From Synechococcales cyanobacterium M55_K2018_004 (lineage in GTDB: Bacteria > Cyanobacteriota > Cyanobacteriia > Elainellales > Elainellaceae): 34,137 bases of DNA. The stretch lies in the NCBI GenBank assembly GCA_015295905.1, contig DVEB01000336.1:1-34137 (forward strand), in the 5' to 3' direction. Under the pieces are notes generated by a model. The model had not been told where the DNA came from and ran no database searches. It saw only the letters and a program-made list of their open reading frames with translations. This document shows, piece by piece, positions 1 through 34,137 of the stretch; positions within the stretch are counted from its first letter, which is position 1, and each line of letters starts with the position of its first letter. The translations under genes and the position numbers were made by a program.

Positions 1-58
1 TGCTGCGCGCCCGTTTTACACTACGACAAACTGCTACTTTACAGACGGATTCTGTACG
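1..58. repeat. Family-4 repeat, right part, cut by window edge
   Basis: Holds TTTTACACTACGACAAACTG followed by CTACTTTACAGACGGATTCTG. The same string with few changes lies at 12528-12572, and a related, interrupted version at 16030-16195. The left hairpin arm is outside the window. Confidence 0.6.
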
Positions 59-100
59 AAACACAAGCACTTTGTGGCTTTGCACGCGGCTTACTCCAAG

Positions 101-604
101 CTACTGGTTTGGCTTTGTATCGTCTAGGCCCAGCCAGTCTCGAATGACCTGAAGTTGGTTCGCAGACGGAAAGGCGGGGGGATAACAGCGTTTCACATGG
201 TAAGCCGCTTCCCACAAGCTCATTTTCTGATACCGACACAGGTAAGCAATACAAACCGTTGGCGATCGCTCGACCCCAGCCAGACAATGCACGTAAATCG
301 GCTGGTGGTTGGCAATTGATTGATAGATGAGATGAACGGCTGCTGCCAATTGTGGGATCTGGAGTGGAAATAGGTAGTAGCGGTCGGGCAGGATGTAACG
401 TTGGCAGTGGAATTTGTCAGCAAATTCCTCAGGTAGTGCCCCTTCCGCAGTTGCATTCAACGAAAGAATGCTTCGGATTCCTGCCTGCTCAAGCAGGACA
501 CCATCGTGATGGGTTGGTAGCCCCCCTACCGCCAGTTGATTGGGCAGAACCCAATGAACCTTGCCCATTGGTTTGTCAGTGGAAGAAAATCGGGAAGGCA
601 GCAT
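101..604 (-). CDS. Dual-specificity/tyrosine phosphatase-like protein
   Basis: Cysteine-dependent protein or small-molecule phosphatase of the DSP fold. The P-loop signature HCLAGVERSP places the catalytic Cys near residue 107 and the phosphate-binding Arg at 113, counting from the chosen start. An Asp in LPDRYY (about residue 74) sits where the general acid is expected. No signal peptide or membrane segment is seen, so it is probably cytosolic. The reading frame is open up to 709, but the extra N-terminus is Cys-rich and unlike the family, so I start at the Met of MLPSRF; no clear Shine-Dalgarno supports any start, and MGKVHW at 568 is equally possible. It lies downstream of cobQ on the same strand after a gap of about 210 bases. 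The substrate is unknown. The family call is firm, the start weak. Confidence 0.75.
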   Translation of the reverse strand: MLPSRFSSTDKPMGKVHWVLPNQLAVGGLPTHHDGVLLEQAGIRSILSLNATAEGALPEEFADKFHCQRYILPDRYYLFPLQIPQLAAAVHLIYQSIANHQPIYVHCLAGVERSPTVCIAYLCRYQKMSLWEAAYHVKRCYPPAFPSANQLQVIRDWLGLDDTKPNQ

Positions 605-813
605 AGGATGGTTCCAGGCAAGTTGAGACAGCGATCGCAACATCCTCATCGGTAGCGAGCAGACGCATGATTCCAAACCAACGCATCTTGCCCCACAATT
701 GCCAATCAAAGCTGTGATTCAGGAATTGCTGATGATTTGGGCAACAGTTCCTGCCGGAGCAAGACTCAATTGCATGGTTCAGCTATCCTACCGTTGCTAT
801 ACAACGGTCACTG

Positions 814-2307
814 CTAACTTAGGTAAGCCAACAGACTCGACAGGTCGAGATAGCTCTCGACCACATCTGCTAGGGTATCCAACATCATTTCTCGCTGTTC
901 GCGATAGTTTGAGATGCCAGTTGGCAAAGACTTCAGACCTCGTTGCTGACGCAGGCGGTTGAGCCATGCCCGCCGCCAAGGGCCATTGTCGAAAATGCCA
1001 TGCAGATACGTTCCCCAGATGGACTGGGTAGAGTCCACAATGCCCAGATTCTTGTCATCAAACAGGGCATTGTAGGTGACGTTTGGCTTCTCCTCTTCGC
1101 CCTCGGCCCAGTGGCTGCGCCCCTGATGAATCTCGTAACCCAACACCGGCAACCCTGCCTGGGGGTAATTTGAACTGACCTGTCGTTGACGGGCCACCTT
1201 CTGTCCAGTAATCACAGTTTTGAGGGGAATTAATCCCAGCCCCTTATACCGTCCTTCCTGGCCTTCTACCCCTTCCGGATCGGCCAGCATCTTGCCCATC
1301 ATTTGAAAGCCACCGCAAATGCCCAGCACGGTACCCCCAGCAGCGGCATAATTCTGGATGGCCTCAGCCAGTCCGGTGCGTTGCAAGGCCAGCAGATCGG
1401 CAATCGTGGTCTTGGAACCAGGGAGGATGACAGCATCGGGGTAGCCGAGGGAGTCCTTCAGACCGACATAGCGCACTGTGACAGTTGGTTCGGCCTCCAG
1501 AGGGTCAAAGTCTGTGAAGTTGGAGATGCGAGGCAAGCGGATGACCGCAATGGTCAGTTCGCTATTGGATTTTGTATCGGGGCGCTCTAGCAGAGAGAGG
1601 GAATCTTCTGCGGGGAAGGTATGCTCTAGCCAGGGAATCACCCCTACGACGGGAATCCCCGTGCGTTGTTGCAACCAGTCAATGCCGGGCTGTAGCAACG
1701 CTTTTTGACCGCGGAACTTGTTGATAATGATGCCTTTGATTAAATCGCGTTCATCGGGTTCTAGCAGTTCTAGGGTGCCAACAACGTGGGCAAAGGCTCC
1801 CCCACGGTCAATATCCACCACCAGCAACGTCGGGGCCTTGAGGTGTTTTGCCACGCGCATGTTGGTGAGGTCGCGGTGCTTCAGGTTGGGTTCGGCGGGG
1901 CTGCCCGCCCCTTCACAGATCAGCAAGTCAAATTCTTCGCTGAGCCGTTGCAAGGATTCCTCAATCGCTTGCCAACCCGGTTCAAAAAACTGCTCGTAGT
2001 ATTCCATCGCAGTGGTGCGGCCAACCGGTCGCCCCTTCAGAATTACCTGCGAAGTCATGTCACCTTGCGGTTTCAGCAGGATAGGATTCATTTCAATGCG
2101 GGGAGTTACCCCCGCTGCCCACGCTTGGACGGCCTGGGCGTGGCCAATTTCACCGCCACTGGCGGTGACGTAGGCATTGAGGGCCATATTTTGCCCTTTG
2201 AAAGGAGCGACCCGCCACCCTTTGCGACTGAGGATGCGGCAGAGCGATGCTGTGAGCAGTGATTTTCCGGCGTGGGAGGTAGTGCCCACAATCATGATGG
2301 CTTTCAT
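814..2307 (-). CDS. cobQ: Cobyric acid synthase (adenosylcobyric acid synthase, glutamine-hydrolysing)
   Basis: Amidates the b, d, e and g side chains of adenosylcobyrinic acid a,c-diamide in cobalamin (in cyanobacteria usually pseudocobalamin) synthesis, using ATP and glutamine. The N-terminal half is the dethiobiotin-synthetase-like ATP domain (VGTTSHAGKS at the very N-terminus, KGQNMALNAY, LICEGAGSP, VVDIDRGGAFA). The C-terminal half is a class I glutamine amidotransferase with Cys331 in LGICGGFQM and His436 in GTYLHGIFDN. Length of 497 residues is typical. The frame is open for 24 more codons upstream, but ATG at 2307 is preceded by a GGAGGT Shine-Dalgarno 5 bases away and gives the standard MKAIMIVGTTS start. 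No cobalamin riboswitch is visible upstream. Cytosolic. Confidence 0.96.
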   Translation of the reverse strand: MKAIMIVGTTSHAGKSLLTASLCRILSRKGWRVAPFKGQNMALNAYVTASGGEIGHAQAVQAWAAGVTPRIEMNPILLKPQGDMTSQVILKGRPVGRTTAMEYYEQFFEPGWQAIEESLQRLSEEFDLLICEGAGSPAEPNLKHRDLTNMRVAKHLKAPTLLVVDIDRGGAFAHVVGTLELLEPDERDLIKGIIINKFRGQKALLQPGIDWLQQRTGIPVVGVIPWLEHTFPAEDSLSLLERPDTKSNSELTIAVIRLPRISNFTDFDPLEAEPTVTVRYVGLKDSLGYPDAVILPGSKTTIADLLALQRTGLAEAIQNYAAAGGTVLGICGGFQMMGKMLADPEGVEGQEGRYKGLGLIPLKTVITGQKVARQRQVSSNYPQAGLPVLGYEIHQGRSHWAEGEEEKPNVTYNALFDDKNLGIVDSTQSIWGTYLHGIFDNGPWRRAWLNRLRQQRGLKSLPTGISNYREQREMMLDTLADVVESYLDLSSLLAYLS

Positions 2308-2468
2308 CAAGACCTCCGATAACCCAGGTGGAATGGGAACAGGGATGAGTTCAACGCGATCGCTCTGGAGGAGCGGCAAGGCAAACCAGGCAGCTAGACG
2401 GGGATACTGTGGTTAAGTGCGACGGTCAGTTGGTCTGCTGCGGCAATGCAAGGGATTTACCATGGGCA

Positions 2469-2885
2469 CTACAGCAGCCAGTCAGGTAAGCGCAGCCAGC
2501 GAGTGGTAAGATTGACCAAATAATCCCACAACGAGGGGCGATCGGGAAAACCATTTGTTTCCCACTCAGCGACGAACTGCCGACCAAGGGGGGTGAGCCG
2601 AAAGCTATCGGTCAGCCCTTGCCCATCGACCTCTCGTCTCAGTAATCCCACTTGTGTCAGCCACAGCAACTCATTTTCCGCCGTCACTTCTGAGAGGGGG
2701 CGGCGCGTGTACTGGTTTGCGACCCCTGCGGTGGTGGCGATCGCCTTTACAGAAACGCCCTGCCACCGCATCGTGGCAAACAAGGGGAGCAAGAATGGAG
2801 CACAGCGAACGGCTCGTTCAGCGCGTTTGAGTGTTGCAGCAGGATAGTGGACAGCAGACCTTTCTTGAGGTTGAGCAGCAGTCAT
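2469..2885 (-). CDS. Npun_F0494-like conserved cyanobacterial protein
   Basis: Protein of 138 residues with no assigned function. The pattern YPAATLKRAERAVRCAPF, YTRRPLSEVTAENELLWL and LLRREVDGQGLTDSFRLTPL matches what I remember of the cyanobacterium-restricted Npun_F0494 family. The N-terminal two thirds read like a winged-helix fold: helices around residues 18-75, then a basic turn and the TDSFRLTPLGRQ wing. A DNA-binding role is possible but only inferred. No signal or membrane segment. It precedes cobQ on the same strand with about 160 bases between, so co-transcription is possible. A small perfect inverted repeat (GTATC-GTT-GATAC, 2921-2933) lies about 35 bases upstream of its start. 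Confidence 0.75.
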   Translation of the reverse strand: MTAAQPQERSAVHYPAATLKRAERAVRCAPFLLPLFATMRWQGVSVKAIATTAGVANQYTRRPLSEVTAENELLWLTQVGLLRREVDGQGLTDSFRLTPLGRQFVAEWETNGFPDRPSLWDYLVNLTTRWLRLPDWLL

Positions 2886-2920
2886 AGAATTTTCTAGCCT
2901 TGGGAGGCAACAGGCATTTT

Positions 2921-2933
2921 GTATCGTTGATAC
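2921..2933. promoter_or_regulatory. Small palindrome upstream of the Npun_F0494-like gene
   Basis: GTATC-GTT-GATAC is a perfect 5-bp inverted repeat with a 3-base centre in the 960-base gap that divides the minus-strand genes from the guanidine cluster. It could be an operator for either side. It is one base short of the NtcA consensus GTA-N8-TAC, so I do not call it NtcA. Confidence 0.25.
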
Positions 2934-3040
2934 TTTCGTCTATCTTATGCCGCTTTTCCTGCCAGTTCCAAGATTAGCAGGATGCCTCTGATCGAATTTG
3001 CCGCCTTGTCTGAAAAGACGGACAAAGTGGGCTGAGTTTT

Positions 3041-3082
3041 GTAGCTGGCGACACACTTTTCATTGAGATCGACTGGTATTTC
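3041..3082 (+). promoter_or_regulatory. Weak NtcA-like promoter candidate upstream of guanidine riboswitch
   Basis: GTA-GCTGGCGA-CAC differs from the NtcA consensus GTA-N8-TAC by one base. It is followed after 22 bases by TATTTC, near the TAN3T -10 box of NtcA-activated promoters. Nitrogen control of guanidine use would make sense, but both boxes are imperfect and the leader to the aptamer would be about 260 bases. Confidence 0.2.
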
Positions 3083-3241
3083 TTAGAGTGTTCGCTTTGA
3101 ATCCAGGCTACTGTGGCATCGTTTGCTCGCAAGATAGATTTCTGTTTACATCTCTGTCTACAGGCGCGCTAGCCATGGTGGCAGGAGATGTTTCTCGGAT
3201 GTTCAGCACTTGTTTAAGTCGGACAATTAGGGACATTGAAT

Positions 3242-3286
3242 GTGAATCACTTGTGAATCTGTGAATCACTTGTGAGTCACTAGGAT
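3242..3286 (+). promoter_or_regulatory. Tandem 15-bp repeats and possible -10 box before the riboswitch
   Basis: GTGAATCACTTGTGA occurs at 3242-3256 and exactly again at 3261-3275, spaced 19 bases; each contains the palindrome TCAC-TT-GTGA. Six bases after the second copy comes TAGGAT (3281-3286), a plausible -10 box that would start transcription about 55 bases before the aptamer. This looks like an activator or repressor site at the operon promoter, but no regulator can be named. Confidence 0.35.
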
Positions 3287-3344
3287 TTGGACAAATTCAG
3301 GCTTGCTTGGGGCGATCGCCCCGAGCTGGATACGTTCAAAGTTA

Positions 3345-3510
3345 AAAGCGCATAAGGGTGCCTCTAGGGTTCCGGTATAGGCTGCTTCGAGTCTATGCGA
3401 CTGGTCCAAGAGAGGACGGTCAGCAGTGCAATGATTCCTTCTGGAGAGGCATTTTCTTCGGGGGAAAGCCACTTCAAGCTGACTACACGGCGGGAGAAAA
3501 GCCCGGGAGA
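3345..3510 (+). promoter_or_regulatory. Guanidine-I (ykkC class) riboswitch aptamer
   Basis: The three conserved ykkC blocks appear in order: CTAGGGTTCCG at 3364-3374, ACTGGTCCAAGAG at 3400-3412, and ACACGGCGGGAGAAAAGCCC beginning at 3485 with GGGAGA following to 3510. In this class the 3' block helps form the guanidinium pocket. The element lies 340 bases upstream of a guanidine hydrolase gene and nothing else is encoded between. The 3' block is re-used as one arm of a terminator (3498-3547), so the expected logic is ON with guanidine and termination without it. The 5' and 3' limits are approximate. Confidence 0.93.
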
Positions 3511-3550
3511 AGCAGCGGTCACTTGACCTGTTGTTTTCCCGGGCTTTCTT
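3498..3550 (+). terminator. Riboswitch-controlled intrinsic terminator
   Basis: AAAGCCCGGGA (3498-3508) pairs perfectly with TCCCGGGCTTT (3537-3547). The stem continues inward almost without break: AAGCAGC against GTTGTTT, then GGTCA (3517-3521) against TGACC (3524-3528). A T-rich tract follows. The left arm is the last conserved block of the aptamer, so ligand binding and terminator formation exclude each other. Confidence 0.9.
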
Positions 3551-3587
3551 GTTTTGTTAGCCGACTGCTGAGAACCATCTCCCATCG

Positions 3588-3628
3588 TTTGTGAAGTAGA
3601 CGTCGTTTTGCTGCACACACTTCACAAA
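3588..3628 (+). other. Leader hairpin between riboswitch terminator and gdmH
   Basis: TTTGTGAAGT (3588-3597) and ACTTCACAAA (3619-3628) form a perfect 10-bp inverted repeat with a 21-base loop. It lies in the 295-base leader between the terminator and the gdmH start. It may be an RNA processing or stability structure or a second control point. The rest of the leader (3629-3845) shows no gene or recognisable site. Confidence 0.4.
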
Positions 3629-3845
3629 ACACAAAAGACAGCACAACCACCATGACCAATGTTGGAACCAAAGAACGGTAAACTGCTGTGATACAAAGCC
3701 CCTTAACCCCCGCTGGTTGCGTCTGAACAGACCTGTTTTTTGCTAAGCCGCGCAACTCAGACCCTAGCCCCCTCTATTAAATCTGGAGCTCAAAGCTGAA
3801 ACAGGGCCGCATTTCACAATTTGACCTATCGCTAGGTTAGCCTTC

Positions 3846-5024
3846 ATGACTGATAACTTATTCCAAAGCCCAAATGGGCAATCTCAAGCTCAACAAGCCC
3901 TAGAACGGGAAGCTCGACTGCCTCTGACTGGGTGGCAGCAGGAAGTGAATCGGGGGCTAGAGTACGGCTTAGAAGCCGCTGCTAGTATTCGCGATCGCTC
4001 AATTCCCACCTTCTCTCGTGGTGAACTGCCCCACTACGCAGGCATCAACACCTTCCTCAAGGCCCCTTACCTAGAAGATGTCCGTAAGGTAGGTGAGTAT
4101 GATGTGGCAATTGTGGGAGTCCCCCACGACAGTGGCACCACCTATCGCCCCGGCACTCGCTTTGGCCCTCAAGGAATCCGTCGTATCTCAGCGCTTTATA
4201 CGCCCTACAACTTCGAGTTAGGAATCGATTTACGAGAACAAATTACACTCTGCGACGTCGGAGATATCTTCACGATTCCCGCCAACAACGAAAAATCCTT
4301 TGACCAGATCTCTAAAGGGATCGCCCATATCTTTAGCTCTGGGGCATTCCCTATCATTCTGGGCGGCGACCACTCGATCGGGTTCCCAACAGTGCGGGGA
4401 GTGTGCCGCCATCTAGGTAACAAGAAAGTGGGGATCATTCACTTCGATCGCCACGTTGATACGCAAGAGACCGACTTAGATGAGCGCATGCACACCTGCC
4501 CCTGGTTCCACGCCACCAACATGGCGAATGCCCCAGCGAAAAACCTAGTACAGCTTGGAATCGGTGGCTGGCAGGTGCCCCGTCCTGGTGTGAAGGTCTG
4601 CCGGGAGCGGGCCACGAACATCCTAACCGTCACCGACATCACCGAAATGGGCCTCGATGCAGCGGTAGACTTTGCCCTGGAACGTGCCCTCGACGGCACC
4701 GATTGCGTCTACATCAGTTTTGATATCGACTGCATTGATGCAGGCTTTGTCCCCGGCACCGGCTGGCCCGAACCCGGTGGTCTGCTGCCCCGTGAAGCGC
4801 TTTACTTGCTGGGCAAAATTATCCAAAAGGCTCCCATCTGTGGCCTAGAAGTGGTGGAAGTGTCGCCGCCCTACGACATCAGTGACATCACCGCACTGAT
4901 GGCAACCCGCGTGATCTGTGATGCCATGGCTCACCTTGTACTTTCGGGTCAGCTTCCCCGCCGGGAAACGCCGACCTACATTCACCCTGAAGCCAACATG
5001 GCGGTTGATCAAGCCTGGACGTAG
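3846..5024 (+). CDS. gdmH: Nickel-dependent guanidine hydrolase (guanidinase), ureohydrolase family
   Basis: Hydrolyses guanidine to urea and ammonia; 392 residues, cytosolic. It is an arginase/agmatinase-fold protein with the metal ligands GGDH (His176), FDRHVD (Asp201, His203, Asp205) and SFDIDCID (Asp293, Asp295). It departs from agmatinases exactly where I recall the cyanobacterial guanidinases (Synechocystis Sll1077) doing so: Arg replaces Ala in FDAHxD, and DAGFVPGTGWPEPGG has Ala for Pro and Trp307 for Thr. The long N-terminal extension of about 75 residues before the core and the TYIHPEANMAVDQAWT tail are also typical. The guanidine-I riboswitch upstream and nickel-chaperone genes plus an ABC importer downstream support the assignment. 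No strong Shine-Dalgarno precedes the ATG. The second ureohydrolase in the window (22046-23014) has the canonical residues instead. Confidence 0.95.
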   Translation: MTDNLFQSPNGQSQAQQALEREARLPLTGWQQEVNRGLEYGLEAAASIRDRSIPTFSRGELPHYAGINTFLKAPYLEDVRKVGEYDVAIVGVPHDSGTTYRPGTRFGPQGIRRISALYTPYNFELGIDLREQITLCDVGDIFTIPANNEKSFDQISKGIAHIFSSGAFPIILGGDHSIGFPTVRGVCRHLGNKKVGIIHFDRHVDTQETDLDERMHTCPWFHATNMANAPAKNLVQLGIGGWQVPRPGVKVCRERATNILTVTDITEMGLDAAVDFALERALDGTDCVYISFDIDCIDAGFVPGTGWPEPGGLLPREALYLLGKIIQKAPICGLEVVEVSPPYDISDITALMATRVICDAMAHLVLSGQLPRRETPTYIHPEANMAVDQAWT

Positions 5025-5126
5025 GTTCTTCCTGCGACGCGCTCAACGCTTGTCACAGCTTGAGTCTGGGTTGACCCACACAAAACAGTTTCCTGCACAC
5101 GTGCGACTCCTCATACCACTCCTCCC

Positions 5127-5477
5127 ATGCACGAAACCGATATGACAAAGGCTCTCATTCTCACCCTGCGGGACTGGTGGGAAGCAGAGGACAGGCCTGT
5201 CATTGCCCGCATTCATCTCATCGTTGGCAAGTTTACCTGTGTAGAACCTGCCAGCCTCCAGTTTGCCTTCGATGTGCAGACGCAAGGCACCTTTCTAGAA
5301 ACGGCAGAATTGGTGATCGAAGAAACGCCCTTGATTGCCTTCTGCCACACCTGCCAGCAAGAATATGCCCCCGCAATTGGCATCCAGTATGCCTGTCCAG
5401 CCTGTCGTTCGCCAATGGATGACATCCGCTCTGGGCGCGAATTAAAGATCGAGCGGATTGAATGTACCGTCCCCTAG
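5127..5477 (+). CDS. ghaA: HypA-like nickel chaperone for guanidine hydrolase
   Basis: HypA-family metallochaperone of 116 residues that would hand Ni2+ to GdmH with its HypB-like partner. It starts with the canonical MHE, whose His2 and Glu3 bind nickel in HypA. The structural zinc site is two pairs, Cys73-x2-Cys76 (CHTC) and Cys90-x2-Cys93 (CPAC). It begins 102 bases after gdmH and ends 66 bases before the HypB-like start, in the order known for the Synechocystis genes sll1077-sll1079. No hydrogenase structural genes are present, so a role in guanidinase rather than hydrogenase maturation is the better reading. The name ghaA follows my memory of the guanidine hydrolase work; hypA2 is an older label. 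Confidence 0.92.
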   Translation: MHETDMTKALILTLRDWWEAEDRPVIARIHLIVGKFTCVEPASLQFAFDVQTQGTFLETAELVIEETPLIAFCHTCQQEYAPAIGIQYACPACRSPMDDIRSGRELKIERIECTVP

Positions 5478-5543
5478 TTCAGCATGTGGGTGTTTGCCAG
5501 CACCCAGTGTCTCACTCCTTACTCGCCTCTCTCCTGCTTACCT

Positions 5544-6230
5544 ATGCACCAAACCTACGATGCAGCCCTAGGCATTAACCTCCTCCACGCAAACCAAGCC
5601 GGAGCCGAGCATAACCGTGCTCACCTAGATGCATGGGGCATCACTTGCCTAAACATCATGAGCAGTCCCGGTGCTGGTAAAACGGCACTGTTGGAACGCA
5701 CCCTCGCTGCCCTCACGGCGGATTTCAGGATTGCCGTAATTGAAGGCGACATGACGACTGAACTGGACGCCGATCGCCTCCGTCAGTACGGTGTCCCTGT
5801 GATTGCAATCAACACTGGCCGTTCCTGCCACCTGGACTCGCGCATGGTATCTGGCGGCCTACATCGTTTGGAGCATGAATACAACCCTGCCGAGTTCGAC
5901 CTGTTGCTAGTAGAGAACGTTGGCAATCTGGTGTGTCCGGCTGAGTTTGAGGTGGGTGAACACGCTAAGGTTGCCCTACTCAGCGTCACCGAAGGAGAGG
6001 ACAAGCCGCTAAAGTATCCCATTATGTTTCAGGAAGCGGACTGTTTGTTGATCACGAAGATGGACCTCGCACCTTACCTCGATGTAGATCTCGAGCGCAT
6101 TATTGCCAATGTGCGTCAGATGAACACAACGGTCAAGATTATCCCCGTTTCTGCAAAGACGGGGGAAGGTCTGGAGGTTTGGCTGGATTGGGTGCGCTCT
6201 GTAACAAAACCTACGGGAGTGCCCGCCTGA
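5544..6230 (+). CDS. ghaB: HypB-like nickel-insertion GTPase for guanidine hydrolase
   Basis: SIMIBI-class GTPase of 228 residues that drives nickel delivery, here most likely to GdmH. P-loop [12 protein letters not shown] (Lys46), [22 protein letters not shown] as switch region, TKMDLA for guanine recognition and SAKTGEGL as G5. The G-domain metal site is Cys95-His96 in SCHLD and Cys131 in LVCPAEF, with the spacing known from Helicobacter HypB. It lacks the N-terminal CxxGCxC nickel site and the His-rich stretch found in some HypB proteins. The frame is open 20 codons upstream, but [18 protein letters not shown] at 5544 is the usual family start. Its place between the HypA-like gene and the ABC importer supports the operon. 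Confidence 0.92.
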
Positions 6231-6321
6231 TTTCGGTAGATTTGCAGCCAGGATTCGGGAGTGGGGGCACTTTAGCCCCGACGCATTTGCCCGGATCCAT
6301 CGCATCAATTTAGGAGTTTGC

Positions 6322-7362
6322 ATGAAGCGTCGTCGGTTGTTTTCCCTCTGTAGTGTTTTTCTGTTCGCTGTTTTGCTCACGGTCGCTTGTGGCAGTCCAC
6401 AGGTAACCACGTCTAGTTCCGGGAATGCCCCTGCAGCAGGCGGTGCCCCGGTCAGGCTGGGCTTCAGCGCGTGGCCTGGTTGGTTTCCCTGGCAGATTGC
6501 CCAAGAACAAGGCATCTTCCAACAAAATGGAGTAAATGTTGAGCTGAAATGGTTTGATGGCTATCTGGACTCGATTAATGCGCTGGCAGCAGGACAGCTA
6601 GACGGCAACAGCCAAACCTTGAATGACACGATCAGTTCTGTGTCGGGTGGGGCTGACTTGGTGATTGTGTTGACGAACGACAACTCAACGGGGAATGACC
6701 AGATCATCGTGCGCGAAGGAATTAACTCCATTGCAGATCTGCGCGGCAAAAAAGTTGCCGCTGAGGAAGGCACGGTGGATCACTTCTTGCTGCTGCTAGG
6801 ACTGGAAAAGGCGGGTCTGACCCAGGCTGACATTGACTTTCAACCCCTGGAGACGGGGGCAGCGGCGGCGGCTTTTGTGGCAGGCCAACTGGATGCGGTA
6901 GGTGTGTTCGCCCCCTTCACCACGAAGGCGTTGGAACGTCCCGGTAGCAAGACGCTATTTAGCTCGAAGGATTTCCCTGGCGCAATTTCTGACCACTTGG
7001 TGGTGAGCCGTCAGCTGGTGAGCGATCGCCCCGATGATGTGCAAAAACTGGTGAATTCCTGGTTTGCCACGCTGGACTTTAAGGCTCAGAACCGCGACAA
7101 AGCAATCGACATCATGGCAAAACGGGCGGGAGTATCCATCGAGGAATACAAGGAGTACGATGCAGGGACCCAGATCTTCTCAGTGGAAGAAAACCTGAAA
7201 GCGTTTACTCCCGGCAACGACATGACCCACCTGAACTTTGCAGCCCAAGAGATCAGCAAGTTCCTGGTACAGGCTGGACTGTCGAAACAAGCACCCGACC
7301 TGAGCCAACTCTTTGACGACCGATTCGTCAAAGCCTATGCAGAACAGGCCGGTAAACGCTAG
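6322..7362 (+). CDS. ABC transporter substrate-binding lipoprotein, likely guanidine
   Basis: Periplasmic binding protein of the NMT1/SsuA/TauA (nitrate/sulfonate/taurine) superfamily, 346 residues. A basic N-terminus (MKRRR), hydrophobic stretch and lipobox-like TVAC put the lipidated Cys at 23. A Ser/Gly/Pro/Ala linker leads to the type II binding fold with FSAWPGWFPWQIAQEQGIF, WFDGYLDSINALAAGQLDG and LRGKKVAAEEGTVDHFLLL, all typical. AGGAG lies 5 bases before the ATG. The gene follows the HypB-like GTPase by 91 bases and precedes a matching permease. In Synechocystis the corresponding genes (sll1080-sll1082) follow the guanidinase genes, so guanidine is the likely ligand; the sequence alone would only suggest a small nitrogen or sulfur compound. 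Confidence 0.9.
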   Translation: MKRRRLFSLCSVFLFAVLLTVACGSPQVTTSSSGNAPAAGGAPVRLGFSAWPGWFPWQIAQEQGIFQQNGVNVELKWFDGYLDSINALAAGQLDGNSQTLNDTISSVSGGADLVIVLTNDNSTGNDQIIVREGINSIADLRGKKVAAEEGTVDHFLLLLGLEKAGLTQADIDFQPLETGAAAAAFVAGQLDAVGVFAPFTTKALERPGSKTLFSSKDFPGAISDHLVVSRQLVSDRPDDVQKLVNSWFATLDFKAQNRDKAIDIMAKRAGVSIEEYKEYDAGTQIFSVEENLKAFTPGNDMTHLNFAAQEISKFLVQAGLSKQAPDLSQLFDDRFVKAYAEQAGKR

Positions 7363-7472
7363 AGCGGAGAGGGAAGAGCATCCCATTTATCCAATTCACC
7401 ATCAAAGACCGAGTATTGTTGTCTGCCTGATCGTCCTATCTCTAGCCTCTAATTTCAGACTGAGCGATCGCC

Positions 7473-8321
7473 ATGACCTCCTCAACTCCTGACTTTACTC
7501 CCATTGATCCGCCGAGGCGGGGAGAGATGCTTCCTCCTACCGTTTTCTGGCGGATTGCAGAAGCGATTCCGCAACGGCTCACCTGGATTTTGATAGCTCT
7601 CTCCATTGTGGTGCCCCTGATTCTGTGGGCAGTCGTCTCTCACATGGTGCAAAATCCCCTGTTTTTTCCAACGCCATCACAGACGCTAGAGGCCCTAAGC
7701 AGACTGTGGCGTGAGGGAGTCCTGAAAACCGATATTCTGTACAGTCTGTTTCGGGTGTTGAGTGGATTTTTGCTGGCGGCGATCATCTCCATTCCTCTAG
7801 GCACCCTGATGGGCACCTTTGCCAGTCTGCAAGCACTGTTTGAACCCATTATCGGGATCATCCGCTATATGCCTGCTCCAGCCTTTATTCCCCTACTGAT
7901 TCTTTACTTCGGTCTGGGGGAAGCGCCAAAAATCCTGTTGATATTTATCGGCACCTTGTTCTTCAATACCTTGATGATCATGGATGCCGTCAAATTTGTC
8001 CCTAAAGAACTGATCGAGACGACATACACCCTGGGAGGCCGCCGGCCACAGGTTTTGTTTCAGGTCATCTTTCCCTATATCATCCCTAATATTATCGATG
8101 CCTGTCGCGTCAATATGGCGGCCTCCTGGAACTTGGTGATTGTCGCAGAACTCGTGGCTGCAAATGAGGGGTTAGGGAAGCGTATCAGCATTGCCCAACG
8201 ATTTCTGCGCACCGATGAGATTTTTGCCGGTTTAATCGTCATTGGCTTGATTGGTCTGAGTATTGATCTCTTATTTCGGCTGCTGCTGCGGATGTCTTGC
8301 CGCTGGTCTGTCAATCAGTAA
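7473..8321 (+). CDS. ABC transporter permease, likely guanidine
   Basis: Integral membrane permease of the BPD_transp_1 (SsuC/NrtB-like) type, 282 residues with about six transmembrane segments (one near residues 38-56, the rest from about 98 to 275). The EAA loop that docks the ATPase is recognisable as ETTYTLGGRRPQVLFQVIFP (Gly-containing, near residues 180-200). It starts 110 bases after the binding protein gene. The start codon follows a HIP1-like GCGATCGCC that leaves no obvious Shine-Dalgarno. Works with the lipoprotein (6322-7362) and the ATPase (8989-9774); the Nudix gene sits between it and the ATPase. Confidence 0.92.
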   Translation: MTSSTPDFTPIDPPRRGEMLPPTVFWRIAEAIPQRLTWILIALSIVVPLILWAVVSHMVQNPLFFPTPSQTLEALSRLWREGVLKTDILYSLFRVLSGFLLAAIISIPLGTLMGTFASLQALFEPIIGIIRYMPAPAFIPLLILYFGLGEAPKILLIFIGTLFFNTLMIMDAVKFVPKELIETTYTLGGRRPQVLFQVIFPYIIPNIIDACRVNMAASWNLVIVAELVAANEGLGKRISIAQRFLRTDEIFAGLIVIGLIGLSIDLLFRLLLRMSCRWSVNQ

Positions 8322-8436
8322 TGTCGCTATTCTATTCAGTTAAGGGATTTGCAATTAACCAAAGACTGAAATGAAGCAATAACCTACCCGTCATAGGCTG
8401 TGTGAGGCGGTAGCCGTCACGCATCGGGGAAATTTT

Positions 8437-8913
8437 ATGTTCATGCCAGTCCCTCAGCCATTTATTCCCTCCTCCATGAAAGACGAAGCGTTTGGCATCA
8501 TTCCTATCCTTAAGCAGGGCGACGACTGTCAGTTCCTCCTAGTCCAACACCACGCCGGACACTGGGGCTTTCCCAAAGGCCATGCTGACCCGGGCGAGAC
8601 AGCGATCGCCGCTGCCTGCCGCGAATTTGAAGAGGAGACGGGCATCACTGCCTATACCCCCCTCACCCAATTCTCCTTCTCCGAGCAGTACACCTTCATT
8701 CGCAACGCCCAAACGATTCAAAAAACCGTTGTTTACTTTCCAGCCTGGGTGCAGACCACCGAAGTCACCTGTCAGGCCAAAGAAATTCAAGCCTTTGCCT
8801 GGTTACCCTACGAAGCCGCCCTAAAGCGACTCACCTTCACCCCCGCCAAGCAAGTCCTCACTGAAGTCCAAAAATCGCTGCAACAGTTGCCCCCACCCGA
8901 AACGAGTCGATAA
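8437..8913 (+). CDS. Nudix hydrolase (diadenosine tetraphosphatase-like)
   Basis: Nudix pyrophosphohydrolase of up to 158 residues. The Nudix box is complete: GHADPGETAIAAACREFEEE followed by TGI, satisfying Gx5Ex7REUxEExGU, so the Mg2+ site is intact. The surrounding FGIIPI, FLLVQHHAGHWGFPKGH and late WLPYEAALKRLTFTPAKQVL resemble asymmetrical bis(5'-nucleosyl)-tetraphosphatases, so Ap4A-like dinucleotides are the first guess. ATG at 8437 has GGGGAA 6 bases upstream; ATG at 8476 (MKDEAFG) fits family starts better, so the first 13 residues are uncertain. It interrupts the ABC transporter genes, same strand, 115 bases after the permease and 75 before the ATPase. Its link to guanidine, if any, is unknown. 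Confidence 0.88.
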   Translation: MFMPVPQPFIPSSMKDEAFGIIPILKQGDDCQFLLVQHHAGHWGFPKGHADPGETAIAAACREFEEETGITAYTPLTQFSFSEQYTFIRNAQTIQKTVVYFPAWVQTTEVTCQAKEIQAFAWLPYEAALKRLTFTPAKQVLTEVQKSLQQLPPPETSR

Positions 8914-8988
8914 ATCCCGTCCCCTGGAGAATTGTGACTTTGCGATTTTGGTTTTTCCTCACGCCCCACCTCACCCACCTTCCCTCCT

Positions 8989-9774
8989 ATGCACCTCGAA
9001 GTTACTCACCTTTACAAACAATTCCCTACCGCCCGTGGCTCCATCACTGCCCTGAAGGACATTAATCTGCACGTTGAAGACGGTGAGTTTGTCTGTGCTG
9101 TGGGTGCATCTGGCTCTGGCAAATCGACCCTGCTGCGCTTAATTGCAGGACTGGAGATGCCCACAGCAGGAGAAGTGCGAGTCGATGGGGTGCTGGTAAC
9201 AGGGCCAGGTGCTGACCGGGGGATGGTGTTTCAGAACTACACCCTCTATCCGTGGATGACAGTGGCAGATAACGTCGGCTTTGGTCTGAAGTTGCAAGGA
9301 GTCTCCAAACAGCAGCGGCGCGAACAAGTCTCCTATTATTTGGACGTGGTGGGACTAACAAAGTTCGCCGATGTGCTGCCCAAACAACTTTCGGGCGGGA
9401 TGAAACAACGGGTGGCGATCGCCCGTGCCCTGGCGTCGCGTCCCAAAATCCTGCTGATGGACGAACCGTTTGGAGCGCTGGATGTGCAGACGAAGGAAAC
9501 GATGCAGCAATTCCTCCTGCAACTGTGGCAGCGTACTAACATCAGCATTCTGATGATCACCCACGATGTGGAGGAAGCCGTCTTCCTGGCCCAGCGGCTC
9601 TACGTTCTCAGTGCCCACCCTGGTACGGTGGAACGCGAAATTGTCATCAACCTGCCGCTGGAACGCGACCACCAGATTCGTCGCCAACCTGCGTTCCAAC
9701 ACTACCGCGAGGAAGTGCTAGACCTGCTGCGCAGCAAGCCAGCAGAACCAATCGATTCACTGCTGATCTTGTAA
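8989..9774 (+). CDS. ABC transporter ATP-binding protein, likely guanidine
   Basis: ATPase of the nitrate/sulfonate/taurine importer class (SsuB/TauB/NrtD-like), 261 residues. Walker A GASGSGKSTLLR, Q-loop FQNYTLYPWMTV, signature LSGGMKQRVAIARAL, Walker B ILLMDEPFGALD and the switch His in MITHDVEEA are all present. It energises import by the permease (7473-8321) and lipoprotein (6322-7362). The stop codon lies 18 bases inside the 3' end of the convergent FAD oxidoreductase gene, so no terminator separates the two transcription units and antisense overlap of the transcripts is likely. Confidence 0.93.
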   Translation: MHLEVTHLYKQFPTARGSITALKDINLHVEDGEFVCAVGASGSGKSTLLRLIAGLEMPTAGEVRVDGVLVTGPGADRGMVFQNYTLYPWMTVADNVGFGLKLQGVSKQQRREQVSYYLDVVGLTKFADVLPKQLSGGMKQRVAIARALASRPKILLMDEPFGALDVQTKETMQQFLLQLWQRTNISILMITHDVEEAVFLAQRLYVLSAHPGTVEREIVINLPLERDHQIRRQPAFQHYREEVLDLLRSKPAEPIDSLLIL

Positions 9775-11097
9775 CCCAAAGAAGGCATAGGCCGAGCGCA
9801 AATACCAGCGCCGCAGTCTTGCGAGCGGGAAGCGTTTGAGAGGTTGTCGCAGGAGAGCAGGGAGGTCTTCCACCCGCTTTCTGCCAGCGAGAATTTGGGC
9901 GATCGCCCGCCCACACCAAGTTCCGGTTGCTACTCCGTTACCGTGATAGGCGAGAGAATAGAACACACTGGGATCTGCGCTGAACTGGCCAACATGGGGG
10001 GTCAGCGTCGTCGATCCACAGACGAGGCCATTCCAGTAGTGGGTAACTTCGACGTCTTTCCAGGCGGGGAACATCTCGCCTAACCGACGAATCATCCAAC
10101 TACGCTGGCGATCGCGCTCCTGCTGATCCCCCCTAGTGCCCCCCCGGCTACCCAGTAAAAATCGGCCATCCTTCAACAAGCGGAAATAGAACAGCAGCAG
10201 GCGTGTGTCATAGAGTGGTGTTTCCGTTTTCCACCCCTGGGCCGCTAGTTCAGCAGCAGTAAGCGGACGGGTTGTGATGATATTAGAAATCACAGGCAGG
10301 AGTGTGCCCCGCAGAGAAGGTACCAATTGTTCATCACTGTAGCCATTCGTTGCCAGGATCACTTGCTTGGCGCGGAGGGTGCCACCGGGGGTTTGCAGCA
10401 GATGCCAGTGACCTGACTTTTCCCAGGCTTCGACGGGGCTTTGCAGGGAAAGGGTGAGGCCTGCTTGTCGGACAGCGTTTGCCAGCCCCCGGCTGTACTT
10501 CAGGGGATTGAGGCCAAAGCCAACCCCAATATGCAGTGCACCGTGAGCTTCGGGGCTGTGGTAGGCGTGTTCTGCTAAGTCTTTTTGTGACCAGAGCGTG
10601 CAGGGATATTCGGCAATTTCTGTTAAGAAGTCATATTCTTCCTCCAGGGCTTGCCAGCGAGAAGGTCGGTGGGCAACGAGAATTTCACCAGTTCCCTGGG
10701 CGTCGATCTCAATCCCTTCCGATGCGGCAATATGGCGAACTAATTCCGTCCCCTGGCGCTGTTGCTGGGCAAACCGACGGACTTCCTCGCCACCAAATTT
10801 TTGCAACAGTTGGTGGTTGGTTAGCCAAGTTGCCCCCACGCAGACAAACCCACCATTACGACCTGACGCGCCCCAGGCAACAGTTCCTGCGTCTAGCACA
10901 TGGGCTTGAATGCCAGCTTCCTTTGCCAAGTAGAGGGCAGCATTCAGGCCAGTGATGCCACCGCCGATGATGGCAACGTCGCAGGTCGTGTCCTGAGACA
11001 GGGGGGTAATGTCTGTAGGAAAAAGAGGGGGGACCGTGGTTTCCCAAAAACTGCCAATAGGCTGAGTACGGTCGTAAAGGTTGGGATGGTAAAGCAT
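9757..11097 (-). CDS. FAD-dependent amine/amino-acid oxidoreductase (DadA/PuuB-like)
   Basis: Flavoprotein of the D-amino-acid oxidase superfamily, 446 residues. The Rossmann FAD motif CDVAIIGGGITGLNAALYLA lies near residue 40, and the second nucleotide-contacting strand ends in VLDAG. VILATNGYS in the middle and the C-terminal SLAYHGNGVATGTWCGRAIA (FAD-binding loop) complete the fold. The whole resembles gamma-glutamylputrescine oxidase and related amine oxidoreductases; the true substrate cannot be read from sequence. Its 3' end overlaps the convergent ABC ATPase gene by 18 bases. It could act on polyamines or guanidino compounds given the neighbourhood, but that is only inference. Confidence 0.88.
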   Translation of the reverse strand: MLYHPNLYDRTQPIGSFWETTVPPLFPTDITPLSQDTTCDVAIIGGGITGLNAALYLAKEAGIQAHVLDAGTVAWGASGRNGGFVCVGATWLTNHQLLQKFGGEEVRRFAQQQRQGTELVRHIAASEGIEIDAQGTGEILVAHRPSRWQALEEEYDFLTEIAEYPCTLWSQKDLAEHAYHSPEAHGALHIGVGFGLNPLKYSRGLANAVRQAGLTLSLQSPVEAWEKSGHWHLLQTPGGTLRAKQVILATNGYSDEQLVPSLRGTLLPVISNIITTRPLTAAELAAQGWKTETPLYDTRLLLFYFRLLKDGRFLLGSRGGTRGDQQERDRQRSWMIRRLGEMFPAWKDVEVTHYWNGLVCGSTTLTPHVGQFSADPSVFYSLAYHGNGVATGTWCGRAIAQILAGRKRVEDLPALLRQPLKRFPLARLRRWYLRSAYAFFGLQDQQ

Positions 11098-11468
11098 ACT
11101 TGTGGATTAAGCGGCATCTTGAGCAATAGTCGAATGCGGATGAGTACGATAAACGCCGATAGCAACCTGTAGACCAATGGGCCATCGCTGATTGAACCCA
11201 TGGTTTTGGGAGTGAGCGGTGCATAGAGTGGGACTCTCACTTCCAAAAACCATAGTCGGATTCAGCAATGTCACCAATCAGGGGCAATAGGGCTAGTTTG
11301 CAAACTGTCAGTGTTTGCGAGAACAAGTTGAGGAATTGGGTAGTCTACAAAGTGGAGACGATTTTGAGCGATTGTTTTGAGGATAAGCCCGTGCGAGTGA
11401 CCAGAAGAGCAAGCAAAGTCAGGCAACAACAGAGTTGGCAGCGCGATCGCCCACTAAAATCAGCCGCA
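11098..11468. other. Gene-poor stretch, nothing recognised
   Basis: About 370 bases between the FAD oxidoreductase start and the small membrane-anchored ORF. I see no RNA gene, repeat family member or convincing promoter here. Confidence 0.5.
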
Positions 11469-11699
11469 ATGAGACGCCTACTTTCGGCCAAAAACCTGGA
11501 TCTTGTTTCTCTCACCATCTGTTCCTGCGTGCTGACGATTCTGTTTCACGCGGCGGCAAACTTGCCTCAACCCCACCCAACCGTCAGCAATACGGCGTCT
11601 CATTCTGCTAATGCAGCATCACCAGTGCGAAATCTAGGTTTCCAACCCTACACGCTGACCGCAGCGAAGCCAGAAACGCAAGAGGAAGAGGAAGGCTGA
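11469..11699 (+). CDS. Small putative membrane-anchored protein
   Basis: Possible 76-residue protein with a basic start (MRRLLSAKN), one hydrophobic stretch LVSLTICSCVLTILFHAA (about residues 12-29) and a polar Ala/Ser/Pro/Glu tail ending in EEEEEG. The shape is that of a signal-anchored small protein. The frame extends upstream to 11268, but that part is Cys/Arg-rich and looks non-coding, so I chose the internal ATG; no Shine-Dalgarno supports it. I do not recognise a family. It could be a chance frame. Confidence 0.35.
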   Translation: MRRLLSAKNLDLVSLTICSCVLTILFHAAANLPQPHPTVSNTASHSANAASPVRNLGFQPYTLTAAKPETQEEEEG

Positions 11700-11720
11700 G
11701 TGGCATTGCTGAATCTAATC

Positions 11721-11800
11721 TAACGTGAATTCGGGATAAGCTGAAACCCTTGCTATTCCGTGCGCGACGCCCAAAACCCTCTTAACCAGAACTGACGTTA
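11721..11800. repeat. Family-1 MITE-like element, copy A (deletion derivative)
   Basis: 80 bases with both family ends (TAACGTGAATTCGGGATAAG and TTAACCAGAACTGACGTTA). Inside, only one arm of each hairpin remains, joined at GTGCGCGACGCCC, so the central part present in full copies is missing. TA is found at both outer ends. Confidence 0.85.
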
Positions 11801-11916
11801 ATCTAGAGATTAAGTGCTTGAAGGGGGGTAAACTCTGTACACTCTTTCCTCAAACATTCACCTCTGGGTGCAGAAGATAGCACCCTCCCATACACCGATC
11901 AATTTATCCCAGCGTA

Positions 11917-12213
11917 CTACTGTCCGTGGGTCGGGCAGGGTGGGGCAGAAATTGATTTGTCGAGCCAACCGGTAGCCTGCTGCACACGAGCCAAGGCTTC
12001 ATCGGGCTGATCTTTAAGCAGATAAACGAGGGCAATTGCAGCCTGCTCTGCGGCTCTTGCTTTGCGGTTGCCCTTGAGCCGGTGCCAGTCATTGGGGGCG
12101 ATCGCCAGTCTTTCTGCCAGTGCTTGGGCAAGTTCTAAATCACTGAATTGAGACAGGGCAGTGGTGTTGGGGGCCACGAGCGTTTCGGCAATCAGGGGAG
12201 AGGTATCCGGCAT
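11917..12213 (-). CDS. DUF6439-like conserved cyanobacterial protein
   Basis: Small all-helical cytosolic protein of 98 residues. The core LAQALAERLAIAPNDWHRLK, NRKARAAEQAAIALVYLLKD and ATGWLDKSISAPPCPTHGQ matches my memory of a cyanobacterium-restricted family (DUF6439); its function is unknown. The frame is open to 12390, but that part translates repeat DNA, so I start at ATG 12213 (MPDTSPLIAETL). No clear Shine-Dalgarno is seen. The helix pair ending in DQPDEALARVQQA looks TPR-like. Confidence 0.7.
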   Translation of the reverse strand: MPDTSPLIAETLVAPNTTALSQFSDLELAQALAERLAIAPNDWHRLKGNRKARAAEQAAIALVYLLKDQPDEALARVQQATGWLDKSISAPPCPTHGQ

Positions 12214-12411
12214 ACAAACCACCATTGACTGACAATTGAACTTGAGATGCTTACCCCTACTGTAGAGGATTCGCCCAGTTCTGGTACATTGCTCGGGTGA
12301 ATGTTGAGGGATTTGTGATGGAATCATGTACCCGCCTAGAATGCGTTGGGCGATAGCCGCAAGGCTTGGAATCAGTATCAGTAACAGCAATTCTCATTTT
12401 GCCCCTCTCGT

Positions 12412-12448
12412 GTGGGATGTTTGCACTCTGTGCGTGCAAACATCCCAC
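12412..12448. repeat. Family-3 hairpin repeat, copy 1
   Basis: GTGGGATGTTTGCAC (12412-12426) and GTGCAAACATCCCAC (12434-12448) form a perfect 15-bp stem with a 7-base loop. Read on the minus strand, the flank TGAAAATTAGAAGTGGGATG matches the hairpin at 20428-20475 (TGAAAATTAGAGGTGGAATG). Confidence 0.7.
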
Positions 12449-12454
12449 TTCTAA

Positions 12455-12596
12455 TTTTCATACTGATACCGACTCCGTCGGTTATTAAGTCGCTTTGTCG
12501 TGGTGTAAAACCTTCACACAGCGCCCATTTTACACCACGACAAACTGCTACTTTACAGACGAATTCTGTATGAGAATTGCTGTATCAGTGATGAAC
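12455..12596. repeat. Family-4 repeat, complete copy
   Basis: The element carries a perfect 17-bp stem (TTTGTCGTGGTGTAAAA at 12494-12510 with its complement at 12528-12544) and a 17-base loop. Its outer parts are degenerate inverted repeats: TTTTCATACTGATACCGACT on the left and CTGTATGAGAATTGCTGTAT on the right. Related sequence lies at 1-58 and, interrupted by a family-1 element, at 15955-16195. Confidence 0.7.
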
Positions 12597-12683
12597 GTGA
12601 TGAAACGATGATGCAGGAATGCGATGATGGGATAAAGCCCTAACGTGTCTTCCTCCCTGACCTCCACATTCCACCCTACCCTC

Positions 12684-13031
12684 ATGAGCGTCCCCAGTCC
12701 CTTTGACCCAACTCTGGAGCAGGAATTGCAAACCCTGGAGCAAGACTATCAAGCGTTTAAGGAACGTTACCTACAGGTACAGCGAGACTGGCAACGACAG
12801 CAAGAACTCAAGGAGCGCTATGAAGATGTGCGGGGGCGATCGCTGCAAGAGCGTTCCGCAGAACTAAGAACAGAACTTAAACAAATTCAACAACAGTTAA
12901 TTAACTTAGAAGTAGCCCTCGAAAGTCGTTTGTTTTCCTGGAAAGGGGTACGCGAAGTGTTTTGGCAAGTGGTGCGATTTGGTGGGCTGGGCATTATCAT
13001 CGGCTGGATGTTGCGCTCCTGTGCCGGTTAG
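12684..13031 (+). CDS. Coiled-coil protein with C-terminal membrane anchor
   Basis: Protein of 115 residues. After a short Pro-rich start, residues about 10-85 are strongly heptad-like and charged (LEQELQTLEQDYQAFKERYL, LRTELKQIQQQLINLEVALE), followed by a C-terminal hydrophobic segment VVRFGGLGIIIGWMLRS. It is therefore likely a tail-anchored coiled-coil protein. Similar small proteins are common in cyanobacteria, but I know no function. A GTG start at 12645 would add 13 residues; neither start has a clear Shine-Dalgarno. It stands alone, with repeats upstream. Confidence 0.7.
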   Translation: MSVPSPFDPTLEQELQTLEQDYQAFKERYLQVQRDWQRQQELKERYEDVRGRSLQERSAELRTELKQIQQQLINLEVALESRLFSWKGVREVFWQVVRFGGLGIIIGWMLRSCAG

Positions 13032-13338
13032 CACGTCGGACGTGACGGATTACGAAGATGAGTGAATACTCTGGCTCATCGGCAATTTGGGTTGACTAAA
13101 ATGTTATCAGGATTTCCCGAAACCCTTGTCCTTTAGAGCGATCGCACCGGTCTGATAGCTGCGCCTCGAAACTCTCAGACAGTCATCCCAGCTTGTCGAT
13201 GACGCATGGTGGCTCGTGAGACGCTACAACTGACTCCCAATGGATCGAACTGTGTAAGCGATTCCTGGGTGGGGCGATCGCTGCATGACTTCATCACCAG
13301 CAACACACCCAAAACCATTTGCACTGGAGGGACGAACT

Positions 13339-13548
13339 ATGGTTCGCAATGTTGGTAACGTTGATCGCTGGATCCGACTGGTTCTGGGGGCTGCCCTATT
13401 GTATGGAGCGTTTGTCACCTGGGGAGCAGTACTGGGTTACATCCTGTTCATCGTGGGTGGAATTCTCGCCTTCACAGCAATTTTTGGAATGTGCCCACTT
13501 TATTCAGTGCTACACATCAACACCTGTAAACGTCCGTTAAATCAATAG
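13339..13548 (+). CDS. YgaP-type (DUF2892) transmembrane protein
   Basis: Protein of 69 residues. MVRNVGNVDRWIRLVLGAALL is the hallmark start of the DUF2892/YgaP membrane domain; two helices follow (about 12-27 and 32-52) and then the conserved GMCPLYSVLHINTC, here with both Cys. In other bacteria this domain is often fused to a rhodanese and linked to sulfur or redox metabolism; here it stands alone. GGAGG lies 8 bases upstream of ATG 13339, which settles the start although the frame is open to 13285. Confidence 0.85.
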   Translation: MVRNVGNVDRWIRLVLGAALLYGAFVTWGAVLGYILFIVGGILAFTAIFGMCPLYSVLHINTCKRPLNQ

Positions 13549-13634
13549 ACCTAATCAGCCATCTTATTTCTCCTTGATTTTGTGGGGAGGGTCTGCATTG
13601 TGTGCCCTCCCAACTCCCGCAAAATCAAAGTGTT

Positions 13635-13760
13635 TAACGTGAATTCGGGATAAGTTGAACCCCTTGGTGTTCCGTGCGCGTTGCGCATGGAACACCAAGG
13701 GGGTTTGGGGCACCGCGCCGGGCACGGTGCCCCAAACTCCTCTTAACCCGAACTGACGGT
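13635..13760. repeat. Family-1 MITE-like element, copy B
   Basis: Full copy of about 126 bases: end TAACGTGAATTCGGGATAAG, hairpin with arms CTTGGTGTTCCGTGCGC and its complement, hairpin with arms TTTGGGGCACCG and CGGTGCCCCAAA, end CTTAACCCGAACTGACGGT. The right end has lost the terminal TTA. Confidence 0.88.
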
Positions 13761-13792
13761 CTTTAGGTCCTGAAACTTTCGGTACTGACAAT

Positions 13793-13826
13793 AGTGGCAC
13801 CTGCTTCATAGAGCAGGTGCCACTTT
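13793..13826 (+). terminator. Strong hairpin, possible terminator
   Basis: AGTGGCACCTGCT (13793-13805) and AGCAGGTGCCACT (13812-13824) form a perfect 13-bp stem with a 6-base loop, followed by a short TTACGTT. It is 245 bases after the YgaP-like gene, so it may end that transcript. The T tract is poor, so a repeat-type hairpin is also possible. Confidence 0.5.
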
Positions 13827-14092
13827 ACGTTATAGGCTTTCCTGTCCGGATTCTTTGAACCCAGCAATGAAGTCTAGATCAGTGTAATTTTTTTAGAACG
13901 GCCTGCCCAAAGATCAAGAAGCTTGTTACTTCTAATACCAGAAATTTAATATTTGTACTTATGAGGCAATGCCACTCCAAATTTGGTTCAGCCTATTTAT
14001 CTAAGACTTTCTGCAACTTTTGCGGGCTTCATCGAAGCTTCAAAAAGCGAATTCTTTTAATCACGCAATCTAAGCAATCTCCGCAGATAGCC

Positions 14093-14120
14093 TTGTTACA
14101 ATAAACTTTGTGAATAAATT
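14093..14120 (+). promoter_or_regulatory. Candidate promoter for the 14183 gene
   Basis: TTGTTA (14093-14098), 16-base spacer and TAAATT (14115-14120) lie in an AT-rich stretch about 60 bases before the chosen GTG start. The remainder of the gap from 13826 to 14092 is AT-rich and shows no gene. Confidence 0.35.
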
Positions 14121-14182
14121 AGTTGCCCGTCCATTTGTCATTTGCCTGCTATCCTTCAATTCTGAGTCGAGGAGTTACCAAC

Positions 14183-15508
14183 GTGTCAGCTTTTGTAAGC
14201 CGTCACCATCAGCCCATCAGTTCCGAAGAGCAGTATCTTTACGATCACCTGCTGTCGCGGATCGAGGTTGAATCAGCAGAGCAGATGATTGAGCGGTTCT
14301 ACGCTCTGTTTATTGACGGGTCTCGCTATCCAGAGGCAGATGTGTTGGCGGCTCTCGATGCAGTCACCGCTTCAAAAAATGCTGCGGAAGAGTTTCGCTA
14401 TGTTTTGAATCGCTGCTGCCACATCCTGATTAACCGTTGGCAAGCGCGATCGCAATCTCAGACTGCCATTCCCCGCCTCATTGAACTGTTTGAGACTGAA
14501 CCAGGCACCTCGGCAGCAGCCCTGCGGCGTCCCCGTGCCGTCCGCCGCCTGCGGGAACTGAAGCAGCAGTTCACCCAAACAGAACAGTACCTCACCCTGC
14601 GTCGTCTGGCCCAAGTGGTGAATCAGTCTATTGAGGCTAGTCAAAAAGCTGGCCAAAGCCCATTGGGGACTCTGATCCGCCGCTATCCCTACCTGTACGA
14701 ACACTGCTTGCTGAGTGAATATAGCGCCCTCGAACAGCAGCATACTGTCCGTCAGCTTCGCGCCACCATGCAGCACCAGTTTGAGGTAGATCTCTCCCAA
14801 TACATCACCTACCAGTTTCGGCGCGGGCAATTGAACCGCGAGTCCTCCAGTCGAAATGGGGGGGGACTGCCTCAGCGAGGGACATCATCGCCGACCTCGG
14901 TTGCCCGATCGCCAAAACCTGTCTCCAACCCCACTCTGTTGGATGACCATGAAGTGAAGCAAGCTGTTCAGCATTACATGGGTCGTGTTGAGGGCGATCG
15001 CTCCTACCGGGACTTGGCCTACCATTTCCTGGCCCAGAGTGGTCATTCTCAGACCTTTCGTGCTTTCAAGGATGACCTCTACGAATACCTAACGGCCTCT
15101 GTTGACGCGGAGTATGGTCGGCGGCAGTTTTACAATCAGCTCCATGCCCAACTCAGCAACTTGCTGCCCGAAAGCAATGGCAAACTTTTGAACGATCTCC
15201 TCCTCGTGCGGACTTGTAGCCAGCTTTTGAACTTTCTTGTGGTCGAAAGCCCGAAGAACCCGAATCATTTTGTCTTCATTGATCTGCTCAACAACCTTGG
15301 TCCAATTCTGACCACGGGGCTGTTGCTTAAGGTTGTGTTGCTCTGCCGTCGCGTTAAGCCTGTCTTAGAGCGGCGTGTCTCTATCCTGTTTAGCCACTAC
15401 GAGAGTTGCAGCCGCGATGCCGTGCAATGGCTGATTAACCTGCTCGAAAATCTGAATGTGGCCCTCAGTGCCCACTTTGGTTCCCTCAAACTGTCTCTTA
15501 TCAGATGA
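14183..15508 (+). CDS. Conserved cyanobacterial protein of unknown function
   Basis: Soluble, mostly helical protein of 441 residues. The first 110 residues (YDHLLSRIEVESAEQMIERF, LFIDGSRYP) and the C-terminal 170 residues form two compact regions, separated by a Ser/Arg/Gly/Pro linker around residues 215-250. I see no catalytic motif, signal peptide or certain membrane segment; LGPILTTGLLLKVVLLC near residue 400 is hydrophobic but embedded in helices. I have an impression of a widespread cyanobacterial family without a known role. The frame is open from 14123, but GTG at 14183 has GAGGAG about 8 bases upstream, so it is preferred. It converges with the ArsR gene, 18 bases apart. Confidence 0.8.
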   Translation: MSAFVSRHHQPISSEEQYLYDHLLSRIEVESAEQMIERFYALFIDGSRYPEADVLAALDAVTASKNAAEEFRYVLNRCCHILINRWQARSQSQTAIPRLIELFETEPGTSAAALRRPRAVRRLRELKQQFTQTEQYLTLRRLAQVVNQSIEASQKAGQSPLGTLIRRYPYLYEHCLLSEYSALEQQHTVRQLRATMQHQFEVDLSQYITYQFRRGQLNRESSSRNGGGLPQRGTSSPTSVARSPKPVSNPTLLDDHEVKQAVQHYMGRVEGDRSYRDLAYHFLAQSGHSQTFRAFKDDLYEYLTASVDAEYGRRQFYNQLHAQLSNLLPESNGKLLNDLLLVRTCSQLLNFLVVESPKNPNHFVFIDLLNNLGPILTTGLLLKVVLLCRRVKPVLERRVSILFSHYESCSRDAVQWLINLLENLNVALSAHFGSLKLSLIR

Positions 15509-15526
15509 GGTTCAAAGGCTGTAGCG

Positions 15527-15880
15527 TTATGGAGTTTTGCTGCTGAGGCTGAATGCGCGGAAGTATTGGGCTTGCTTTTCAATCCGAGCAGCGAGGCGAT
15601 CGCACACCAAGTTACACAACTCAAAACTCAACTCATCGGCGATACTGTAGTAAGCAGACGTCCCTTCGGTGCGCCGATTCAAAATGCCCGCCTGCAACAT
15701 AACCTTTAGGTGTTTCGATACATTGGCCTGACTAGTTGCAGTAGACTCGACGAGTTCCTGCACACACTTTTCTTGCCCCCGCAGGACATTAAGAATTTTT
15801 AACCGGGTGGGTTCACTTAAAACACTGAAGTATTCGGCAACCTGTTGGACAATTTCAGGCGGAATGACATCGGGATTCAT
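15527..15880 (-). CDS. ArsR/SmtB-family transcriptional regulator
   Basis: Winged-helix repressor of 117 residues. YFSVLSEPTRLKILNVLRGQ opens the domain, SQANVSKHLKVMLQAGILNR is the recognition helix region, and RRTEGTSAYYSIAD is the wing. Cys residues occur in EKCVQELV (helix 2-3) and in the C-terminal helix (FELCNLVCDRL); this resembles metal- or thiol-sensing members. The classical ELCVCDLC metal box is absent, so a persulfide- or redox-type sensor is possible but unproven. Start ATG 15880 fits the family; the frame is open to 15976. The promoter at 15912-15942 has a palindrome over its -10 box, suggesting autoregulation. Likely targets besides itself are not evident; the membrane fusion gene at 16287 is divergent, with repeats between. 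Confidence 0.88.
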   Translation of the reverse strand: MNPDVIPPEIVQQVAEYFSVLSEPTRLKILNVLRGQEKCVQELVESTATSQANVSKHLKVMLQAGILNRRTEGTSAYYSIADELSFELCNLVCDRLAARIEKQAQYFRAFSLSSKTP

Positions 15881-15911
15881 AGGGGTAAGCGTTGCAGGGT
15901 AAAGAGATAAC

Positions 15912-15942
15912 TTGATTATATCAATTAACCTCTGTATAACAA
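15912..15942 (-). promoter_or_regulatory. Promoter and operator of the ArsR gene
   Basis: On the minus strand: TTGTTA (15942-15937), 16-base spacer, TATAAT (15920-15915). The -10 box is the centre of the perfect palindrome TTGAT-ATA-ATCAA (15912-15924), which would let the ArsR protein block its own transcription. The leader to the ATG would be about 28 bases. Confidence 0.6.
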
Positions 15943-15954
15943 TTGAGTAATTAA

Positions 15955-16200
15955 CCGGAATCGATATCGACTCCACCGATTATTGGGTTAGTTATTGGGT
16001 TAGATGGTTGTCGTGTAGAACAGGCACTCGTTCTACACGACAACCACTTGCTAACGTCAGTTCGGGTTAAGCAGGTTTTGGGGTACCACGCACGACGCGG
16101 TGCCCCAAAACCTTTGCTATTCCGTGCGCGGCGCACATGGAACAGCAAAGGTTCAGCTTATTGAGAATTCATGTTACTTTACAGCCGGAGTCTGTATGAA
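15955..16200. repeat. Family-4 repeat interrupted by a family-1 element
   Basis: The left half has a 16-bp stem (GGTTGTCGTGTAGAAC at 16006-16021 with its complement at 16030-16045). The right half, ACTTTACAGCCGGAGTCTGT, resumes at 16176. Between them sits family-1 copy C (16052-16176). Joining the halves at TA restores GCTACTTTACAG, as in the uninterrupted copies at 1-58 and 12547-12558. Confidence 0.75.
16052..16176. repeat. Family-1 MITE-like element, copy C (nested)
   Basis: Full copy of 125 bases: TAACGTCAGTTCGGGTTAAG, hairpin TTTTGGGG...CCCCAAAA, hairpin TTGCTATTCCGTGCGC...GGAACAGCAA, end GAATTCATGTTA. Flanked by family-4 halves; TA at both ends is the expected target duplication. Confidence 0.9.
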
Positions 16201-16286
16201 AAATTAATCGTCGGCTGCTGCCCTTCGACGTAGCGTGAGAAAGGAAAGTGGAACGTACGTACCGCTTCTCAGGGAGGAAGTTGGCG

Positions 16287-18830
16287 ATGGAGTTGGCGGA
16301 ACGGGTCGCATGGTTGCGGCAAAACACGCAACTGGGGGTGTTGACAGAAGAGGTGCTGGCGGCGATCGCCACCCAGATCCAGGTCGAAACCGTCCAGGCA
16401 AACCGTCGTTTGGGATTGGAAGACACTCCCCCCAGCGCTTGTTACATTCTGAAGTCGGGCCACTTAGAAAGCTATCGCACGAGTCCTGATAGCCTTGCTC
16501 ATGTTTCCAGTCTGTTGCCGGGGGCAGTCGTTTATTTCAAGGAACTGCTGCTGGAGGAACCTGCCGAGCAAACTGTTAATACCCTGACCGACTGTGAGTT
16601 GTGGGTGATCTCCCGTGAGGCGATCGCCAGCCTAACAGCACAATACCCCGAAATTCGCCTCGCCTTTGCTCGCAAACTTGCGGCTGACCTCAACCAAGTT
16701 GCCTCCCAACTGGCCTTTGAGCAGGAACGCCAGAGGGTACTGCGTCCCTACCTTGTTCCCAAGGTGCAGCGGGGGATTGTGGGTGCCAGCCGCTACGCCG
16801 TCCGCCTGCGCCAGGCCATTCGTAAAGCAACGAGCGATCGCGCACCTGTCCTCATCTTTGGGGAGCCGGGGCTGGGCAAAGACAACATTGCCGCTTTGAT
16901 CCACTTTGGCAGTAAAGCGCGGAAACACCCCCTGATCAAACTGAACTGTGACACTCTGCAACCGAACGGAGCCGACTTGTTTGGTCGGGCAGGCGGCAAA
17001 CCGGGTTTGCTGGATTGGTTGGGGGAAGGGACACTCCTGCTCAACAATGCTCAAGACCTGCCCAAAACCATGATGGATGCAATCTGCCGCTTGCTCACGC
17101 AGGGGGAATACTTGCCCGTTGTGCGTGAGGGCGACCCTGCGCCCGAACCGCGTCGCTCGCAAGCGCGTATTATTCTCACTGCCGAGCGCACTTTGCCAGA
17201 GATCGAACGCGCTGTGAAGCACTCCATCAAGGTGCCGCCGTTGCGCGTGCGAAAAGCAGACCTGGAGGCACAAGCCAATTACTATCTAGCGTTGTACTGC
17301 ACTAGTCGCGGCTTACCGAAACCTGCGATCGCCCCTGAAGCTTTGCGGCGTTTGCAAGGATATGACTTTCCTGGAAATTTATCAGAGCTAGAGAGCCTGA
17401 TGAAACGGGCCGTCATCCAGGCCAATGGTGCGCCAGTTCTGACAGAGGAAGTCTTCTGGTCAGTTAGCTCCAAAGCACGTCGGTTTCGGGTGAATTTGCT
17501 CAACGCCTATCCCAAACTGCGGCAGTTTTTGCGGAGTCCCTGGTATCCCGACCGCATCAATTATGGATTCACACTCTGGTTCTTTGCTCTGGTCGTTGGC
17601 GTCTTGTGGTGGGGGCCGCAAAGTCGTGACCAAAACGTTGCGCTGAACCTATTTTGGGCCTGGTGGTGGATGTTTGTTCTGCTGGGCTATCCCTTTGTTG
17701 GACGCGTGTGGTGCGCCGTCTGTCCATTCATGATTTATGGTGAGGTTGCCCAAAAACTATCCCTCTGGTTATTTCCCCGCCAACTACTATCTTGGCCACG
17801 ACCAGCAGCCGAAAAGTGGGGTGGCTGGTTTTTGTTTGGCCTGTTTGCGTTGATCCTGTTGTGGGAAGAACTCTGGGATCTACCCAACACGGCTTACCTA
17901 TCTGCCTGTTTGCTGATGTTGATCACAGCCGGAGCGATTATTTTTTCGCTCCTGTTTGAGCGGCGATTCTGGTGTCGATACCTCTGTCCAATTGGGGGTA
18001 TGAACGGTATGTATGCCAAGCTAGCCATGATTGAGTTGCGAGCGCAGCAGGGGATTTGCTCCGCCAGCTGCACCACCTACCAGTGCTATAAAGGTGGTCC
18101 CCAAAAGGGCGAGGGTTTGGCAACGGAGGGATGCCCAATCTACTCTCACCCCGCCCAACTGCAAGACAACCGTGATTGTGTTCTCTGCATGACCTGTCTG
18201 AAGGCTTGCCCCCATCGTTCTGTAGAACTTAATCTGCGTCCTCCTGGCATTGAGCTATGGACAACCCACGAAGCGACTCCCCATGAGGTGTCTCTACTGT
18301 TCTTGTTGTTAGGCGCAGTGTTGCTGCATCGCCTGCCAGAAATTTTCGCTTGGTTGGGCTGGCCGATCTCCCTCCTGGAACAGGCCTGGATCCATCTAGG
18401 CGCATCTCTGGTTGCCTTGGCTCTGCCGGGGGCGATCGCTCTGCTAGCCCATCAAGTCCTGCGATTGCTGACCCCCAAATCTCGCCCCTTTATTGAACTG
18501 GCCTACGGCTATCTGCCGCTCGTATTAGGGGGCACCCTGGCTCATTACCTGCGTTTAGGGCTGACGGAAGCAGGGCAAATTATCCCAGTGACACTTGCCA
18601 CGTTTGGCCTCAGCCACGCCGGCCTGCCCGTGGTTGTGGCGCATCCGGCAGTCATTGCGTTTCTCCAGGGTGTGACGTTATTGGGGACGCTAGCAGGAAG
18701 TATGTTGCTGACTCAAAAAATTGGACGACACCCCTGCCATACTTTGTTGCCCCAACATCTTGTCATGGGTGCGATCGCTCTGGTTTTCTGGCAGGTGATC
18801 GTGGGCTGGTCAGGCAGCGTGTCCGGGTAA
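16287..18830 (+). CDS. CNB domain / degenerate AAA+ / NapH-like polyferredoxin membrane fusion protein
   Basis: Fusion of 847 residues. Residues about 15-140 are a cyclic-nucleotide-binding-type beta roll (CYILKSGHLESYR, LPGAVVYFKELLLEE). About 165-390 resemble the AAA+ core of sigma54 activators: Walker A FGEPGLGKD (192-199) and GYDFPGNLSELESLMKRAV of the lid. The GAFTGA loop is missing and Walker B reads GTLLLNNAQDLP without the Asp-Glu pair, so ATPase activity and sigma54 contact are unlikely; cyanobacteria lack sigma54. From about 415 on there is a NapH/NosR-like membrane module with VWCAVCP, FWCRYLCPIGG, CSASCTTYQC and a ferredoxin motif CVLCMTCLKACP (631-642), then four to six more membrane helices. 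ATG 16287 has GGGAGG 9 bases upstream. Predicted as a membrane redox protein with a cytosolic sensory head; the actual reaction is unknown. Confidence 0.85.
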   Translation: MELAERVAWLRQNTQLGVLTEEVLAAIATQIQVETVQANRRLGLEDTPPSACYILKSGHLESYRTSPDSLAHVSSLLPGAVVYFKELLLEEPAEQTVNTLTDCELWVISREAIASLTAQYPEIRLAFARKLAADLNQVASQLAFEQERQRVLRPYLVPKVQRGIVGASRYAVRLRQAIRKATSDRAPVLIFGEPGLGKDNIAALIHFGSKARKHPLIKLNCDTLQPNGADLFGRAGGKPGLLDWLGEGTLLLNNAQDLPKTMMDAICRLLTQGEYLPVVREGDPAPEPRRSQARIILTAERTLPEIERAVKHSIKVPPLRVRKADLEAQANYYLALYCTSRGLPKPAIAPEALRRLQGYDFPGNLSELESLMKRAVIQANGAPVLTEEVFWSVSSKARRFRVNLLNAYPKLRQFLRSPWYPDRINYGFTLWFFALVVGVLWWGPQSRDQNVALNLFWAWWWMFVLLGYPFVGRVWCAVCPFMIYGEVAQKLSLWLFPRQLLSWPRPAAEKWGGWFLFGLFALILLWEELWDLPNTAYLSACLLMLITAGAIIFSLLFERRFWCRYLCPIGGMNGMYAKLAMIELRAQQGICSASCTTYQCYKGGPQKGEGLATEGCPIYSHPAQLQDNRDCVLCMTCLKACPHRSVELNLRPPGIELWTTHEATPHEVSLLFLLLGAVLLHRLPEIFAWLGWPISLLEQAWIHLGASLVALALPGAIALLAHQVLRLLTPKSRPFIELAYGYLPLVLGGTLAHYLRLGLTEAGQIIPVTLATFGLSHAGLPVVVAHPAVIAFLQGVTLLGTLAGSMLLTQKIGRHPCHTLLPQHLVMGAIALVFWQVIVGWSGSVSG

Positions 18831-18920
18831 GCCCAAGTCATCAGTTCGACGGGCGGTTCCTGGTGGCAAAGGGCTATGCTCTACGCAACACCTCTGAAAC
18901 GAACATTAGCTTGGGTTAGG

Positions 18921-19002
18921 GTGCTACGCGCTCATGATGGAAACCACGTTTTGTGGGAACCTCCGCTGCACGGGGGGTTCCACAAAATGCGTTGGCCTCA
19001 CC
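18921..19002. repeat. Family-2 hairpin repeat, copy 1
   Basis: GTGCTACGCGCTCATGATGG at the left, central hairpin TTTTGTGGGAACC...GGGGTTCCACAAAA, and GCCTCACC at the right. Related copies lie at 26802-26880 and, inverted, at 28287-28370. Confidence 0.75.
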
Positions 19003-19021
19003 GATGCGGGTAGTGTTGTAT

Positions 19022-19148
19022 TAACGTGAATTCGGGATAAGCTGAAGCCCTTGCTGTTCCGTGCGCGACGCACACGGAACAGCAAAGGTTTTGGGGCACT
19101 GTGCCGGGCGCGGTGCTCCAAAACCCGCTTAACCCGAACTGACGTTTA
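19022..19148. repeat. Family-1 MITE-like element, copy D
   Basis: Full copy with ends TAACGTGAATTCGGGATAAG and CTTAACCCGAACTGACGTTTA. It ends two bases before the stop codon of carA (19151-19153), so its hairpins probably lie in the carA 3' untranslated region. It directly follows family-2 copy 1. Confidence 0.88.
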
Positions 19149-19150
19149 TA

Positions 19151-20302
19151 TTAAGAAGCCAGGGATTTCTGCGATCGCATAGCCTCAACAAACCGTTCAA
19201 ACAGGTAGTCAGCATCGTGAGGGCCAGGACTGGCTTCGGGGTGATACTGTACCGAAAACAGCGGCAGGGTCTTGTGGCGGATTCCTGCAATAGTGCGGTC
19301 GTTCAGGTTGAGGTGGGTGATCTCCACCTCGGCCTCTGGCAAAGACTCGGGGTCGATAGCAAAACCGTGGTTTTGGCTGGTGATCTCAACCCGCTGTCGC
19401 AGCCCTGCTGGTTGATTAAGGCCACGGTGCCCAAACTTCAGCTTGAAGGTTTCTGCGCCTAGCGAGAGGCCAAGAATCTGGTGCCCCATGCAAATGCCGA
19501 AGACAGGCTTTTGGGCAGCCAAGAGTGCTTTTGTGATAGCAATGCCTTCAGCAACAGCGGCTGGGTCGCCGGGGCCATTCGACAGGAAAATGCCATCAGG
19601 GTTATAGCTCAGGATCGTTTCGGGCGGTGTGTTGGCGGGAACAACAATGACCCGACAGCCATAACTGGCCAGACGCCGCAGGATGTTGCGTTTGATGCCA
19701 AAGTCGATTGCCACCACCGTAAACTGGTCTGTATTTGGCTTGGCGCTGCTGCTAAACTCCCAGACAGACTCAGTTGGGTCTGACCATTCGTAGATTGTCT
19801 GCGTCGTCACTTCCTTCACCAAGTTGAGTCCCGCCATGCTGGGAGCCTCCTGCACCTTAAGCAGGAGATCGGCAGGATCCAGGATGTCGGTCGAGATGCC
19901 GCCATTCATAGCACCTACGGAGCGGATCCGGCGAGTTAGGGCGCGTGTGTCGATGCCATAGATGCCAAGGATATTGTGTTGCTTCAGATAGTCGGGCAAG
20001 GACTGGGTGGCTCGCCAGTTGCTAGGACGCTGACAGATGTTACGGGCGATCGCACCTCTGACTTGGGGCCGTGCCGACTCTTCATCTTCAGGGTTCACCC
20101 CAGTGTTGCCCAACTCAGGATAGGTGAACGTCACAATTTGACCACAATAGCTGGGGTCTGTCAGGACTTCCTGATATCCTGTCATGCCTGTGTTGAACAC
20201 CACCTCACCAATCGTGGTGCCTGTCGCCCCAAATGACCAACCTCGAAATGCAGTTCCATCTGCCAGCACGAGCAATGCGGGTTGTGCCGTCGCCAAAGCC
20301 AT
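19151..20302 (-). CDS. carA: Carbamoyl-phosphate synthase small (glutaminase) subunit
   Basis: Releases ammonia from glutamine and channels it to the large subunit CarB for carbamoyl phosphate, feeding arginine and pyrimidine synthesis; 383 residues, cytosolic. The N-terminal CarA domain shows [36 protein letters not shown] and [15 protein letters not shown]. The C-terminal class I amidotransferase has Cys271 in [11 protein letters not shown] and the His/Glu pair in [15 protein letters not shown] 20302 follows GGAGAGGATGT, a fair Shine-Dalgarno; the 17 extra upstream codons are not family-like. It is transcribed alone; carB is not in the window. A family-1 element abuts its stop codon. Confidence 0.97.
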
Positions 20303-20427
20303 ACATCCTCTCCAAAAGCGTGCGCTATCTCGCGTTACTATCCTAAGCGCCAACGGGCATTATAGCGGAGACCCTTCCACTCAATTTCATAAGTTCCCAT
20401 AGTTTCAGCCATTCTCAGTCTGAAAAT

Positions 20428-20475
20428 TAGAGGTGGAATGTTCGCACCCCGGCGGGTACGAACATTCCACCTCTA
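20428..20475. repeat. Family-3 hairpin repeat, copy 2
   Basis: TAGAGGTGGAATGTTCG (20428-20444) and CGAACATTCCACCTCTA (20459-20475) form a perfect 17-bp stem; ACCC and GGGT in the loop extend it. Matches the hairpin at 12412-12448 with compensating changes. Confidence 0.7.
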
Positions 20476-20524
20476 GTATGGTTTTAGCCCTTATGGTTTT
20501 AGCCCCCCATGGCGGGCTAAAACC

Positions 20525-20604
20525 AACGTGAATTCTGGATAAGGTGAAACCTTTGCTGTTCCGTGCGCGGTGCCCCTAAACCCGCTTCACTAGAACTGAC
20601 GTTA
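20525..20604. repeat. Family-1 MITE-like element, copy E (deletion derivative)
   Basis: 80 bases: AACGTGAATTCTGGATAAGG, one arm of each hairpin joined at GTGCGCGGTGCCCC, then CTAGAACTGACGTTA. Same kind and size of internal loss as copy A. TAAAACC occurs on both sides, but the left one also belongs to a local hairpin (GGTTTTAGCC...GGCTAAAACC), so I do not call it a target duplication. Confidence 0.82.
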
Positions 20605-20875
20605 AAACCACACTAGAAGTCCAAAGTGAGAGTTATTGCCATAGGTTTAAGCATCCTCATTTTGGCGATTTTGGAACGCGATGGTTGCTGCTGAACTCGT
20701 CCCAACCTGCTCAGCCGCTCCAAGCTAAATTCAAAGTGTAGCCACAGTCATTGAGGTTAGGACGGGGTGCAAAGAGGAGGAATCCCCCGGTCGAGGGCTG
20801 TACCCATCATCCCCATTGTCCTAACATCACATCCCCAACCCCTGCCCAACCTGCATTCTCTCTAGCCACACCTTC
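20605..20875. other. Intergenic stretch, nothing further recognised
   Basis: Between the last repeat and the lipoprotein gene I see no gene, RNA or promoter that I can defend. Confidence 0.45.
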
Positions 20876-21823
20876 ATGTCCACGCTGCCTATCCGCCACT
20901 GCATTGCTCTCCTGGCCTTGCTTGCCCTCGTCACCCCTGCCTGCAGCACCAGCCCTCGTCCCGACTTAACCGATACTTCAGTTCCCTCCCCTGTCTCTAC
21001 GCAAGCCACCGCTACTCCAGTCGCCCAGCCCTCTTCTGCCCCCACTCCCGCAGCCAGAGATTCCTTTCAGCGTGGACTAGAGCGGGCTTACAGTGCGGCT
21101 GTATTGAGCCAGTCAGCCGAGTCGCAAGACGACTGGCGATTGGTGGCGGGGCGTTGGCAGGCAGCCATCGACTGGATGGCAAAGGTGCCACCGGGCAGTC
21201 CTGACTATGCCCGCGCCCAGACAAAGATCCAGGAATACCGCAGAAATCTGGCGATCGCTCGTAACCAGGCCAACCGCTCAGTCCCTACGGCTCCAACGGC
21301 GGTCGTCCTGGTGCCGCCTGTCACTCCTGCTCAACCGTCCCCATCCCCTCGTCCAGTGCCGCAACGAGCGCCCAGTGCGGCTCAAGGGCCGCGCTTGGTC
21401 AACCCCCCAGTGCCAGTGGGGGGGGCAGCTGCGGCTCCGGCAGCAAGCGGACCAACGGTCGTCCAGGTGCCCATTGTGCGGCGATCGGGAGGTACGCCGA
21501 TCATTGCGGTTACCTTCAACGGTAACCAAGTCTACGAAATGATTGTGGACACGGGGGCCAGTGGCACGCTCATTACTCCGGCCATGGCGAGAGCCTTGGG
21601 AGTTGTGCCTGTAGGTCAGGCCCGCGTCAGCACTGCCAGTGCCGATAATGTGGTGTTTCCCCTCGGCTATGTCCGATCTATTGCCGTGGGTGAGCTATCA
21701 GCGCGTAATGTCCTGGTGGCAGTGGCTGGCCCAGAGTTGGATGTGGGACTGTTGGGCCACGATTTTTTTGGGGACTATGACTTGACGATCCGGCAAAATG
21801 TGGTTGAGTTTCGGCACCGATAG
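20876..21823 (+). CDS. Lipoprotein retropepsin-like aspartic protease
   Basis: Predicted secreted lipoprotein of 315 residues. The N-terminal signal ends in LVTPAC with the lipid-bearing Cys at 23, followed by a Ser/Thr/Pro-rich linker. Residues about 62-135 form a helical pair (RGLERAYSAAVLSQSAESQD, DDWRLVAGRWQAAIDWM), TPR-like. After a Pro/Ala-rich spacer comes the clan AA fold (about 205-315) with the catalytic Asp225 in MIVDTGASGTLIT and the second hydrophobic-Gly signature LLGHDFFGDYDLTI. The family works as a dimer in retropepsins. The start ATG lacks an obvious Shine-Dalgarno. The 3' side is a family-1 repeat shared with the speB end. Confidence 0.85.
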   Translation: MSTLPIRHCIALLALLALVTPACSTSPRPDLTDTSVPSPVSTQATATPVAQPSSAPTPAARDSFQRGLERAYSAAVLSQSAESQDDWRLVAGRWQAAIDWMAKVPPGSPDYARAQTKIQEYRRNLAIARNQANRSVPTAPTAVVLVPPVTPAQPSPSPRPVPQRAPSAAQGPRLVNPPVPVGGAAAAPAASGPTVVQVPIVRRSGGTPIIAVTFNGNQVYEMIVDTGASGTLITPAMARALGVVPVGQARVSTASADNVVFPLGYVRSIAVGELSARNVLVAVAGPELDVGLLGHDFFGDYDLTIRQNVVEFRHR

Positions 21824-21889
21824 CCCAGAAATGGCATGTGGCGCTGTGGACGTTGATTCAGTACGGCACTGTGGTGCGCGACGCCCCCC

Positions 21890-22042
21890 CCAGTTCTGGT
21901 TAAGCCCCCAGTTCTGGTTAAGCGGGATTTGGGGCACTGCGCCCGGCGCGATGCCCCAAATCCCTTGCTTTTCCGTGCGCGACGCGCACGGAAAAGTAAG
22001 GGTTTCAGCTTATCCCAAATTCACGTTAACCAGAACTGACGG
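21890..22042. repeat. Family-1 MITE-like element, copy F (composite)
   Basis: A full element (about 21908-22027) carries duplicated ends: CAGTTCTGGTTAAG appears twice on the left, 19 bases apart, and CCAGAACTGACGGT follows the complete right end TTCACGTTAA. It looks like an element inside, or recombined with, another family-1 copy. The right edge is within a few bases of the agmatinase stop codon (22046-22048). Confidence 0.8.
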
Positions 22043-22045
22043 TTT

Positions 22046-23014
22046 TTAATGCTTCAACTTTGGACTAATGGCCAACAAGTTCACCAACTCATAAGCCACG
22101 GTTGCTGCGGCGAGGGATGTAATTTCAGCATGGTCGTAAGCAGGGGCAACTTCCACGATATCCGCCGAAATCACCGACAGACCTGCGAGTCCGCGCAGTA
22201 CGCCTAGCAATTCACGGCTAGTCATGCCTGCTAATTCGGGTGTGCCTGTTCCCGGAGCATAGGCCGGATCGAGAACATCTACATCGATGGACAAGTACAG
22301 TGGGTGATCACCCACTCGCGCCCGAATACGTTCAACCACTCCTGCAATACCGATGGTCTCAAACTCATCACAGTGAACAATCCGAAAGCCCAGTTCCTCA
22401 TCTTTTTGCAAATCGTTACGGCTATAGAGGGGGCCACGGATTCCGACGTGCATTGAGGCGCTGTCTAAAAATAGGCCAGCCTCTGCCGCCCGGCGAAAGG
22501 GGGTGCCATGAGTATAAGGCGCACCAAAGTAGGTGTCCCAAGTATCCAAATGAGCATCGAAATGCACCAGGGCCACAGGGCCATAGCGATGATTAATTGC
22601 CTTGAGCAGCGGGTAGGCAATCGTATGGTCACCGCCTAAACTCACAATCGCCCCACACCGTTCCAGCAAATCGGTTGCTGCGGTTTCAATCTGCTGGATT
22701 GCTTCATTAATGTTAAAGGGGTTGCACACCATATCTCCTGCATCGGCCACTTGTTGAACCATAAATGGCTCAGTGTCATAGGCAGGGTGGTACTGCGTGC
22801 GCAAATGGCGGGACGCTTGACGAATGGCCTGAGGACCAAACCGCGCTCCAGGGCGAAAACTTGTGCCTGCATCAAAGGGAATACCGACGATCGCCACATC
22901 GCACTGGGGGACATCCCGTAATTCTGGCAATCGTGCAAATGTAGACGCTCCCGCATAGCGAGGCAAAATCGTACCGCTGAGGGGCTGAATTGGGTTGAGA
23001 TAAGGTTCTTGCAT
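22046..23014 (-). CDS. speB: Agmatinase-type ureohydrolase
   Basis: Manganese ureohydrolase of 322 residues that most likely converts agmatine to putrescine and urea. The metal ligands are in the canonical form: GGDHTI, HFDAHLDTW and SIDVDVLDPAYAPGTGTPE. It therefore differs from the guanidinase at 3846-5024, which has Arg in FDRHVD and Trp in PGTGWPEPGG. The THGTPFRRAAEAGL segment is usual for agmatinases; guanidinobutyrase cannot be excluded. It is divergent from mtnA with about 110 bases between, which may share a control region; polyamine synthesis makes the methylthioadenosine that MtnA helps recycle. No signal peptide. Confidence 0.9.
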   Translation of the reverse strand: MQEPYLNPIQPLSGTILPRYAGASTFARLPELRDVPQCDVAIVGIPFDAGTSFRPGARFGPQAIRQASRHLRTQYHPAYDTEPFMVQQVADAGDMVCNPFNINEAIQQIETAATDLLERCGAIVSLGGDHTIAYPLLKAINHRYGPVALVHFDAHLDTWDTYFGAPYTHGTPFRRAAEAGLFLDSASMHVGIRGPLYSRNDLQKDEELGFRIVHCDEFETIGIAGVVERIRARVGDHPLYLSIDVDVLDPAYAPGTGTPELAGMTSRELLGVLRGLAGLSVISADIVEVAPAYDHAEITSLAAATVAYELVNLLAISPKLKH

Positions 23015-23123
23015 ACGGATGAATGGATGCCGTAATTGACCGAGAGGAGGGTTTTAACCACAGCTTAAAGGATTTCCGTCAAATGCTATATTCAACTTGC
23101 AACGGCGCACCCTAACCCGACTC

Positions 23124-24182
23124 ATGAATCCTACCCATCAAGTCTTTCCGGTTGTCTGGCAGGATGACCATGTGATGTTGATCGACCAGAACCAGTTGCC
23201 CAACGAGTTTGATCTCGTTCAGATTAGTCGTTGTGATGACATGGCGATCGCCATCAAGACCATGATTGTGCGGGGGGCACCAGCCATTGGGGTGGCTGCG
23301 GCCTACGGGATGTACCTAGGAGCGAGGGAGATTACCACCCATGAGCGGGATGCTTTTCTGTCGCAACTAGAGGCGATCGCCGACCAACTGCGGGCTACTC
23401 GCCCCACGGCGGTAAACCTGTTCTGGGCGATCGAGCGGATGCTGAAAACCGCCCGCCAGACCCTTGGCCCCGTCAGCTATATGAAACAGGTCTTGCTGGA
23501 GACAGCCCAGGCAATCCAACAGGAAGACCTAGCCACCTGTAGGGCGATCGGGGATCATGGGCTGGCAGCCCTGCCCAAACAACCCGCACAACTGCGGCTG
23601 CTGACTCACTGCAATGCAGGTGCCTTGGCCACTGCTGGTTATGGTACAGCGCTGGGAGTGGTGCGCTCGGCCTGGCGGGAGGGGCGACTGGAACGAGTGT
23701 ATGCCGATGAGACCCGCCCTCGCCTGCAAGGTGCCAAGCTGACAGCCTGGGAATGTGCCCAGGAGGGCATCCCCCTGACCTTGATTACCGACAGCATGGC
23801 AGCACACTGTATGCAGCGGGGCATGATCGATGCGGTGGTCGTGGGAGCCGATCGGATTGCTGCCAATGGAGACACTGCCAACAAAATTGGCACCTACAGT
23901 TTGGCACTGGTGGCCAGGGCACATAATGTTCCCTTTTTTGTAGCTGCGCCACTTTCCACGGTAGATTTCCACCTAGCTGATGGTAGTCAGATCCCGATTG
24001 AAGAACGGGATCCTGCCGAGATTTTCCGCATTGGCGACACGGAAATCTGTCCGCCGGGAATTCAGTTCTACAATCCAGCATTTGACGTTACGCCAGCGGA
24101 GCTCATTACCGCGATCATCACTGAGCATGGGGCCATGAGTCCTGCTTCCCTCGCAACCCTGAGCGAGAAACAGGCACGCTGA
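23124..24182 (+). CDS. mtnA: S-methyl-5-thioribose-1-phosphate isomerase
   Basis: Isomerises methylthioribose-1-phosphate to methylthioribulose-1-phosphate in the methionine salvage pathway; 352 residues, cytosolic, eIF2B-alpha-related fold. [14 protein letters not shown] binds phosphate; the catalytic Cys is in [17 protein letters not shown] and the catalytic Asp in [37 protein letters not shown] is also characteristic. I start at ATG 23124 ([12 protein letters not shown]), since the nine codons upstream are not conserved in the family as I know it. No strong Shine-Dalgarno is seen. Divergent from the agmatinase gene. No other salvage genes are in the window. Confidence 0.95.
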
Positions 24183-24258
24183 GGCTGAAGCAGCTAGACC
24201 GTTGAATGCATTTGCAGCGCTGTGTGTCCCCCCCCCCAACAAACATTAAGCCAGTCCT

Positions 24259-24384
24259 TAACGTCGGTTCTGGTTAAGAGGGTTTTGGGTCACCGCGCCG
24301 GGCGCAGTGACCCAAACGCGTTGCTCTTCGGTGCGCATCATCCACAGAAAACCAAGGGTTTCAGCCTATCCTGAAGGCACGTCA
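24259..24384. repeat. Family-1 MITE-like element, copy G
   Basis: Diverged full copy: TAACGTCGGTTCTGGTTAAG, hairpin TTTTGGGTCACCG...CAGTGACCCAAA, a decayed second hairpin, and CCTATCCTGAAGGCACGTCA. Its right end overlaps the stop codon of the HEAT-repeat gene (24382-24384). Confidence 0.8.
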
Positions 24385-25422
24385 ACTCACGCTGCCAGGG
24401 TCAGCATGAGTTGACGCAGGCGGCGATTCGGGGGGAACTGGGCGTAGACGATTGATCTGGCTCAAGGCCCACTGCGCGGTTTCCTGCACCTCCGGATCGG
24501 GATCATGCACCGCGTGGAGCAGCAGTTGGCTAACCTGGGTCATTTGGTTGTAGAGGCGGGTCAGGTCTCGGATAGCATTTTTTCGCACTTCAGCGCTGTC
24601 ATCCTGTAATGAGACTAGAAGAGCGCGGTTTAGCGGGCGCAACGTGCGATCGCCAATTTCTGCCAGGGCCGCAAGGATTAAACTGCGTTGCTGAGAGTCG
24701 GCTGACACCAGAGCATCCACCAAGGGTTGCAATGCTTGCGCGTCCCCCTGCTGTCCCAGCTCCCAAATCGCTTTACGACGCACATTAGAGTCGGGGTGTT
24801 GCAGGTCTCCAATCAGCTCCTGAACAATGTTGAGGCGGGGCAAGCGAGTCGTTTCAGCCCCGGCGTCAGCTTCGGGGATACGGAGAGGAATGGAATTCGC
24901 TTCGGGGGGGAGAGAGGTGTGGATGAGGCTGGCAGGCGGCGACTTTGAGCTGAAATGCTCAACATGAACAGAATTCTGTTCCGCAGCAATCGATTCCAGA
25001 ATGTCTGCCCGACTTGCTCCCGATGCTTCAACGGATACCGCTTCGGTGCCACCTAAACATAATTCAGTTTGGGCGATCGCATCCTCCTGCCGATCCAGCC
25101 AATGGGCTGCCATCGGACGATCCATCGGACGATCTAGTAAATGATCTGCCACTGTGGGCATCTCTGCCGCTTCCAGCAGAGGAGGCCCACTACGGGCAGT
25201 GTGAGGCGATCGCACCACAACAGTACGAGTCCGCTGCTGAAGCAACACACCAACCCCCAGGCCAAGTGCGAGTAAGAGTCCTAGGGTAATGCCAATCTGC
25301 TGGGAGTGCTGTGGCGAAGTGCGACCAGGTGCCTCCGATTGGGCCGCACTCAGATCAGGCGTCATTGCTAAACTCACCAGCGCCAGACTGATCAAGGCAA
25401 ATTTTCTGGGAACACGACACAT
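24382..25422 (-). CDS. Membrane-anchored HEAT-repeat protein
   Basis: Protein of 346 residues. A signal-like N-terminus (KFALISLALVSLAMTPDLSAA) is followed by a second hydrophobic segment IGITLGLLLALGLGVGVLL (about residues 43-61). A long acidic, low-complexity middle leads to HEAT/PBS-lyase-like repeats from about residue 200: DLQHPDSNVRRKAIWELGQQ, LVSADSQQRSLILAALAEIG, SLQDDSAEVRKNAIRDLTRL and VHDPDPEVQETAQWALSQI. Probably a periplasmic or membrane-associated scaffold; partner unknown. ATG 25422 has GGAGG 9 bases upstream; an adjacent in-frame GTG at 25425 is also possible. It lies 21 bases after the EamA gene, so the two are probably one operon. The last residues and stop codon come from a family-1 element end. 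Confidence 0.82.
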   Translation of the reverse strand: MCRVPRKFALISLALVSLAMTPDLSAAQSEAPGRTSPQHSQQIGITLGLLLALGLGVGVLLQQRTRTVVVRSPHTARSGPPLLEAAEMPTVADHLLDRPMDRPMAAHWLDRQEDAIAQTELCLGGTEAVSVEASGASRADILESIAAEQNSVHVEHFSSKSPPASLIHTSLPPEANSIPLRIPEADAGAETTRLPRLNIVQELIGDLQHPDSNVRRKAIWELGQQGDAQALQPLVDALVSADSQQRSLILAALAEIGDRTLRPLNRALLVSLQDDSAEVRKNAIRDLTRLYNQMTQVSQLLLHAVHDPDPEVQETAQWALSQINRLRPVPPESPPASTHADPGSVS

Positions 25423-25443
25423 CACCCTGATCCTCCAGTGTGT

Positions 25444-26568
25444 TTAGGAGGGTTGTTGCGAATCGGAGTTGAGCGAGCGCGAAGCGGTGGCAAACACACC
25501 GTCTGCCACTGGGGTGACGACGGCAGAAGCAGTAGTCTCTACTAAAGAAGCACATGGGCCGTCAGAAGTTTCCGCTGCAGGGTCAGGTTTTTTGAAGCGG
25601 AGACTGACCGAGGCCAAGGTGACAGCAAGTTGCTCTCGTTGGTTGATTAGGTAGATGCTAACGAGGGTCAACCCGACTCCCAGCCATTGTCTGGGGGTGA
25701 GCACCTCCGAGAGAAAAAGATTACCAAACAGCAGAGCAAATACAGGCGTCAAAAAGGTCAGAGAACTAAGACTGGTGAGGTTGCCGGTGGCAGCGAAGTA
25801 AAAGAAGAGTCCGTAGGCGATCGCACTGCCAAAAATCGTCGAGTAAGACATTGCCAGCCAGTCTGACCAGCCCAAATTCTGCCACTGGTTGACCTCTGTG
25901 AAGGCCGACAGGGCAAACAACGGAATGCCTCCCAGCACCATGTGCCAGCCCGTTGCCGCCACCGGATCAGCATGACGAGAGACGTAGCGCATCATCACCG
26001 TGCCAACTGCCATCGACAGAGCGGCCAGCAGCATGAGCCACTGCCCGTTCCGGAACAACTCTTGCAGCAGATCTGCGCCAATGGCTGGGGAAATGCCCCC
26101 ATGCAGGGCCGCCTGAATGACTCCTGCTGGCAATCCCAACAGGCTGATCCCGACTACCCCAAAAGCTAGTCCCAGCCAGCCCCACAGCCCCACCTGTTCA
26201 CCAAACAGAAAACGAGCCATCAGGGCAACCGCCAGGGGTTGGGAATCGATCATGACGGATCCCAATCCTGCTCCTGTCCGCATCAACCCTTCTGCCAGGA
26301 ACCCTTGAAACAGGGTGCCATCGACCAAGCCAAACAGCACAATCCATCCCCAAGCCAGCCAACCACGCGGCTGTGGTCGGCCCAACAACCAGGCGATCGC
26401 CAGAATCAATAGTCCTGCCGGAAACAACCGGACACCTGCCATGAAGAGGGGCGTGGTGTGTGGGATCACTCCTTTCATCGCCACCATCGCCGTTCCCCAC
26501 AGGAAGAAGGGAGCAATCAACAACAACGGCGGAAAAGTAGCGTCGGATTTGATCAGTCTCAGAGTCAT
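25444..26568 (-). CDS. EamA/DMT-superfamily permease
   Basis: Inner-membrane transporter of 374 residues with about ten transmembrane helices in two EamA halves: LLLIAPFFLWGTAMVAMKG opens the first, and AATGWHMVLGGIPLF with FGSAIAYGLFFYFAATGNLT lies in the second. Members export or import small metabolites such as amino acids; the substrate cannot be told. The C-terminal 60 residues after INQREQL are polar, low-complexity and cytosolic. No strong Shine-Dalgarno is evident. It is upstream of and probably co-transcribed with the HEAT-repeat gene. Confidence 0.9.
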   Translation of the reverse strand: MTLRLIKSDATFPPLLLIAPFFLWGTAMVAMKGVIPHTTPLFMAGVRLFPAGLLILAIAWLLGRPQPRGWLAWGWIVLFGLVDGTLFQGFLAEGLMRTGAGLGSVMIDSQPLAVALMARFLFGEQVGLWGWLGLAFGVVGISLLGLPAGVIQAALHGGISPAIGADLLQELFRNGQWLMLLAALSMAVGTVMMRYVSRHADPVAATGWHMVLGGIPLFALSAFTEVNQWQNLGWSDWLAMSYSTIFGSAIAYGLFFYFAATGNLTSLSSLTFLTPVFALLFGNLFLSEVLTPRQWLGVGLTLVSIYLINQREQLAVTLASVSLRFKKPDPAAETSDGPCASLVETTASAVVTPVADGVFATASRSLNSDSQQPS

Positions 26569-26801
26569 GGCAGTCCTGATTAAGTCTTGTCAATCTTATC
26601 TAATTATGTAGTTCTATTAACGCTGTAATCGTGTTGTAACAAACATCGACCCAAATTCAATCGACCTTGCCACTCATTTTGCGGTGCTTGTGGCTGCTGC
26701 ACTCCTCAAGCATTGGCAAAGTAGATCCCTGTAGATCCCTGTTTCGCCCTGGTCGTAGACCTTTGCTTGGCTCTATGGTTAGCCCATGTCCGGACCAATA
26801 T

Positions 26802-26880
26802 GGCGCTACGCGCTCGTAGACAGTTTTTTGTGGGAATCCCCGCTGCACAGGGGTTCCCACAAAAAACTTTGTCCTCACCT
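26802..26880. repeat. Family-2 hairpin repeat, copy 2
   Basis: GGCGCTACGCGCTCGTAGAC, hairpin TTTTTTGTGGGAATCCC...GGGGTTCCCACAAAAAA, and CTTTGTCCTCACC. Same orientation as copy 1, opposite to copy 3. Confidence 0.78.
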
Positions 26881-26970
26881 GGGCGTGGAGCACATATTGC
26901 TCTGGTTGCTGACGTTTGCCCACCATGCGCAGGGGGCTGCCAATTCCTAGGAGGCGGGCAAGCTGACCAG

Positions 26971-27049
26971 AGGACTGTCCTGAAGACAGTCCTTGTGACA
27001 TGAATGCTGATCATGAATTCTTAAAGGTGCGATTCCTGAGGACAGTCCT
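26971..27049. promoter_or_regulatory. Cluster of GGACWGTCC palindromes
   Basis: AGGACTGTCCT (26971-26981), AGACAGTCCT (26984-26993) and CCTGAGGACAGTCC (27035-27048). The last is an exact reverse complement of 14 bases inside the operator at 28109-28133. Likely binding sites of the HTH protein encoded at 27535-28098. No gene is evident from 26569 to 27299. Confidence 0.5.
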
Positions 27050-27147
27050 TTGGACTGCACTACTGGACTGGGCTACATCAGTCTCCATTGGCTCGCTGCT
27101 CCAACACCTCAGGCGTTAACTGGCGAGAGCCTGTCATCGTTGCAGGC

Positions 27148-27245
27148 TCTCATCCCCCAACCCATCTCCCAATTTGGGAGACGGGACGCCGAGCATTTCA
27201 CCGTCTCTCTCCCAAGTTGGAAGAGGGATTTGGGGTGAGGGCAGA
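27148..27245. repeat. Diverged inverted repeat element (CATCCCCCAACC type)
   Basis: TCATCCCCCAACCCATCTCC at the left and GAGGGATTTGGGGTGAGGG at the right are inverted relatives. Inside is the palindrome CTCCCAATTTGGGAG (27166-27180) and a second half, CTCCCAAGTTGGAAGAG. Elements with such CCCTCACCCC ends are common in cyanobacterial intergenic DNA. A shorter relative may lie at 33263-33300. Confidence 0.5.
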
Positions 27246-27299
27246 GGTGATATACCCCCTTCACTTGCAGCGACAGCCATCTGGAGAACGTGCCTAATA

Positions 27300-27335
27300 T
27301 ATCCTCAGGATTGTCCTCAGGATTGTCCTCAGGAT
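27300..27335 (+). promoter_or_regulatory. Three tandem 12-bp iterons
   Basis: TATCCTCAGGAT followed by two exact TGTCCTCAGGAT units, head to tail without spacers. TGTCCTCAGGATA is also the right half of the operator at 28121-28133 in front of the HTH gene. A possible promoter overlaps: TTGTCC (27311-27316), 18 bases, TATGGT (27335-27340). Confidence 0.65.
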
Positions 27336-27339
27336 ATGG

Positions 27340-27536
27340 TAGTATCGAAACAAGACTGGAGGGTCCAGGAAGAACAGCCTCCACTGGTGGGTTTATCTTC
27401 CGCTGGCGCACCATTCCGCCAGAGTGGCTAACAGTCCATCACCATAAAATTAGGTGATGCCAGTGCTAAGACTAACATCACCACAAGAACAAACAGAAAG
27501 TACGTAACTAAGCCAGTTTGCCGACTGGCTTTTTTC
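27340..27536 (+). ncRNA. Candidate structured small RNA behind the iterons
   Basis: Region of about 195 bases between the iterons and a T-rich terminator, with no convincing protein. GGTGATG (27453-27459) can pair with CATCACC on either side (27437-27443 or 27476-27482), giving two mutually exclusive hairpins. It ends at the 3' end of the HTH gene, so readthrough would be antisense to that gene. No known RNA family is recognised; a leader or control RNA is inference. Confidence 0.35.
27511..27536 (+). terminator. Intrinsic terminator, plus strand
   Basis: AGCCAGT (27511-27517) and ACTGGCT (27524-27530) enclose TTGCCG and are followed by a run of Ts ending at the stop codon of the minus-strand HTH gene. 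On the minus strand it lacks a good T tract, so it mainly stops plus-strand transcription. Confidence 0.75.
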
Positions 27537-28098
27537 ATTTTACAAGCTTCGATACTTTCCACGCTACCTCCCCTCCGGATCGATATCCAGCTTTCGTGAA
27601 AACGAAGCCAGCTTCGCTAAAACTGTCACCGTACTGGCGAATCTCTGAAGGGAGCAAATCCAATAGATCCGCCACTTCTGAAGTACTCAATAGCCACCCG
27701 TTCTGATAAGCCTTCTCCAAAACTTCAAGGTAGGCAAAGCGATTGGGTTCTGGGGTAGAAGGCTGAAACCTGGAGGCAATTTCAGCAGCGATCGCCGCCA
27801 CTAAGCGGGCAAAGTCTGGTGGAACAGTGGACAGTCCAGAGGACGATTCAACGGGTTGCTCATCCCCCTTCGGCAAGCCCCGACGCTCCTTGAATTCTGC
27901 GGTTGTTCCACCCGAGTTAATGAAATCATGCAGGTCATCCAGAAGTTGAATTTGCTGAGCATTGACATAGGCTTTATTTCCTATTCGCTCGGGTTTAATC
28001 CCAAGCGCTTCTAACCTGGTGTAGACTGCACTTCTGACCAAGTTATACCGCTCAGTTAATTGATTCACAGGTAGACGATCAATCTCGCCGTTACTCAT
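27535..28098 (-). CDS. Small helix-turn-helix DNA-binding protein
   Basis: Protein of 187 residues. The N-terminal HTH is VNQLTERYNLVRSAVYTRLE (about residues 11-30), followed by the MerR/excisionase-like RIGNKAYVNAQQIQLLDDL. After a polar linker, residues about 100-187 form a second helical region (YLEVLEKAYQNGWLLSTSEV, ADLLDLLPSEIRQYGDSFSE). I do not know a named family. The 25-bp near-palindrome at 28109-28133 ends 10 bases before the ATG and covers the AGGATAG ribosome-binding region, so autorepression is likely. Copies of the operator half-site lie downstream of the gene (27300-27335, 27035-27048) and one GGACAGTCC lies inside it (near 27831). Such arrangements occur for autoregulators, partition proteins and plasmid-type control genes. 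Confidence 0.75.
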   Translation of the reverse strand: MSNGEIDRLPVNQLTERYNLVRSAVYTRLEALGIKPERIGNKAYVNAQQIQLLDDLHDFINSGGTTAEFKERRGLPKGDEQPVESSSGLSTVPPDFARLVAAIAAEIASRFQPSTPEPNRFAYLEVLEKAYQNGWLLSTSEVADLLDLLPSEIRQYGDSFSEAGFVFTKAGYRSGGEVAWKVSKLVK

Positions 28099-28108
28099 GC
28101 GCCAACTC

Positions 28109-28133
28109 TATCCTCTGGACTGTCCTCAGGATA
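28109..28133. promoter_or_regulatory. Operator of the HTH gene
   Basis: 25-bp near-palindrome: outer arms TATCCT and AGGATA, inner core GGACTGTCC; 10 of 12 base pairs match. It lies just upstream of the HTH protein start. Its right half TGTCCTCAGGATA equals the iteron unit at 27312-27336. Confidence 0.65.
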
Positions 28134-28145
28134 GTTTCTCATAGT

Positions 28146-28271
28146 TAATGTGAGTTCGGGTGAAGCGGCTTTTGGGGCACCGCACGCGGCGCGGTGCCCC
28201 AAAAGCCTCGACTGTCTGGGCGCGATGCGCCTAGACAATCAAAGGCTTCAGGGTATCCTGCATGCACATTA
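28146..28271. repeat. Family-1 MITE-like element, copy H
   Basis: Most diverged full copy: TAATGTGAGTTCGGGTGAAG, hairpin TTTTGGGGCACCG...CGGTGCCCCAAAA, hairpin GACTGTCTGGGCGC...GCGCCTAGACAATC, end GCATGCACATTA. The base changes are compensated in both stems, so pairing is preserved. TA at both ends. Confidence 0.85.
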
Positions 28272-28286
28272 TCACCCTGCACACAT

Positions 28287-28370
28287 AGGTGAGGACAAAG
28301 CGTTTTGTGGGAAACCCCGCTGCGTAGGGCTTCCTACAAAACGTTTTTACGCCATGAGTGCGTAGCGCCA
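28287..28370. repeat. Family-2 hairpin repeat, copy 3 (inverted)
   Basis: GGTGAGGACAAAGCGTTTTG, hairpin TTTTGTGGGAAACCCC...GGGCTTCCTACAAAA, then CATGAGTGCGTAGCGCC. Reverse orientation of copies 1 and 2; immediately follows family-1 copy H, as copy 1 sits next to copy D. Confidence 0.78.
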
Positions 28371-28398
28371 TAAAGCGCCCTCTGAGGCTCAAGAGGCA

Positions 28399-29268
28399 TT
28401 ACGCGCTTACTAAAGCAGGAACATCCGCTCTAGCAAGATTGGTTCCAGTGACAGACAAGCCATAGACCTCAGCAGAATTATTAGGGCTTTCGATCAGCTT
28501 TACCCTGTGGAGTGTTGCCCCAATCTTGCGGATGGGTTCTTCCAGCAGGTCGCGGATGTGGACAGCGATATTCTCAGCGGTGGGCACGACGTTTGCAAAG
28601 TAGGGGATGTCGTAGTTCAAGAAGGTGTGATCGAAGGGTTCCACAACATGCTCATCAACGGCCTTCTGGAAGGCTACTAAATCTGCGATCATGCCAGTGC
28701 GGGGATCAATTTCACCTTTGATGGTGACTTCCAGATGATAGTTATGACCATGACCATTGATGCGAGCGCACTTGCCATAAATTTCGCTGTTTTGCTCTAG
28801 GGTGAGGTGGGGCAGGGCAAGGCGGTGGGCAGCGCTGAAGTGGGTGCTAATTGTCAGGTAGGCTTCCATATGGTTTCCTTCGTAGTCGGCCCAGAGTTCG
28901 GGGTGTTCGTAGAGCGTAATGCGGACAAGGGGAAGATGGGGAGCAAGGCGATTCCAGATCACCCGCGCTATGTTCTCAGTGGTGGGTAGAGTGTCCTGAA
29001 ACTCAGGCCACACCTCATTTAAGTAGGAAAAGTTCAATTGGCTGGTGATTTCTCTCTTGATGACTTGCTTCACATCAGAAAGGTTGAGCACCATACCGTA
29101 TTCATCCAATTCGCCCGCCATTGCGACGTAAACCACATAGTTGTGGCCGTGGCCGGGGGCATTGGCGCATAGCCCAAAGCGCGTCGTGTTTTCCGCTTCA
29201 CTGAGTTCTGGCAGCCAGTAGCGGTGACTGGCAGAGAACTCAGCCCGACGATTGATAATGCATTTCAT
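28399..29268 (-). CDS. Tandem-domain 6-pyruvoyl-tetrahydropterin synthase / QueD-like protein
   Basis: Two PTPS/QueD folds in one chain of 289 residues. These T-fold enzymes act on dihydroneopterin triphosphate in tetrahydropterin or queuosine-precursor synthesis. Domain 1 (about 1-135): FSASHRYW, then CANAPGHGHNY with the zinc His pair, but LNFSYLNE where the catalytic Asp-His should be. Domain 2 (about 138-270): FSAAHRLAL, CARINGHGHNYHLEV, GEIDPRTGMIADL and FDHTFLN, a complete catalytic set of the type seen in eukaryotic PTPS. So domain 2 is probably the active one. ATG 29268 starts right at the fold; a GTG at 29280 would add four residues. It follows uvrB on the same strand by about 140 bases. 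Pterin products in cyanobacteria include glycosylated biopterins, but the specificity cannot be told. Confidence 0.9.
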   Translation of the reverse strand: MKCIINRRAEFSASHRYWLPELSEAENTTRFGLCANAPGHGHNYVVYVAMAGELDEYGMVLNLSDVKQVIKREITSQLNFSYLNEVWPEFQDTLPTTENIARVIWNRLAPHLPLVRITLYEHPELWADYEGNHMEAYLTISTHFSAAHRLALPHLTLEQNSEIYGKCARINGHGHNYHLEVTIKGEIDPRTGMIADLVAFQKAVDEHVVEPFDHTFLNYDIPYFANVVPTAENIAVHIRDLLEEPIRKIGATLHRVKLIESPNNSAEVYGLSVTGTNLARADVPALVSA

Positions 29269-29408
29269 GGGAACGTTCACCCAAAAGGTTGTTAATTTTT
29301 GTAAACCCTTCCTTTAGGGTAGTCGAAAAGGGGGGCGGCATGGGTAGATCTTTGCGCTTGAGGAGAATTGAGATGACCCAATGTGCAATCCACACTGATG
29401 TACGGATG

Positions 29409-31481
29409 TTAAGTGGGGGATGAACGCCGTCCTGTCAGGCGATCGCGCAATTGCTTAATGCGATCGCGCAATTTTGCCGCCTCTTCAAACTCTAGCTTCT
29501 TGGCTGCCTCCTTCATCTGTGCTTCCAGCTTCACAATCAGGTCTGGAATATCATCCAGAGGCATTTCATCGGAGTGCTCAAAGACTTCCTCTAGTTCCGC
29601 TGCGCTAACTCGCCGCGACACTTCCAGAAATTGCAAGATGGCATTATTTTGCCGTCGAACGATTGGGGTCGGCACAATGCCGTGCTCTTCGTTATATCGC
29701 TTCTGGATGGCGCGACGGCGCTCCGTTTCCTCGATCGCCCTTGCCATGCTGTCTGTCAAATTGTCGGCATAGAGAATTGCCTGTCCTTGAACGTGACGCG
29801 CCGCCCGTCCGATGGTCTGCACGAGCGATCGCTCTGCCCGCAGAAAGCCCTCTTTGTCAGCGTCGAGGATGGCAACGAGGGAAACCTCTGGCAAGTCTAG
29901 CCCCTCCCGCAGCAGGTTGACCCCCACCAACACATCAAACGCTCCCTGACGCAGATCCTGTAAAATTTCAATCCGTTCGATGGAATTGATCTCAGAGTGC
30001 AGGTAACGGACGCGAACGGCTCGTTCCTGAAAATATTCTGTCAAGTCTTCCGCCATCCGTTTTGTCAGAGTCGTGACTAAGGTGCGTTCACCTTTAGCGA
30101 CACGTGCATTCACTTCACTGAGCAGGTCATCGATTTGCCCTTCTGTTGGGCGGACAAAGATCTCAGGATCCAGCACACCCGTCGGTCGAATAATTTGTTC
30201 AACAACGCGTCCGGTTCCTGGAATATAGCGTTTGACCTGGGCATTGCCCTCACCCACGAGCTCAAACTGACCGTCTGAAACCTCCAACTCCCAATCGCCA
30301 GGAGTGGCAGACACAAAGATACATTGGTTCACCTTGGCCCAAAATTCTTCTTCCTTCAACGGACGGTTGTCGGCGGCACTAGGAAGGCGGAACCCATGTT
30401 CAATCAAGGTCAGCTTGCGAGAGCGATCGCCATTATACATCCCCTTAATTTGCGGAATTGTGACGTGCGACTCGTCAATCACCAGCAGCCAGTCTTTGGG
30501 GAAGTAATCGATCAAACATTCGGGGGGTGTCCCGGCTGGTCGGCCTGCCAGATGTCTGGCATAGTTTTCAACGCCGTTACAGTAACCAATCTCGCGCAGC
30601 ATCTCTAGATCATAGCGGGTGCGTTGCTCTAGGCGTTGAGCCTCGAGTAATTTCCCAGCCTTTTCTAATGCCTCGAGTTGTTCTTTCAGTTCTTGTTGAA
30701 TTGCTTCGCAGGCTTCCTGCAGTCGTTCTTCAGGCGTGACAAAGTGTTTTGCTGGATAAATATTCACCGACTCCATGCTTTGCAGGGTTGAACCCGTGAT
30801 CGGATCAATGTATCGGATTGCATCAATTTCATCACCAAAGAATTCCACACGAATGATGCGGTCCTCATAGGCGGGGCCAATTTCTAGGACATCGCCCTTG
30901 ACGCGAAAACGGCCTCTCCCCACATCCAAGTCATTGCGTTCGTACTGGATCACGGAGAGGTCGCGGAGAATCTGCCGTTGGTCAGCCTCCATTCCCACTT
31001 TGATAGACACGGCTGCATTCAAATACTCTGATGGAATGCCCAGGCCATAGATGCAGCTAATAGAGGCGACCACAATCACGTCTCGCCGCTCGAATAGCGA
31101 TCGCGTCGCAGAGTGCCGCAACATATCGATCTCGTCGTTGATCGAAGCCGTCTTGGCAATGTAGGTATCGGTAACGGGAATGTAGGCTTCTGGCTGATAG
31201 TAATCGTAATAACTAATGAAATATTCCACTGCGTTGTCGGGGAAAAATTCACGCAACTCGTTACACAACTGGGCTGCCAGTGTTTTGTTGTGAGCCAGAA
31301 CTAAGGTTGGCTTGCCCACATTCTGGATCACCCGCGCAATGGTGTGGGTCTTACCAGTGCCGGTTGCGCCCAGTAGGGTCTGATAGCGGTGATTGCCATT
31401 GATAAACTCAGTCAGTTGGGCGATCGCCTTGGGCTGGTCTCCCATGGGCTCGAACGGCGCTTTGATGTTAAATCCTGCCAT
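29409..31481 (-). CDS. uvrB: Excinuclease ABC subunit B
   Basis: DNA damage-verifying helicase-like subunit of nucleotide excision repair; works with UvrA and UvrC. Full length at 690 residues. Walker [11 protein letters not shown] lies near residue 39; the beta-hairpin that probes the strand is [15 protein letters not shown]; Walker B is LLVIDESH. The C-terminal helicase lobe has [20 protein letters not shown] and [12 protein letters not shown], and the UVR domain near the end reads [20 protein letters not shown]. Start [20 protein letters not shown] is standard. No SOS box is obvious upstream. Cytosolic. Confidence 0.98.
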
Positions 31482-31664
31482 CCCTACTCTGCCTTCTGTG
31501 TGTTACGCTCCACCCTACTATGATGACTGATCTCTTCCCATCTGGGGTGACAGGCTTTACGACAATGCCCCCTTTGCAGAAGGACTCCGCGCCTCCCTCC
31601 TTGTTTAATATCCATCGTGAGAGTTTGAAGAATTGGCGTCAATGGTGCAAGCTGTGGACTAACT
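31482..31664. other. Intergenic stretch upstream of uvrB
   Basis: Likely contains the uvrB promoter on the minus strand, but I see no clear boxes and no gene. Confidence 0.4.
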
Positions 31665-32055
31665 CTAGGCTTCTGTCAATGACTGGTCTTCTACTTCAGC
31701 GCGTCCTTTGCAAAGTCCTCTCAAGCCTAGTGCCACCAATCCTGGCAACAGAGCGGGGGTGGGGATTTGGTTCACAGGTCTGCTAGACACCACGATTTGC
31801 CCCGTAGCTACTTCGCCATTGTCGCCCACTTCACCGATATACACCGATATAGAGGTAGAGTGGGCCACTGGTCGAAACCGGACTCGTGAGATTGAAGCCC
31901 AAGCTACCGTTGTCTTCCATGCCCAAGTAACCAAATGCACCTAGCCCAGTGGTGGCGTTGGCATCAAAGCTGCCCAGCGTGGCGATCGCATGATTAATTT
32001 TGAGATTGCTATAGTAGAAGACGCTCTCTTCACCTGTATCTTCTCGCCTGTAATC
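31665..32055 (-). pseudogene. PEP-CTERM (PTPA-type) protein remnant, frameshifted
   Basis: C-terminal fragment of an exported, sorted protein. One frame gives ATTGLGAFGYLGMEDNGSLG and STSGPLYLYIG; a second frame continues EVGDNGEVATGQIVVSSRPV and ends NQIPTPALLPGLVALGLRGL plus a basic/acidic tail, the typical PTPA sorting signal: PTPA, hydrophobic helix, charged end. The frames change at a perfect tandem duplication of CACCGATATA (31832-31841 and 31842-31851); dropping one copy restores one continuous frame. The 5' part is missing, since the rRNA methyltransferase gene starts at 32057 on the other strand. So it is both truncated and frameshifted. Confidence 0.75.
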
Positions 32056-32056
32056 T

Positions 32057-33241
32057 ATGTCTGCTTTTCCGAAGGTCATTTTGCGTAACAATAAAGCCGA
32101 TGCGGTGAAACGTTTTCATCCTTGGATTTTCTCTGGCGCAATTAAAGCAGTTGACCAAGCGGTGCGTGAAGGGTCTGTTGTTGAAGTTGTGAATGAGAGC
32201 GGCGATTTTTTGGCCGTGGGGCATTACAGCCCCAGCAACATTGCAGTCAAAATTCTGTCGTTTCAGCCCGTGGAAGAGCTTGGAACCCTGTTTGAGGAAC
32301 GGGTGAAACAGGCGTTTGCAGTGCGGCAGAATGCAGGTCTTGTGGGGAGCGATCGCACCAACTGCTACCGTCTGATCAATGCGGAAGGCGACGGTCTACC
32401 AGGGTTGATTGTGGACTGGTATAACGGCACCGCAGTTGTGCAAGCCTATTCACTGGGCATGCAGGAAGCGCGATCGCACCTCCTACATGCGCTTCAGTCC
32501 ATCTATGGTTCGGCCCTGAAAGCAGTGTATGACAAGAGTGCGGCCGTGTTGCCCCGGGCAGAAATGCCAGTGGAGAACCAGTATTGGCTGGGCGATCGCA
32601 CCCATGAAAAGGTACTAGAGAACGGACACCAGTTCTTCGTTGATTGGGAAACAGGACAAAAGACAGGATTCTTTCTAGATCAACGAGACAACCGGGCCTT
32701 ATTGGGAAACTACGCAACCGGGAAACGAGTTTTAAATACTTTTTGTTATTCCGGTGGATTCTCCGTATATGCTGTGCGAGCAAATGCCAAGGAAGTTCAT
32801 TCTGTTGACAGTTCAGCAAAAGCGATTGAATGGACAAAAACTAATATTGAGCTAAACAATTCAGCAAATATTTCTCATACCGCATTTACAGCAGATGTTT
32901 TTACCTTCCTGAAGGAGTGTGATGCCAGCTATGATGTCATCATCCTTGATCCACCAGCCTTTGCCAAAAATATCACAGCACGTCATCAAGCTGTCATGGC
33001 CTATAAGCGGCTGAACTCTCTTGCTTTGCATAAACTTAGTCCGGGTGGCCTGTTATTTACCTTCTCCTGTTCGCAGGTGGTGACTCCCGACCTGTTCAAA
33101 GGGGGAGTCACCGCAGGTGCGATCGAGTCTGGTAAGGTAATTCGCATTCTCCACTCTCTCACCCAACCAGCAGACCATCCCGTCAGTATTTACCACCCCG
33201 AAGGGCTTTACCTGAAGGGACTCGTCTTACAAGTAGACTAA
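32057..33241 (+). CDS. rlmI: RlmI-like 23S rRNA m5C methyltransferase
   Basis: Class I SAM-dependent methyltransferase with an N-terminal PUA domain, 394 residues; E. coli RlmI makes m5C1962 in 23S rRNA. PUA: HPWIFSGAIKAV and GDFLAVGHYSPSNIAVKIL. Middle: RTHEKVLENGHQFFVDWETG and QKTGFFLDQRDNR. SAM site VLNTFCYSGGFSVYA; catalytic region DVIILDPPAFAK; active-site Cys in LLFTFSCSQVV. The stop is followed by repeat DNA. The start ATG has no clear Shine-Dalgarno. Assigned to the rlmI/YccW group; the exact target nucleotide is inferred from the family. Confidence 0.9.
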   Translation: MSAFPKVILRNNKADAVKRFHPWIFSGAIKAVDQAVREGSVVEVVNESGDFLAVGHYSPSNIAVKILSFQPVEELGTLFEERVKQAFAVRQNAGLVGSDRTNCYRLINAEGDGLPGLIVDWYNGTAVVQAYSLGMQEARSHLLHALQSIYGSALKAVYDKSAAVLPRAEMPVENQYWLGDRTHEKVLENGHQFFVDWETGQKTGFFLDQRDNRALLGNYATGKRVLNTFCYSGGFSVYAVRANAKEVHSVDSSAKAIEWTKTNIELNNSANISHTAFTADVFTFLKECDASYDVIILDPPAFAKNITARHQAVMAYKRLNSLALHKLSPGGLLFTFSCSQVVTPDLFKGGVTAGAIESGKVIRILHSLTQPADHPVSIYHPEGLYLKGLVLQVD

Positions 33242-33336
33242 ACGGCGTTGCTTCACTCAAAGGCTCCTCTCCCTTGCCTAGAAGGAGATTGAGGGCAAGG
33301 GCAAAATGATTAACCCAGCAATCGTTGAGACTACTT

Positions 33337-33924
33337 CTATTCAACGTCAGTTCGGGTTAAGAGGGTTTTGGGGCACCGCGCCGGGCGCGGTGCCCCAAAA
33401 CCCTTGCTGTTCCGTGCGCGTCGCGCACGGAACAGCAAGGGTTTCAGCTTATCCCGAACCCCGGCTAGAGCTAGCAGCCATTTTTGGGCAATGAACGTCT
33501 TTAGATAGTCTTGCCATTGTCTGAACGGCTGCTTTTGGGGCTGATGGAGTTGGGCCAGCATCTCTAGGGTGGCGGGGTGCTGGAGACAGTCAGTCACTAC
33601 GGCTGCTTCACCCACATAAAGCTGCCGATTTTGGCGATCAAGCAGCAGATAGTGCTGGGCAGAGTTACCATCATCTCCCAAGCGATAGGACGAAAGCAAA
33701 GGGTTTATATCTGGATGGGCGCAAAATAACTGCCAAGCTTGGGTGTTGCCGATGCCAACAGTTTCACCATCGGTGTAGCAGACTTGAGCAAGTTGGGGTT
33801 CCCAGTACAGCCCCAACCATCGAGCCTGGGTCTGAAGCCCAAATGCACGTTCAAACTGAGCAGGGAGTGGTATGGCAAGAGGCTGAATTAGGGAGACAGA
33901 CATAGTAGTTTGATAATGGGTCAT
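33337..33924 (-). CDS. Conserved cyanobacterial protein with repeat-derived C-terminus
   Basis: Protein of 195 residues in its present frame. The body (LIQPLAIPLPAQFERAFGLQ, ARWLGLYWEPQLAQVCYTDG, YRLGDDGNSAQHYLLLDRQN, RQLYVGEAAVV) matches, as I recall, a small soluble cyanobacterial family of unknown function. The last 42 or so residues, starting about GVRDKLKPLLFRARRARNSK, are a translation of family-1 copy I in its open frame; Arg- and Lys-rich, they are not part of the fold. So the insertion replaced the original 3' end. I start at ATG 33924; ATG 33903 or 33963 are also possible, none with a Shine-Dalgarno. Confidence 0.7.
   Translation of the reverse strand: MTHYQTTMSVSLIQPLAIPLPAQFERAFGLQTQARWLGLYWEPQLAQVCYTDGETVGIGNTQAWQLFCAHPDINPLLSSYRLGDDGNSAQHYLLLDRQNRQLYVGEAAVVTDCLQHPATLEMLAQLHQPQKQPFRQWQDYLKTFIAQKWLLALAGVRDKLKPLLFRARRARNSKGFGAPRPARCPKTLLTRTDVE
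33343..33459. repeat. Family-1 MITE-like element, copy I
   Basis: Nearly consensus copy: AACGTCAGTTCGGGTTAAGA, hairpin TTTTGGGGCACCGCGCC...CGGTGCCCCAAAA, hairpin CTTGCTGTTCCGTGCGCG...CGGAACAGCAAG, then CTTATCCCGAACC. The last ten bases of the right end are missing. It encodes the tail of the minus-strand gene at 33337-33924. Confidence 0.9.
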
Positions 33925-34037
33925 AGCCAAAAGCGGGTGAGGAGGGATAAAAGAGTTTGACAACGCAAAGCGTGATAAACAAAAGTGGCGAGTCGTCAGA
34001 GATGGGCTGAATTATTTATAGGCATCGTTTTTATAGG

Positions 34038-34076
34038 TATCGCTCAAAGGCAGAGAACCACTGCCTTTGAGCGATA
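34038..34076. terminator. Long perfect hairpin near window end
   Basis: TATCGCTCAAAGGCAG (34038-34053) and CTGCCTTTGAGCGATA (34061-34076) form a 16-bp perfect stem with a 7-base loop, followed on the plus strand by GTTTGTC. It could terminate a gene beyond the window or be a repeat; the T tract is weak. Confidence 0.45.
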
Positions 34077-34137
34077 GTTTGTCTAAGAGGATATTTGGAA
34101 AGTAGCAATAAACACTAGTAACAGAAAAGCTTCCCGG

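Follow-up and report, generated by a model that had tools for sequence, protein, structure and literature searches.

What does a protein do that joins a cyclic-nucleotide-binding (CNB)-type domain, an AAA+ domain of the sigma54-activator type and a membrane iron-sulfur module, in a group of bacteria that has no sigma54? Such a gene lies in the window analysed here, a stretch of 34,137 nucleotides from Synechococcales cyanobacterium M55_K2018_004 (contig DVEB01000336.1). On the best explanation of the data presented below, which is given about an even chance, the gene encodes a membrane oxidoreductase that belongs with NapH and NosR and is ancient in cyanobacteria. It would be an Fe-S electron-transfer protein linked to plastoquinone, with a non-catalytic head for regulation or docking, and a sister form (type II) would act in sulfur handling.

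An intact fusion of three modules

The gene is a single intact open reading frame of 847 codons and a stop (Table 1). The initial annotation had read three modules in one chain, and Pfam and NCBIfam searches recovered all of them: cNMP_binding (E value 1.5e-11), Sigma54_activat (1.9e-14), AAA_lid_14 (3.2e-11) and two Fer4_5 matches, with the NapH/MauN profile (TIGR02163, 1.1e-13) spanning the membrane part. Pfam detected no DNA-binding, kinase or other output domain in the protein. The AlphaFold2 model of the full chain has a mean pLDDT of 86, with a poorly defined Fe-S loop (residues 586-624), and a model of the membrane module alone reached a pLDDT of 85 and a pTM of 0.84; plasmid-collection sequences were left out of the structure-prediction alignment. 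Domain matches and models together show a layout in which a predicted cytoplasmic CNB-like roll, a helical linker and a non-catalytic AAA+ core with its lid are followed by four transmembrane (TM) helices with the CX2CP and CX3CP motifs, a domain predicted to carry two [4Fe-4S] clusters and about five further helices. The initial annotation had named a sequencing frameshift joining two genes as one threat to this reading. A frameshift fusion or pseudogene is ruled out because full-length relatives with 57-74% identity and strong conservation occur in many genera, including Gloeobacterales.

Table 1. Features of the fusion gene and its surroundings in the window.
Feature	Window positions	Strand	Basis
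Whole gene, type I of the family	16287..18830	+	ORF list, relatives
Shine-Dalgarno-like GGGAGGAAG upstream of ATG at 16287	16272..16280	+	Sequence
CNB-like beta roll, cyclic-phosphate Arg absent	16392..16646	+	Pfam, alignment, model
Pseudo-AAA+ core, sigma54-activator type	16776..17201	+	Pfam; Foldseek vs 3m0e, TM 0.83
Degenerate Walker A GEPGLGKD, residues 192-199	16860..16883	+	Sequence, family alignment
Walker B acidic pair replaced with NN, residues 253-254	17043..17048	+	Sequence, family alignment
AAA+ lid domain (AAA_lid_14)	17244..17453	+	Pfam
TM helices 1-4, NapH/NosR-like module	17541..17954	+	Structure models, NCBIfam
First Cys motif CX2CP (C476, C479)	17712..17726	+	Invariant in alignments
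Second Cys motif CX3CP (C563, C567)	17973..17990	+	Invariant in alignments
Eight Cys, C591 to C641, predicted double [4Fe-4S] domain	18057..18209	+	Invariant in alignments
C-terminal membrane region, ~five helices; E667, Y740, E761, Q794 invariant in 51 cyanobacterial sequences	18279..18806	+	Alignment, model
ArsR/SmtB-family gene, divergent from the fusion gene	15527..15976	-	
461-aa ORF beside the ArsR/SmtB gene	14123..15508	+	

A pseudo-ATPase head in bacteria without sigma54

The AAA part of the head shares its core and lid fold, and a GExGxxK motif, with bacterial enhancer-binding proteins (bEBPs: NtrX, NtrC1, PspF, NorR, FleQ); in structure comparisons it resembles NtrC1 (3m0e), PspF and FleQ, with a Foldseek TM score of up to 0.83 on the target (NtrC1). 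It differs from these activators in lacking their GAFTGA loop, catalytic Glu, arginine-finger segment and DNA-binding domain. Across 51 aligned family members, 42 of them type I, the catalytic Glu254, the GAFTGA loop and the FRxDLxxRL arginine-finger segment are each found in none, and sensor I is altered. Walker B Asp253 is replaced with Asn in 39/42 type I proteins. The same scan applied to 22 comparison activators found the GExGxGKE motif in all and a D-E Walker B in 20. These data bear out the view, first taken from the single window protein, that the domain is dead and has lost GAFTGA and the acidic Walker B pair, and they extend it to close homologues, where intact ATPase residues had been considered as a possible counter-indication. 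Judged by these residues, the whole family has a dead ATPase, and the head is incapable of ATP hydrolysis. Lys198 is invariant (51/51) and the type II P-loop retains GTGKT. The statement that Walker A is kept holds for the window protein itself. P-loop Gly197, however, is replaced in 30/42 type I sequences (by Glu in 22) and kept in 12, and a retained Walker A therefore does not imply retained nucleotide binding. A FleQ-type c-di-GMP site was also considered and rejected, as the Arg-Asn following Walker A, which we take to be the residues of that site in FleQ, is by eye absent.

The profile Sigma54_DBD gave no match above cut-off in 59 cyanobacterial genomes, while the E. coli, Bacillus, Caulobacter and Bacteroides controls were positive, in agreement with the initial statement that cyanobacteria have no sigma54. 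Among the matches listed for the 59 genomes, all Sigma54_activat matches better than 1e-11 are this fusion, bar one 495-residue protein. The exception, a canonical-looking sigma54 activator (E value 1e-74; genome G056, contig C856:542-1042) in a fragmented assembly of ~1230 contigs, is probably contamination, or transfer, since sigma54 was not found there. Because every relative examined carries a pseudo-ATPase and the 59 genomes have no sigma54 factor, the AAA+ domain is, on sequence grounds, repurposed, much as the proposed recruitment of an activator domain had it.

The initial annotation also saw a cyclic-nucleotide-type sensor at the N terminus. Its fold stands, as both Pfam and the structure model support a beta roll like that of CRP/FNR-type CNB domains; the sensor does not. 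The domain differs from CRP/FNR-type proteins in that the Arg of the phosphate-binding cassette is absent from the alignment of types I and II, no HTH is present and the CNB is dispensable, being lost in picocyanobacterial forms and in family f24 (L083, L085, L088, L089, L187-L191), which keep the pseudo-AAA and membrane parts. With that Arg missing and the domain lost in some lineages, cAMP sensing is unsupported and an unlikely role for the CNB. Family f25 (L114, L115) is a 1134-residue variant in which two tandem pseudo-AAA modules separate the CNB from the membrane part. As f24 and the picocyanobacteria lost only the CNB while f25 doubled the pseudo-AAA, the latter is, by these comparisons, the more constant of the two.

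A conserved membrane module and a probably ancient fusion

Like NapH/MauN and NosR/RdhC/CcoG, the membrane part has four membrane helices, a pair of CXnCP motifs and eight Cys of the ferredoxin type. Four Cys clusters had been noted in the window protein, and the groups are indeed C476/C479P, C563/C567P, C591/C595/C600/C616P and C631/C634/C637/C641. All 12 residues are invariant in type I, type II and the stand-alone homologues of Deinococcus and Desulfobulbales (including Desulfurivibrionaceae), so that the two CXnCP motifs after membrane helices, typical of NapH/NosR proteins, and the eight Cys for two predicted [4Fe-4S] clusters are common to all of them. TM1-4 with the Fe-S part is the most conserved stretch of the protein, with 79% conservation among type I proteins and 60% from one type to the other, compared with between-type values of 24% in the CNB and 30% in the AAA core. 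The helix order predicts that all Cys, and the head, are on the cytoplasmic side.

The family nevertheless differs from its nearest described relatives. Compared with NapH, the window protein scores well under the family cut-off (51.3 versus 213.05 bits) and its first motif is CX2CP; compared with the NapH/NosR group as a whole, the family has an extra C-terminal membrane region and no nap or nos genes nearby; and where NosR has an FMN domain as its head, this family has a cytoplasmic CNB-AAA head. The C-terminal region has no invariant His pair suggestive of heme. The module would bind Fe-S clusters, and a plastoquinone-linked role would follow naturally by analogy, because its NapH/NosR/RdhC relatives have in common a unit of four helices and two CX3CP motifs that serves quinol-linked electron transfer (PMC5928378). 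The module model had no counterpart among solved structures (no match in the PDB at E ≤ 0.001), and quinone binding is therefore a prediction.

The initial annotation considered the three modules rarely joined and proposed a survey of the architecture. The modules are as described, but the fusion is not rare: some match occurs in 211 of the 291 genomes of the class sampled, about 200 of them with E < 1e-100 and the remainder mostly weak, the figure of 200 being a count from the printed match table that includes a few strong matches of type II only (G002, G005, G027, G056). Fusion loci were named in Leptolyngbyaceae, Oculatellaceae, Pseudanabaenaceae, Oscillatoriaceae, Synechococcus/Cyanobium and Gloeobacterales, and the fusion was not seen outside cyanobacteria in the searched set. 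The few genomes of non-photosynthetic Cyanobacteriota listed in a search of the phylum outside Cyanobacteriia gave no match. A limited survey outside cyanobacteria, which included 14 genomes of other phyla, found the membrane part alone, encoded as a protein of its own, in Deinococcus (32% identity), Desulfobulbales, haloarchaea and Sulfurovum. These stand-alone '4Fe-4S binding proteins' of Deinococcus, Desulfobulbales and haloarchaea align over the whole membrane part, C-terminal helices included, but lack the CNB-AAA head. With stand-alone modules alone found elsewhere in this survey, the three-part fusion looks cyanobacterial and ancient. On a Deinococcus ficus plasmid (L121, 5042-7323), a gene for a His-rich, probably exported protein lies upstream of the stand-alone module, perhaps a hint of metal handling in this lineage.

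Each module is thus of a known kind. Literature searches turned up no description of this near clade-wide CNB-AAA-NapH-like architecture, nor a function for it, as the initial annotation had supposed. Public annotation misnames family members, for example as 'nitrogen assimilation regulatory protein'. A candidate relative is Synechocystis slr0593, which has been termed a 'cAMP binding membrane protein' (PMC3516471).

Gene context of type II and the proposed function

The host genome carries a second copy, 36% identical, on contig C170. This belongs to type II, a clade (SH-aLRT 100) nested with type I, which is why the fusion, on the tree, is older than the split between the types. The host's type II copy seems broken. 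On C170 its reading frame shifts near residue 433, the C-terminal piece contains an in-frame TAA, and both parts (C170:13-1776, L152; C110:10059-10475, L004) lie at contig ends; faulty assembly or decay of the copy may be the cause. Type II is absent from most genomes with type I.

The survey of neighbouring genes that had been suggested was informative for type II and not for type I. The cysteine synthase gene cysK lies downstream of type II on the same strand at 14 of 22 loci, several times only a few bases past the stop codon, and these loci represent at least 11 families (two plasmid hosts counted apart). By contrast, cysK occurs at 2 and SQR at none of the 77 type I loci (Fisher p ~1e-9 for cysK, kinship ignored). 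Other recurrent type II neighbours encode SQR, whose identity is backed by a match to a solved SQR, rhodanese, a YgaP-like TM protein, Rieske, psbA, a Tll0287-like protein, DUF302, an SBF transporter, cytochrome bd and nitronate monooxygenase. Type II thus sits in a recurrent, partly plasmid-borne sulfide/low-oxygen island (L119, L120, L152-L171); in three genomes (L156, L163, L168) a PF11266 gene (long-chain aldehyde decarbonylase family) adjoins it. Polysulfide increases the transcripts of psbA, petC, cysK2 and rhodanese in Synechococcus 7002 (PMC12466478), and cyanobacterial sqr genes are often near psbA and arsR (PMC5061849); a word search of both papers found no mention of such a cyclic-nucleotide-binding or 4Fe-4S protein. 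The evidence from this sister clade points to sulfide or sulfur metabolism, a direction the initial annotation had not anticipated.

At 77 loci type I has no conserved neighbours, no local operon and no linked nap genes, and its link to sulfur is therefore one of kinship only. The ArsR/SmtB-family gene next to the window gene, in which a Cys aligns with an SmtB Cys (ELCV), recurs at 1/76 other type I loci. The 461-residue ORF on its other side has no Pfam or NCBIfam match.

We propose that plastoquinol is the electron donor of the membrane part, or plastoquinone its acceptor, and that the Fe-S centres would relay the electrons to a redox partner in the cytoplasm. The head may serve as a platform for docking, for oligomerisation or for ligand-dependent regulation, and would determine when, and to whom, electrons flow. 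Type II, whose gene context suggests a coupling to the handling of sulfur when sulfide is present or oxygen is low, probably supplies or senses redox equivalents for a reaction feeding cysteine synthase, while type I would be the housekeeping version and may serve the same kind of chemistry.

A possible though doubtful alternative is a membrane sensor, in which the Fe-S part detects sulfide or the redox state of quinone and a partner receives the signal through the CNB-AAA head, with no electron flow to a substrate. The derivation of the head from signalling proteins (CNB and activator AAA domains), the stress-response island with regulators nearby and the initial proposal of NosR/RdhC-type proteins as transcriptional regulators (PMC5928378) are all consistent with this. 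Such a sensor would, however, have no DNA-binding or kinase/output domain; headless membrane modules exist elsewhere, and the electron-transfer Cys are all kept while the CNB can be lost. The CcoG/NosR group has a four-Cys-group layout, which the family matches. As CcoG is a cupric reductase (PMC8475189), a metal or cofactor reductase or assembly factor with a chaperone-like docking head might be envisaged, and the His-rich gene before the Deinococcus homologue would fit; this is unlikely, as no recurrent copper or metal genes lie near either type and the neighbours of type II are sulfur and photosynthesis genes.

The remaining readings carry far less weight. The invariant Lys198 and the GTGKT of type II would suit a working AAA+ ATPase with unusual catalytic residues, but the family-wide loss of the Walker B Glu, arginine-finger segment and sensor I, with Asp mostly Asn and the P-loop Gly mostly replaced in type I, makes this very improbable. 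An assembly or pseudogene artefact is refuted by the conserved full-length fusion, and its probability is practically nil.

Within the preferred reading, a plastoquinone-linked electron-transfer protein, a bolder proposal is offered tentatively and as doubtful: that a relic sigma54-activator part, in a group without sigma54, became the regulatory head of a plastoquinone-linked electron valve, with type II driving or sensing sulfur reduction towards cysteine synthesis in sulfide-exposed cyanobacteria. Such a protein, gated by a ligand or by redox state, would be an electron-transfer protein of a new kind. More broadly, the family is conserved across most cyanobacteria, where its members probably reside in the photosynthetic or respiratory membranes, and it shows that the ATPase of an activator can persist as a conserved pseudoenzyme once its RNA polymerase partner has been lost. 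Type II and its sulfide island offer a direct entry to the chemistry of the protein and to how cyanobacteria live with sulfide.
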